The notes below the pieces were generated by a model, which was given only the letters and a program-made list of their open reading frames with translations, did no database searches and was not told where the DNA came from. Positions 1 to 49,633 of a stretch of DNA of 49,633 nucleotides are shown here, in pieces. The first letter of the stretch is position 1; each line of letters starts with the position of its first letter. Origin of the DNA: an uncultured Prevotellaceae bacterium (lineage in GTDB: Bacteria > Bacteroidota > Bacteroidia > Bacteroidales > Bacteroidaceae); NCBI GenBank assembly GCA_900313705.1, contig OMSJ01000016.1, forward strand, positions 1 through 49,633, read 5' to 3'. The translations under genes and the position numbers were made by a program.

Positions 1-1194
1 GCCGTCGGCATTGGGAGTCATGTAGTCGGGGTCGAAGAGGCCGCAATAGTTGCAGAAGCCATCGACGATGTTGTGGTCGTCCTGTACGATGCCTGTATCT
101 TCGTTGGAGAAGGTGGCACCCTCGTAGATGTCGCCGTTGCAGTGCAGACGTCCGTTCATATAGACTCTCGCATGAGTAGCATCGAGGACCGGCTGACTGT
201 CTGTGCCAAGCGTCTGATACCAGCCGATGACCGTCTGGTCGCCGTTGAGCAGGTAGCAGACCTCGCCCGTCGGCAGTTGGTCCTTGGTAATGCACTTGGC
301 CGAGGCGAGTGTATTGTCCTTCGTGCCGCCCGTTGCGCTGCCTTCCAGCCAACAGTTGCCTGTCAGCCTCGAAGCATCGTGGTTCCTCAGACGGCCCACG
401 ATGGCGCCGCCCCATTTGGGCTCTGCGTCCGGCTCGTCAAGGATGAGGGTGCCCATGTTCAGGCAGTTCTTCACGTAGCTGGTCGTATTGTTCAGGTAGC
501 CTGCCACACCGCCAGCCGTGCAGTTCACGTCGTAGAAAGTGATGTCACCATAGTTAGCGCAGAACGCCACGCTGTCGCCACCGAGGTAAGCCACCACGCC
601 GGCAAAGTTGTCCGTACTGCCAGCCGCCACCGACATGTTGCCGGCGAAGGTGCAGCCAGAGATGACGTTGCCGCCACGGGCAGAACCTACCACGCCGCCC
701 ACATGGTGCACTCCGTTGACCGGCACGAAGATGTCCAGGGTGGAATGCACGTTTGCTATGTAGCTGCTTGTCGGGTAGCCCACAACGCCCGAACCAGTAC
801 CGGCCGTTGCTGTGAGCACGCCGTCGATGCTGAAGTTCATAATGGTTGCCCCGTTGGTATGGCCAAAGAGACCACCGCCGTCGCTGGAGAATTCTCCTTC
901 GAAGCCCGTAATCTTGTGTCCCTTTCCGTCGAAGATGCCGGAATAGGCACCGCCGGGTGTGCCGATGGGGGTTCCCCAGGCAGAGGAGAGCGCAATGTCG
1001 GCTGTCAGCACAGCATTGGCGCCCAACTCACCATCCTTCACGATAGTGGCAAACGTCGCCAGGTCGTCAGCATTGCCGATGTTGTAGAACTCAGTACCAT
1101 CAATCTCTGTAGTGGTCAGGCTTTGCGCCAAAGTCTGCGTTCCTCCCAGTCCCAATAGGGCTGCAAGGATGAATAGGTAAAGATTCTGTTTCAT
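1..1194 (-). CDS. Secreted GLUG-repeat protein, 3' end outside window
   Basis: An open frame of 398 codons runs from an ATG at 1194 to the window edge without a stop, so the C-terminus is missing. The N-terminus is a clear signal peptide (basic start, hydrophobic stretch, cleavage near TLAQ). The body has repeated Gly-rich segments of the form GGVVG...-NVISGCTFAGN and GGVAGYLNNTTSYVKNCLNMG, which fit GLUG motifs of Bacteroidetes surface proteins, predicted to form beta-helix-like folds. The later segment 'TVIGWYQTLG...PVLDATHARVY' closely matches one in the 8226-10334 protein, so the two are related in their non-catalytic parts. No catalytic domain is visible in the part seen. Likely exported and surface-attached. 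The function is unknown; adhesion is an inference. Confidence 0.85.
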   Translation of the reverse strand, partial: MKQNLYLFILAALLGLGGTQTLAQSLTTTEIDGTEFYNIGNADDLATFATIVKDGELGANAVLTADIALSSAWGTPIGTPGGAYSGIFDGKGHKITGFEGEFSSDGGGLFGHTNGATIMNFSIDGVLTATAGTGSGVVGYPTSSYIANVHSTLDIFVPVNGVHHVGGVVGSARGGNVISGCTFAGNMSVAAGSTDNFAGVVAYLGGDSVAFCANYGDITFYDVNCTAGGVAGYLNNTTSYVKNCLNMGTLILDEPDAEPKWGGAIVGRLRNHDASRLTGNCWLEGSATGGTKDNTLASAKCITKDQLPTGEVCYLLNGDQTVIGWYQTLGTDSQPVLDATHARVYMNGRLHCNGDIYEGATFSNEDTGIVQDDHNIVDGFCNYCGLFDPDYMTPNADG

Positions 1195-1469
1195 TGTATT
1201 TAGTGTTAAAGGAGTGAGGTCTAAATGTTTCCAAGCGCATTTGCTTGTGTAAAAATACCTTTTTTTAGCTTACGCACATGCGTTGCGCTATATATTTTAA
1301 CGATAATTAACATCAAAAGGCACTAAGGGAATGTCTCAATGAGCAACATGAATAAATTCAGCGTGACAAAGAGGGATTTTCAGCGTGGTACAGAGAGAAT
1401 TTCTATGCCTCACAGCATAAACTTCACACAGGCATGTTAACAAATTATTTTCAAGCACGGAGTTAGGAC

Positions 1470-1600
1470 TTTGATGGAACGATGTAGAGGTTTTGTTTGC
1501 CTGATGTTCGGGCTTTGCTGGCGCGGTAATCGGGCTTTGTTTGCCTGATGTTCAGCCTTTGATGGCGCGGCGTTCGGCTTTGATGGCTATTTGCGATGGG
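1470..1600. repeat. Six-unit tandem array, 21-22 bp period
   Basis: Six consecutive units each start with TTTG: 1470, 1492, 1514, 1536, 1558 and 1579. Five steps are 22 bp and one is 21 bp. Units 2 and 4 are nearly identical (TTTGTTTGCCTGATGTTC...); units 3 and 5 share TGGCGCGG. The array fills much of the otherwise gene-free stretch 1195-1694. A single TATTTTCAAG, the unit start of the array at 12804, occurs just before it at 1446. The remainder of 1195-1469 shows nothing I can name. Confidence 0.75.
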
Positions 1601-1618
1601 GGAATAGTACGCGGCCAA

Positions 1619-1668
1619 TAAAAAGCCCCTCCCGTGGGGCCTGCGTGCAGGACCTTTTGGGGAGGGGC
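1619..1668 (-). terminator. Rho-independent terminator of the 10334-1695 operon
   Basis: GCCCCTCCC (1625-1633) pairs with GGGAGGGGC (1660-1668). On the minus strand the stem is followed by a T run (CTTTTTATT). It lies 27 bp beyond the stop of the small peptide gene at 1695. Confidence 0.8.
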
Positions 1669-1694
1669 GTAAGAGCGTGTGGTTGTCTCTGGGT

Positions 1695-1859
1695 TCACTC
1701 GTTGTCTTCCCAGATATTCCAGTTGTTCCAGTCGTTGTTTTCCTTTGTCAGGACTTCTTCCGAGTTATCGGCTACACCATTGTTGATGATGGAGATGGCA
1801 ATGATCTCTGAGCATTCTGCCTGGAGGCTTTCTGCTTGAGGCTTGATATATTGTTTCAT
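1695..1859 (-). CDS. Small peptide (54 aa), 'YIxPQ...AECxxxIA' type
   Basis: The ATG lies 12 bp after the stop of the LRR-phosphatase gene, and the gene is followed directly by a terminator, so it is the last gene of the operon. The peptide starts MKQYIKPQ, contains AECSEIIAIS around residues 14-23, and ends in an Asn/Trp/acidic tail (NDWNNWNIWEDNE). It has no signal peptide or membrane segment. The N-terminal half matches the peptide at 35687-35863 (KxYIxPQ, then AEC, then [IL]IA), which also closes a secreted-protein operon, while the tails differ. This conserved-head/variable-tail plan resembles leader-core precursors, but no maturation genes are nearby. The function is unknown. Confidence 0.7.
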   Translation of the reverse strand: MKQYIKPQAESLQAECSEIIAISIINNGVADNSEEVLTKENNDWNNWNIWEDNE

Positions 1860-1871
1860 GGCTTTTAATCT

Positions 1872-4800
1872 TTAATAAAGTACTTTCTTCCCGTTTACAA
1901 TATAGATGCCAGCTTTGGCTGGTTTGCTACTGAGCTTGCGACCTTGCAGGTCATAGGCTTCAATGGTCTCGTTGGTCAGGGCATCAATGCCTGTGGCATC
2001 ATCGCTCAGGTAGAATACCTTGACGCTCGATATCGGAGCATTCAGCCAGGCACGGAAGGCACCGACTTCTATCTCGCTCTCTACGTGGTAGAAGCCAATC
2101 ACGTCGTTCTGCTTCTGCAAGACGTAGGAACCAAGTGGAGCGGTGGTTGCCTTGTATGTGCCGCAGAGGATGCCGTTGGCCGGGGCTTCTCCGGTGGCTG
2201 CCACGGTTGCATTGGTTGCTGTCAGCTCGAGTGCGCCTTCACCTTCTATCAGGACTGGAGTGTCGGGACTGATGGCTGTAACCTGTTCGAGGTTAATCTT
2301 TGCGTCGGATACGGAAGTCAGGTTTGCTGCAGAGAAACCTTCTGGAACGTTGGCTTCGAAGGGGAGGACGAGAGTCTTATATGCCTTGACGTTGGTGGTG
2401 AAGCTGGCCTGTGTGGCGGTGAAGGCGTCGGGTGTGCCGAAGTCCTTGCCGTCGGTGAGTACGAGGCTTTCGCAGACGCCGCCGTTGATGATGTTCTGTC
2501 CTGTGATGCCCGATTCGGGAGCCACGGTGACGAGCAGGTTGGAGGCAGCGGGCATGTTGCCGGTCAGGGCCTCTGCTTCGAAGGTGTAGCCCGTGAGGTC
2601 GAGGGATGTGGTGGCCTCTCCAATCATGTTCTTCACGTCGGTGGGATAGATGGTGCCGAGCATCTTCTGACGGAAGTCAGCGATGTCCTTGGCGCTGATG
2701 CCCACCTCGTCGTGGACGTAGGTGTAGAACTTGTCGGTGAGTGTCTCGCCGGTCAGCGTGTTGATGTACTCCAGGATGCCGTCGATGTTCTCCTTGTAGC
2801 GATGTGTGTCGTAGTGGGAGAAGCTTGTCAGCTCATAGTCCTTGTACAGGTCGCTCAGTCCGACGCCCAGCAAGCCTTCGAGGATGACGCCGAGTGTGCC
2901 GGTACGGTCAGCGCCGATGTGGCAGTGGAAATAGACGGGCTTGTCGTTCTTCACACAGTCGAAGACGAAGTCGAGATTCTGCTTGTAGAGGTCCTTGCGG
3001 TTCTGCATACCGCTCTCGTAGTAGTCTTCGTTGGTGATGCGCTTGTAGATGACGTCGCTGCCCAGCGGTGACTGTGTGGCGTATGCGGCCTCCCAGTCGA
3101 TGCGGAGGTCGAGCTCTGCCTTGATGCCAACCCTGCGGAGTGCAGCGATGCCGTTTGCCGTGAGGTTGTACTCGCCGTTCCACTCTGCGCCGCGATAGAT
3201 GAGGCCGTACTTGATGGGCTTGCCGCTGGCTGTTGCCCAGCCGCCGAGGTCGCGCATGTTGCCTGTGCCTTCGGCATAGATCTGGCGGAGCTGTCCGCTG
3301 GTGGTGAAGCTGGAGTTGATGATTTCGGTGGGAGTGCCGTCAACGGTCAGCTCTACCTTGAAATAATAAGTCTGGCCGGGCAGGAGGTTGTAGATTTCGT
3401 AGTGGGCATCGCTCAGGGCAACCTCTGCTGTAAAGGCATCGGAGAAGTCGGCTTTGAGGCCCCAAGTGACTGTCTGAGCCGTAGCTGAGGGATTCTGCGT
3501 CCAGAAGATAGTGGCAGGGTCGGGAATGTCGCGACGTGCGGGAGGTGCGACGTTGTAGGGCCTGATTTTCGTCTCCTCGGTACCTTCATACGTTACCTCT
3601 GCCATGTATTCCCTGACGCGGATGTTCTCAATGTTGAAGTCCTGCTCGAAGGTGCCGCTTTGCACGGGATGGAAGCGCCACCATGTACGGTTGTTTTCGT
3701 CGGTATAGTCGCTGCTGACATACACATAACTGCTGGACTGGCCATAGAGGCTGCTTTCAGTACCCTCGTTAAGGCATTTCATCTTGTAAATACCGCCTTT
3801 AACCCAGGTGATAATCTGTTCATTTACTGGCTCGCTGGTGGACAGAACCCAACCATCGGCATCGGGAGCACCGAAGTATATCTCACTGGCGGCAGCTTTG
3901 ATATACCAGTTGCTGCCCTTACGGGTGAGCTTGAAGCAGTATTTGGTATCCGATGCATCGAAAGTCTTTACGGCTAAATAACCGTCGGAACCTGCTCGGA
4001 CATACTTGTTGTTATACAAACCCTCGATGTAGTAGTAGCCCTCGTTGAGGGGGTTGACTTGCAACTCATCGACAGCGACAATCATCTGGAGCAGTGCTTC
4101 GTTGCGTTGCTGTGCCGTAGCGCCCTCGTCAAGTGCGTTTGCCGCTGCCAGTGCATCCTTGACGGCCTGCACGCTTGTTGTGGTATAGCAACCGGGGTCG
4201 GTGCCAACTTCGTCGTCGGCAGGCAGCTTGGCACTGAAGTTCGCGATGGCGTTCTGCAGGTCTTCGTGCGTCATGTCCTGCACGAGGTCGGGAACGATGT
4301 TGTAGCAGTTCCAGTGGTAGTCGGTCTTGTAGTCCAGGTAGAGCGACGGATAGATGTGGATGGTGGAGGCAAAGTCGTTGTCGAAGGTATAGATGTCGGG
4401 CACCTCAGGCTTCGTGTCGCAAATCATATAGACATCGTAAGCATCGGATGCACGCCAGAAGACCCATCTGCCCCATTCCTTAGTGGCTGCCTCGCTGCCT
4501 ACGGTAATCTTCTTCAGCAGGGAGTTGTATCCCATAGCGTATGTCCCCATGGTCGTTACGGAGTTGGGCAATGTGATTTCGGTAATCTGTGTCTTGTAGA
4601 TGGCTTCCTCACCGATGGAGACCAGTCCGTCGGGCAGGGTAATGGAGGTGATGGGTGCATAGCGGAAGGCATAGTTGGCAATGCCCGTCACGTTGTAGGT
4701 CACGCCGTCGTGGGTGACTTGAGCCGGAATGGTGATGTCGCCGCTGTAGAGGTTGGCATTGCTCGAGCTGGGCTTGCTGTCGTTCTTATAGACGACGCTC

Positions 4801-5495
4801 ACCTTATCCTCTGCCGTCATCTTGTACTTGATGCCGTCCTCTACGAAGTCGATGAATGTCACGCTGCCGCCAATGTCTGGCACAAGGTTATAGCAACTCC
4901 ACTTGCTGTCGGCCACGTAGGTGTCGTACATGCTTGGCTTGACATGGATGGTCGATGCGTGACCTTGGTCGAAGGTGATGTCATCGTAGAGTGAAGGCTT
5001 GACGTCGCAAATCATATAGACATCGTAGCCGTTGCCATCGCGCCAGAAGACCCATGCGCCCCACTTGCCGCCGCCACCCTCGTTCAGGGTGATGGTTGTC
5101 AGGTTGGAGCAGCCTTCCACAGCCTCGTCACCTAACTTCGTGACAGAGCTGGGTACGTTAAGCTCGGCAATGCCTGAACTCATCAGCGACTTCTTGCCTA
5201 TCGTAAGCAGTCCGTCGGGCAGGGAGATTGATGAGATGTTTGCGGCGTAGAAGGCTCTCTCGCCAATCTCAGTCACATTGTAGGTAACTTCATCCACGGT
5301 AATAGTAGCCGGAATCGTAATGTCTCCCGTGTAGGTGCTGGGGTTGTCGGACCCTGGCCTGCTATCGTTGGGATAGGTCACAGTGGCGGTCGAGCCGTCA
5401 AGGTTGTACTTGATGCCATCGACGGTCACACTCGTTTGTGCCGATGCGGTAATCACCATCAGCACAAAGGATAGGAGAATAAAGGTTTTTTTCAT
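1872..5495 (-). CDS. Secreted BspA-type LRR protein with tyrosine-phosphatase-like domain
   Basis: The 1207-aa protein has a signal peptide (residues 1-19, ending ASAQ). Two BspA-type leucine-rich blocks follow (roughly 20-215 and 215-400), then a helical linker, a lectin-like segment (YYYIEGLYNNKYV), a fibronectin-III-like domain, and a phosphatase domain of the Y_phosphatase3 type at about 760-960. The phosphatase signature HCHIGADRTG is intact, with C858 as nucleophile and R864 binding phosphate, and GNMRDLGGW is the usual N-terminal motif of that family. The C-terminal tail GIYIVNGKKVLY fits type IX secretion sorting. It sits between GH2 and the small peptide in one operon. A surface-exposed phosphatase anchored through LRRs is inferred; the substrate is unknown. 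Confidence 0.85.
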   Translation of the reverse strand: MKKTFILLSFVLMVITASAQTSVTVDGIKYNLDGSTATVTYPNDSRPGSDNPSTYTGDITIPATITVDEVTYNVTEIGERAFYAANISSISLPDGLLTIGKKSLMSSGIAELNVPSSVTKLGDEAVEGCSNLTTITLNEGGGGKWGAWVFWRDGNGYDVYMICDVKPSLYDDITFDQGHASTIHVKPSMYDTYVADSKWSCYNLVPDIGGSVTFIDFVEDGIKYKMTAEDKVSVVYKNDSKPSSSNANLYSGDITIPAQVTHDGVTYNVTGIANYAFRYAPITSITLPDGLVSIGEEAIYKTQITEITLPNSVTTMGTYAMGYNSLLKKITVGSEAATKEWGRWVFWRASDAYDVYMICDTKPEVPDIYTFDNDFASTIHIYPSLYLDYKTDYHWNCYNIVPDLVQDMTHEDLQNAIANFSAKLPADDEVGTDPGCYTTTSVQAVKDALAAANALDEGATAQQRNEALLQMIVAVDELQVNPLNEGYYYIEGLYNNKYVRAGSDGYLAVKTFDASDTKYCFKLTRKGSNWYIKAAASEIYFGAPDADGWVLSTSEPVNEQIITWVKGGIYKMKCLNEGTESSLYGQSSSYVYVSSDYTDENNRTWWRFHPVQSGTFEQDFNIENIRVREYMAEVTYEGTEETKIRPYNVAPPARRDIPDPATIFWTQNPSATAQTVTWGLKADFSDAFTAEVALSDAHYEIYNLLPGQTYYFKVELTVDGTPTEIINSSFTTSGQLRQIYAEGTGNMRDLGGWATASGKPIKYGLIYRGAEWNGEYNLTANGIAALRRVGIKAELDLRIDWEAAYATQSPLGSDVIYKRITNEDYYESGMQNRKDLYKQNLDFVFDCVKNDKPVYFHCHIGADRTGTLGVILEGLLGVGLSDLYKDYELTSFSHYDTHRYKENIDGILEYINTLTGETLTDKFYTYVHDEVGISAKDIADFRQKMLGTIYPTDVKNMIGEATTSLDLTGYTFEAEALTGNMPAASNLLVTVAPESGITGQNIINGGVCESLVLTDGKDFGTPDAFTATQASFTTNVKAYKTLVLPFEANVPEGFSAANLTSVSDAKINLEQVTAISPDTPVLIEGEGALELTATNATVAATGEAPANGILCGTYKATTAPLGSYVLQKQNDVIGFYHVESEIEVGAFRAWLNAPISSVKVFYLSDDATGIDALTNETIEAYDLQGRKLSSKPAKAGIYIVNGKKVLY

Positions 5496-5546
5496 GGTAG
5501 CTGTTGGTTTTAGTGATACATTATATATATTATATAGGTCTCTCTC

Positions 5547-7406
5547 TTATTTGCTCGAAGCAGGCTTCTTGGAGAAGATGGCATGGATGCGCTTCATGTC
5601 GAACTTCGAGGAGCGGTCGTAGAAGTAGATGCCGTTCTGCTCCTGCTCCACGTCGGTGAGCTGCGTGTAGGTGTAGCCCCAGACGTTGTCTGCTATCTCC
5701 ATCAGGGCATCGACCTGACCTTCGAGGCGTGTGTAGAACTCCTCCAATGAGTGTGGCGGTTCGCCGTAACCCCAAGAGGCGCCGGTGTTGCCCGTGGCTG
5801 TGTCCTGACCTTTCACCCACTTGATGCCGCCGAACTCGTCGAGGAGATAGGGCTTGTCGGCCTTCTCGTAGCGCGGGAAGTCATAGACGTTGACGTCGGT
5901 CGGGCGGTTGAAGCCGGTGTTGGTGCGCGGCACGTCGCGTGTCTCGTTGGGTGTCTGGAACCAGCGCTGGCCGTTGTAGATGGCTTCCTTGAGGCGCTTG
6001 GGGTCCTGCTCGTAGTTGTGCGTGGTCCAGATGTCCGTCTTGATATGTACGCCGCCGCTGACGTCGCAGACGGGACGGGTGGGGTCGAGGGCCTTGCTGA
6101 GGTCATAGACGTCGCTCACGAAGCGCGGGAACTGCACGCGGTCGGGCCACCACTCCTCGTTCATAGGCGTCCAGGTGACGATGCTGGGATGGTTGCGGTC
6201 GCGCACAATCTCCTCGGTCCATTCGCTGAGGAAGTTGCGAGCCACTTCGGGGTCGTTAGCGTTCATGCCCCAAGAGGGTGCTTCGCCCCAGGTAATGTAG
6301 CCCAGTTTATCAGCCCAATAATGGAAGCGTTCCTCGAAGACCTTCTGGTGGAGGCGTGCGCCGTTGAAGCCTGCAGCCAAAGAAAGCTCGATGTCGTGCC
6401 TGAGTGCCTCATCGCTGGGTGCCGTCCAGATGCCGTCGGGGTAGTAGCCTTGGTCGAGGACGAGCCGCTGGTAGAAGGGTTCGTTGTTGAGGTACGTCTT
6501 GTTGCCCTCGACGTGTATCTTCCTCATTCCGACGTAGCTGTTGACTTTGTCGATGACCTTCCCCTCTGCGTCCTTCATCTCGTAAGTGAGGTCGTAGAGG
6601 AAAGGACTCTCAGGGCTCCAGAGCTTCTGCTTCTTGACGGGCAACACGATGGTCGAGTTGTTCTGTGCGCGGACAGTCTTTGTGGCGACCACCTTTCCGC
6701 CGTCCTTCAGTGTGACAGTCAGCGTGGCAGCCGACTCGCGATAGAAGGTGGGATGCACGACGACTTGGCTCTGGTCGATGTCCGTAATGACTTGTGCGCG
6801 GAGCAGGGCATTGGCATCGACGGGTTCCATCCAGACTGTCTGCCAGATGCCTGTGCAGCGGGTGTACATGCACTCAAACTGGTTGAGGCGCACGTTCTGC
6901 TTGCCGGCCGGCTGCTTCGTGGTGCGTGTGTCGCTGTAGGCATGGACGACGAGGGAGTGGTCGTTGCCGTCAGCGAGGAAGCGGGTCACGTCGATGGCAA
7001 AGGATGTGCTTCCGCCGAAGTGACGTCCAGCCAGGCGTCCGTCGATGAACACTTCGCTGTTGTAATAGACAGCACCGAAGTTGAGCATGACGTTGCGGCC
7101 TGCCCACTCCTGCGGCATACGGATGTTGCGCTGATACCAGATGTTGCCGATGAAGTCGGTGTAGCCTACGCCGCTAAGCTTGCTCTCTGGGCAGAAGGGA
7201 ACGGTAATCTTTCCCGTGAAGCCACGACTCTCGTGGAGCCGCTTCTCCATGCCTGAGCCTACGAAGTCGAAGGCGTAGGTCCAGTCGCCATTGAGGTTGA
7301 GCCAGTCTTGGCGTTCGAACTGTGGGCGCGGGTACTCTGCTCGGGGCATGGCCCATGCGCTTGCCGCGAAGCAGCAAAGCAACAGGAATAGAAAGGTCTT
7401 TTTCAT
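5547..7406 (-). CDS. Glycoside hydrolase family 2 protein
   Basis: The 619-aa protein starts with a signal peptide (to about residue 19, ASAWA). It has the GH2 order: sugar-binding jelly-roll domain (about 25-185, with GNIWYQR and GIWQTVW), an immunoglobulin-like domain, and a TIM barrel. The catalytic pair is visible: acid/base E417 in MNEEWW and nucleophile E524 in LLDEFGG, 107 residues apart. This covers the beta-galactosidase, beta-glucuronidase and beta-mannosidase group; the substrate cannot be read from the sequence. The length is short for GH2, and no extra C-terminal domains or sorting tail are seen, so it is probably periplasmic or lipid-independent. It lies 34 bp downstream of the degenerate EEP gene in the operon. 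Confidence 0.9.
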   Translation of the reverse strand: MKKTFLFLLLCCFAASAWAMPRAEYPRPQFERQDWLNLNGDWTYAFDFVGSGMEKRLHESRGFTGKITVPFCPESKLSGVGYTDFIGNIWYQRNIRMPQEWAGRNVMLNFGAVYYNSEVFIDGRLAGRHFGGSTSFAIDVTRFLADGNDHSLVVHAYSDTRTTKQPAGKQNVRLNQFECMYTRCTGIWQTVWMEPVDANALLRAQVITDIDQSQVVVHPTFYRESAATLTVTLKDGGKVVATKTVRAQNNSTIVLPVKKQKLWSPESPFLYDLTYEMKDAEGKVIDKVNSYVGMRKIHVEGNKTYLNNEPFYQRLVLDQGYYPDGIWTAPSDEALRHDIELSLAAGFNGARLHQKVFEERFHYWADKLGYITWGEAPSWGMNANDPEVARNFLSEWTEEIVRDRNHPSIVTWTPMNEEWWPDRVQFPRFVSDVYDLSKALDPTRPVCDVSGGVHIKTDIWTTHNYEQDPKRLKEAIYNGQRWFQTPNETRDVPRTNTGFNRPTDVNVYDFPRYEKADKPYLLDEFGGIKWVKGQDTATGNTGASWGYGEPPHSLEEFYTRLEGQVDALMEIADNVWGYTYTQLTDVEQEQNGIYFYDRSSKFDMKRIHAIFSKKPASSK

Positions 7407-7440
7407 TGTGAAAGGGTGAAAAATTGAAAGGGTGAAGAGT

Positions 7441-8229
7441 TTATGGTAGTTTCACTTTTGCCATGACGGGGAAGTGGGTGGAGGGCAGTCGGCGCTTGTT
7501 GGTGCCGTCGGACTCTTGGGTGAAGTAGCTGTACTGCAGTTGGCCGTAGGCAAGGACGCTGATGTTGCGCGAGGCAAAGACGAAGTCGTAGCGGTCGCTG
7601 CTGTGATTGGCGGCGAGGTCGAAGTTGTTCACCGTTCCGTATTCTGCGCTGACGACGGGTGCTTTCGTGTAGCAGTCGTTGTACTTGGCAATGATTCGGG
7701 AATAGGGTGTCTTGCCATCGCTGACGCCGAGGTAGCCTAAGACGAAGGTAGGGAGGTTCCCAGGGTTCATCTCTGCTATGGCGGTGCGTACTGCGGTTGC
7801 AGCAGTGGTGGCGTTGGTGAGGTCGGTCTGGAAGCAGACGTTGAAGACGTAGAAGTCCTTCTCTCCTTTAGTGAACTTTGCCCATGAGCATGTGCTGCCT
7901 TCGGGCAGGCCTTCGAGTGTTCCACAGGTGTCCAGTTGGATGGTGTTCTTGTTGTAGAGGATGTCTGCGGCAGCATTATGGGCTGTGAGGCGGAGCTTGA
8001 TTTTGCTGAGCTGTGCTTCAGTCAGCGACTGGAGTCCCAGAACGTCGGGCTGCTCGAAGTTGAACATGTCGCAGATGACGGGCAATCGGTTTGTCCACTT
8101 GTCGCCTCCGTCGCCGTAGAGCTTCTCCTCTTCGGTGGTGGTGACGTAGTAGCTGCCGATATAGAGGTTCTGCTGAGCACTGATGCTGAGCGCGAACAGG
8201 GTTATGATGAGTGATATGGTGCGTTTCAT
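7441..8229 (-). CDS. Secreted EEP-fold protein with degraded active site
   Basis: The 262-aa protein has a signal peptide (to about ISAQ) and the layout of an endonuclease/exonuclease/phosphatase (EEP) domain, but the metal and catalytic positions are changed when aligned by eye with its operon neighbour. PDVLGLQS has S68 where the family has Glu; IGSYYVT lacks the metal-site Asn; VLGYLGV stands where GDxN is expected; RYDF has lost the His of RIDH; STHFPV replaces SDHxP. Its ATG overlaps the stop of the upstream 702-aa intact EEP gene by 4 bp (ATGA), so the two are translationally coupled. It is probably a non-catalytic paralogue with a binding or regulatory role. Confidence 0.75.
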   Translation of the reverse strand: MKRTISLIITLFALSISAQQNLYIGSYYVTTTEEEKLYGDGGDKWTNRLPVICDMFNFEQPDVLGLQSLTEAQLSKIKLRLTAHNAAADILYNKNTIQLDTCGTLEGLPEGSTCSWAKFTKGEKDFYVFNVCFQTDLTNATTAATAVRTAIAEMNPGNLPTFVLGYLGVSDGKTPYSRIIAKYNDCYTKAPVVSAEYGTVNNFDLAANHSSDRYDFVFASRNISVLAYGQLQYSYFTQESDGTNKRRLPSTHFPVMAKVKLP

Positions 8230-10334
8230 TTCTGTATGTACTTTTTGCCGTTAATGATATAGATACCGCGAGGACATTTGCCATTTACCATTCGTTGGCC
8301 TGCGAGGTTGACTATTGTCGAGCCTTGCTTGTAGATGGCTTGACCGTTGGCCATTGACCCTTGACCATTGATGTCGTCAATGCCGGTGTAGATGCCGTCC
8401 TGGAAGGTGACGATGCCGTGGCTGCTGTCGAGGACGGGATAGGGATCCTCTCCGATGGTCTGATACCAGTTGATGACGGTCTGGTCGCCGCTGTCTTCTC
8501 CTTCTGACGTTGCCCCTTCGTTGAGCTTGTAGCAGACTTCTCCGCTTGCCAGAGTCTCGGCATCGACGGCTGTGGCTCCGGTGGCGGAGGCTGCGTCTGT
8601 GCCAGAACCGAAGGCCGGAAGGCTTGCTCCGTCGAGGTAGTAGAGCAGCGATGGTGCTGTGGTCATGGCCTTCAACTGTCTGCCGATAATCTGTCCTGCA
8701 TAGGTGGGGTCGCCGCTTACGCTTCCCACGTTGACGCAGCGGGAAATCTGGAAGCCAGCGTAGTTGACGTATCCCAGGATGCCGCCTGTATTGGTGGCCG
8801 ACCCTTTGGTGGTGACGGTGCCGTAGTTGATGGCGTTGGAAATCTTGTTGTCTGTTCCGTCGGCATAGCCTACGATGCCACCAATGGTGTTGGTGCCGGC
8901 ATCGTTGAGCTTGCCGCTATACGAGCACCTGCCTACCGTAGAAGCGGCAAACAGGGAGCCTGCTATGCCTCCGATGTGCTTGGTCTCGGTGTTTGCCTTT
9001 GCGGCTGTGATGTCGAGTGCGGAGTGTACGTTGGTGATGGTTGTGGCAGAGGCATATCCCACGGTGCCGTGTTCGCCATATCCTTCGGGAATGGTGAGGG
9101 TGCCGTCGATGCTGAAGTTCTTGATGGTAGCTCCCGACGTGTAGCCGAAGAGTCCTGAGTAGTTCTTGCCAGCCTTGATGACGATGTTGCGGATGGCATA
9201 TCCCTGACCGTCGAAGGTGCCCTTGAAGGGCTTGCTTTCTGTCCCCATGGGCAGCCAGCTTGTCATCCCTGCCATGTCGATGTCGTTCAGCAGGACAGCT
9301 TTGGCTGCGGTGTTCTGTGTGTATCCGGTTATGCCGTTCACGATATATGAGAAGGCTTGCAGGTCTTCAGGGGAAGCGATTTGGTAGAAGCCGTTGACCA
9401 CTTTCGGTGCTGCTGGGAGCTCTGCTGCCTCGGGGTTCTTGATGGTCAGCTTTGCTATCACAGGGCTATGGTCTGAATAGGCCCTTTCGTGGTAGGAGGC
9501 TGTGCCGGAAGTGGAGTAGTAGCAGGGGTTTAGCACTCCGTAGTGCTCGACGTTGAAGGTCCTGGTGACAAAGATGTGGTCGATGCGTCGCAGCTCTCCG
9601 CCTGCCGTGCTGTAGTTGTTGGCATCGAAGCCTGGGCATGTGCCGTTGGTCATGAACTTCTGTTTGGCTCGGTGGAAGCAGTCGAAGAGGACGCCGGAGT
9701 TGTAGAACAGCTTGTAGGCTTCGCCTGTCTGCACGGCGTTGTAGTCGCCCGTGACGATGACGGGTGCTGTGGTGCTGGCTATCTCCTGTATCTTCTGCCT
9801 GATGAGGTAGTAGGATTGCTGACGGTTCGTCTCGTCGAGGTCCATGTGTGTGTTGAAGTGGTAAACGACCGAGCCTGTGGCTTTGTCGAGGAACTTGCCC
9901 CAGGTGCAGATGCGGTAGTACGAAGTGCCGCCGCCTTTGCTGGGGAAGCCTTTCGAGGGTTTCCATGGTGTGTCGCTGAGCCAGAAGTCGCCGTGGTCGA
10001 GGACGACCATTCGCTCTGTACGATAGAAGATGGCGGAATACTCTCCGCCCGTCTTGCCGTCGTTGCGTCCGACGCCGATGTAGGCATAGCCTTTCAGTCC
10101 GCTTGCCATGTCGTTCATCTGAGCGCTCACGGCTTCCTGCACGCCGAGCAGGTCGGGCTGCTGGAAGTTGACGAAGTTGACGAGGTATTTGTAGCGCGCG
10201 CTCCAGCCGTTACCGGCATCGTTGTCGCCCGAGTTCTTGTACCGGACGTTGTAGGTACACACGACAAGTTCTTGCGCTGAAACCGAGAAGATGGTCAGCA
10301 GCACAAAGATGAGGTAAAACAAACGCGTCTTCAT
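8226..10334 (-). CDS. Secreted EEP phosphohydrolase/nuclease-GLUG fusion
   Basis: The 702-aa protein has a signal peptide (1-20) and an intact EEP domain (about 21-300): CTYNVR (N29), LLGVQE (E67), VTGDYN, RIDH and YSDHSPV. After this come GLUG-type repeats (about 330-600, for example GIVGYADGTDNKISNAINYG) like those of the gene at 1-1194, then a sorting-type tail (GIYIINGKKYIQK). EEP enzymes cleave phosphodiester or phosphomonoester bonds in nucleic acids, inositol phosphates or sphingomyelin; the substrate here is unknown. It is the first gene of the operon behind a strong promoter at 10390-10420. A pyrimidine-rich octamer-like tract lies between promoter and ATG. Confidence 0.88.
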   Translation of the reverse strand: MKTRLFYLIFVLLTIFSVSAQELVVCTYNVRYKNSGDNDAGNGWSARYKYLVNFVNFQQPDLLGVQEAVSAQMNDMASGLKGYAYIGVGRNDGKTGGEYSAIFYRTERMVVLDHGDFWLSDTPWKPSKGFPSKGGGTSYYRICTWGKFLDKATGSVVYHFNTHMDLDETNRQQSYYLIRQKIQEIASTTAPVIVTGDYNAVQTGEAYKLFYNSGVLFDCFHRAKQKFMTNGTCPGFDANNYSTAGGELRRIDHIFVTRTFNVEHYGVLNPCYYSTSGTASYHERAYSDHSPVIAKLTIKNPEAAELPAAPKVVNGFYQIASPEDLQAFSYIVNGITGYTQNTAAKAVLLNDIDMAGMTSWLPMGTESKPFKGTFDGQGYAIRNIVIKAGKNYSGLFGYTSGATIKNFSIDGTLTIPEGYGEHGTVGYASATTITNVHSALDITAAKANTETKHIGGIAGSLFAASTVGRCSYSGKLNDAGTNTIGGIVGYADGTDNKISNAINYGTVTTKGSATNTGGILGYVNYAGFQISRCVNVGSVSGDPTYAGQIIGRQLKAMTTAPSLLYYLDGASLPAFGSGTDAASATGATAVDAETLASGEVCYKLNEGATSEGEDSGDQTVINWYQTIGEDPYPVLDSSHGIVTFQDGIYTGIDDINGQGSMANGQAIYKQGSTIVNLAGQRMVNGKCPRGIYIINGKKYIQK

Positions 10335-10389
10335 AGAAAAGGTAAAAAATTGAAAAGGGTAAAAAGCTTTTAAGGTGTTATTACGCTTG

Positions 10390-10420
10390 CAAAGTTACGA
10401 TTTTTATCCTTTTGTGCAAA
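10390..10420 (-). promoter_or_regulatory. Bacteroidales-type promoter, secreted-protein operon 1
   Basis: On the minus strand TTTG (10417-10420) is followed by 19 bp and TAACTTTG (10390-10397). This matches the TTTG / TAnnTTTG consensus in sequence and spacing, and leaves a leader of about 50 nt before the ATG at 10334. Confidence 0.8.
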
Positions 10421-10516
10421 CAATTCCTCTGTTTTCCACTTTTTAACTCCTCAACTTTTTATCTTTTCAACTTATTTTCGTACCTTTACCTTCCCAATCC
10501 TTAAATATCAGACATC

Positions 10517-11497
10517 ATGATTTCTACTCCAGACTTCAGCAGGACGGATAGCATCTATGAATGGGTGAAGGCTGTGCCATTCGATGTGCTCCGGCACGAG
10601 CGCCTCTATACCGCTGAGGAACTCTATCAGGGCTACGAGCCTTCCGACGATGAGGCTCAGGACCGTGCCTCGTTTGCCAAGTGCTACGACAGCCGCGTCT
10701 ATCAGCATTTCATCGAGCAGGGGAAGATTACGCTGAACATGGGTGAGTCGGTGGCACGGACGATGCACGACCACGGCATCCACTTGGCTCTCATGGAGTT
10801 TCTGAAGACTCACGACCCTCGGCGCTGCATCGGCATCATGGGCGGACATGCCATTCTGCGCACCGACCCTCTGTTTGCTACCATCACTTTGCTGAGCAAG
10901 CGGCTCACCGAAGAAGGCTTCTTCATGGTGAGCGGCGGTGGCCCCGGAGCAATGGAGGCTACGCATCTGGGGGCATGGATGGCTGGTCGCACGGACGAAG
11001 AGGCGCAGGAGGCCGTCAGTTCCCTTGCCGCTGCTGCCGAATCCTTCCAGAACTGGCAATGGCTTCCCTCAGCCATGAAAGTCAAGGCCCGCTATCAGCA
11101 AACAGAATACGTCAGCCTGGGCATTCCCACATGGCTCTATGGACACGAACCTTCCACTCCCTTCGCCACCCACATCGCCAAGTACTTCACGAACAGCGTC
11201 CGCGAAGACACCATCCTGACCGTTGCCTTTGGCGGCATCATCTACACGCCGGGCAGCGCGGGTACGCTACAGGAGATTTTCCAGAATGCCGTGCAGGAGC
11301 ACTACCTTTCCTACGGCTTCTCCAGCCCGATGGTCTTCATGGGTAAGGAATTCTGGACGGAGGATGTGCCGGCCTACAAGCTGATACAGCACATGGTGGC
11401 GAACGGCAGGTACAAGAACCTGCGGCTCACCCTGACCGATGACCCCGCAGAGGTGGTCACCGTGCTGAAGGACTTCCAGAAGACGATTCCCTATTGA
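10517..11497 (+). CDS. LOG-family (lysine-decarboxylase-like) nucleotide-binding protein
   Basis: The 326-aa cytoplasmic protein has a Rossmann fold of the LOG/TIGR00730 superfamily. It shows a GGHAILR segment, the dinucleotide-type glycine loop MVSGGGPGAMEATH (about 137-149), and TPGSAGTLQEIF from P245, a variant of the family signature PGGxGTxxE in which the second Gly is Ser. Members hydrolyse nucleoside 5'-monophosphates to base and ribose 5-phosphate, but many are uncharacterised. It is longer than plant-type LOG proteins (about 200 aa) and carries an extra N-terminal region of about 100 residues. It is a single gene transcribed away from the secreted-protein operon and converging on pfkA. 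Only a weak promoter resemblance (TACCTTTA) is seen just upstream. Confidence 0.85.
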   Translation: MISTPDFSRTDSIYEWVKAVPFDVLRHERLYTAEELYQGYEPSDDEAQDRASFAKCYDSRVYQHFIEQGKITLNMGESVARTMHDHGIHLALMEFLKTHDPRRCIGIMGGHAILRTDPLFATITLLSKRLTEEGFFMVSGGGPGAMEATHLGAWMAGRTDEEAQEAVSSLAAAAESFQNWQWLPSAMKVKARYQQTEYVSLGIPTWLYGHEPSTPFATHIAKYFTNSVREDTILTVAFGGIIYTPGSAGTLQEIFQNAVQEHYLSYGFSSPMVFMGKEFWTEDVPAYKLIQHMVANGRYKNLRLTLTDDPAEVVTVLKDFQKTIPY

Positions 11498-11541
11498 TGC
11501 ATCCTCTTGCAGCCCTCGCATCGTCTGCGGGCGAAGCTTGC

Positions 11542-12519
11542 TCAGATGCTCAGCTCGTTGAGCACGCGGATGAGGCGCTTGTCGAAACGCTTGTCCGTGC
11601 GGATGCACTCGCTGAAAGGCACATAGACGATGTCGTCCATGCGGTAGCCAATCATGACGTTGCGCTGTCCCTGCATGATGGCCTCGATAGCTCCGGCTCC
11701 CATGCAGCTTGCCAGGATGCGGTCGTGGGCCGAAGGTGAACCGCCGCGCTGCAAGTGACCAAGGATGGAGACACGCACGTCGAAGCCCGGAAACTCCTTC
11801 TTCACGCGGTCGGCATAGTAGAGGGCACCGCATTTAGGACTCTCGGAGACGATGACGATGCACGACTTCTTCGACTTGCGGATGCCGCGGCTCATGAACT
11901 CTGCCAACTGGTCCACGTTGGTCGTCTCCTCAGGCACGATGGCTGCTTCAGCTCCGCAGGCGATGGCACAGTTCTGAGCCAGGAAGCCAGCGTCGCGTCC
12001 CATTACCTCGACAAAAAAGATACGCTCGTGCGAGTTGGCTGTGTCGCGGATGCGGTCCACACACTCCATGATGGTGTTCATCGTCGTGTCGTAGCCAATG
12101 GTGGCATCGGTGCCGTAGAGGTCATTGTCGATGGTGCCAGGCAGTCCGATGACGGGGAAGTCGAACTCTACGCCGAACTTCCAGGCGCCCGTCAGCGAGC
12201 CGTTGCCGCCGATGACCACCAGCGCGTCAATCTTCTCCTTCTTGCAAGTCTCGTAAGCCTTCTTCATTCCCTCAGCCGTCATGAACTCCTTGCTGCGGGC
12301 CGTCTTCAGAATCGTGCCGCCACGGGTAATGATGCCGCTCACGTCCTCGGTCGTAAAGGTCTTCACCTCATCGTTGATGAGACCCTCATAACCACGGTAG
12401 ATGCCTTTGATGTTGAAGCCGTTGCTGATGCCGGCACGCGTCACGGCACGGATGGCAGCGTTCATGCCAGGGGCATCTCCGCCAGAGGTCAGGATGCCTA
12501 TTGTCTTAATCTTGCTCAT
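11542..12519 (-). CDS. pfkA: ATP-dependent 6-phosphofructokinase
   Basis: The 325-aa enzyme phosphorylates fructose 6-phosphate in glycolysis. The ATP loop GGDAPGMN is at 13-20. GLPGTIDND (125-133) holds the catalytic base D131, and the Gly before TIDND indicates the ATP-type rather than the PPi-type enzyme, which has Lys there. [10 protein letters not shown] (170-179) contributes to substrate binding. The length is normal for bacterial PfkA. One oddity: the segment usually GGDGS reads GGNGS (104-108), so the Mg-contacting Asp is Asn. It is monocistronic with its own promoter at 12561-12591 and converges on the LOG gene. Confidence 0.95.
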
Positions 12520-12560
12520 ATTCCTAAGTTTTTTATTCGGTTTAGTACTGTTTCTGCTTG

Positions 12561-12591
12561 CAAATATAGAAATAATCCGTAGAACGACAAA
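12561..12591 (-). promoter_or_regulatory. Promoter of pfkA
   Basis: On the minus strand TTTG (12588-12591), a 19-bp spacer and TATATTTG (12561-12568) give a full consensus match, about 40 bp before the pfkA ATG. Confidence 0.8.
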
Positions 12592-12803
12592 GGATTTTCT
12601 TGCCTATCTTTCGATTTACGCCTTTATTTCTTTCCATTCGGCTCGTTACTCGGGGATGTGCTGTGTCGTAAACCTTCAATCAGGCTGACAAGTTCACAAA
12701 TCCACAGGGAAAAACTCCTCGTTTCACACGACAAAATCTCCAAAAACACACCACCAAACCTCGACACCCGCACTACAAAATCCATTTAGGTTGGTTACAA
12801 AAT

Positions 12804-12900
12804 TATTTTCAAGGCTTGAAAATATATTTTCAAAGCTTGGTTATTTATTTTCAAGGCCTGATTATAAATTTTCAAGCCTTGAAAATAATTTTTAATCAAG
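12804..12900. repeat. Tandem palindrome array, 21-bp period
   Basis: Four units start at 12804, 12825, 12846 and 12867, exactly 21 bp apart. Each holds TTTTCAAGGCTTGAAAA or a variant; the first and fourth are nearly perfect palindromes, the middle two have a degraded right half, and a weak fifth copy follows at 12888. The array lies in the gene-free stretch 12592-13140, about 100 bp before the promoter of the restriction-modification locus. Nothing else was recognised in 12592-12803. Confidence 0.8.
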
Positions 12901-12996
12901 CCAAGTCGGAAAATGCTCTGTGACTATAGAAATTTGGCAAAATGTAGTGACGACATTATGTATGCAGCACAAAAGGCCATGAATTGAACGTAAAAT

Positions 12997-13027
12997 TTTG
13001 ACGTAAGGTAAATTTTTAGTAACTTTG
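12997..13027 (+). promoter_or_regulatory. Promoter of the DpnII-like locus
   Basis: TTTG (12997-13000), a 19-bp spacer and TAACTTTG (13020-13027) form a full consensus match. The leader to the ATG at 13141 is about 107 nt. Confidence 0.75.
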
Positions 13028-13140
13028 CAGAGGAAATAGAATAGATATGGCTCAGTTTATTCCATAATTCCTCCAGTGACATCAGAATATCTGCCAGCTT
13101 CTATATTTTATTTTCGAAGCATCATAATAATGACTCAACA

Positions 13141-13476
13141 ATGAAAGCAAAACCATTCGTCAAGTGGGTTGGCGGCAAAGGCCAGCTCATCGAACAACTG
13201 GAAGCGTTGCTGCCAGTTGACTTTGACCAGTGGGAGAATGTGACTTACATTGAACCCTTTGTGGGCGGCGGAGCGATGCTCTTCCACATGCTCCAAATAC
13301 ACGAGAATATCAAAGCGGCTGTCATTAACGACATCAACGCAGACTTGACCACCTGCTACAAGGTCGTGCGCGACAATCCAAGCGAACTTGTTGATTCTCT
13401 ACAAGAGATACAACGGGAGTATTTTTCCCTGAAGTCCGAGGAAGTGCGCAGACAGTTCTATCAAATTGCTTGTTAA
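13141..13476 (+). pseudogene. Truncated D12-class (Dam/M1.DpnII-like) adenine methyltransferase
   Basis: Only 111 codons remain of a family that is normally about 270-300 aa. The N-terminus is well preserved: KPFVKWVGGKGQL (AdoMet-binding motif X) and YIEPFVGGGAMLF (motif I, residues 36-48), followed by INDINADL. The frame then runs ...RRQFYQIAC and stops. The target-recognition region and the catalytic DPPY motif, which in this alpha-class order come after motif I, are absent. The next gene begins 3 bp after the stop and no other frame holds the missing part, so this is a deletion rather than a simple frameshift. It is predicted to be inactive as a methyltransferase. Confidence 0.85.
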
Positions 13477-13478
13477 CT

Positions 13479-14198
13479 ATGAAGAATAACACACAAGAAC
13501 ATCAGGTTATCGAGATGTTGAGAAGGGAAGGCGGATATGCTACGCTGAAACGATTGAACGAAATCATGGACTTCTCGACTTGGAAGACTAAGACACCTGA
13601 AGCTACTGTGCGTCGCATAGTGCAGGAAAGCGAGCAGATTTTCAAGGTACATCCAGGTTTATGGGCCCTTGAAGACTACCGCGAAGATGTGTTGCGTAAA
13701 TTCGAGCTGAAGCTGGGTAACAAGCAAAGTGAGGAACAGTTTAGTCATGGCTACTACCAAGGATTGCTTGTTGAAATAGGAAAATTCCATCATCAGACGA
13801 CCTATGTTCCAGCCCAAGATAAGAGTCGAAAATTTATAGGAAAATGTCTTGGTGACATTACAGATACCACAGAAATTCCACCTTTTACCTACGACAAATT
13901 GTTGAAACGTGCAAAAACAGTTGATGTTATTTGGTTTAACGAAAGACAAATGCCTTCGAACTTTTATGAAGTAGAGCATACGACAGACATAAAGAATTCC
14001 CTTTCAAAGTTCTACGAACTGCAAGACTTCCACGCGGACTTCCATATCGTTGCTAATGCCAGCCGCAAAAAGGAATTTGAAGACAAACTCCACGTTTCTA
14101 TGTTTGGGCCTATCGAAAAGCGCGTAAAGTTCGTTGACTACATGCGCGTTGTCAATATGTACGAGGGGCTAAACAAGGTCAGCGAATCTATTTGGTAA
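13479..14198 (+). CDS. Probable restriction endonuclease with winged-helix N-terminus
   Basis: The 239-aa protein starts at ATG 13479, 3 bp after the truncated methyltransferase; an in-frame TTG at 13470 is less likely. Residues about 5-65 look like a winged-helix domain (EHQVIEMLRREGGYATLKRLNEIM). The second half has a PD-(D/E)xK-like arrangement: TVDVIWF with D149, then NFYEVEHTTD with E164 and E166, then a FYELQDFHADFHIVA strand-helix segment. The position between two GATC-type methyltransferase genes supports a type II endonuclease, presumably GATC-specific like DpnII. The specificity is inferred from neighbours; the protein does not resemble the DpnII endonuclease as I recall it. Confidence 0.7.
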   Translation: MKNNTQEHQVIEMLRREGGYATLKRLNEIMDFSTWKTKTPEATVRRIVQESEQIFKVHPGLWALEDYREDVLRKFELKLGNKQSEEQFSHGYYQGLLVEIGKFHHQTTYVPAQDKSRKFIGKCLGDITDTTEIPPFTYDKLLKRAKTVDVIWFNERQMPSNFYEVEHTTDIKNSLSKFYELQDFHADFHIVANASRKKEFEDKLHVSMFGPIEKRVKFVDYMRVVNMYEGLNKVSESIW

Positions 14199-14237
14199 AG
14201 CATATAAACGCCAAGTAAACCATTATAAAAATCAAAT

Positions 14238-14298
14238 GATCTTTTTTGATCAAAAATCTTAAAAAAAGATCTATTCCCTTTTATGTCAAATTTTGATC
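14238..14298 (+). promoter_or_regulatory. Cluster of four GATC sites before the methyltransferase gene
   Basis: GATC occurs at 14238, 14248, 14268 and 14295, all in the 127-bp gap between endonuclease and methyltransferase genes. None is found by eye in 13141-14237 and only two were seen in the following methyltransferase gene. The last site abuts the promoter -7 box at 14300. A role in methylation-sensitive control is inferred. Confidence 0.6.
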
Positions 14299-14299
14299 T

Positions 14300-14307
14300 T
14301 ATCTTTG
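14300..14307 (+). promoter_or_regulatory. Internal promoter -7 box before the M2.DpnII-like gene
   Basis: TATCTTTG fits TAnnTTTG. No convincing -33 TTTG is seen at the right distance. A transcript from here would start near 14313 and could not include an in-frame start at 14293, which supports ATG 14326. Confidence 0.55.
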
Positions 14308-14325
14308 CAGCCAATAAAGTTGCAA

Positions 14326-15372
14326 ATGGAATATCAAGTGACGATAAAAGAGATTCTTTCTCGTGTTATACGAGTGGAATCCCCAACGGCAAAAGCCGCT
14401 GAGGATAAGGTCATGCAACTCTATCGGAACGAAGAGATAGTACTTGATTATTCCGATCTAAGCTTCTTTGATATATATGCTGACAAGATAAAAGAAGGCA
14501 TAAAGCCCTACTATCGCTCTGCATCCCATGACTTCACTCTTCTCAATGGTGATTGCCTTGACCTGCTTCCGCAGTTCAATTTCCACTTTGACATGATTTT
14601 TGCCGACCCACCATATTTCCTTTCGAATGACGGAATAAGTGTGCAGGCTGGCAAAATAGTAAGTGTCAACAAAGGAGAATGGGACAGAGGCGGTTCACCA
14701 GAGCAAATCGATGAGTTCAACAGAAAGTGGATAAGTCTTTGCCGAGACAAACTCAAGGAAAACGGAACGATTTGGATTTCAGGAACCTATCACAACATCT
14801 TCTCAGTTGCTAACTGCTTGACTGAACTTGGCTTCAAAATACTGAATGTCATAACTTGGGCAAAGACCAATCCGCCACCAAACATTTCTTGTCGATACTT
14901 TACCTATTCCACAGAGTTCATCATTTGGGCAAGGAAGTCAGCCAAGAAACCTCATCAATTCAACTATGAACAGATGAAGCAACTAAACGATGACAAGCAG
15001 ATGACTGATGTTTGGCGATTGCCCGCTATTGCTCCATGGGAAAAGACCTGCGGCAAGCATCCCACGCAAAAGCCACTTGCTCTGCTAACACGCATCATCC
15101 TTGCTTCAACCGATAAGAACGCTTGGGTGCTCGATCCCTTTGCAGGTTCCTCCACGACAGGTATTGCTGCTAATCTCGTCGGACGCCGTTTCCTTGGAAT
15201 TGAAAGGGAACGGGAGTTCGCTGAGATTAGCCGCAAGCGTCGCGAAGAAATAGAAGACACCAACACTTACCACAACTATCGCAGAAAGATAAAGGACATC
15301 GACAAGTCCGAGGGCCTGATGCCCAGTCTCTTTGCCAGCGAGGACGAACCAATCATAGATTTACCATTCTAA
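14326..15372 (+). CDS. DpnD/PcfM-like domain fused to M2.DpnII (DpnA)-like adenine methyltransferase
   Basis: The 348-aa protein is a beta-order methyltransferase: DPPY at 94-97 precedes the AdoMet loop DPFAGSSTTG at 270-279. The core (FADPPYFLSNDGIS, EFNRKWI, WISGTYHNI, TNPPPNISCRYF, KHPTQKP) matches what I know of DpnA, the second methyltransferase of the DpnII system, which modifies adenine in GATC. Residues 1-50 (YQVTIKEILSR...YRNEEIVLDYSDLSFFDI) resemble DpnD/PcfM-like small proteins, normally separate, so this looks like a fusion. ATG 14326 was chosen because that domain starts there and a promoter lies just upstream. With the first methyltransferase truncated, it may be the only source of protection. 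The C-terminal 45 residues extend beyond the core. Confidence 0.85.
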   Translation: MEYQVTIKEILSRVIRVESPTAKAAEDKVMQLYRNEEIVLDYSDLSFFDIYADKIKEGIKPYYRSASHDFTLLNGDCLDLLPQFNFHFDMIFADPPYFLSNDGISVQAGKIVSVNKGEWDRGGSPEQIDEFNRKWISLCRDKLKENGTIWISGTYHNIFSVANCLTELGFKILNVITWAKTNPPPNISCRYFTYSTEFIIWARKSAKKPHQFNYEQMKQLNDDKQMTDVWRLPAIAPWEKTCGKHPTQKPLALLTRIILASTDKNAWVLDPFAGSSTTGIAANLVGRRFLGIEREREFAEISRKRREEIEDTNTYHNYRRKIKDIDKSEGLMPSLFASEDEPIIDLPF

Positions 15373-15462
15373 GCCGACCGACCTGAACTGCCAACGCGCA
15401 TTTAAGGACACATTCTGGCGGTGGAAGCTCCTGTCGCTCCAGAAACTTCTGTGCAGGGAGGC

Positions 15463-17682
15463 TTAGAATTCGTAGCCCAGGTTGAGGAAGAAGTAGGGCT
15501 TCTTCGTGTGGTTGCTATAGCCGAAGCTGGCACCGACGGGGCCGAAGATGGTGTTGTAGTAGTAAGCTATCTGTCCGCCGAGGAGGGTGCGGTTGTCGAA
15601 GATTTCCTTCAGTTTGTCTGCTTGCTGACCTGCGGCAAAGCGGAGAAGCACGTAGTGGTTACGCCCTATTCGCTGCTGTGCCTGTAGCTGCGCGGCGATG
15701 AACTGCTTCTTCACGTACTCCATGTTTCCCATGCCGGCAAAGGGCATCTGCTGCTCGATGTAGTGGCCGAACCAGTCGCCGCCGATGGTGTTGCCGCTGA
15801 AAGTAGGCACGGCGTTGCCGAAGAGCATACGTCCGTAGAGCATGGGCTGCAGGGTGAAGCGTTTGCCGAAGGTGAACGACATGCGCCAGTTGGCTCTGAC
15901 GTCGCTCAGGCCGGTCTTGCCGTCGAGCTTTGCGAAGTTGTCGGTCACGTAGGCATATTCAGCCTTGAAGCTGGCACCGCGTGTGGGGAAGATCCAGTTG
16001 TCCTCGCTGTTGTAGCTTGCCTGAGCGCGATAGCTGAAGTAGTGGTCGTTGCTGAGGACCACCGGATTGTCCATTTTGTCGGCCACCAGCTTGTCCTGAT
16101 AGCGCACGTAGTCCCAGCGCAGTCCCATCTGCAGGTTGAAGTGGCGGAAGTCGTTGTTGAAGGGAATGAGGTTCACCTGATGGTGATGAAAGAGGATGCT
16201 GTAGTCGCGGTCGCCATCGATATAGATGTCTATGTCGTTGCGGCGGAAGGTATAGTCCACAGTCGGACGGCTGAAGCTGCGCGGATGTATGGTCCAGGCT
16301 CCGTGTACCATCATGCGTTTGCCAAGTCTCACCGTCAGGTCGGCGTTCATGGGGATGGCAGTCTTCATGGGGAATTCGGCACTCACCTGTAGCGAGGCGT
16401 GCTCTTCTGTGTCGTAGCGCATACCGGCGTGGAGCTGTATGGACTTGCGGTTGCCGGCAGAGATGATGACGCGTACGCCGTTGCCTTCGGGCATGAATTG
16501 GCACTCGGCAGTCTGGTAGAAGAGGTCGAGGCGCATACATGTCGTGATTTGCTGTGCCAGCCCGGCGTCGATGCTGTCTCTCTTCTGCAGAAGGAACTTC
16601 TGTCGGATGAAGTTCTCGGCTTGCGGCGTCATGTTCTCGAAGGTGTAGCCCGTGACGTGTTGCTTCTCGGTCATGGCCTGCGGGCGCAGAGGCTGCAGGA
16701 TGGTGGGGCGGAAGTCGTTGCCGATGCCGATGCGCTGCTTCAGGGCGATGATGTCGTCCCAGTGGCGCATGGCCTCTTCTTCGCCTCGGCGGATGAGGGT
16801 GTCGATGGCGGCAGCCGAGAAGCTGGCAGAGCCGTAGCCCTTCGTATCGACCTGCATGTGGAGGTCGGTGATGGCGAGGTTGTCCTCGACCTTGTTCTTA
16901 CAGTTCACATCGACGATTTGGCTGATGATGCTCATCGTGCCGCCCATTTGGTCGGCTGCTTTCGGAGCACCCTGCACGGTGACGCCGATGATGATGTCGG
17001 CACCCATCTCGCGGGCGATGTCGGCTGGATAGTTGTTCTTCAGGCCGCCATCGACCAGCACCTTGTCGCCGATTCTGACGGGCGAGAAGGCTCCTGGTAT
17101 CGACATTGAGGCGCGCATGGCCTGCGGCAGACGTCCGCTGTGGAAGTCCACCTCGCTGTTGTCGATGATGTTCGTTGCCACGCAGGCAAAGGGGATGGGC
17201 AGGTCCTTCGAGAAGTCGAGTGAGTCGGTGTAGCCCGAGCAGACCTGCTGGAACAGTTCAGCCAGGTTCTTGCCTTTGATGAGGCCGCCCGCATTCATGT
17301 TGCGCTTGCCGATGCTCAGGCCCGTGGTGAAGATGTAGGTGTACTGCTTCAGTCGGTCGCGGAGGCTCTGGTTGTTCAGGTTCTCCTTGTCGCTGATGAC
17401 GTAGCTCCAGTCCTGTGCGCGAGCCACGGAGTCGAGGGCATTGGCATTGTAGCCGATGGCATAGAGTCCGCCGATGATGCTGCCCATCGACGTGCCGGTG
17501 ATGATGTCCACGGGGATGCCGGCCTTCTCCAGTACCTTCAGCACACCGATGTGTGCCATGCCTTTAGCTCCGCCTCCACTCAGCACGACAGCCACTTTCT
17601 TCCTCTCCTGCTCCTGCTTCTGCGCGTTCACCATGCAGCACATCAGCGTAGCAGCCAATAGCAGTAATATCTTCTTAACCAT
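15463..17682 (-). CDS. Patatin-like phospholipase with outer-membrane barrel
   Basis: The 739-aa protein has a signal peptide (1-20). Its patatin domain (about 28-320) carries the oxyanion loop SGGGAKG, nucleophile S65 in GTSMG, and D211 in DGGLKNNYP, the Ser-Asp dyad. A POTRA-like linker and a C-terminal beta-barrel rich in alternating aromatic residues follow (about 400-739, ending LNLGYEF with the terminal Phe typical of outer-membrane proteins). This is the plan of PlpD-type (type Vd) proteins, which place a lipase domain at the outer membrane. It is the last gene after rnhB, 22 bp downstream. Phospholipid or lysophospholipid hydrolysis is expected. Confidence 0.9.
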   Translation of the reverse strand: MVKKILLLLAATLMCCMVNAQKQEQERKKVAVVLSGGGAKGMAHIGVLKVLEKAGIPVDIITGTSMGSIIGGLYAIGYNANALDSVARAQDWSYVISDKENLNNQSLRDRLKQYTYIFTTGLSIGKRNMNAGGLIKGKNLAELFQQVCSGYTDSLDFSKDLPIPFACVATNIIDNSEVDFHSGRLPQAMRASMSIPGAFSPVRIGDKVLVDGGLKNNYPADIAREMGADIIIGVTVQGAPKAADQMGGTMSIISQIVDVNCKNKVEDNLAITDLHMQVDTKGYGSASFSAAAIDTLIRRGEEEAMRHWDDIIALKQRIGIGNDFRPTILQPLRPQAMTEKQHVTGYTFENMTPQAENFIRQKFLLQKRDSIDAGLAQQITTCMRLDLFYQTAECQFMPEGNGVRVIISAGNRKSIQLHAGMRYDTEEHASLQVSAEFPMKTAIPMNADLTVRLGKRMMVHGAWTIHPRSFSRPTVDYTFRRNDIDIYIDGDRDYSILFHHHQVNLIPFNNDFRHFNLQMGLRWDYVRYQDKLVADKMDNPVVLSNDHYFSYRAQASYNSEDNWIFPTRGASFKAEYAYVTDNFAKLDGKTGLSDVRANWRMSFTFGKRFTLQPMLYGRMLFGNAVPTFSGNTIGGDWFGHYIEQQMPFAGMGNMEYVKKQFIAAQLQAQQRIGRNHYVLLRFAAGQQADKLKEIFDNRTLLGGQIAYYYNTIFGPVGASFGYSNHTKKPYFFLNLGYEF

Positions 17683-17704
17683 ATCGTTTAGTGTGTTTGA
17701 TGTG

Positions 17705-18328
17705 TCATTGTTTCCCTGCCGGAGCGTCGAAGTCGAACTCCAGTTGCGGTGAGCCGAGCAGGTTGAAGGTCATGCGGTGGTAGGGCGTAGTGCCGTGCTC
17801 GCGGATGGCTTGGCGGTGTACCAGTGCGGGGTAGCCCTTGTTCCTGTCCCAGTGGTAGGCAGGGTATTCCTCGTGGAGCTTCAGCATGTGGTCGTCTCGG
17901 TAGGTCTTGGCCAGGATGCTGGCGGCAGCGATGCTCATGTACTTTCCGTCGCCCTTGACGATGGTCGTGTAGGGCAGGTCCTTATAGGGCATGAAGCGGT
18001 TGCCGTCGATGATGACTTCCTCGGGCCGCACCTTGAGCCCGTCCAATGCACGGTGCATGGCCAGTATGCTGGCACGCAGGATGTTGATGCGGTCTATCTC
18101 CTCGTTTGTGACGATGCCCACAGCCCATGCCAGTGCCTCGCGCTCGATGACTTCCCGCAGGGCATAGCGCTTCTTCTCGCTGAGCTGCTTAGAGTCGTTG
18201 AGCATGTCGCTCTTGAAGTCGGGCGGCAAGATGACGGCAGCCGCAAAGACAGGCCCCGCCAGGCAGCCGCGCCCAGCCTCGTCGCATCCCGCTTCAATGA
18301 CATCTTTATGGTAGTAAGGCAATAGCAT
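17705..18328 (-). CDS. rnhB: Ribonuclease HII
   Basis: The 207-aa enzyme cleaves RNA in RNA-DNA hybrids and at single embedded ribonucleotides. Acidic catalytic residues D16 and E17 lie in DEAGRG, and [21 protein letters not shown] and [12 protein letters not shown] are the other conserved RNase HII blocks. ATG 18328 is preferred over an in-frame GTG directly before it. The length is normal. The gene is preceded by the octamer array at 18337-18400 and followed after 22 bp by the patatin gene, so it is cotranscribed within the glycosyltransferase operon. Confidence 0.95.
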
Positions 18329-18336
18329 CACTTTCT

Positions 18337-18400
18337 CACCTTTTTACTTTTTTACCTTTTCACCTTTTCACCTTTTCCCTTTTTTACCTTTTCACCTTTT
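18337..18400 (-). repeat. Octamer array, 8 units, between GT2 and rnhB
   Basis: Eight consecutive 8-mers read on the plus strand CACCTTTT, TACTTTTT, TACCTTTT, CACCTTTT, CACCTTTT, CCCTTTTT, TACCTTTT, CACCTTTT. In the gene direction this is TRAAAARG repeated. The TGA stop of the glycosyltransferase (18392-18394) and its last codons AAA AGG lie inside the array, which ends close to the rnhB start. Confidence 0.85.
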
Positions 18401-19171
18401 AATGATTGCTCTGATGATGAACCAGAAGTGGCGCATGACGGTCGGCAACCAGCCGTAGTAGTGCGCCATGATGCGGAAGCGCTCGATGAGCGAGGCTCGC
18501 TGATTGCTGGTCGTCATGCCCTCGTTGAGGTAGTCCGTGAGGACGAGCCCGGTGTTCACTATCCGTAGGCGACGGCGGTTGGCTCTACGCAAGAGGCGGA
18601 TGCACCAGTCGAAGTCGGCTGAGTATCGGAAGCTGAGGTCGTAGGGCTCCTGCTTTGCCAAGTCGGTGCGGACGTAGAAGGACTGGTGGCAGACGCGCAT
18701 ACCGTCGCGGAAGGTGTCGGGTGTGAGGTTCTCCGGTGGCGTGAGTCGGCGTCGGCGCAGGAAGTTCCCTTCTGCATCGACGATGTGAGTGTCGCCGTAG
18801 AGAATGGCAGGATGCCGGTGTCCGCCCTTCATCCATTGCGTCTGCTGCACTATGGCCGAGATGGTGTCGGTGCTGTGCAGACAGTCCCCTGCATTGAGGA
18901 AGACGATGTATTCGCCCGTGGCAGCAAGCAGTGCCTTGTTCATCGCATCGTAGAGCCCGCTGTCGGGTTCGCAGATGAGCCGTATGTTGTGGCGCGACTG
19001 GTTCTCCTCAACGTAGCGCTGCACGAGCGAGAGGGTGTGGTCGGTGGAGCAGCCGTCGATGATGAGGTGCTCTATGCGGGCGTAGTCCTGAGAGGCAACA
19101 CTTGTGAGTGTGCGCCTCAAGGTCGCTTCGGCATTATACGTGACGGTCGCTATGGTGATAAGTGGCTTCAT
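18392..19171 (-). CDS. Family 2 glycosyltransferase
   Basis: The 259-aa GT-A protein starts ITIATVTYNAEATLRRTLTSV, the usual nucleotide-sugar-binding strand and loop. It continues with IIDGCSTDHT, DSGLYDAMNKAL and the acidic region FLNAGDCLHS in the DxD position (here N-A-G-D). ADFDWCIRLL corresponds to the later catalytic acidic motif. It resembles WcaA/WcaE-like transferases that add sugars to surface polysaccharide. Its first 38 bp overlap the end of the upstream family 4 glycosyltransferase, and its stop codon is supplied by the octamer array. There are no membrane helices except a weak hydrophobic C-terminal end (FWFIIRAII). Donor and acceptor are unknown. Confidence 0.9.
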   Translation of the reverse strand: MKPLITIATVTYNAEATLRRTLTSVASQDYARIEHLIIDGCSTDHTLSLVQRYVEENQSRHNIRLICEPDSGLYDAMNKALLAATGEYIVFLNAGDCLHSTDTISAIVQQTQWMKGGHRHPAILYGDTHIVDAEGNFLRRRRLTPPENLTPDTFRDGMRVCHQSFYVRTDLAKQEPYDLSFRYSADFDWCIRLLRRANRRRLRIVNTGLVLTDYLNEGMTTSNQRASLIERFRIMAHYYGWLPTVMRHFWFIIRAIIKR

Positions 19172-20342
19172 ACAATCTAATATATTCCTGTGCTACCCTT
19201 GTCTCGCTGAAGGACGCGGCGGCTTTGGCACGGGCTGCGGCACGCAGGTCATGGCCGAGGACGAAGCGGATGCCTGCAGCAAGGTCAGCAGCATCGCGGT
19301 AGCGAGCCACATAGCCGTTCTCCAAATGGTCTATCATCTCGGGGATGCCGCCTACGTCAAAGCCTACACAAGGTGTGCCGCAGCTCATGGCTTCGGCGAT
19401 GGTGTTGGGCAGGTTGTCCTGAAGGCTGGGCGTAAGGAAGACATCGGCGGCATTGTAGAGCAGCGGCATCGTCTGTTCGCCAGCAGAACCGAAGCGCGTT
19501 GCGCCAATGCCTTCGGGCAGGGGAATCTGTTCAGAGTCCTTGCCCACGATGACGAGATGGATGGCTTTGTTCAGCCCCTCGAGAGTCCGTAGTGCGTCGG
19601 TGAGATACTTGATGCCTTTCCGCTCGTCGGTCACCTTCTGGCTACAGAAGAGGAGCAGGCGCTTGTCCTGAGGCAACGAAAGCGACAGACGTGCCTGATG
19701 CATGTCGGTGGGGTGGAAGAGGGCAGAAGGGATGCAGTTGTTGATGTGCTCCACGTGCTCGGAAGGCAAGGCAAGATGGGCTTGGTCGGCAATCCACTGG
19801 CTGCAGCCCACGAAGGTGGGATGCCAGCGCTGGTACATCGACCTCTTGCGCGTATATATATAATAAGGTAGGGAACCGCAGAGAATGGGGCAGCGACGGC
19901 ATTCCGCCTCTTTGCAGTCACCGCGATAATGGCAGATGCCCAGGTAGGGCCATTCATCGTGCAGCGTCCAGACGATGCGCTTGCCGCTCTTCAGGATGCG
20001 GGCGATGCCGTCCAGCGACAACATGCCTTGGTTTATCCAGTGCAGGTGGACGACGTCTGCTTCCTTGAACTCCTTGGTGCGGGTGATGTCGATGCCCACA
20101 TTGGCAATGTCTGCTTGCCACAGACGCGACCGCCTGAATCCGCAGCGGGGCAGGATGGTCAGGCGTTCCAGGAACTTCGGTATCTTGTTGCCTACCCGGC
20201 AAACCGCAACGGCGTTGGTCTGCTTGTCGCGCACCATGAGCTTCGCCTTCACGCCGTTGGCATTGAGGGCATTCAGAAGACGACAGGCTGCAATGGCACC
20301 TCCACCGCTACGTTCACTTGTACTTATGAGCAACACCTTCAT
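19134..20342 (-). CDS. Family 4 (GT-B) glycosyltransferase
   Basis: The 402-aa protein starts MKVLLISTSERSGGGAIAA, the N-terminal Rossmann loop of GT-B enzymes. The donor-binding C-terminal domain holds LLLFCSQKVTDERKGIKYL and the E-x7-E-like motif PNTIAEAMSCGTPCVGFDVGGIPEMI. A middle segment rich in Cys (CHYRGDCKEAECRRCPILCG) is seen in a subset of Bacteroidetes GT4 enzymes. It probably acts at the inner face of the membrane in polysaccharide assembly together with the two neighbouring transferases. It overlaps the downstream GT2 gene and is separated from the upstream gene by an octamer array. Confidence 0.92.
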   Translation of the reverse strand: MKVLLISTSERSGGGAIAACRLLNALNANGVKAKLMVRDKQTNAVAVCRVGNKIPKFLERLTILPRCGFRRSRLWQADIANVGIDITRTKEFKEADVVHLHWINQGMLSLDGIARILKSGKRIVWTLHDEWPYLGICHYRGDCKEAECRRCPILCGSLPYYIYTRKRSMYQRWHPTFVGCSQWIADQAHLALPSEHVEHINNCIPSALFHPTDMHQARLSLSLPQDKRLLLFCSQKVTDERKGIKYLTDALRTLEGLNKAIHLVIVGKDSEQIPLPEGIGATRFGSAGEQTMPLLYNAADVFLTPSLQDNLPNTIAEAMSCGTPCVGFDVGGIPEMIDHLENGYVARYRDAADLAAGIRFVLGHDLRAAARAKAAASFSETRVAQEYIRLYEATYHHSDRHV

Positions 20343-20350
20343 GCCTTTTT

Positions 20351-20414
20351 CACCTTTCTCTTTTTTTACTTTTTCACCTTTTCACTTTTTCCCTTTTTCA
20401 CCTTTTCCCCTTTT
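20351..20414 (-). repeat. Octamer array, 8 units, between two glycosyltransferase genes
   Basis: Eight 8-mers (CACCTTTC, TCTTTTTT, TACTTTTT, CACCTTTT, CACTTTTT, CCCTTTTT, CACCTTTT, CCCCTTTT on the plus strand) end at 20414, the first base of the TGA stop (20414-20416) of the upstream gene. They extend to 8 bp from the ATG of the downstream gene. Confidence 0.85.
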
Positions 20415-21502
20415 CAATGATAAGCCTTTTTCCCCAACCATTTATTGATGCGGGCACGGATGGCTTTTAGTATGTAGCTGAAGTTCCCGTATCGGAGGTT
20501 CAGGAAGAGTTCCTCGAAGGAACGTCCGACCTTGACCATCGGGTTCATCCAGCCCATGATGCGGTAGGCACGATGGCGATAGGCAACATGCTCCACGACG
20601 TAGGGCGGATGAGCGAGAGACCCCTCCACACCTCCCCTTAAGGGGGAGGCTTCCTGGTCAGAGTTCTCCCCCTTTAAGGGGGAGTTAGAGGGGGTCTTCA
20701 GTTCGTAGCGCTGCATCGTGAAGATGCGGCGGTAGCCTCGGGGCATGGTCTGGAGCGAACCGCCGAAGTGCGTACTGTCAGCCGTGGCACCGAGGTTGTT
20801 GATCATGTTCTTGCAGGGCACAATGGCAAGGCCGTTAGAGAGCAGCATGTGCGACCAGAAGATAGTCTCGTAGAAGGCTTTGCCCTGCTCGCGGTGCTTA
20901 CGGCACATGGGCAGGAAGTCATCGCGATAGCCTCGCTCGCTGATCAGTTCTTCAAGCTGATGCACGGCCACAGGGTTGTCGAGCCACGTATAGTGCTCGT
21001 CCCACTGGTCGATGACGCGCCGCCACGATGCCCAGCCCCAGATGCTGAAGTTCGTCGTGAAGAAGTAGTCGCCCTCAGCATCGGTGGTCTGTTCCTCGAC
21101 GTTGAAGCCGCTGATGAGCGTGATGCGTTCGTCGCTTTCGTAGCGCTCCAGCATCTCCTTGCAGAAAGAGAAGAAGCTGACGGCAGGCACATCGTCATCC
21201 TCCAGCACGACGCACTTATCGACATGGCTGAAGGCCCATTTCTGCGAGATGTATTCCGAGGGGTCGCAGCCGTAGTTCTTCTCCTGATAGAGCGTCTCCA
21301 CCTGGCACTCCCAATCCACCTGCGACACTACTTCGCGGCAGGCCATGATGCCTGGCATGTCCTTTTCCGAGCGCGGACCGTCCTGATAGAGAAAGAGCCG
21401 CGACGGACGTGCCTTGCGCACTTGGGCAAAGACTTGACCGAGTTGCTGAGGCCTGTTGAAGAACAGAATCAGCACGGGAATATCAACGAGAAAGGGTTTC
21501 AT
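20414..21502 (-). CDS. GT-A glycosyltransferase with an in-frame repeat insertion
   Basis: The 362-aa protein has VPVLILFFNRPQQLGQVF at its start and VLEDDDVPAVSFFSF with the DDD metal motif, then FSIWGWASWRRV, typical of a Bacteroidetes family of nucleotide-diphospho-sugar transferases near polysaccharide loci. It has no signal peptide. Residues around 268-294 (TPSNSPLKGE...PLRGGVEGS) are low-complexity and encoded by two palindromic GGGGGAG repeats (20618-20697), an insertion that kept the frame. It is the first gene of the operon; the promoter -7 box ends only 6 bp before the ATG, so the mRNA may be nearly leaderless. The sugar specificity is unknown. Confidence 0.85.
   Translation of the reverse strand: MKPFLVDIPVLILFFNRPQQLGQVFAQVRKARPSRLFLYQDGPRSEKDMPGIMACREVVSQVDWECQVETLYQEKNYGCDPSEYISQKWAFSHVDKCVVLEDDDVPAVSFFSFCKEMLERYESDERITLISGFNVEEQTTDAEGDYFFTTNFSIWGWASWRRVIDQWDEHYTWLDNPVAVHQLEELISERGYRDDFLPMCRKHREQGKAFYETIFWSHMLLSNGLAIVPCKNMINNLGATADSTHFGGSLQTMPRGYRRIFTMQRYELKTPSNSPLKGENSDQEASPLRGGVEGSLAHPPYVVEHVAYRHRAYRIMGWMNPMVKVGRSFEELFLNLRYGNFSYILKAIRARINKWLGKKAYH
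20618..20697. repeat. Palindromic repeat inserted inside a glycosyltransferase gene
   Basis: Two palindromes, CCTCCCCTTAAGGGGGAGG (20631-20649) and CTCCCCCTTTAAGGGGGAG (20666-20684), are enclosed by outer arms AGACCCCTCC and GAGGGGGTCT, giving one large foldback of about 80 bp. A related perfect palindrome occurs outside genes at 35649-35666. Confidence 0.8.
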
Positions 21503-21507
21503 GTGTG

Positions 21508-21515
21508 CAAAGATA
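21508..21515 (-). promoter_or_regulatory. Promoter -7 box of the glycosyltransferase operon
   Basis: TATCTTTG on the minus strand matches TAnnTTTG and ends 6 bp before the ATG at 21502. A heptamer-like run (GAATTAA GAATCAA GAATAGG, about 21522-21550) lies upstream of it. Confidence 0.6.
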
Positions 21516-21652
21516 CAAAGAAATTAAGAATTAAGAATCAAGAATAGGGAATTATTTGGTTTTTCGAGAAGAAAAGGGCTTTGCTTATCTAAGGAAAGCG
21601 AAGATATTGCAAAAAAATGGAGTGCGAACATACAACTTATCGTAAATAATCG

Positions 21653-21660
21653 TATATTTG
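21653..21660 (+). promoter_or_regulatory. Promoter -7 box of the fasciclin lipoprotein gene
   Basis: TATATTTG matches the consensus. The leader would be about 80-105 nt depending on the start codon. A -33 TTTG is not clear. Confidence 0.55.
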
Positions 21661-21771
21661 CAGACAGGTGTGTGCCCATTCGTAAGTGGGTTCACGACAA
21701 CGATACTAAAACCAACTGACTATTAACCAGGAGTGCAAGGTAAGATGCATTCCGCAATCAGACTTTTTCGG

Positions 21772-23949
21772 ATGAAGAGATTTTTTGTGGCAGCAGTCGT
21801 GGCTATTATCTTGGCAGGTTGCTCGGATGAGATAGACATGTCTTCGAGATACGTATTCACAGATAAGACCATAACGCAGTACCTGCAGGAGAAGGAGTAC
21901 TACAGCGAGTACGTCCGTCTGCTTGGCAAGCGGCCTGTCAGTGCGTATTCCCAAACGACATTGCTGCAGTTGCTTTCCGCTCGTGGACATTATACGGTGT
22001 TTGCTCCGACAAACGATGCTATCCATGATTATCTGGACAGCCTCTATCATAAGGGCATCATCACGGAACCTTCGTGGAACGGGTTTGAGAAGCAGGAGAC
22101 TTTGGACAGTATCGAGAAGGTGATTATCTTCAACAGCATCCTGGACAGCGGTGACCAGGATGCATACAATGTCCTCGACTTCCCCGACCACGAGCATGAG
22201 TTCCAACTGGCTAACATGAACAATCGAAAGCTTCGTGTCTATTATGGCTCTAACAATACGGACAGCATCAGCATAGAGGGCGTGGCCCTTGTGTCGGAAA
22301 AGAACCGAGGCATCGTGCTGACCAACGGATACATCCATCAGGTGGAGGGCGTGATTGCTCCGAGCGATGGACGCCTTGGCGACTTCATCCGCCTCTGGTC
22401 CAATATGCCGAAGAGCGGATATAGCGTCATGTCGCGTCTGATAACGGCATGTGGGTTAATAGATACGCTGAGTGCCTACCGCGACGAGGTATGGGAACAT
22501 CTGTACCTAACGGGCGGCGTGAAGGACTTGCGCGTGCATTCTTCTGTAGGGCAGGTCGGCACAATTCCCGAGCATCGCTTCTACGGCTTTACCCTTTTTG
22601 CAGAGACCGACCAGTTCTGGGAGCGTACTCTTGGGCATAAGGCAAGCGATATTACCGTAGGCGAGGTGTGCGAGTACCTGCAGAACACGGGCCTCTTCGA
22701 CTACGTGGAGGGGACGCTCTACGATGATGACTATACCAATGAGATGAATGTGCTGAACCAGTTCGTGACATATCACCTGCTGCCTCAGCGCATAGGAAGG
22801 GACAAGCTGGTGATTCACTACAACGAGGTGGGCTACAACTATGGCACCGCCAAGGCTCCCTCAATCGCCATCATGGACTATTACCAGACGATGGGTCTCC
22901 CCCGCCTGCTGAAGACCTTCGAGAGCCGAGAGAGTGACGGCATTTACCTGAACCGCTTCCCGAAGCTCCAGAACGGAAGAGGACAGTTTGGCACGTACCG
23001 CGAAAACAAGAACGACTATCACGAGAGCGGTCTTTTCCCACAACTGAAGGGGGCCAGCACGACAAGCGATGAGAACCATGGCATTCGTGTGCTGACCAAT
23101 ACAGAGACTGGTACAGATGCCAGCAACATCGTCAATGCCGTCGTATATCCCATAGACCGACTGCTTGTTTGCACAGAGAATGTCTGCAACCAGATGGCGG
23201 GTCAGCGCATCCGCATCGATGCCGGATGCATGATGCCTGAGCTGATGAACAACGACATCCGTGCTCCTCGCACCAACTACACCTATGGTGCTACCAGTGT
23301 AAGAGCCATACCGACGAACTACCCCTACATCTCAAATGTTGAGATACGAGAAGGTACAGACTTCTATTTCCTCTCGGGATACCCTTCCCCATATCACAAC
23401 CTTCAAGGAGACGAGTTCAACATAATTGGGCAATATGACATCACGATGCAGTTGCCGCCCGTGCCTCGTGCAGGACAGTATGAGATACGCTTCGGCGTGG
23501 CCACAGGTTCGTATGTACGTTCCATGGCGCAGGTTTATTTCGGCACAGAACGCGACAAGATGCCGGCTGCCGGTATTCCTCTGGACCTTCGACTTGGCGG
23601 ACTGGAAATGAGATTGCCGTCCGGTGCGTCACCGTCCAACGTAGGATGGGAGGCAGACACCGACGATGAGGAATACAACGACCAGGTGACGAAGGTCATG
23701 CGTACGAGAGGCTTTATGAAGGCTCCCAATTCGTGGACCAACAAGATGGGAACCTATGAAAGTGTACGTAAGGACCACTTCATGTCGCGCCGCATACTGG
23801 TAAATGCATACCTCAAGCCTTACCAGAACTACTACATCCGGTTCAAGTCCGTCCTTGAAGATAAGAACAAGGAGTTCTACATGGACTACTTTGAGTATGT
23901 AGCCAAGGAAGTCTATGACAATCCCGAGGAGTCGGAGGACATCTGGTAA
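21772..23949 (+). CDS. Fasciclin-domain lipoprotein
   Basis: The 725-aa protein begins MKRFFVAAVVAIILAGCSDE, a lipoprotein signal with lipobox LAGC and acylated C17. Starting at ATG 21772 gives the ideal signal; in-frame ATG 21745 and GTG 21733 lie upstream, with an AGGAG at 21729 that suits 21745. A FAS1 domain follows (about 30-200) with HYTVFAPTNDAIHDYL as its conserved box, and a second, weaker FAS1-like region around 215-400. The C-terminal half (about 480-725) is beta-rich, as in long Bacteroidetes fasciclin proteins. It is probably surface-exposed and involved in adhesion or glycan-linked assembly. No SusC/D pair is adjacent. It is single and converges on the YqaA-like gene. Confidence 0.85.
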   Translation: MKRFFVAAVVAIILAGCSDEIDMSSRYVFTDKTITQYLQEKEYYSEYVRLLGKRPVSAYSQTTLLQLLSARGHYTVFAPTNDAIHDYLDSLYHKGIITEPSWNGFEKQETLDSIEKVIIFNSILDSGDQDAYNVLDFPDHEHEFQLANMNNRKLRVYYGSNNTDSISIEGVALVSEKNRGIVLTNGYIHQVEGVIAPSDGRLGDFIRLWSNMPKSGYSVMSRLITACGLIDTLSAYRDEVWEHLYLTGGVKDLRVHSSVGQVGTIPEHRFYGFTLFAETDQFWERTLGHKASDITVGEVCEYLQNTGLFDYVEGTLYDDDYTNEMNVLNQFVTYHLLPQRIGRDKLVIHYNEVGYNYGTAKAPSIAIMDYYQTMGLPRLLKTFESRESDGIYLNRFPKLQNGRGQFGTYRENKNDYHESGLFPQLKGASTTSDENHGIRVLTNTETGTDASNIVNAVVYPIDRLLVCTENVCNQMAGQRIRIDAGCMMPELMNNDIRAPRTNYTYGATSVRAIPTNYPYISNVEIREGTDFYFLSGYPSPYHNLQGDEFNIIGQYDITMQLPPVPRAGQYEIRFGVATGSYVRSMAQVYFGTERDKMPAAGIPLDLRLGGLEMRLPSGASPSNVGWEADTDDEEYNDQVTKVMRTRGFMKAPNSWTNKMGTYESVRKDHFMSRRILVNAYLKPYQNYYIRFKSVLEDKNKEFYMDYFEYVAKEVYDNPEESEDIW

Positions 23950-23963
23950 CGTCCTTCAGCCCA

Positions 23964-24416
23964 TCAGCTCATTAGGTTGATGGCCCAGATGAGAATGGCA
24001 TAGCGGAGCGCTTTACCCAGAAAGATGCTTAGGAAGGAGAGGTAAGGATTTGCCCTCATGTAGCCAAGGGTGACGCTCAGGGCACTGCCCAGGATGGGCA
24101 GGAAGCAGAAGAAGCCCATCCATGCACCACGTCCTTGCAGCCATTGCTGTGTGCGTTCTATCTTCTCGCGTTTGACGTGAAGGTAGTGTTCAATCCATTC
24201 CAGACGTCCGAAGGTGCCTATCCAGTAGTTGAACATACTGCCCAGCACATTGCCTATAGTGGCACTGGCGAAAAGCGGCCAGGGCTGCAAGCCTGCCAGT
24301 TGCAGACCAGCCAAGAGGGTCTCGCTGCTGAAGGGGAACACGCTGCCTGCCACGAAGGCAGCCACACCCATGCCCGTGTAGCCGTAGGCTATCAGATACT
24401 GAATGATGTCATCCAT
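23964..24416 (-). CDS. YqaA-like small membrane protein (SNARE-associated/VTT type)
   Basis: The 150-aa protein has four to five hydrophobic segments and the features of the YqaA branch of the DedA/VTT superfamily: YGYTGMGVAAFVAGSVFPFSSE near the N-terminus, IGNVLGSMFNYWIG in the middle, and GFFCFLPILGSALSVTLGYMR with the conserved Pro-Gly stretch. The family is linked to membrane lipid handling, but the role of YqaA is not established. It overlaps the preceding membrane-protein gene by 25 bp, so the two are probably cotranslated. Its 3' end faces the fasciclin gene 14 bp away. Confidence 0.85.
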   Translation of the reverse strand: MDDIIQYLIAYGYTGMGVAAFVAGSVFPFSSETLLAGLQLAGLQPWPLFASATIGNVLGSMFNYWIGTFGRLEWIEHYLHVKREKIERTQQWLQGRGAWMGFFCFLPILGSALSVTLGYMRANPYLSFLSIFLGKALRYAILIWAINLMS

Positions 24417-25348
24417 AGATTCAAGACTCCTATGGCTGCTACGAGCAGGAGGGACAAGATGAAGAGCAGACCGGACAGAATGCCTCGGGAAAGGGCAAGG
24501 TAGTGTGCGATGAGCGGACTGGCGCTGGCTACCAGGAGTGCCATTGTGGTCTGGTAGTGCGCAGGTTGCAGCACCATGTACACCATCATCATCAGCGTCT
24601 GCATTATATATATATATAGTATCATGCGCGTGCGTATCTTGTCGTCGTATCTCGTGCTGAGATAATGTATGATGCTGACGATGCTAAGCAGCGCTACGCC
24701 ACCGGCAGAGACTTTCTCCGTAAAGGTAAAGGACAGCGGGAAGCCCTTCCATGAGAGTTCCTCTAAGGAGAGGACAATGGGAAGACTTGCCATAGAGGAT
24801 GAGGTCTGGAGTGGGTCTATGAAGCACCAGACGGCGTAGCACCAGTAGGGCGCTGTGAGTCCGAGAATGCCTGCCCAGAAGGCTTTCCATGTTATGGAGC
24901 GCAGGAAGATGATGAGGTACAGGTAGAAGAGCACTGCCATCGGGAGCATGACGGGTGCACAGAGACTACCCAGACTGAGCATGAGGAAGACGTGGAAGAC
25001 ATACGCCTGAGGATGAAGCCGCTGGTAGCATAGGAAGAGCAGCAGATAGCTGATGCAGAGGCACGAGGCAGCGATGAGCGGCTCTCCGATGGGTTGCATG
25101 AAAGGGAAGCAGGCCGAGAGCAGCAGCCATACGCAAGCCATCAAATGAGTGCGGATGCGGATGATGTGCAGTTGGGTGTTGGTCCCCATGATGACGTAGG
25201 TCATCAGCAGGCAAAGCGCAAGTCCCAGTATGTTTAGAAGTGAGAAAGTACCTTCGGGCAACCACCACAAGGCGATAGCCACTAATATGCAAATGGGAAG
25301 CGTCAGCTCACTCCCTGCCACTTTGCTCTGGAACTTGTACTGCTTCAC
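24392..25348 (-). CDS. Polytopic membrane protein of unknown function
   Basis: The 318-aa protein has about nine to ten hydrophobic segments and few charged residues (for example LPICILVAIALWWL, GLALCLLMTYVIM, LLFILSLLLVAAIGVL). Its start codon is GTG at 25348; no better ATG is seen. The start lies directly beside a heptamer repeat array (25350-25410). I do not recognise catalytic motifs. Bacteroidales genomes often keep an uncharacterised membrane protein next to purD, and this fits that place. It overlaps the YqaA-like gene by 25 bp, which suggests a joint envelope function. Confidence 0.8.
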   Translation of the reverse strand: MKQYKFQSKVAGSELTLPICILVAIALWWLPEGTFSLLNILGLALCLLMTYVIMGTNTQLHIIRIRTHLMACVWLLLSACFPFMQPIGEPLIAASCLCISYLLLFLCYQRLHPQAYVFHVFLMLSLGSLCAPVMLPMAVLFYLYLIIFLRSITWKAFWAGILGLTAPYWCYAVWCFIDPLQTSSSMASLPIVLSLEELSWKGFPLSFTFTEKVSAGGVALLSIVSIIHYLSTRYDDKIRTRMILYIYIMQTLMMMVYMVLQPAHYQTTMALLVASASPLIAHYLALSRGILSGLLFILSLLLVAAIGVLNLWMTSFSI

Positions 25349-25349
25349 G

Positions 25350-25464
25350 TAGTCCTTAGTTCATAGTCCTTAGTCCATAGTCCTTAGTCTATAGTTCATA
25401 GTCCATAGTTGCATCATTCGTTCTGTTGCAGGGCGTAGCCTAACTATGGACTATGGACTATGAA
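25350..25464. repeat. Heptamer array with inverted arm (TAGTCCA type)
   Basis: From 25350 to 25410 there are eight heptamers plus a partial one (TAGTCCT, TAGTTCA, TAGTCCT, TAGTCCA, TAGTCCT, TAGTCTA, TAGTTCA, TAGTCCA). After a 31-bp loop, three inverted copies follow at 25442-25464 (AACTATGG ACTATGG ACTATGAA). The arms can form a stem between purD and the membrane-protein gene. Confidence 0.85.
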
Positions 25465-25470
25465 TTGTCT

Positions 25471-26763
25471 TTACAGGTCTGCTCCGATGTCTCTGCGGAA
25501 GTTCTTGCCTTGGAACTGTATCAGCTTGGCATTGGCAAAGCTCTTCTCCAGGGCTTCTTCCTTGTCCTTCCCGTAGCTGCTGACGGCAATGACACGTCCA
25601 CCGTTGGTCACAATCTCGCCATCCTTTTTGGCTGTCCCAGCATGGAAGACGATGCTGCCCCAGACGTCTTCGAGACCGGTGATGGGGAATCCCTTCTCGT
25701 AGGAGCCAGGGTAGCCTCCGCTGACGAGCATGACGCAGACGGCAGCCCTTTCGTCGAACTCTACCTTCCGCTCGGCAAGCGTGCCTGTAGCAACGCCTTC
25801 GAAGAGATCCACGATGTCGCTCTTCAAGCGCAGCATGACGGTCTCCGTCTCCGGGTCGCCCATGCGGACGTTGTATTCGATGACCTTCGGTTCGCCTGCT
25901 CCTTGCTCCTTGCCCCCTGCCCCTGTATTGATGAGGCCGAAGAAGATGAAGCCCTTGTAGTCGATGCCTTCTGCCTTGAGACCTTCCACGGTGGGACGGA
26001 TGATGCGGTCCTCCACCTTCTGCATCCATTCTTTTGTAGCGAAAGGCACGGGAGAGACGCTGCCCATGCCGCCGGTGTTCAGACCGGTGTCACCTTCGCC
26101 GATGCGTTTGTAGTCTTTCGCTTCAGGCAGAATCTTGTAGCTGTTGCCGTCGGTGAGGACGAAGACGCTGCACTCGATGCCGTCCAGGAACTCCTCGATG
26201 ACCACACGGCTGCTGGCACCGCCGAACATGCCGCCAAGCATTTCCCTGAGCTCCTTCTTTGCTTCTTCGAGTGTCGGCAGGATGAGTACGCCTTTGCCGG
26301 CGCATAGGCCGTCGGCTTTGAGTACGTAGGGCGGCTGCAAGGTCTCGAGGAAGGAGATGCCTTCCTCAATAGTGTCTTTTGTAAATGTCTTGTATGCTGC
26401 CGTGGGAATGCCGTGTCGCTGCATGAAGCCTTTGGCGAAGTCCTTGCTTCCCTCGAGCACAGCTCCTGCCTTCGACGGACCGATGACGGGGATGTCCTTC
26501 AGCTCAGGATCGTTCTTGAAGTAGTCATAGATGCCTTTCACCAAAGGGTCTTCTGGACCGACCACCACCATCTGTATCCGGTTCCTCAACACAAGCATCT
26601 TGATGCCATCGAAGTCATCGACCTTGATGTTGACGTTTTCGCCCACCTCGGCTGTGCCTGCATTGCCCGGAGCAATGAAGAGCTTCTCACACTTCTCACT
26701 TTGAGCTATCTTCCATGCCAGCGCGTGCTCACGTCCGCCACTACCTAACAATAAAATCTTCAT
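25471..26763 (-). CDS. purD: Phosphoribosylamine-glycine ligase
   Basis: The 430-aa ATP-grasp enzyme joins phosphoribosylamine and glycine to GAR in purine synthesis. [16 protein letters not shown] (4-19), [36 protein letters not shown] and [12 protein letters not shown] are the family blocks, and the C-terminal [12 protein letters not shown] is present. The length is normal apart from about ten extra residues ([11 protein letters not shown]) inserted where the family has a short turn before [14 protein letters not shown]; these are encoded by four heptamers at 25895-25922. The insertion is in frame in a surface loop, so activity is probably kept. The palindrome-array element at 26795 begins 32 bp before the ATG, and no standard promoter is seen there. 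Confidence 0.95.
25895..25922 (-). repeat. Four heptamers inside purD
   Basis: CCTGCTC, CTTGCTC, CTTGCCC, CCTGCCC on the plus strand form an exact 7-bp period in the coding sequence, encoding the extra loop residues GKEQGAGE of PurD. Confidence 0.85.
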
Positions 26764-26794
26764 AAGCCTTTATAGTTTGTTTTATTCTTAAATA

Positions 26795-26960
26795 ATATGA
26801 TAATCTGCAAAACACCCCTTGCTCCCCTCTCAGGGAATTGGTCAGATAAGTACACGGACTTATGGGGATAAGTACACGTAGTTATTCGGATAAGTACACG
26901 TACTTATGGCGACAAGTACGCGTACTTTTTTCCATAGGCTATTATTGCGGATTATCATAT
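26795..26960. repeat. MITE-like element A carrying four 22-bp-spaced palindromes
   Basis: The 16-bp ends ATATGATAATCTGCAA (26795-26810) and its inverted match (26945-26960) differ at one position. Inside, four 18-bp near-palindromes of the form ATAAGTACACGTACTTAT start at 26846, 26868, 26890 and 26912, exactly 22 bp apart, with 4-bp spacers GGGG, TCGG and GGCG. It occupies the gap between the type IIG gene and purD. Confidence 0.88.
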
Positions 26961-27006
26961 AAAATAAAGATGTAATATATAATTGAGGGATTGATGGGAA
27001 TTAGAT

Positions 27007-30000
27007 TTATAAGAAAAGGAAATTAATCTCTTCCGGAGATAAGCCATACATTTCCGCCAGGGCCAAATCTATATCAACTTCTGCACTCTTGTCTCCCGCC
27101 AATGCACAGTCAACGAGAGTTTCTATTCTGTCTGTTTGCTCCTGGGTTGGATGTTCAATGACAGGTATCATTCTTACGAATTGTGGTTTGTATTCATAGT
27201 AGCCACCATTGCGGACTACAGCTATTGTCTGCATGAAGAAGTCTGCCAAGCGGGAGTTCAGCACTGCCAACAAGTACTTGGTCCCTGGTGTTACCATCAC
27301 TGCCGGGGCATTGATGTGCATTTCCTCCGGCATCCATGTGCATGATGCCTGGTTGTTGAGGTTGCCCCAGGCAATTTTTGTCTCTTTAAACTCTTGATGG
27401 AAAGCAATGGTGTCGGATGTCTCAAACCATTTGTTGGAAGTTTTTTTACGTGATTTGATAGGCTGCCCGTTAGCATCCTTAAGTTCGCGGCCATCCATAA
27501 TGATGCGCTTCCCCTTTTGCTCCAGGAAGAGTCTGCCAAACTCTAGCATCTTTGTTTCATTGTTTGCAATGTCGGCGTGTCCCTGCTGTGCCAACCATTC
27601 TCTTGAGTATAAAAGAAGATGCTTTTTTAGTGTGGGGTAGTTCTCTATATTTATATGTAGCGACGGATAGAAGCCTATGACCCATTTGTCTGCCCATTGA
27701 TGCTGGTAGCGATGAATGTCGCAACCTTCAATGAAGGGATGCAGTACAGCCTCCGTACGCTGCCTTTCCTCTTCTGTCTGACACTCGCCAAGTATTTGTT
27801 CGCGTTGGGCGGTCGTGATTATAAAAGCATTGTTGCGACCTGTAACAACACCTCTTGCAAACTTTATGTTTTCCCATTCCCCCAAAGGCTTTCCCTTCTC
27901 CAGCATCTTCTGCATGATGGCGCGTTTCTCGTCTGGTATGATTAGCCATTGCTGGTTTTCTTCAAAATGGCAGCGTAACAGGTTTTCCTTGACAAACAAT
28001 GACATGTTCTTTACATCATCTACTTCTTTCCCTTCAGTGGTGGCGCACAAGGCAGGTGTTTGTTGGCCAGCCTGGTTTCGTGCCATAAGAATGCTGTTTA
28101 CCACTGTGGCGCGTTTGAATAGGTTCAAGCCAGGGAAATCCAACAATTGCAGGGGCTGGGAGTGTTTGACTAGATAATTCCGTAGTTGTTTGGCTGCATC
28201 GTTGCGTAGCCATTTGTCGGAGGTGATGAAGCAGAACAAGCCTCCCTTGCGGAGTAGTTGAAGAGCTCGCTCATAGAAAAGGAAATAGATGTCGCCATTG
28301 CTATTGAATGTTTGATAGTTTCGCTTCTTGTAGCGTTTGCGCAGGCGACCGCCTTCTGCGCCAAGACCAATATAGGGTGGATTGCCTACAAGAATGTCGA
28401 ACCCCAGGAAATGTCCATCTTCGTCAAGCATATCCGGGAATTCCAGCATCCATTCCATATAGTTCTGTTCCGTGTCCTTCTTTTCCATTCGGGCTATCTC
28501 GAAATCCAGAAAGTCGGATTGGATGTATGAACGGAATTCACGCTTCACGTCATCTAACTTTTTCTGAAGCTCATGCCTGCCTGCGTGTCCGCTTCCATTC
28601 TTGTAGGCACACGTCAAGTCCTTGTACTCGCTGGTTATCTCGCGAATAGGTTTAGAGGCAGAAGTCTGCACTCCTGTCTCTGGCCAGACTTTCACCTCTA
28701 AGTGCGACATCAACGCGTCGCCTTGTTTGATGTTAATGTCTATGTTGGGAAGCGTCTGAAGTTGTCCGTTGTCGTAGTAAGCGTTCTTTAATAGCTCTAT
28801 CCAAAGACGTAAGCGGCAAATGTCAACACTCTTTGGGTTAATATCCACACCATAAAGACATTGGCTGATAATGCGACGTTTTTCCTCGAACAATGTGCGT
28901 TGGAGAGCAGATGCCTCTTTGTCGCTTCTGTCATAGGCGAAGGGTTTTTGATGCTCTTTGTCTGTAATGACCAGTTCATCGTCTCCGATGTCAATCGACC
29001 ATCCTTTTACACGTTCATTGGCATAACCTTCAGCATTATCCGAATAGCATAGGATATGCAGTCTTTGCTTGATGGCAATCATTTCGTTTAGTGCCGACAC
29101 AAGGAAGTGTCCGCTTCCCACAGATGGGTCGCAGATACGGATATTGTTGATGGCTTCATTTGCTTGACGGCGGACATCTGGATTGTGGTAGTCCATGTGT
29201 TCCACAATCTCGTTTATAGTTTTGTGCTGCCAACCAAAATGTTCATTCATTTGCGCCACAACAGCTCGCTCTATCGTCTCGCGGCACATATATTCGCAAA
29301 CATAGCCTGGCGTGAAGTATGCTCCATCCTTATACCCATTTATTTTCTCAAAAATCAGTCCAAGTACAGAGGCATCTATCAGCGTCTTCTGCTCCCCATC
29401 CGTTTCTTCTTCGTCACGCTCGTAAGAGCCGAAATCATAGGCTTCCAAAAAACGAAGCATATACTCCAGGGAGTTGAGAGTCCCCTTCAATACCTTTCCG
29501 TTTCCGTCTTTCAATACTGTTGCCGAATAAACTTTGATGTTGCCATGAGGTAGTGCATTAATGGTAAAATAATGTTTTTCAAGTTCCGAGACCTCGAACA
29601 ATGCACTATTAAGATATGGTATACGGGCATAGCGGCTACTGATTTTCGCATCACGTTCGTTTTCCTTCTTGCTCAACACCTTGAAGAACAAATCGAACAA
29701 GTCATGGTAGTTGCTTACCACGGAAGGTTCTGACCCAGAGGAAGACAGGAATTTGTACTGCTCGCTGCCACCATTGAAATTGACTAATTGGGTTTCTAAC
29801 AGCTTCAGGAAAAGAATGCGGTTAACCCATAAGATAACTAGTCCAATGGCTGTGTCATAAAGATTGCTGTCATCTACTCCTAATTCCGTCAAATGCCAGA
29901 TTGTTTGCTCCAGTAGTGAATAGTGCTGGCGTTCCCTTTCTGATAGTCGTTGGATGACATCCAATTGTCCGACACGTTTTTCCTCAACGCCCATCAGGTA

Positions 30001-30750
30001 AAGCAGTTCATTATAGAATTTTGTATCCAGATGATTATGGTCGAAATCATAAGGGAGCATACAAAGGTGAGTCGGAGAAAAGAATTTGCATAGTGCCTCG
30101 AAACTACGCTTATTCACTATAGCTTCATCGTCAATGATGTTGTCAAATCTATGTAGGTCAAAATACACATAACTGAAAGAGTCTTGCACTTTCTTTACCT
30201 CTGGTGCTATGACTTCTTGATATATCTCGTCACGGTTCTTCTTTTCACGTTCATAGCGCTTAATTTTGTTCCAAAGGTCACGGTTAGTTCCAAAGTTGTT
30301 ATAGAAAAGCTTACGCTCAAAGACATACCACTCAAAACCGTTGGTCACTGCCAAATGTTTTATTTCTTTGTTGTCGCATTCTTTCTCCTGCTTTAGATAG
30401 TAAAGCACAAGTTGGCAGAAACCTTTTCGGTCAAAGTGACCGTCTTGTGGCATTTCGATAGCGTTGCCGGGTGCTTTCATCTCCATCAGAATCCAGGGAT
30501 GCGAACTCTCAGGCCCGAAAATGGCTTGGTCAACCTTCTTGCTTGTATTGACCTGATATGGGTCGTCATAGAAGGAATGTGTCAGGAAATCGCGAATCCA
30601 AGCCTTATTATGCTCTTCATCTTCGTTAGCATTTAACTTCAAAAGTAATGTTCGTAGTGCCTTGCGGAAACGCTCCTTGGTTTCCAGGGGTTCATGGTTA
30701 CGAGAAAAACTCCGATTAAGAGCTATGCCTGGTTTTAGTTCGGTAGCCAT
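27007..30750 (-). CDS. Type IIG restriction-modification enzyme (Eco57I-like)
   Basis: The 1247-aa single chain combines cleavage, methylation and target recognition. The N-terminal nuclease part has a PD-(D/E)xK arrangement with D74 (KKVDQAIFG) and E90-x-K92 (MEMKAP). The N6-adenine methyltransferase has motif I DPSVGSGHF from D541 and NPPY from N790 (ILVGNPPYIGLG). The C-terminal 350 residues (FARGVVTGRNNAF, WADKWVIGFYPS, CTWMPEEMHINAPAVMVTP) fit a TaqI-like target-recognition domain. No separate methyltransferase or specificity gene is adjacent, and BREX or Dnd partners are absent, so PglX is unlikely. It is AT-richer than its neighbours, consistent with transfer. It follows the S9 peptidase gene by 28 bp on the same strand. 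Confidence 0.9.
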   Translation of the reverse strand: MATELKPGIALNRSFSRNHEPLETKERFRKALRTLLLKLNANEDEEHNKAWIRDFLTHSFYDDPYQVNTSKKVDQAIFGPESSHPWILMEMKAPGNAIEMPQDGHFDRKGFCQLVLYYLKQEKECDNKEIKHLAVTNGFEWYVFERKLFYNNFGTNRDLWNKIKRYEREKKNRDEIYQEVIAPEVKKVQDSFSYVYFDLHRFDNIIDDEAIVNKRSFEALCKFFSPTHLCMLPYDFDHNHLDTKFYNELLYLMGVEEKRVGQLDVIQRLSERERQHYSLLEQTIWHLTELGVDDSNLYDTAIGLVILWVNRILFLKLLETQLVNFNGGSEQYKFLSSSGSEPSVVSNYHDLFDLFFKVLSKKENERDAKISSRYARIPYLNSALFEVSELEKHYFTINALPHGNIKVYSATVLKDGNGKVLKGTLNSLEYMLRFLEAYDFGSYERDEEETDGEQKTLIDASVLGLIFEKINGYKDGAYFTPGYVCEYMCRETIERAVVAQMNEHFGWQHKTINEIVEHMDYHNPDVRRQANEAINNIRICDPSVGSGHFLVSALNEMIAIKQRLHILCYSDNAEGYANERVKGWSIDIGDDELVITDKEHQKPFAYDRSDKEASALQRTLFEEKRRIISQCLYGVDINPKSVDICRLRLWIELLKNAYYDNGQLQTLPNIDINIKQGDALMSHLEVKVWPETGVQTSASKPIREITSEYKDLTCAYKNGSGHAGRHELQKKLDDVKREFRSYIQSDFLDFEIARMEKKDTEQNYMEWMLEFPDMLDEDGHFLGFDILVGNPPYIGLGAEGGRLRKRYKKRNYQTFNSNGDIYFLFYERALQLLRKGGLFCFITSDKWLRNDAAKQLRNYLVKHSQPLQLLDFPGLNLFKRATVVNSILMARNQAGQQTPALCATTEGKEVDDVKNMSLFVKENLLRCHFEENQQWLIIPDEKRAIMQKMLEKGKPLGEWENIKFARGVVTGRNNAFIITTAQREQILGECQTEEERQRTEAVLHPFIEGCDIHRYQHQWADKWVIGFYPSLHINIENYPTLKKHLLLYSREWLAQQGHADIANNETKMLEFGRLFLEQKGKRIIMDGRELKDANGQPIKSRKKTSNKWFETSDTIAFHQEFKETKIAWGNLNNQASCTWMPEEMHINAPAVMVTPGTKYLLAVLNSRLADFFMQTIAVVRNGGYYEYKPQFVRMIPVIEHPTQEQTDRIETLVDCALAGDKSAEVDIDLALAEMYGLSPEEINFLFL

Positions 30751-30778
30751 TGTTGTAGCTTCTTTTTTATGAAATTGT

Positions 30779-32809
30779 CTATTTCAGGTAGTCCTCGAAG
30801 TATTGCGTAATCCTTTCGTGGAGGTGGACGCTCTTGTGCCCTGCCATGTTGTGGCCTTCGCCGGGATAGACGAAGAAGTCGGGCTGGGTGCCGGCTTCGG
30901 CACAGGCGTTGAGGAACTGCAGGCTGTGCTGAGGCACGCAGGTCGGGTCGTTCATGCCGATGATGATTTGCAGCTTGCCCTTCAGGTTCTTGGCTTTATT
31001 GATGCAACTTGTCTGCTCGTAGCCCTCGGGATTCTGTTCGGGCGTGTCCATGTAGCGCTCGCCGTACATCACCTCGTACCACTTCCAGTCGATGACCGGG
31101 CCGCCTGCCACGCCTACCTTGAATGCGTCGGGATAGGTGGTCATCAGCGACGTCGTCATAAAGCCGCCGAAGCTCCAACCGTGTACGCCCAGACGGTCGG
31201 CATCCACGTAGGGCAGCGACTTCAGGTAAGCCACGCCCTGCATCTGGTCCTTCATCTCCTCTTGGCCCAGATGTCTGAAGGTCACTTGCTCGAAGTCGCG
31301 GCCTCGGTCCTCGCTACCTCTGTTGTCGAGGATGAAGAGGATGTAGCCTTTCTGCGCCATATACGTTTCCCAGGAGCGCGAGCCCCAGTGCCACGAGGCC
31401 TCGACGTTGTGGGCGTGTGGGCCGCCATAGACATAGACGACGGTCGGATACTTCTTTGAGGCATCGAAGTCCATCGGCTTGACCATGCGCCAGTAGAGTG
31501 TCGTCTGGCCGTCGGCAGCAAGGATGGTGCCCTGCTCGAAGATGGGCTGATACCAACCGTCCCACGGGTCTTTAGCTGTCCGAAGCAGGCTCTGCTTGCC
31601 AGTCTTCGTATCGGTCACGGCACAGGCACGCGGCACGGTGGGTTCCTGCCAAGTGTCGATGAGGTAACGACCATCGGCAGAGAGCTGTGCAGAGTGACAG
31701 CCGCGACCGTTGTCGAGCAAGGTGCGTTTCTTGGTCTTCAGGTCGAGACGGTAGATGTTGCGCCCTAAGTCGCCCGCTTCCTTCGTGATGATGATGGCGC
31801 TCTTTGTGGCGGAGCAGAAGCCGACGAGTTCCTTCACGACCCACTTGCCGCTGGTCAGTTGTCCGAGCTCCTTGCCGTTGATGTCCATGAGGTACAGGTG
31901 CTTGTAGCCGTCCTTCCAGCTCCAGTAGATGAACTTTGTGTCGTCCCAAGGCAAGAAGGTGATGGGGTGGAGGGGTTCGACGTACTTGTCTGAGCTTTCT
32001 TCGCGGAGGGTCTTTATCTTGCGGCCCGTCGTGGTGTCGTAGGCATCGAGCGTCGTATGGTTCTGGTCGCGGTTGAGCTCGTAGAGATAGAGTGTCTTAC
32101 CGTCGGGCGCCCAGGCGATGTTGGTGAAGTAGCGGTCGGTGGGGTCGCCCAGGTCGAGGTAGATGCATCCTGCCCCTTGCCCCTTGCTCCTTGCCCCTGG
32201 GAGGGAGAAGATGCCGACCGTGACTTTGTGCGACGTCATGCCCGCCATTGGGTACTTGTCGGGAGCCAGCGTTGCCTCGCGTTCGAAGGTGTTGACCTGC
32301 GGATAGTCAGCCACCATGCTTTGGTCCATGCGGTAGAAGGCGAGCTGTTGTCCGTCGGGGCTCCAGAAGGTTCCCTTGTAGATGCCGAACTCATCGCGGT
32401 GTACGCTCTTGCCATAGACGATTTCGCGTGAGCCGTCGGAGGACAGTTGATGTTCCGTTCCGTCGGCAGCGGCAACCCAGAGGTTGTTGTCCTTAGAGAA
32501 GGCCACAGCTCCGGAGGCCTTGCAGTACTCCAGTTCTCCTTCGTGCCGGTTGCGCTTCTGTGCGTCAAGGTCAACCGTTTCTCCTTCGATGACTTTGCCC
32601 GTCTTGGGGTCGATGACGACAGGTTTCGTCTTGTCGGCAGCATCGATGAGTCGGTTTCCGTCCCAGCGCAGTTGCCAGCGCTCGGGGTAGAACTTCGAGG
32701 CATTCTTTCCGCCAAAGTTTAGTTCTTCGAGCGTGAAGAGCTTTTGGGCGAAGAGTGAACCGGTCGTTGAGAGCATAATGAGCGTGAGCAGTATGTGTTT
32801 AATCTTCAT
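30779..32809 (-). CDS. S9 family dipeptidyl-peptidase (DPP IV-like)
   Basis: The 676-aa protein starts MKIKHILLTLIMLSTTGSLFAQ, a signal peptide; ATG 32809 is chosen, though ATG 32812 and 32815 and a TTG at 32830 are in frame. A beta-propeller (about 40-440) precedes an alpha/beta hydrolase domain with the triad S546 in GWSFGGF, D621 in GMNDPT and H653 in GEGHNMAG. Family members release Xaa-Pro dipeptides from peptide N-termini in the periplasm. The start overlaps the end of the RlmL-like gene. Residues around 207-218 (GARSKGQGAGC) are extra and encoded by four heptamers (32169-32196), placed just before the conserved YLDLGDPTDRYF. Confidence 0.92.
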   Translation of the reverse strand: MKIKHILLTLIMLSTTGSLFAQKLFTLEELNFGGKNASKFYPERWQLRWDGNRLIDAADKTKPVVIDPKTGKVIEGETVDLDAQKRNRHEGELEYCKASGAVAFSKDNNLWVAAADGTEHQLSSDGSREIVYGKSVHRDEFGIYKGTFWSPDGQQLAFYRMDQSMVADYPQVNTFEREATLAPDKYPMAGMTSHKVTVGIFSLPGARSKGQGAGCIYLDLGDPTDRYFTNIAWAPDGKTLYLYELNRDQNHTTLDAYDTTTGRKIKTLREESSDKYVEPLHPITFLPWDDTKFIYWSWKDGYKHLYLMDINGKELGQLTSGKWVVKELVGFCSATKSAIIITKEAGDLGRNIYRLDLKTKKRTLLDNGRGCHSAQLSADGRYLIDTWQEPTVPRACAVTDTKTGKQSLLRTAKDPWDGWYQPIFEQGTILAADGQTTLYWRMVKPMDFDASKKYPTVVYVYGGPHAHNVEASWHWGSRSWETYMAQKGYILFILDNRGSEDRGRDFEQVTFRHLGQEEMKDQMQGVAYLKSLPYVDADRLGVHGWSFGGFMTTSLMTTYPDAFKVGVAGGPVIDWKWYEVMYGERYMDTPEQNPEGYEQTSCINKAKNLKGKLQIIIGMNDPTCVPQHSLQFLNACAEAGTQPDFFVYPGEGHNMAGHKSVHLHERITQYFEDYLK
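32169..32196 (-). repeat. Four heptamers inside the S9 peptidase gene
   Basis: CCTGCCC, CTTGCCC, CTTGCTC, CTTGCCC on the plus strand; same 7-bp family and orientation as the repeat in purD, 6.3 kb away. Confidence 0.85.
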
Positions 32810-34286
32810 CATCATAACGTTTCTTGCCAAATTTCTTATCTGATTTATTCTTGTCGAAAGGCTTGCGGTCTGAGCGGAAGTCCTTGCGTGCGTCGCCTCT
32901 GAAGTCCTTACGTGCGCCTTTAGATTCCTTGCGGAAGTCGCCTTTCTTGCTGTCTCTGCGGAAGTCTTCGCGGTCCTTCTTGCGTGTGAAACGCTCGCGA
33001 GGGTCGTCTTCGAGGCGTTCCTTGAAGTCGCGGCGCTGCTTGAAGCGTTTGCGGTCAGCCATCATGCGTCGCTCCTGAGCGGTCTTGATGTCGCCGCCTT
33101 CGGCACGCATCTCGTTGAACTTGCCGCTGAACATCTGGTACTTGCGGAGTTCGCACTCCAGGCTGCCGTTGTAGAGCGGCGTGCGGAGCGACGGCTTAAG
33201 GCCAATCTGGTCAAAGCATTCCTCGCGGTAGCTGAGCACCCAGGCATCGTTGCCTGTAAAGTCGTGCTTGAACTTCGAGCCAATCATCTTGTAAAGCCCC
33301 AGCAGGTCGGGCGCCGAGATGCGCTCGCCGTAGGGTGGGTTGGTGATGATGATGGCTTGCTCAGCGGGCTGCTTGAAGTCGGCGAAGTCCTGCTGCTGGA
33401 TGGTTATCTCCTTGCTCAGACCAGCCGCCTTGACGTTGGTCGTGGCGATGGCGACGGCATTGTGGTTGATGTCGTATCCGTAGATGTGATGCTCGAAGTC
33501 GTGCTCGCGCGACTCGTCTTCGTAGATGCTGTCGAAGAGTTCCTGGTCGAAGTCGGGCCACTTCTCGAAGGCATATTCCTTGCGATAGACGCCTGGTGCA
33601 ATGCCTCGGGCAATGAGGGCTGCCTCGATGGGGATGGTGCCGCTGCCGCACATGGGGTCGATGAGGTCGCATTGGCCTTTCCAACCCGTGAGCATGATGA
33701 TGCCGGCGGCCAGCACCTCGTTGAGGGGAGCTTCCACGCTCTCCTGCCTGTAGCCGCGGCGGTGCAGGCTCTCTCCGCTGGTGTCGAGCGAGAGGGTGCA
33801 GTCGTACTCAGCGATGTGGATGTGGAGCTGCAGGTCGGGGTTGGTGACGCGGATGTTTGGGCGCTCGCCTGTCCGCTCCCGCATTTGATCAACAATGGCG
33901 TCCTTCACCTTGTAGGCGACGAACTTAGAGTGGCGGAACTCGGTGCTGAACACGACGCTATCGACGGCGAAGGTCGTCTCGTTGGTCAGGTAGTCGGTCC
34001 AGTCAATCTCCTGCACGGCGGTATAGACTTCGTCGGCGCTGGTGGCGCGGAAGTGCTTGATGGGCATAAGGATGCGGATGGCCGTGCGCAACTGGAAGTT
34101 AGCACGATAGAGCAGTTCCTTGTTGCCCGTGAAGCTGACCATGCGTCGGCCTAACTGTATGTTGTTGGCACCGAGGTCTATCAGCTCCGTTGCCAGTACC
34201 GTCTCCAAGCCCTGGAAGGTCTTGGCTATCATTTCAAACTCTTCTCCGGCCTTGCTTGCAGGAGTGTTCCACTTGGGATTTTGCAT
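32799..34286 (-). CDS. rlmL: THUMP-domain rRNA guanine-N2 methyltransferase (RlmL-like)
   Basis: The 495-aa protein has an N-terminal ferredoxin-like/THUMP RNA-binding part (about 20-180), then a Rossmann methyltransferase with LIDPMCGSGTIPIEAAL as AdoMet loop and IITNPPYGERIS as catalytic NPPY. This is the RlmL-type enzyme that makes N2-methylguanosine in 23S rRNA. The separate RlmK half found in E. coli is missing, as is usual in Bacteroidetes. The last about 85 residues are a highly charged, repetitive tail (KKDREDFRRDSKKGDFRK...), probably disordered and RNA-binding. The end overlaps the start region of the S9 peptidase gene. Confidence 0.88.
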   Translation of the reverse strand: MQNPKWNTPASKAGEEFEMIAKTFQGLETVLATELIDLGANNIQLGRRMVSFTGNKELLYRANFQLRTAIRILMPIKHFRATSADEVYTAVQEIDWTDYLTNETTFAVDSVVFSTEFRHSKFVAYKVKDAIVDQMRERTGERPNIRVTNPDLQLHIHIAEYDCTLSLDTSGESLHRRGYRQESVEAPLNEVLAAGIIMLTGWKGQCDLIDPMCGSGTIPIEAALIARGIAPGVYRKEYAFEKWPDFDQELFDSIYEDESREHDFEHHIYGYDINHNAVAIATTNVKAAGLSKEITIQQQDFADFKQPAEQAIIITNPPYGERISAPDLLGLYKMIGSKFKHDFTGNDAWVLSYREECFDQIGLKPSLRTPLYNGSLECELRKYQMFSGKFNEMRAEGGDIKTAQERRMMADRKRFKQRRDFKERLEDDPRERFTRKKDREDFRRDSKKGDFRKESKGARKDFRGDARKDFRSDRKPFDKNKSDKKFGKKRYDDED

Positions 34287-34294
34287 TGTTTGTA

Positions 34295-34398
34295 TAGTGG
34301 TTAGTGGTTAGAGGTTAGTGGTTAGAGGATTGTTCTGGTTGCAGGTAAAGGAAAGATGGTATTCTCTAACCCCTAACCTCTAACTTCTAACCTCTCAA
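34295..34398. repeat. Symmetric heptamer hairpin (5 + 5 units)
   Basis: Five heptamers (TAGTGGT, TAGTGGT, TAGAGGT, TAGTGGT, TAGAGGA) at 34295-34329 face five inverted heptamers (CTCTAAC, CCCTAAC, CTCTAAC, TTCTAAC, CTCTCAA) at 34364-34398 across a 34-bp loop. It lies between cysE and the RlmL-like gene. Confidence 0.88.
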
Positions 34399-34424
34399 TT
34401 TTTAATTTTCAACTTTCAATTATC

Positions 34425-35354
34425 CTACAGCCCTCCCCAGTCTTCGGGGCGCACCAGTTGGCTCTTTCGTTTCTTTGCCTGAACGATTTGTTCGCCCGGC
34501 TTGGTGCTTTCCGTCACCCATACGTTGCCGCCGATGACGGTACCTTTGGCCAGGGTGATGCGTCCGAGGACTGTCGCGTTACTATAGACGATGACGTCGT
34601 CCTCGAGTATCGGGTGGCGAGGGATGCCCTTGATGGGATTCCCGTCGTCGTCGAGGGTGAAGCTCTTTGCGCCGAGTGTGACGCCCTGGTAGAGCTTCAC
34701 GTTGTTGCCGATGATGCACGTTGCTCCGATGACGACGCCTGTGCCGTGGTCGATGGTGAAGTGGTGCCCTATCTTGGCTCCGGGGTGGATGTCGATGCCC
34801 GTCTCGCTGTGCGCCATCTCGGTGATGATGCGGGGAATGAGGGGCACGCCCAGCAGCAGCAGCTCGTGGGCGATGCGGTAGCAGGTGAGGGCCTTGATGA
34901 CTGGATAGCAGCTGATGATTTCGCTGTATGACTCGGCAGCAGGGTCGCCGTTGTAGGCTGCTTCGACGTCGGTGGCAAGGATGCGCCGCAGTTCCGGCAG
35001 GCGGGTAATGAAGTCTGCCACGATAGTCTGTGCCTTCTCCGTCAGTTGGCAAGTCTGCATCTGTTCGCTGTTCTGCGAGCAGAGTCCGGCCACCACCTGC
35101 TGCGTGAGCAGATGGCAAAGGCGGTCCAAATTGACACCAATGTGATAGGGGAGCGTTTTGCTGCTTAGCGTGGATTTACCATAGAAGCCAGGGAAAAGGA
35201 TGGCTCGGCAGAGGTCGATGATTTCGGCAAGAGCCGGAGCAGAAGGCAGAGGGTTTCCGTCGCCCATTTCATAGAAGAGACCATACATGGAGTCGGGTTC
35301 CGAAAGGCGGCCAACGGTCTGCTTGAGCTGTTCGTTGAGTTCGTTGGGACTCAT
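34425..35354 (-). CDS. cysE: Serine O-acetyltransferase
   Basis: The 309-aa enzyme makes O-acetylserine from serine and acetyl-CoA, the first step of cysteine synthesis. The helical N-terminal region (about 1-175) is followed by a left-handed beta-helix of hexapeptide repeats: TGIDIHPGAKIGHHFTIDHG with the catalytic His, VVIGATCIIGNNVKLYQGVTLGAKS, then ATVLGRITLAKGTVIGGNVWV. It is of the longer EpsC type. ATG 35354 is preferred to a TTG at 35372 because the promoter at 35385-35392 places the transcript start close to or past that TTG. The second palindrome-array element lies about 80 bp upstream. The heptamer hairpin follows it. Confidence 0.92.
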   Translation of the reverse strand: MSPNELNEQLKQTVGRLSEPDSMYGLFYEMGDGNPLPSAPALAEIIDLCRAILFPGFYGKSTLSSKTLPYHIGVNLDRLCHLLTQQVVAGLCSQNSEQMQTCQLTEKAQTIVADFITRLPELRRILATDVEAAYNGDPAAESYSEIISCYPVIKALTCYRIAHELLLLGVPLIPRIITEMAHSETGIDIHPGAKIGHHFTIDHGTGVVIGATCIIGNNVKLYQGVTLGAKSFTLDDDGNPIKGIPRHPILEDDVIVYSNATVLGRITLAKGTVIGGNVWVTESTKPGEQIVQAKKRKSQLVRPEDWGGL

Positions 35355-35384
35355 GGAGTTGTGTGTTATCAATAAATTCGCCTA

Positions 35385-35392
35385 CAAAGGTA
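35385..35392 (-). promoter_or_regulatory. Promoter -7 box of cysE
   Basis: TACCTTTG on the minus strand fits TAnnTTTG, 30 bp before ATG 35354. It lies between the start codon and element B. Confidence 0.6.
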
Positions 35393-35434
35393 CGACTTTA
35401 ATTCATAAATTCCAATTCCCCATTCATAAATTTT

Positions 35435-35601
35435 ATATGATAATCTGCAAAAGCACCTCTTGCTCTCATCTCTGGGAGGTGGTCAGATAAGTACACGGAC
35501 TTATGGGGATAAGTACACGTACTTCCGGCAATAAGTCCACGTACTTATGGCGACAAGTACACGTACTTATTTCCATAGGGCATTTTTGCGGATTTGAGAT
35601 A
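35435..35601. repeat. MITE-like element B with four 22-bp-spaced palindromes
   Basis: The left end ATATGATAATCTGCAA (35435-35450) is identical to that of element A; the right end (35586-35601) keeps TTGCGGATT and then diverges. The 18-bp palindromes start at 35487, 35509, 35531 and 35553, again exactly 22 bp apart, with spacers GGGG, GGCA and GGCG. The flanks (CTTGCTC..., GGTCAG, TTCCATAGG) also match element A. Confidence 0.88.
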
Positions 35602-35605
35602 AAGC

Positions 35606-35640
35606 AATCCCGCGTTGCTCAGCACGAGCAGCGCGGGATT
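35606..35640 (-). terminator. Terminator of secreted-protein operon 2
   Basis: AATCCCGCGTTGCTC (35606-35620) pairs with GAGCAGCGCGGGATT (35626-35640) around a 5-nt loop, with a T-containing tail on the minus strand. A second perfect palindrome (AAGGGGGAGCTCCCCCTT, 35649-35666) lies between it and the small peptide gene. Confidence 0.75.
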
Positions 35641-35686
35641 GTCGGTTCAAGGGGGAGCTCCCCCTTTATCGGTCTGTTCTTACTTC

Positions 35687-35863
35687 TCAGAAGTCGTCGC
35701 CGAAGGAGTATTCCTTGGCTGAGAATTCATCGTTGTATTCGTCGTCAGTTGGCGTGATGCTCTGTGTATCGCTGCTTATATCGAACATGCTTGCGGCAAT
35801 CAGCATCTCACATTCGGCTACCTCTATCAGTGTCTGAGGTGTGATATATGTCTTTTTCACCAT
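35687..35863 (-). CDS. Small peptide (58 aa), 'YIxPQ...AECxxxIA' type
   Basis: This is the last gene before the terminator of the second secreted-protein operon, 66-86 bp after the broken adhesin gene. The sequence starts MVKKTYITPQ, continues with EVAECEMLIAASM (residues 14-26) and ends in an acidic, Asp/Glu/Tyr/Phe-rich tail (DDEYNDEF...SFGDDF). The head aligns with the 54-aa peptide at 1695-1859 at Y-I-x-P-Q and A-E-C-x-x-[IL]-I-A, whereas the tails are unrelated. There is no signal peptide and only one Cys. The function is unknown; the shared position and head suggest a family associated with exported proteins. Confidence 0.7.
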   Translation of the reverse strand: MVKKTYITPQTLIEVAECEMLIAASMFDISSDTQSITPTDDEYNDEFSAKEYSFGDDF

Positions 35864-35949
35864 AATAATTTACTATTTAATGATTTTATATTTTAGGATT
35901 TTGGGGCGCATAAAGCAATCCTTAATTCCTTAAATCTTGAAATATCTAA

Positions 35950-38900
35950 TTATTTGAGGATTTTCTTGCCGTTCACGATGTTGATGCCCTTTGTAGATGT
36001 TCTCGTCCTTTGAGGGTGAGTCGGACAGAATCTTTATGCCTGTGGCATCCTCACCGTCGAAAGTAAGAGCCTTGACCTCACTGCCAGCAGGCAGGTCGAA
36101 GTAAGCGCGGAAGCCCTTGATGCTGGCACCAGCACCGGCCTTCACGATGTGGCCGTCGGTGATGAGACCATAGATGACGTCGGTTTCAGCAGACTTTGTC
36201 CAATTGCCAGCGGCAATGGGAGCGTAGGTGCCACGAAGGTAGGCTCCATCCTTGCTGGTGTACCAGGGACTGACATCGAAAGAAGCAACGGTGATGTCGG
36301 TCAGTTCTATGTCTTCTGTCATGGCAGTGGGAACATAGACGATGTAGGGATAGCTTGCGCTAAGGGTCGTCACAGCAGCAAAGCTGAGCTCGCCATTGTC
36401 ATACTTAGTGTATTCGTATGCCTTGGCACCAGTACCGAAGATGCCTTCAACGTCATTGATAGTGAAGGGCAGGCAGACAGTGTTCCAGCCAGCTGCGAAG
36501 GTGCGCTTCAGGGTTACGCAGTCGTAAGTGCCAGCTACGACATCGTCGGAAGATGTCTCGTCGAGCACAAGGTAAGTGATGGCAGCTACGTAGCGGGTGA
36601 CAGGATCTGTGCTGAGTGTGCCGCCGGCATACTCAACCTCGATGTGCATCTCGATGCCGTCGGTGGCAGAAGCCGTCGGGGTGGCAGTGATGGTGAGTGT
36701 CTCGGTGCCGTTAGCTGCAACGGAGCCATTGGTTGTGCCAATCACGTCGGTGCCCATGTAGAGCTTCGCAGTCACTTCCTCTGCTACGCCACGCATCTCC
36801 TTCACGGTGACGGTAGCCTCGAAGCTGCGGCCTTCCTTCATGGTAACGTCCCAGCTCTTGCTCTCGGGGATAGTGCTTGCAGCGATGCTGACGATGTGGT
36901 CGGCAAGGTTCAGCTTGAAGCCTTCGAAGTTGTCGAGCTTGTAATCATCGTTAGCGAAGCGGAACTGGTAGTCGCCTGCCTCAAGGCCGGTGATGGTGTA
37001 AGTGTCTGCATTGCCATTGTTGAGGCCGGAGATAGTCTCGTAATCCTCAAAGGCACCGCCGTCCTTCGACATCTGAATCTTGATGCTGACATAGTTGGCT
37101 GTTGCCTCGTAGTCGAAGGTCATCTCGTCGCTGGCATCGCTGACGGTCAGGACGGGTGTGGTCAGGTAGGTTGTGGAGCCGTATGCGTAGGCTGCCTTGG
37201 CAACACCGTCTGTGAATGTCCAGTTTGCACCTGCATCCCAGCCAGTAGGAACTGTGCCTGCGGCGAAGTCCTCGCTCCATACATTCGGGTCTTTCACCTT
37301 GGCAGAAGCATTGAAGGGAACAGCGGCACTCTCGTCGTAAGTCGGGATGACAACGATTTCTGCTGTAAACGTGCCGTAGGTCTCTGCTACGGGAGTGAAG
37401 GTTACATCGAAGGTCTTGCTTTCGCCGGCTGCGATGTCGGCAAGCTGTGCGGGAGCAACAGTGAACTTGGCATCGTTGGAATAGATGTTGACGGTCAGCA
37501 AGCCGGTGCCTGCATTGGTCACGGTATAGGTCTTGCTTGTAGCAGCAGTCACTACGCCGAACTCTGCATCCTCAGCAGGAGTTACTGCCAGCTCAGGAGC
37601 ATTGGCAGCCTTGTCTGTGCCGGTCACGTTGATGACGAAGTCGCCCTCGGTGGTCGTGACGGTAACAGTAGCCTCAGAAGCACCTTCGCGGCCAGCAACG
37701 TACGTGCGGGTAATCACAAGGTCGAAGGGAGCGGCCGTGCTTTCCGTCCAGTTGGTGCTGTAGGCAGTTGCGCCTTCGCCAGTAACGGCTACATTGGTGA
37801 TTTCGATGGTGCCTGCACCAGCATTGGTGAAGTTGTAGGTGACAGAAGCATTGTCAGCGCACTCGCCGAAGTCGTAGGCAGCGGGAGTGCTTACGGTTGC
37901 TTCGCCCTGTGCTACAGAAAGCACGGGAGCGTAGGTCAGGCCGGCAATCTCGTCAACGACAACGTAGTAGCCGACGAAGCGAAGCTTGTTGACTGTTGCA
38001 GGAATGTCAGAAAGAACGAGTGTTCCAAAGTCGGGATATGCCAAACCATCGCTGCCAGTAATCTTCTTGTTGTAAGCTGTCCATGTTGCGCCATTGTCGT
38101 CAGAGCCTTGTATTGTGATGTAGTCAGTAGCATCGCTGTCTGCACGCTTTGCCTTGATGACAAGCAAGTCGCCATCCTTGAAGATGAGCTTCGGAGTGGT
38201 CAAGGGCACCGTTGGCGAATGTCCAACTTGCGTTAGTCCAGTTGGCGGGCAGTTCGTTATCGTTGAAGTCAACGACCATCATGCCTTCGGGCAGAACGAC
38301 GCCGGTCACGGTGAACTGCACGTCAGCCATGCCAGTGGCACTGACGGTGATGTCGCTGCTCAGTGCGCCTGTCGTGGTGGCAGCCATTGTGATGGTCACT
38401 TCGGCGCTTGCACCAGCCTCAAGGCTTGTGGGAGCACCGGTGATGGTGAAGGCTGCGTAGCTCGATGTCACGTTGATGCCTTCCAAGGTAGCGTGGCCTG
38501 TGTTGGCGATGGTGAAGGTCTTAGCGGTTGCTTCGCTAATCACACCGAAGTCGAGGGAAGCAGGCTGTGTGACAACCATGTTTGGCTCTTGAGCCAGTTC
38601 TCCGCCGTAGATATTGCGGAGATAAACATACCAACCATTGAAGCGAATGTACTTCACGCCCTCAACGGGAATGGTTACGCTGCGGGGAGTCCAAGTGCCA
38701 TAGACATCATCCGTAAAGGAAGAACCAATAGCAGTCCATGTCGTGCCGTCAAGAGAATACTCTACGACAATAGAAGGATTGTACCAAGTACTGCTGCCAT
38801 ACTTGGCAGTCTCGAAGAAAACCTGCTCATCTTTGGCAAAGACAAGCTTTGGAGATGTGAATGCCTGAGAGTAAGATGAACTAGAGGCAGAAATGCCAAC

Positions 38901-39791
38901 ATAGCCAGTGCTTGCTGTCCATGCATAGCTATCGCTTGTGTAGGAACCCAATCCAACAGAAGTCCAGCCTTCGGGCATCTGTCCGTCGGCAAAGTCAAGA
39001 TAGACCTTGTTGGCGTCGCGGATTGTGCCGCTTACGTTGATGACGAAGGGGTCGATTCCGCTGCCAGCTGCCGGCGTGATGGTAACGGTGCTGCTGCCAG
39101 AGGTGCTGGGCATGGTGACGGTGAGTGTTGCTTCGCCACCAGCAGCAATCGTTGAAGCAGAGAGCGTTGCACCGAAGTTGCCTGTTTCAGAAACAGACAC
39201 GCTCAGGTCTGTTGTGCCAGGGTTGTTCAGCGTGAAGACTTTCTCTGTGCCTGCAACAGTCAGGCCGAAGTTATAAGCATAAGGAGAGGTAAGCTTCGTT
39301 TCTCCGTCCTTAACGGCAAGTGCAGGACCTTCGACAGCTTCCATCTGTGTGTAGGTTACATCATCGATGGCTGTATAGTTCAGTGCAATGGCAACTTGAC
39401 CCTTGTAGCTGCCTAAACTGGCTGTGTATGAACTCCAGCTGGGGGTTGAGCTGGTTTTCATGTTTGCTGACGTGTAAAGCGTCTCTCCAAGTGCAGAGCC
39501 AGTGTATTCATAAATAAAAACATAAGCATTTGCGTTCTTGTTGTAGGCTCTTGCATAGAATGTAATGGAGCCTTCTACGGCCTCTGTGATAAGATAGTTG
39601 GCATTGTCGGACTTAGACGATGTCCAAACGCCGGAACCACTGCGGGCACGGTCACTGTTTCTTGTCAAGTCTCCGACGATGCTCCAACCTTCAGGAAGGC
39701 CGCTGTTAAAATTTGCTGTCAGAGTTTCAGCCTTCATCGTCCCCCAAGTCAGGGAGAGCAATGCGGCAAATAATAATGTAACTTTTCTCAT
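35950..39791 (-). pseudogene. Secreted multidomain adhesin-like gene with two frameshifts
   Basis: The start (MRKVTLLFAALLSLTWGTMKA) is a signal peptide. Domains alternate between choice-of-anchor J/cleaved-adhesin-like modules (FNSGLPEGWSIVGD; LDFADGQMPEGWTSVG; FNDNELPANWTNASW) and choice-of-anchor D/ASH-like modules (SLDFGVISEATAKTFTIANTGHATL). Near 38205-38207 an extra base in a C run shifts the frame: the first frame ends 38124, while ALTTPKLIFKDGD continues in another frame, matching the earlier module's FTSPKLVFAKDE. Near 35988-35996 a second shift puts the expected tail KGINIVNGKKILK (stop 35950) out of frame; the read-through ends at 35930. The intact product would be about 1280 aa and surface-sorted. 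Confidence 0.85.
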
Positions 39792-39822
39792 GTTGTTATA
39801 TAATAATTAATAATGTATTGTT

Positions 39823-39886
39823 CCTTTTTACCTTTTCACCTTTTCACCTTTTTACTTTTTCACCTTTTTACTTTTTTACCTTTTCA
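39823..39886 (-). repeat. Octamer array, 8 units, before the adhesin gene
   Basis: Eight 8-mers (CCTTTTTA, CCTTTTCA, CCTTTTCA, CCTTTTTA, CTTTTTCA, CCTTTTTA, CTTTTTTA, CCTTTTCA on the plus strand). The TGA stop of the upstream gene (39884-39886) is the last three bases. A 31-bp AT-rich stretch separates the array from the next ATG at 39791. Confidence 0.85.
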
Positions 39887-41575
39887 AAGTCTTACTTTCA
39901 GCACTTTGTCGGCTACTTTGATGATGTAGAGTTTCTTCCCTTCAAGTGCAACCTCAGCCTGAGAGGAGCCGAGCTGCTGTGACTGTAGCAGACGTCCGTC
40001 GGCAGTGTAGATTTGCAGCATGTCGCCGGCCTTGGCGTTCTTCACGCTGATGCCGCCTTCCCTGCCAAGAATCCGTACGTTGCTTGTCTGCTTCAGGTTT
40101 TGTATGTCTGTGCCGTCCTCCTCTTCGAAGGTGACAAAGAGTGTGGAGAGTTCGCTGTCGATGACCGGTGTGGTGATGGTGCCGGCCTCAGTGACCTGAG
40201 CTGTGATGTCCTGATTGTTGAACGTCACGCTGTGCATCTTCCATCCGATGGCAGGTTCGATGCGATAAGTATATTGTTTGCCCTTCTCCACCAGTTGCCA
40301 GATGGCGCCGTTGTCTGCGGTAGAGAGTGCGATGTAGGCTTCTGTCGTAGGTTCTTCTGTCACGTCAATGCCAGCGCCGTCGCTTGCATCATCTTCTTCA
40401 ACCCAGAGGGCAGAGAATGTCCAGCGGTTAGTAACCGTGGAGAGCATGGTAGCCTCGCCTGTCTTGATATCTACTTCGTAGAGTGCGGTGTCGTACTTGC
40501 CGTTGGTGCGCCATTCCTTGTCGGGGAGTGCGCCCCATGAGCCCCATTCGTTGATGCCCTTGCCGCTGTTGACGTAGCCTATCCAGTACATCTTGTCGGG
40601 GTTGCTCTTGGCAAAGCAGGCAGCCTGTCGGCGGTATTGCGAACTGTAGCCTGTGCCGTTGACGAGGGGCACGTAGTCAATATATACTTCGCCTCCGTCG
40701 TCCATCTTCTGCACAGCCTTGGTCAGCATCCGGCCAGTCTTGAGGTCGAATTCGCAAAGTTGTGCGCCTGTCAGGTCGCCGTTGATGTCAATCAGCTTGC
40801 CGTCGTCGTTGAGCACGCCCCTGCTGCCGCCGCTGGTGAGGGCAAAGGCACGTCCCTCGCTGTTGATGGCGAAGGTGACGAAGTTGTAGTAGTAGAGCCC
40901 GGGGGTGATGGGTGTCACCTTCATGGTTTTGAGGTCGATTGAGCAGAGGCAGTATCCGGCGTCGCCGTCGGTCATGTCTGCATCCTGGTCCTCGAAGTAG
41001 TCGGGGTCGGAGGTGATTTCCTCAGGCAGGTCCTGCCCTGTCAGGTAGAAGAGTCCATAGACCTTGCCGTCCTTGGGGTTGTAGGCCATGCCTGCCGATT
41101 CCAAGCGGTCTGACTTGGGGCGTGTCTCCTTGCTCAGCAGTTCGCCGGTCGTGGCGTCCCACTTGCAGACCTGGAAGAGCTCTTCGTCGGGGGTGGAGGA
41201 CTCGTCGCGAGAAAAGACTGTCACCAGTTGACCGTCCACATAGATGGCACCCGAGTTTCCATACATCATGTTGAAGTCTGAGGCCCACAGCGCTTTGTCT
41301 TTGTCAGCACGTACTTCCTCAGCGTTCACTGCGGGGTCTTTCTCTGGGGTAGAGAGTGTTGCGCCGTCGTAGTTCATGGCATAGATGCCGTTATCGACGA
41401 TGAAGATGGCTTTTCCAAGTTCAGCGTTCCAGCCGACATAGGTGGAAACCATCTGGTCTCCGTTGTCGTAGCGATTGTTGTGGCCGATGCCTTTCAACTT
41501 GAGGTTTTGTGCGCCTATTGGCATACATAAGGTCGTTGCCAGTGCAAGCACGGCAACAAAACAGGTGGTTTTCAT
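39884..41575 (-). CDS. Secreted protein with predicted beta-propeller, type IX-style tail
   Basis: The 563-aa protein has a signal peptide (to about residue 22, PIGA-Q). The central part (about 60-400) has repeated strands with acidic turns (GNSGAIYVDGQLVTVF, GMAYNPKDGKVYGLF, FVTFAINSEGRAFALTSGG) that suggest a propeller, but I do not recognise a named family. A short beta-sandwich follows (QYTYRIEPAIGWKMHSVTFNNQDITAQV), then a C-terminal module (LQIYTADGRLLQSQQL...YIIKVADKVLKVRL) of the kind used for type IX sorting. It is the first gene of the operon behind the promoter at 41670. Binding of a surface ligand is only an inference. Confidence 0.8.
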   Translation of the reverse strand: MKTTCFVAVLALATTLCMPIGAQNLKLKGIGHNNRYDNGDQMVSTYVGWNAELGKAIFIVDNGIYAMNYDGATLSTPEKDPAVNAEEVRADKDKALWASDFNMMYGNSGAIYVDGQLVTVFSRDESSTPDEELFQVCKWDATTGELLSKETRPKSDRLESAGMAYNPKDGKVYGLFYLTGQDLPEEITSDPDYFEDQDADMTDGDAGYCLCSIDLKTMKVTPITPGLYYYNFVTFAINSEGRAFALTSGGSRGVLNDDGKLIDINGDLTGAQLCEFDLKTGRMLTKAVQKMDDGGEVYIDYVPLVNGTGYSSQYRRQAACFAKSNPDKMYWIGYVNSGKGINEWGSWGALPDKEWRTNGKYDTALYEVDIKTGEATMLSTVTNRWTFSALWVEEDDASDGAGIDVTEEPTTEAYIALSTADNGAIWQLVEKGKQYTYRIEPAIGWKMHSVTFNNQDITAQVTEAGTITTPVIDSELSTLFVTFEEEDGTDIQNLKQTSNVRILGREGGISVKNAKAGDMLQIYTADGRLLQSQQLGSSQAEVALEGKKLYIIKVADKVLKVRL

Positions 41576-41669
41576 GTTTCCTGTGGTTGTTTGTTAACAA
41601 TTGTTTGTTAGTGTTTCCTTTTGCCTTCCATTGATAGCCTCAAGACTATGGGATGGCAAAAAAGCGCTG

Positions 41670-41677
41670 CAAAAGTA
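41670..41677 (-). promoter_or_regulatory. Promoter -7 box of secreted-protein operon 2
   Basis: TACTTTTG on the minus strand fits TAnnTTTG; a TTG sits 19 bp upstream. The leader to the ATG at 41575 is about 85-90 nt. The rest of 41576-41810 holds nothing else I can name. Confidence 0.65.
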
Positions 41678-41810
41678 CGAAAATAAATGCAAAAAGCAAT
41701 CATATTCTGCATATTTATTTACTTAAAGTGGATAATTGAGGCACTTAGGGGGATAAGAGACCATTTGTGTTCTGCAAGAACAGACAATGCACGAGACGTT
41801 TGCATATAAC

Positions 41811-41851
41811 AAGAGAGCCGCAGCACCGATTAGCAGTGCTGCGGCTCTCTT
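41811..41851 (-). terminator. Terminator of secDF
   Basis: A perfect 16-bp stem, AAGAGAGCCGCAGCAC (41811-41826) with its inverse (41836-41851), has a 9-nt loop. It lies 22 bp after the secDF stop. AT-rich tails on both sides may make it bidirectional. Confidence 0.8.
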
Positions 41852-41872
41852 ATTATATAGGTAATGTGTACC

Positions 41873-44800
41873 TTACTTCTTCTCGGGAGCCTCTTCCACG
41901 ATGTTCTTGCCTCGTGTGAGGTAAGCTGTGGGAGCAGCCACGAAGATTGATGACAGCGTACCGAATACGACACCCAGAATCATTGCGAAGGCGAAGCTGC
42001 GGATGCTGGCACCGCCGAGGCAGAAGATGACTGCCAGAACGATGAACGTAGAGACAGAGGTGTTGATGGTACGGTTCAAGGTGCTGTTCAGCGAGGTGTT
42101 GAAGAGTTCCTGCTTGTCGCGCTTTGGGTGGAGGTGGAGGAACTCGCGGATGCGGTCGAAGACTACCACCTTATCGTTGATGGAGTAACCGATAGCGGTC
42201 AGCACGGCACCGATGAACGTCTGGTCAATCTCGAGTGAGAAGGGCATCCAGCCCCAGCAGATACTGTACATACCCAGGATGAGGATGATGTCCACGAACA
42301 GTGCTGTGATGGCACCGATGGAGAATGACAGGTTGCGGAAGCGGATGAAGATGTAGATGAAGATGGCGATGAAGGCAAGGATGACGCTCCAGATGGCACC
42401 GTAGGTGATGTCCTCGGCCACTGAGGGTCCTACCTTCTGGCTGCTGATGATGGAGCCGCCGGCACGTTCGTCGCGGTTGATGAAGTTCTCCAGCGTCAGG
42501 TCGCTTGCCAGCAGGCCGCCGCCCTTGAGGGTCTCGTAGAGCTTGCTTTCTATCTCGCTGTCAACCTCGATGTCTTCCTCTTCGATGCGGTAGTTGGTGG
42601 AGATACGGATGGTCTTGCCCTCTGTGCCCAGTGCGATGGCGCTGGTGTTGCTCTCGGGGAAGGCTTCAGCCAGCAGGCCGCGAACAGCCTCGGGCTGTAC
42701 TTCGTTCTCGAACAGTACCACGAAGTTACGTCCACCTGTGAAGTCGATGCTCTTGCTGAAGCCGCGAGTGAACATGAAGGCAATGCTGATGACTGCCAGT
42801 GTGCCGAAGATGGCGAAGCTCTTCTTGTAGGCACTCATGAACTTGAAGGTGGGGTTCTGGAATGAGATCTTGTCGCCGATGGCGGTGCGGAAGGTGAGTC
42901 CGAGCCACTTGTCCTTCTCCATGACCTGTGTATAGACCACGCGTGTCAGGAACACAGCGGTGAAGAAGCTGACGCAGATACCGATCAGGAGGGTTGTTGC
43001 GAAGCCGCGGATGGGTCCTGTACCGAAGTAGTAGAGGATGATAGCGGTGATGACAGATGTCAGGTTAGAGTCGAAGATGGCGCTGAAGGCGTTGCTGTAA
43101 CCGGCTGCGAGAGCCTCGCGTACCTTCTTGCCGGCCTTCATCTCTTCCTTCGTGCGCTCGTAGATGAGCACGTTGGCATCGACGGCCATACCCAGCGACA
43201 GTACCATACCGGCGATGCCGCTCATGGTCAGGGCAGCCTGGAAGCTGGTGAGGATGCCGATGGTGAAGAAGAGGTTGAGGATGAGGGCGCAGTTAGCTAC
43301 CATGCCTGGAATGAAGCCATACATCGTGATCATATAGACCATGAGGATGACGAAGGCGATGACGCAGCTCCAGATACCCTGACGGATGGACTCGGCACCC
43401 AGAGAGGGACCTACGATTTCCTCGCTCACGATCTTGGCAGGAGCGGGCATCTTACCGGACTTGAGCACGTTGGCCAGGTCGCGGGTGTCCTCAGCGGTGA
43501 AGTGACCGGTGATTTCAGAGTTACCGCCGGTGATTTCGCTCTGTACGGTGGGAGCACTATAGACATTGTCGTCGAGCACGATGGCAACGCTGCGCTTGAG
43601 GTTGGCCTTTGTGAGGGCAGCCCAGCGGCGTGCACCATCGACGTTCATCTTCATGCTGACGCAAGGCATACCGCGCTGGTCGAAGCTGTCGCTGGCGTCG
43701 GTCACAACGTCGCCCTCGAGGGGAGCACGGCCGTTGCGCTCAGTAACCTTGATGGCATAGAGCTCATAGATGTTGGCACTTGCGCCTTCGCCCATGCCCT
43801 TTACGCCCCACTTGAGGCGGAGGTCAGAGGGAAGAACTTCCTTGGCTTCGGGGGAAGCGAGGAGTTCGTCGATGGCATCCATGTCGCGCTTGCTGGCATA
43901 GCCAACTACGCAACCATAAGCGCTCTGTGCCACTTGCAGACGGCTCAGCAGGGGATGTGCCTTGTGTGCCTTCTCGATGTCGGCAGCGGAGAGGTTTGTT
44001 GTTGTCTCTTCACCGCTATTCTCAGCAACGGCAGAAGCCAGGTCGGTTGCTGCCTTGGCAGAGTCGGCGGGAGCCTCTACAGCAGGTTCTGTCTTTGCTA
44101 CGGCTTCTGTGCTGTCGGCAGCCTCGTCCTTGATGCCGCTCAGTACGGTGGCAAGCTTTGTGTCGAGGTTGATGAGGAAGGGAACGATTTCCTGCGTGTT
44201 GTAGGTCTCCCAGAACTCGAGGTTAGCGCTGCCTTGCAACAGCTTACGTACGCGCTCGGGCTCCTTCACGCCAGGCATTTCGACCATGATGCGTCCCTCC
44301 TGACCTTCGAGGGCCTGGATGTTAGGCTGTACGACGCCGAAGCGGTCGATACGTGTGCGGAGCACGTTGTAGGAGTTGTCGATAGCACTCTTCACCTCGG
44401 CGCGGAGTACGCTTTCCACCTGCGAGTCTGTGCTCTTGGTGGTCACCTTGTCGCGCAGTTGCTGTGTGGCAAAGAGTTCGGCCAGGGCCTTGTTGGGCTC
44501 CAGGGCCTTGTAGTCCTTAATAAATAAGGTAATAAAGTCACTTTGGCTGTTAGCAGCCTCTTTTGTGGCCTGTTCGACGGCCTTGCGGAAGTTCTCGTCG
44601 GTCTCTTCCTTGTGGTCTGCCAGAGCCTTGATGACGTCGGGTACGCTAACCTCCAGAATCACGTTCATGCCGCCCTTGAGGTCGAGGCCCAGTCCGATGC
44701 CCATCTCGCGGCATTCCTTGAGAGTCCAGACGTTGCAATAGACCTTGTTGTTGAGCAGAGAGTCCAGATAGCGGTCAGCGGCGTTCTGCCCTTCGGTCTG

Positions 44801-44917
44801 GGCGATGGCTTCTGCCTTGCTCTCGAAGTGGTTAGTCACGACGGAGAAGCTCAGGTAGAAGAGGCATACCAGCGTCAGCAGGACGGCGAAAACCTTTACA
44901 AATCCTTTGTTTTGCAT
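41873..44917 (-). CDS. secDF: Protein translocase SecDF (fused SecD-SecF)
   Basis: The 1014-aa inner-membrane protein uses the proton gradient to help Sec-dependent export. The SecD part has a first membrane helix (about 8-28), GLGLDLKGGMNVILEV, a large periplasmic domain, and a five-helix block with GMAVDANVLIYERTKEE. The SecF part follows from about 690 with FTGGRNFVVLFEN, GYSINDKVVVFDRIRE and TSVSTFIVL. Fusion into one chain is normal in Bacteroidetes. The first periplasmic domain has an extra Ala/Thr/Glu-rich stretch (about 270-310), probably flexible. It has its own promoter at 45016 and terminator at 41811. It is relevant here because the window encodes many exported proteins. Confidence 0.95.
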   Translation of the reverse strand: MQNKGFVKVFAVLLTLVCLFYLSFSVVTNHFESKAEAIAQTEGQNAADRYLDSLLNNKVYCNVWTLKECREMGIGLGLDLKGGMNVILEVSVPDVIKALADHKEETDENFRKAVEQATKEAANSQSDFITLFIKDYKALEPNKALAELFATQQLRDKVTTKSTDSQVESVLRAEVKSAIDNSYNVLRTRIDRFGVVQPNIQALEGQEGRIMVEMPGVKEPERVRKLLQGSANLEFWETYNTQEIVPFLINLDTKLATVLSGIKDEAADSTEAVAKTEPAVEAPADSAKAATDLASAVAENSGEETTTNLSAADIEKAHKAHPLLSRLQVAQSAYGCVVGYASKRDMDAIDELLASPEAKEVLPSDLRLKWGVKGMGEGASANIYELYAIKVTERNGRAPLEGDVVTDASDSFDQRGMPCVSMKMNVDGARRWAALTKANLKRSVAIVLDDNVYSAPTVQSEITGGNSEITGHFTAEDTRDLANVLKSGKMPAPAKIVSEEIVGPSLGAESIRQGIWSCVIAFVILMVYMITMYGFIPGMVANCALILNLFFTIGILTSFQAALTMSGIAGMVLSLGMAVDANVLIYERTKEEMKAGKKVREALAAGYSNAFSAIFDSNLTSVITAIILYYFGTGPIRGFATTLLIGICVSFFTAVFLTRVVYTQVMEKDKWLGLTFRTAIGDKISFQNPTFKFMSAYKKSFAIFGTLAVISIAFMFTRGFSKSIDFTGGRNFVVLFENEVQPEAVRGLLAEAFPESNTSAIALGTEGKTIRISTNYRIEEEDIEVDSEIESKLYETLKGGGLLASDLTLENFINRDERAGGSIISSQKVGPSVAEDITYGAIWSVILAFIAIFIYIFIRFRNLSFSIGAITALFVDIILILGMYSICWGWMPFSLEIDQTFIGAVLTAIGYSINDKVVVFDRIREFLHLHPKRDKQELFNTSLNSTLNRTINTSVSTFIVLAVIFCLGGASIRSFAFAMILGVVFGTLSSIFVAAPTAYLTRGKNIVEEAPEKK

Positions 44918-45015
44918 TGTTAATAGAATTATTTATTGTTTTATTGTGTTGTTTTCCGTGTTGTTTTCCGAGTCGAATACTCCCTTTTTGCTTCTTTGAA
45001 ATGTCAAATAGCGTG

Positions 45016-45023
45016 CAAAGATA
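45016..45023 (-). promoter_or_regulatory. Promoter -7 box of secDF
   Basis: TATCTTTG on the minus strand, about 100 bp before the secDF ATG. A TTTG lies 16 bp upstream of it, slightly short of the usual spacing. Confidence 0.6.
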
Positions 45024-45079
45024 CATCTTTTTCCTGAAACAAAGACTAAAAGAGAGATTTTTTATGCTAAAAAGATGGA

Positions 45080-46183
45080 TTAACGTACTTTTTTGCGTAA
45101 ACGGACGATGACGGGATAGTGGTCTGAGGCAGAAATGGTGCGGTCGATGCTGCATGAGGTGCATGTCCAGCCTTCGGAGAAAAAGAGGTGGTCGATGCGT
45201 ACGGGGAAGGAGCGTCGGGTGTAGGTGAAGCCTGGTCCGTTTCCTCTTTCTCGGTAGGCTGATGTGAGCCGTTTGGCGAGTTGCTGATAGGTGTAGGAGA
45301 CGGGTGTCTCGTTGAGGTCACCGCATAGGATGACGTCGTGTCCGGCGTGTCGGTCGGTGAAGGAGCAGATGGTATCGACTTGTGGTCCTCGGTAGGATGC
45401 TGCTTCGCTGAGTTTGCTCAGCAGGACGCGTGAGCTGCTCTTGATGGCTTGTCGGTTCGGGTCGATGATGGCGTTGGTGTAGTCGTCCTTTTCTTCCGGG
45501 CTCAGCTTGTTGCTTTCCAGGTGGTTGTTGACGAGGAGTAGGCTGTCGCCGCCGTAGTCGAGCCAGCAGGCCAGGCTGTGGTTGCTGCGGGTGGGGTAGT
45601 CGATGTGTATGCTGTCGCCGAGGATGGGCAGGCGTGAGAGGATGCCTAAGCTGCCGCTCTTCAGGATGTGGTAGGAGGTGGAGTCGAGCCAGCTCTTGTG
45701 GGTGGTGAAGATGGTGGTGTTGAGTTCCTGCAGGCAGACGATGTCGGCATCGTTTATCTTGAGGAAGCGCAGCAGTTCGTTGTACTGTTCTTCGTCCTTC
45801 ACTTGCCCTACGTTGTAGGAGATGATGGTGAGGGTGCTGTCCTTGTCGCCGCTTCCTGCCTGTAGGTGCAGGGGGCAGTAGTCGAGGATGTATGGGCCTA
45901 TGACGAGTGCTCCTGCGAGAGGCACCCAGGCCAGTCGTGCGTGGAAGAGCAGCCAGAAGGCGAGGAAGAGCACGTCGGCGCAGAGGAAGATGGGGAAGGC
46001 GAGCGTCAGGAGCGAGAAGCGCGGCAGGTGCTCCGGCGAGACGAAGGTGAGGCCTACGCACAGCCACATCAGCAGGATGGTGCACAGGTTGGCTCCAAGC
46101 ACAAGGCTGACGGAGATGCGCTTAAAGCCTCCTACCAGCCTTCCTCCTCGGTGGGTGGTTTTTTGATTTCCTCTTTTGCTCAT
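45080..46183 (-). CDS. Membrane-anchored EEP-family hydrolase
   Basis: The 367-aa protein has three N-terminal hydrophobic helices (about 25-48, 55-80, 85-103) and then a full EEP domain outside the membrane. Its catalytic set is intact: TIISYNVG, IVCLQELN, ILCGDLNETP, RIDHLFFS and SASDHYPV. This is the common Bacteroidetes membrane EEP protein, a predicted phosphodiesterase or phosphatase of unknown substrate. It lies 28 bp after the rhomboid gene on the same strand, so they are probably one transcript. It serves as an intact comparison for the degenerate EEP protein at 7441-8229. Confidence 0.88.
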   Translation of the reverse strand: MSKRGNQKTTHRGGRLVGGFKRISVSLVLGANLCTILLMWLCVGLTFVSPEHLPRFSLLTLAFPIFLCADVLFLAFWLLFHARLAWVPLAGALVIGPYILDYCPLHLQAGSGDKDSTLTIISYNVGQVKDEEQYNELLRFLKINDADIVCLQELNTTIFTTHKSWLDSTSYHILKSGSLGILSRLPILGDSIHIDYPTRSNHSLACWLDYGGDSLLLVNNHLESNKLSPEEKDDYTNAIIDPNRQAIKSSSRVLLSKLSEAASYRGPQVDTICSFTDRHAGHDVILCGDLNETPVSYTYQQLAKRLTSAYRERGNGPGFTYTRRSFPVRIDHLFFSEGWTCTSCSIDRTISASDHYPVIVRLRKKVR

Positions 46184-46211
46184 ATTTATGTCCCTTCTCT
46201 TCGGAGATGGG

Positions 46212-47150
46212 TTAGGAGTGAGGCTTTGTGATGTCGAACAGTCGGCGTTTCTCTTCGGGCGTGAGGCCGTCGTAGCCGCTCTTCTTCACTTTGTCGAGGA
46301 TGCGGTTGAGCTCCTCCTCTTCTTCCTTCTTCTGTTGGCGGTAGGCGGCTTCCTGTCCGTAGCGTCCGCCATAGGTGACGTCGATGTGCGGCTCTTTCTT
46401 CTTGGTCAGGGAGGAGAACCAGCGTCGCAGTCCGTCCCACGAGCTGTTGCCGTTGCCGTAGCTTCTGTAGCCGCCGCGTCGGCTGCCTTTGCCGTTCCCG
46501 CCGCGCCAGTAGAGGATGAGCAACAGGCCGACGAGCATACCGCCCAGGTGAGCCATGTGTGCCACTCCGTCGCCTTTGAGCGAGAGGGCCGAGAGGAGTT
46601 CGATGACGGCGTAGCCCATGACGAAGTACTTGGCCTTGATGGGGACGGGGAGGGGGAAGATGAACATGCGCTCCTCGGGGTACGTCATGCCGAAGGCAAG
46701 CAGGATGCCATAGACGGCACCCGAGGCGCCGACGGTGTTCCATCGGTTCAGGTAGTCGGCCATGGGGACGAGCGTGCCGCCGAGCGACACTTGCTCGAAG
46801 CTGCCAAAGCCCAGGTACCAGTACTGCATCACCTGCACCAGCTCCTGCATGAGGCCGGCGCCCAGTCCGCAGGTGAGGTAGTAGAAGAGGAAGCGGCCCT
46901 GCCCCATCGTCTGCTCCATGATGCGGCCGAACATCCAGACGGCGAACATGTTGAAGAAGAGGTGCTGCCACCCTGCATGCATGAACATGTAGGTGAAGAG
47001 CTGCCAGGGACGGAAGTGGCTCGCCAGGAAGAAATGCAGGCCGAACAGCTCATCGAAGTCGATGCCGTGGGAGGCAAAGGCGATGCTCGCAAAGAAGCAC
47101 AGCACGTTGATGATGAGCAGGTTTTTTGTGATAGGAGGTATTGAGCCCAT
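46212..47150 (-). CDS. Rhomboid-family intramembrane serine protease
   Basis: The 312-aa protein has six membrane segments. Catalytic S143 lies in VGASGAVYG and H201 in AHMAHLGG; the oxyanion-side residues H63 and N67 are in WQHLFFNMFAVW. The C-terminal about 85 residues are cytoplasmic, Gly/Ser/Arg-rich, then charged, ending SGYDGLTPEEKRRLFD, a tail often seen on Bacteroidetes rhomboids. It cleaves membrane-spanning substrates within the bilayer; the substrate is unknown. It is transcribed from the promoter at 47183 and followed by the membrane EEP gene. Confidence 0.92.
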   Translation of the reverse strand: MGSIPPITKNLLIINVLCFFASIAFASHGIDFDELFGLHFFLASHFRPWQLFTYMFMHAGWQHLFFNMFAVWMFGRIMEQTMGQGRFLFYYLTCGLGAGLMQELVQVMQYWYLGFGSFEQVSLGGTLVPMADYLNRWNTVGASGAVYGILLAFGMTYPEERMFIFPLPVPIKAKYFVMGYAVIELLSALSLKGDGVAHMAHLGGMLVGLLLILYWRGGNGKGSRRGGYRSYGNGNSSWDGLRRWFSSLTKKKEPHIDVTYGGRYGQEAAYRQQKKEEEEELNRILDKVKKSGYDGLTPEEKRRLFDITKPHS

Positions 47151-47182
47151 AGTAAAATGTCAAAAAGTTGAGTTTTCGCGTG

Positions 47183-47190
47183 CAAAGGTA
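47183..47190 (-). promoter_or_regulatory. Promoter -7 box of the rhomboid gene
   Basis: TACCTTTG on the minus strand, 33 bp before the ATG at 47150, in the divergent gap shared with the HU gene. Confidence 0.6.
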
Positions 47191-47272
47191 CAAAAAATAG
47201 GCGTAGAAATGGGCAGAAAGAGCCACGATATAAGGTTTTTTCACGAATTATTGCATTTTTTCGGTGAAAAAC

Positions 47273-47304
47273 TTTGCTGTTCGGACAAGTTTATCTAAAT
47301 TTGT
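47273..47304 (+). promoter_or_regulatory. Promoter of the HU gene
   Basis: TTTG (47273-47276), a 20-bp spacer and TAAATTTG (47297-47304) match the consensus and leave a leader of about 60 nt before ATG 47371. Confidence 0.75.
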
Positions 47305-47370
47305 AAGGCAAATATGTGATAAACCGTGTTTTACAAATAACCTAATTACAAACAACTTAACGATTCTCTT

Positions 47371-47634
47371 ATGAACAAGACAGATTTAGTTGCCAAGATC
47401 GCTGAAGGCGCTGGCATGAGCAAGGTTGACGCAAAGAAGGCTCTGGAGGCTACTCTGGACGCTATCAAGGCTGCCGTAAAGAAGGGTGACAAGGTCGCTC
47501 TCGTTGGCTTCGGCACATTCGCCGTTACAAAGCGTGATGCACGCAAGGGCATCAACCCCGCTACGAAGAAGGCTATCACCATTCCCGCAAAGAAGGTGGT
47601 TAAGTTCAAGGCAGGTAAGGAACTGACATTCTAA
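47371..47634 (+). CDS. hup: HU-family nucleoid protein
   Basis: The 87-aa protein starts MNKTDLVAKIAEGAGMSK and has GFGTFAVTKRDARKGINPAT, the DNA-binding arm region with the conserved Pro at the tip. This is the canonical length for HU (about 90 aa), in contrast to the 153-aa HU-like protein 830 bp downstream. HU bends and compacts DNA as a dimer. It is monocistronic, with a consensus promoter and a strong terminator. Codon use is highly biased to common codons, as for an abundant protein. Confidence 0.95.
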   Translation: MNKTDLVAKIAEGAGMSKVDAKKALEATLDAIKAAVKKGDKVALVGFGTFAVTKRDARKGINPATKKAITIPAKKVVKFKAGKELTF

Positions 47635-47651
47635 GTCCAGCCCCTGACACA

Positions 47652-47687
47652 CAGCCCCCTCTCCCCAAGCAGGAGAGGGGGCTTTTT
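47652..47687 (+). terminator. Terminator of the HU gene
   Basis: GCCCCCTCTCC pairs with GGAGAGGGGGC across a short loop (CCAAGCA), followed by TTTTTTGTG. Confidence 0.88.
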
Positions 47688-47708
47688 TGTGTCCGAAGAA
47701 AGTTGCCG

Positions 47709-47792
47709 CTAAGTCCCTGTACTTATCGCCGTAAGTCCCCGTACTTATCTCCATAAGTACGCGTACTTATCGCCGTAAGTACACGGACTTCT
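47709..47792. repeat. Third 22-bp-period palindrome array (C)
   Basis: Four 18-bp units start at 47709, 47731, 47753 and 47775, exactly 22 bp apart, with spacers CGCC, CTCC and CGCC. The spacers are the reverse complement of those in elements A and B, so this copy is inverted. The best unit is ATAAGTACGCGTACTTAT. The terminal arms of A and B are not seen here. The gene-free stretch 47635-48465 also holds the HU terminator, the repeat fragment at 47839-47955 and the foldback element at 48145-48330. Confidence 0.82.
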
Positions 47793-47838
47793 TCTACGCA
47801 CGCGCGGGCATATTATATTATATATTGGTGTCTGGTAA

Positions 47839-47955
47839 ATAAGCACCGAACCAAAGGTCGACGAAGTCAAGGTGCGAAAGACCACAGACTGGGGTGAACT
47901 CCGCCTGCGCCTGAGCGAAGCGAAGAACCCCCGGAACAAGCGCAAAGAACAATAA
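47839..47955 (+). pseudogene. Start-less coding-like fragment with a repeated 3' part
   Basis: A 38-codon frame (…EPKVDEVKVRKTTDWGELRLRLSEAKNPRNKRKEQ, TAA at 47953) has no start codon and is closed upstream by TAA. Its DNA for 'LRLRLSEAK' (CCGCCTGCGCCTGAGCGAAG) recurs at 49530-49556, and CGACGAAGTCAA recurs near 49563. It may be a gene remnant or part of a repeat flanking the following cassette. Low certainty. Confidence 0.3.
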
Positions 47956-48144
47956 TAAGCCCTAAAGGGGCGACAGAATACATAACCTGTTTAATATCAA
48001 ATTGCTTATATCTCTGTCGTACCCCCGTCTGTGCTCTTTCGTCCCTTCGGGACTTTAGAGTAAGCCCCCATGAGGTGCTTTTGTCAAGAAAGCCGAATTA
48101 TAGGCGCATAAGTAGAGGTGCTCATGATTTTCCACGGACAGCAA

Positions 48145-48330
48145 TAATATTACTCAAGTTTCGGAAGTTAATGAAGTTAATGAAGTTAAAGAAGTTAAAG
48201 GACGATGCCACTGGGATGTGGTGTACTTTTCGGCCTTGAATCGGACCCCTGGTGCGAGCACAGCGAGCTAACTCCTTTAACTTCTTTAACTTCCATCAAA
48301 AGCATAACTTCCGAAACTTGAGTAATATTA
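48145..48330. repeat. Foldback element with 26-bp perfect terminal inverted repeats
   Basis: TAATATTACTCAAG...AGTTA at 48145-48170 is the exact inverse of 48305-48330. Inside each arm lie nonamer-type repeats: GAAGTTAAT, GAAGTTAAT, GAAGTTAAA, GAAGTTAAA on the left and the inverted TTTAACTTC series on the right. The middle about 70 bp shows no coding signal. Confidence 0.88.
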
Positions 48331-48465
48331 TATAATGTATAGGTCAGCCTTTCTGCCGCAACATAATAATAAAACAAGGCCTGAGGGTTTACAAACAGGG
48401 GGGTGCGCTGTATATATAGACAGAAGCGCTTCAAAATCCGTTTAACCTTTTAACCTTTTATTATT

Positions 48466-48927
48466 ATGATTGACTACAGTATCGCTATCATGGGCACCAA
48501 GCCCGGCACCAAGAAGGCAGAAATCACCGAAACCAAGGCTTATGGCAACGCACAGGTGCGTGAGGTGCTCGACATCAACAAGTTTGCCAAGCACATCACC
48601 GACCACGGATGTGTCTATGACCGTGCCGACGTGGCAGCCGTCCTGACTAAGGCTGTCGATTGCCTCCGCGAGCAGATGCTTGCAGGCAACAAGGTTGTCC
48701 TCGGCGACCTTGGCGGCTTCTATCCTGAAATCAGCTCCAAGGGCGCAACCCTGGCCGAGGATTTCAGCACCGACAACATCAAGGCCATCAACGTCCGCTG
48801 GTCTCCCGGCAAGAGCTTCAAGGACCTTCGCAGCGAGGCAACCTTCCAGCTCGTTCCCACCCGCCTTGCACAGGCAGAGGCCAACAAGGTCATCAAGAAC
48901 CAGGAAACCATCCAGGGTATCGAGTAG
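48466..48927 (+). CDS. HU-family DNA-binding protein, long form
   Basis: The 153-aa protein begins MIDYSIAIMGTKPGTKKAEITETKAYGNAQ, the N-terminal extension of the Bacteroidetes-specific HU-like (HIG) family. The IHF/HU fold follows with FAKHITDHGCVYDRADVAAVLTKAV and GDLGGFYPEISSKG. It has a degenerate C-terminal arm (WSPGKSFKDLR) instead of the classical RNP loop. It is probably a DNA-binding protein, but the function is not established. It is the first gene of a three-gene set with the P5-like protein (4 bp gap) and smalltalk. Confidence 0.85.
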   Translation: MIDYSIAIMGTKPGTKKAEITETKAYGNAQVREVLDINKFAKHITDHGCVYDRADVAAVLTKAVDCLREQMLAGNKVVLGDLGGFYPEISSKGATLAEDFSTDNIKAINVRWSPGKSFKDLRSEATFQLVPTRLAQAEANKVIKNQETIQGIE

Positions 48928-48931
48928 CCCC

Positions 48932-49330
48932 ATGACCAGAGGAATGAGAAACTGCAACCCGCTGAACATACGGCGGGTTGCAGAAACCCAATGGGTGGGA
49001 CAACGCGCAGTCCAGACAGACCGGAAGTTCGTCCAGTTCAATACTCTGGAATGGGGCATTCGCGCTGCCTGCTGCATCCTGCGCACCTATGCCAGGAGGT
49101 ATAAGGCTGTCTGTGTGGCCGACATCGTAGGCCGTTGGGCACCAAGCTCCGAGAACAACACCGCGTGCTACGTCCGCAATGTCTGCCTGTGGACGGGCTT
49201 TAGCGGACGGCAACGGCTGACGGAAAAGGACTGGCCCCTGCTCATCAAGGCAATGGCAAGGCAGGAGTGCGGCATCGTGCTCGAAGACAGAATCCTTATC
49301 CGCGGCTTCTGCCTCTACAAACTAATCTGA
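48932..49330 (+). CDS. P5-like structural/lysis-associated protein
   Basis: The 132-aa protein starts MTRGMRNCNPLNIRR, the opening seen in 'structural protein P5' homologues, which are shared by bacteriophages and Bacteroidetes. It continues with FVQFNTLEWGIRAACCILRTYARRY and WAPSSENNTACYVRNVCLWTGF, also conserved in that family. No signal peptide is present. It is usually found next to HU-HIG and smalltalk genes; a cell-wall-related role has been suggested for the family, but no catalytic residues can be assigned here. The ATG lies 4 bp after the HU-like stop, so translation is probably coupled. Confidence 0.78.
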   Translation: MTRGMRNCNPLNIRRVAETQWVGQRAVQTDRKFVQFNTLEWGIRAACCILRTYARRYKAVCVADIVGRWAPSSENNTACYVRNVCLWTGFSGRQRLTEKDWPLLIKAMARQECGIVLEDRILIRGFCLYKLI

Positions 49331-49362
49331 CTCAACATAGACTTACCTAAACAACCAATCTT

Positions 49363-49473
49363 ATGAAGAAGAACAACATCGTAGAGCTCGTGGCGAAGAT
49401 GATTGTCGCCGCACTCACCGCTTTCCTGACCGCACTGACCACCACCTCATGCATGGGATGCGGACCATTCTGA
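49363..49473 (+). CDS. Smalltalk-type peptide (36 aa)
   Basis: The very short gene reads MKKNNIVELVAKMIVAALTA, then FLTALTTTSCMGCGPF. One hydrophobic helix ends in SCMGC, similar to a lipobox-like cysteine. Peptides of this size and pattern are annotated 'smalltalk protein' in Bacteroidales and are found after HU-HIG and P5/amidase genes, as here. It lies 32 bp downstream of the P5-like gene. It is predicted to insert in the membrane; the function is unknown. Confidence 0.75.
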   Translation: MKKNNIVELVAKMIVAALTAFLTALTTTSCMGCGPF

Positions 49474-49512
49474 GCATGACAAGGCAATTAATGTGAGTTC
49501 TTCGGCAAGCCT

Positions 49513-49545
49513 CAGGCGCAGGCGGCTCCGCCTGCGCCTGAGCGA
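49513..49545. terminator. Hairpin after the HU-like/P5/smalltalk cassette
   Basis: CAGGCGCAGGCGG is followed by CT and its exact inverse CCGCCTGCGCCTG, a 13-bp stem with a minimal loop. It could end the cassette transcript, but no T run follows; the right half is shared with the repeat at 47839-47955. Beyond it, to 49633, nothing is recognised. Confidence 0.55.
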
Positions 49546-49633
49546 AGCGAAGAAGCTTTAGCTCGACGAAGTCAACGATGAAAAACCAAAGGACAATCAA
49601 ACACAAAGACACGAAGGCACGAAGTGCTACGCC

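Follow-up and report, generated by a model that had tools for sequence, protein, structure and literature searches.

A MITE of an uncultured Prevotellaceae bacterium carries a member of an unnamed class of phased arrays with a 22-bp period

The ends of the transposons Mu and Tn7 carry repeated sites of about 22 bp, in helical phase and bound by a single protein. Site arrays of this kind mark the ends of an element, whereas the arrays described here are dispersed and are also found free of any element. The BrickBuilt MITE of Porphyromonas gingivalis resembles our element in its Bacteroidales host, its non-coding sequence and the tandem repeat held inside its inverted ends (PMC4596501). That repeat has a period of 23 nt, with 18 full repeats in one copy, and the main text of the report contains no word starting with "palindrom" (PMC4596501). 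BrickBuilt differs in its ends, of the CCGAAAGGTCTC type, and in its unit, AGAYCATARTATCCTCTCRTRTG, neither of which matches our element (PMC4596501). The REP, BIME and REPIN sequences with their RAYT are likewise short dispersed palindromes, present in many copies, intergenic, placed toward gene 3' ends and species-specific, and ordered tandem clusters of REPs exist in P. fluorescens SBW25 (PMC3733652, PMC6006769, PMC3116915). The present arrays are unlike REP/RAYT systems in having no GTAG tag, no Y1 linkage and a 22-bp register that is kept across unrelated units. Among the matches listed from one open-access library, with few subscription papers covered, nothing was found on 22-bp palindrome arrays in Prevotella.

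The window, the whole stretch of 49,633 nucleotides analysed here, is one contig (C109) of a 2.83-Mb assembly of 185 contigs from an uncultured Prevotellaceae bacterium. It contains a 164-bp MITE copy on the plus strand (26796-26959), without any listed ORF of 80 aa or more, that lies between purD (25471-26763, minus strand) and a directly adjoining type IIG restriction-methylase gene (27007-30750, minus strand). The left terminal inverted repeat is TATGATAATCTGCAA (26796-26810, plus strand), for which the consensus over copies is TATGATAATCCGCAAAA, and the right is TTGCGGATTATCATA (26945-26959, minus strand), 15 bp long with one mismatch against the left. Inverted ends with one mismatch had been predicted and are present; the predicted length of 16 bp is reached only if one flanking base is added on each side and is otherwise 15 bp. 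The right target-site duplication TAAAATAA (8 bp, 26960-26967) lies directly outside the right end and is identical at 7/8 positions to the left copy TTAAATAA (26788-26795).

Inside the element are four 18-bp palindromic units, ATAAGTACACGGACTTAT (26846-26863), ATAAGTACACGTAGTTAT (26868-26885), ATAAGTACACGTACTTAT (26890-26907) and ACAAGTACGCGTACTTTT (26912-26929). Relative to the third unit, taken as the reference (0 mismatches), the first and second have one mismatch each and the fourth has three. The starts of the units (26846, 26868, 26890 and 26912) are spaced by exactly 22 bp. These coordinates, together with controls in the 2.8-Mb assembly, confirm the four 18-bp palindromes at an exact 22-bp period of the original prediction. 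Indeed, AAGTACNCGTACTT had 158 and 185 matches on the two strands of the assembly, compared with 2 and 1 for the reversed control, and pairs of AAGTMCNCGKACTT at 22-bp-array spacing numbered 132 and 136, compared with 0. Because these counts far exceed the reversed controls, neither the palindrome nor its spacing is due to chance. A second MITE copy occupies 35436-35600 of the window (plus strand, end coordinate approximate), with four units at 35487-35570 and a decayed right inverted end, and at 47709-47792 there are four further units, also in 22-bp register, that form an array lacking the MITE ends. An intrinsic-terminator-like hairpin at 47650-47690 is aimed at this free array, and similar pairs of terminator-like hairpin and array were seen at L074, L086 and L136.

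The element is a MITE, with inverted ends, a target duplication and a short, non-coding sequence in high copy. A 196-bp query from the window gave at least 49 matches in its own genome, at least 40 of them strong, a lower bound from 40 of 155 candidates scored. MITE arms were present at 56 of the 93 own array loci fetched. The predicted fixed copy number applies to most of them, since 47 of these 56 arrays (of at least two units) have four units, but not to the nine with five, nor to one further MITE copy, at C30, with a single unit. End matches within one mismatch numbered 56 in the own genome and 0 in the control, and sit on 40 palindrome-carrying elements; 39 of these contain four or five units, the remaining one just a single unit. 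Duplications of 8 bp that were at least 7/8 identical were found at 12 of the 34 MITE copies, among 67 candidates, in which both ends were located; permutation gave 0.9 on average and never more than 5. The proposal of a mobile element is thus upheld by conserved inverted ends, 8-bp duplications and copy number. No autonomous copy with MITE ends was found among the 56 end matches in the own genome, and no paired ends around a gene were seen by eye in 19 of the 20 end-like matches listed in congeners. Multicopy IS are often missing from MAGs. The congener G496 has elements with the left end of the MITE but different hairpins inside; a TATGATWATCCGC end with other hairpin cargo was observed at L166-L168 (G496) and at L177 (G479).

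The 22-bp register of this palindrome is strict, as had been predicted. For units with at most one mismatch, all spacings up to 120 bp were multiples of 22. This count took in 173 neighbours from 60 loci of the own genome and 76 from 22 loci in further genomes, after three loci whose repeats measured 20 or 21 bp had been set aside. No off-register unit was present at one mismatch in the 93 own loci, and at two mismatches there were six off-register pairs, all in L029 and L081. In a scan of named genomes, 22 of the 25 loci listed had 22-bp spacing, the exceptions being two loci of one Umea bin at 21 and one Anaerolineales contig at 20/40. Named carriers of the arrays were the sheep-rumen Bacteroidaceae MAG RGIG6885 (G450), other Bacteroidales/Bacteroidaceae MAGs and two Prevotella records, which makes a Prevotella-like rumen bacterium the probable host of our element. 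Outside the rumen, AAGTAC-type tandem palindromes were observed at 21 bp in the Umea bin (L093, L097) and at 22 bp in a lake Bacteroidetes (L090). Copy numbers range from 2 to 11, the 11 units being those of L105, from the cultured Prevotella sp. tc2-28. One locus was recovered from two genomes with nearly identical flanks (L081:1454-1559 and L102:315-398), and its two arrays differ by exactly one 22-bp unit; units therefore come and go whole.

Within this register, conservation was confined to particular bases. In 36 copies, the test being restricted to those with a matching end, the core AAGT.C..G.ACTT was off consensus at 11 of 1520 positions (0.7%) versus 97 of 828 (12%) in the adjoining arm. 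Units were accepted with as many as 3 mismatches in 14 positions, and array patterns had served to locate most of the own loci. In 33 four-unit arrays the mean fraction off consensus was 0.008 for the half-site core, 0.148 for the M/K base and 0.189 for the linkers. The MITE arms, in the 40 of 56 copies in which both were alignable, had 0.096 substitutions per site and 34 indel events. In the 34 own arrays without MITE arms (two or more units each, single-unit loci left out), core mismatches were found at 52 of 1030 sites once the best-matching unit had been removed from every array. Fixed and free positions are one base apart, which base-specific recognition explains and the copying of whole units does not.

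The 22-bp array is separable from the MITE and is not a property of it. Ten loci (L147, L155, L159, L164, L073, L084, L068, L085, L153 and L082) carry a different dispersed repeat of about 330 bp, with one to three recognised palindrome units and with similar ends, TGTCAAG...TTCG, that are direct rather than inverted. Other own arrays lie free in intergenic DNA, with two to six units and without recognised ends. RGIG6885 has 113 exact pairs of palindrome units; four units were present in 20 of the 31 arrays inspected, and the units mostly consist of one AAGTCC half and one AAGTAC half. At L127, L130, L131, L143 and L145 of this genome the arrays are followed by a common stretch like CTGCCAGACATCTGGGAATCAGG, some with a GCGGATAGTCAT end, and are perhaps a sister MITE. 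The exact pair pattern had no match in viral_contigs, on which ground a viral origin was rejected.

Absence from related genomes had been named as an outcome that would speak against the prediction. For the palindrome this is half borne out: ATAAGTMCNNGKACTTAT has 207 copies in the own genome and one or two in 3 of 120 other congeners, so that the 18-mer is present in 4 of 121 with the own genome included, and two units in register were found in 2 of 399 family genomes, again with the own genome included, though one other genome, RGIG6885, has its 113 pairs. For the register it is not borne out, since related genomes contain 22-bp arrays of unrelated units. Across 800 kb, sampled as 40 stretches of 20 kb each in 19 related genomes (among them G450, G456 and G457, whose kinship is not given), 42 arrays were periodic at 22 bp. 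Of the independent periods 21 came next (n=5), the 34 arrays at 44 being at the double of 22. The stretches were on long contigs known from other matches, and five genomes supplied the second 20, including G027, whose richness in arrays had been noted before. The first 20 stretches alone gave 20 arrays at 22 and 3 at the next independent period, and in these Tandem Repeats Finder reported 19 at 22 bp and no more than 5 at each of the remaining periods from 12 upward. A Markov control, which ignores genes and is a poorer control than the other periods, gave 0 periodic arrays across five replicates. Arrays at 22 bp were found in 11 of the 19 genomes and in none of the other 8. Many are built on unrelated units, and no convincing k-mer was common to all the sampled arrays. 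Strong palindromy was seen in 14 of 42 arrays compared with 3% of shuffled units, a figure limited to these 42 because 4 of the 14 units added from earlier loci (56 in total) came via a palindrome pattern. Beyond the genus, 181 kb from ten further genera of the family had 2 arrays at 22, and 161 kb from ten genomes outside the family had 1 at 22 and 2 at 23; this genus is therefore not the strict limit of the register.

A second motif behaved in the same way. Pairs of CCGCRYGCGG (gap 2 to 32) were present in 13 of 121 congeners, with 357 in G251, 309 in G027 and 76 in G481, and none in the own genome; the reversed control was 0 in every result listed. With periods of 12-42 permitted, 75 of the 80 distinct matches listed were at 22, 4 at 21 (all in G251) and 1 at 12. 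The linkers of the G481 arrays were only 47% alike. As an independent motif, CCGCRYGCGG confirms that the register extends beyond our palindrome. A linker motif T.GC.A was tried as a feature of all arrays and rejected, being enriched in the CCGC arrays and in the sample's one AAGTMC array and not in the 34 others. We conclude that the element is a MITE and that its array belongs to a class of 22-bp phased arrays that has no name.

Convergent intergenic positions were occupied by 14 of 48 MITE arrays (p 0.005) and 9 of 26 other own intergenic arrays (p 0.006), relative to a null of 13.7% convergent intergenic bases drawn from related rather than own genomes, with genes from a simple ORF script; as the MITE copies share ancestry, p values of this kind are overstated. 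In the related genomes 33 of 42 arrays were intergenic and 8 of these 33 convergent, which was not significant (p 0.12). REP repeats are alike in being intergenic and enriched between convergent genes (PMC3733652).

The reading that we favour, by a narrow balance of probability, is that the array is a set of dyad-symmetric sites for a putative dimeric DNA-binding protein, two helical turns apart, that was captured by a MITE. A dimeric, sequence-specific protein would read the array as double-stranded DNA, contacting AAGT-C in each half and leaving the fifth half-site base and the linkers largely free. The 22-bp spacing is about two helical turns, so adjacent dimers would share one DNA face and might touch. 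Dimeric, cooperative binding by such a protein fits the conservation pattern, and protein-binding arrays would explain most of the data, the protein itself being hypothetical. The binding sites are supported by the exact register, by core conservation in and outside the MITE and by other motifs at the same period; it is from this pattern in the DNA that we infer a binding protein, its cooperativity and a function of the arrays. They may act at the DNA level as a boundary, a roadblock or a nucleoid-organising site, and one array would have been captured, then spread within the own genome, by a MITE with TATGATAATCCGC at its ends and target duplications of 8 bp. Against this reading, core conservation might reflect selection for transposition and not host function, and palindromy is no general feature of the 22-bp arrays (14/42 high). 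The RGIG6885 units, moreover, show a consistent asymmetry at M/K for which a plain homodimer would have no need. Strong RNA folding, the duplication of a whole unit (L081/L102) and the 8 of 19 genomes without an array also weigh against it.

The main rival is a REP/RAYT-like origin, in which a RAYT-type (HUH, Y1) transposase creates and mobilises REP/BIME-like repeats, cutting out the hairpins and placing each next to one already there; insertion at a fixed distance would yield an exact register without selection on binding sites. We regard this as rather unlikely. Short dispersed palindromes that are intergenic and, in the own genome, convergent-enriched are what is described for REPs (PMC3733652), and the motif varies between species. 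A Y1 protein like the REP-associated transposases (with scores short of the curated cut-offs) is 85-92% identical in five AAGTAC-type genomes, but orthologues 78-83% identical are also present in G494, G513, G469 and G471, all without the 18-mer, and three array genomes of the AAGTCC-GGACTT type showed no such orthologue. A related gene of G459 has three copies of the palindrome AAGATTACTAATCTT at 23 bp between its conserved halves (L218:1422-1485), with the frame open, and palindromes between conserved halves are reported for TnpAREP subclass 2.4 (PMC6006769). The 16 of 31 RGIG6885 arrays that begin in one orientation and finish in the inverse would also agree with this origin, as would an array 1.7 kb downstream of the Y1 gene in the own genome. 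That array was the nearest known to a Y1 gene, however, and none was found in the Y1 flanks (about 1.5 kb or to the contig end) in five genomes. The GTAG/GTGG tag at the hairpin foot was rare in 116 linkers of 36 elements (GGGG 28, GGCG 28, TCGG 11, GGCA 11, GTGG 4, GTAG 2), and M/K pairs were mismatched or independent. Since tag and linkage fail, the arrays are unlike REP/RAYT despite their similar placement. The number of Y1 genes showed no trend with array density by eye. RAYT as the specific cause was rejected, the gene being present in motif-free congeners as well and the arrays unlinked to it.

Still less probable is a passive minisatellite, that is, 22-bp units that are functionless tandem duplications carried by the MITE. 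Copy numbers of 2 to 11, MITE copies with five units and the orthologous array that differs by exactly one unit in two genomes would all be accommodated, but slippage has no reason to prefer 22 across unrelated sequences, and the linkers diverge while the cores stay. It is also very unlikely that the arrays are RNA elements whose transcribed hairpins serve as terminators or 3'-end stabilisers. RNA folding of four arrays was in each case far better than that of shuffles (z -4.6 to -7.9), although such low energies would be expected from palindromes. The convergent bias would suit this explanation, as would the non-MITE arrays between codirectional genes, in which the longer T-run was downstream rather than upstream by 8:3 in the own genome and 8:5 in RGIG6885. 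In MITE copies the T-run pointed upstream in 12 of 15 informative cases, a wrong orientation for which the terminator reading was rejected, and a terminator-like hairpin stood just before 4 of 66 non-MITE arrays versus 7 of 600 random positions. A hairpin function would predict that M and K covary; the MITE copies showed no covariation (p 0.18 within units and 0.79 across linkers), and in RGIG6885 112 of 123 units had an M/K mismatch, each of the two sides being A or C. No Rfam match at E<=1 was obtained within 26500-27200.

Returning to phased binding sites, the related genomes keep the 22-bp register but have different units in it. The class is thus a broad one, and its specificity would change quickly. 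An extension that we consider possible, and advance tentatively, is a genus-wide system with many 22-bp arrays of dyad-symmetric sites per genome, in which a fast-diversifying family of putative binding proteins would have species-specific targets at a constant register, with spread by MITEs. To our knowledge, chromosome organisation has been little studied in this group of rumen and gut bacteria. If correct, the proposal would assign a role to intergenic repeats that abound in a large rumen and gut bacterial group, and a single co-evolving protein family that reads such arrays would be categorically new. If a protein sets the register, the palindrome of each species would be a bait for finding it, and because the spacing stays at 22 bp while the sequence changes, the co-evolution of protein and site would be directly testable. 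The window also contains, at 12799-12892, an array of CTTGAAAATATATTTTCAAG-like palindromes with a period of 21 and 4.6 copies by Tandem Repeats Finder (TRF).
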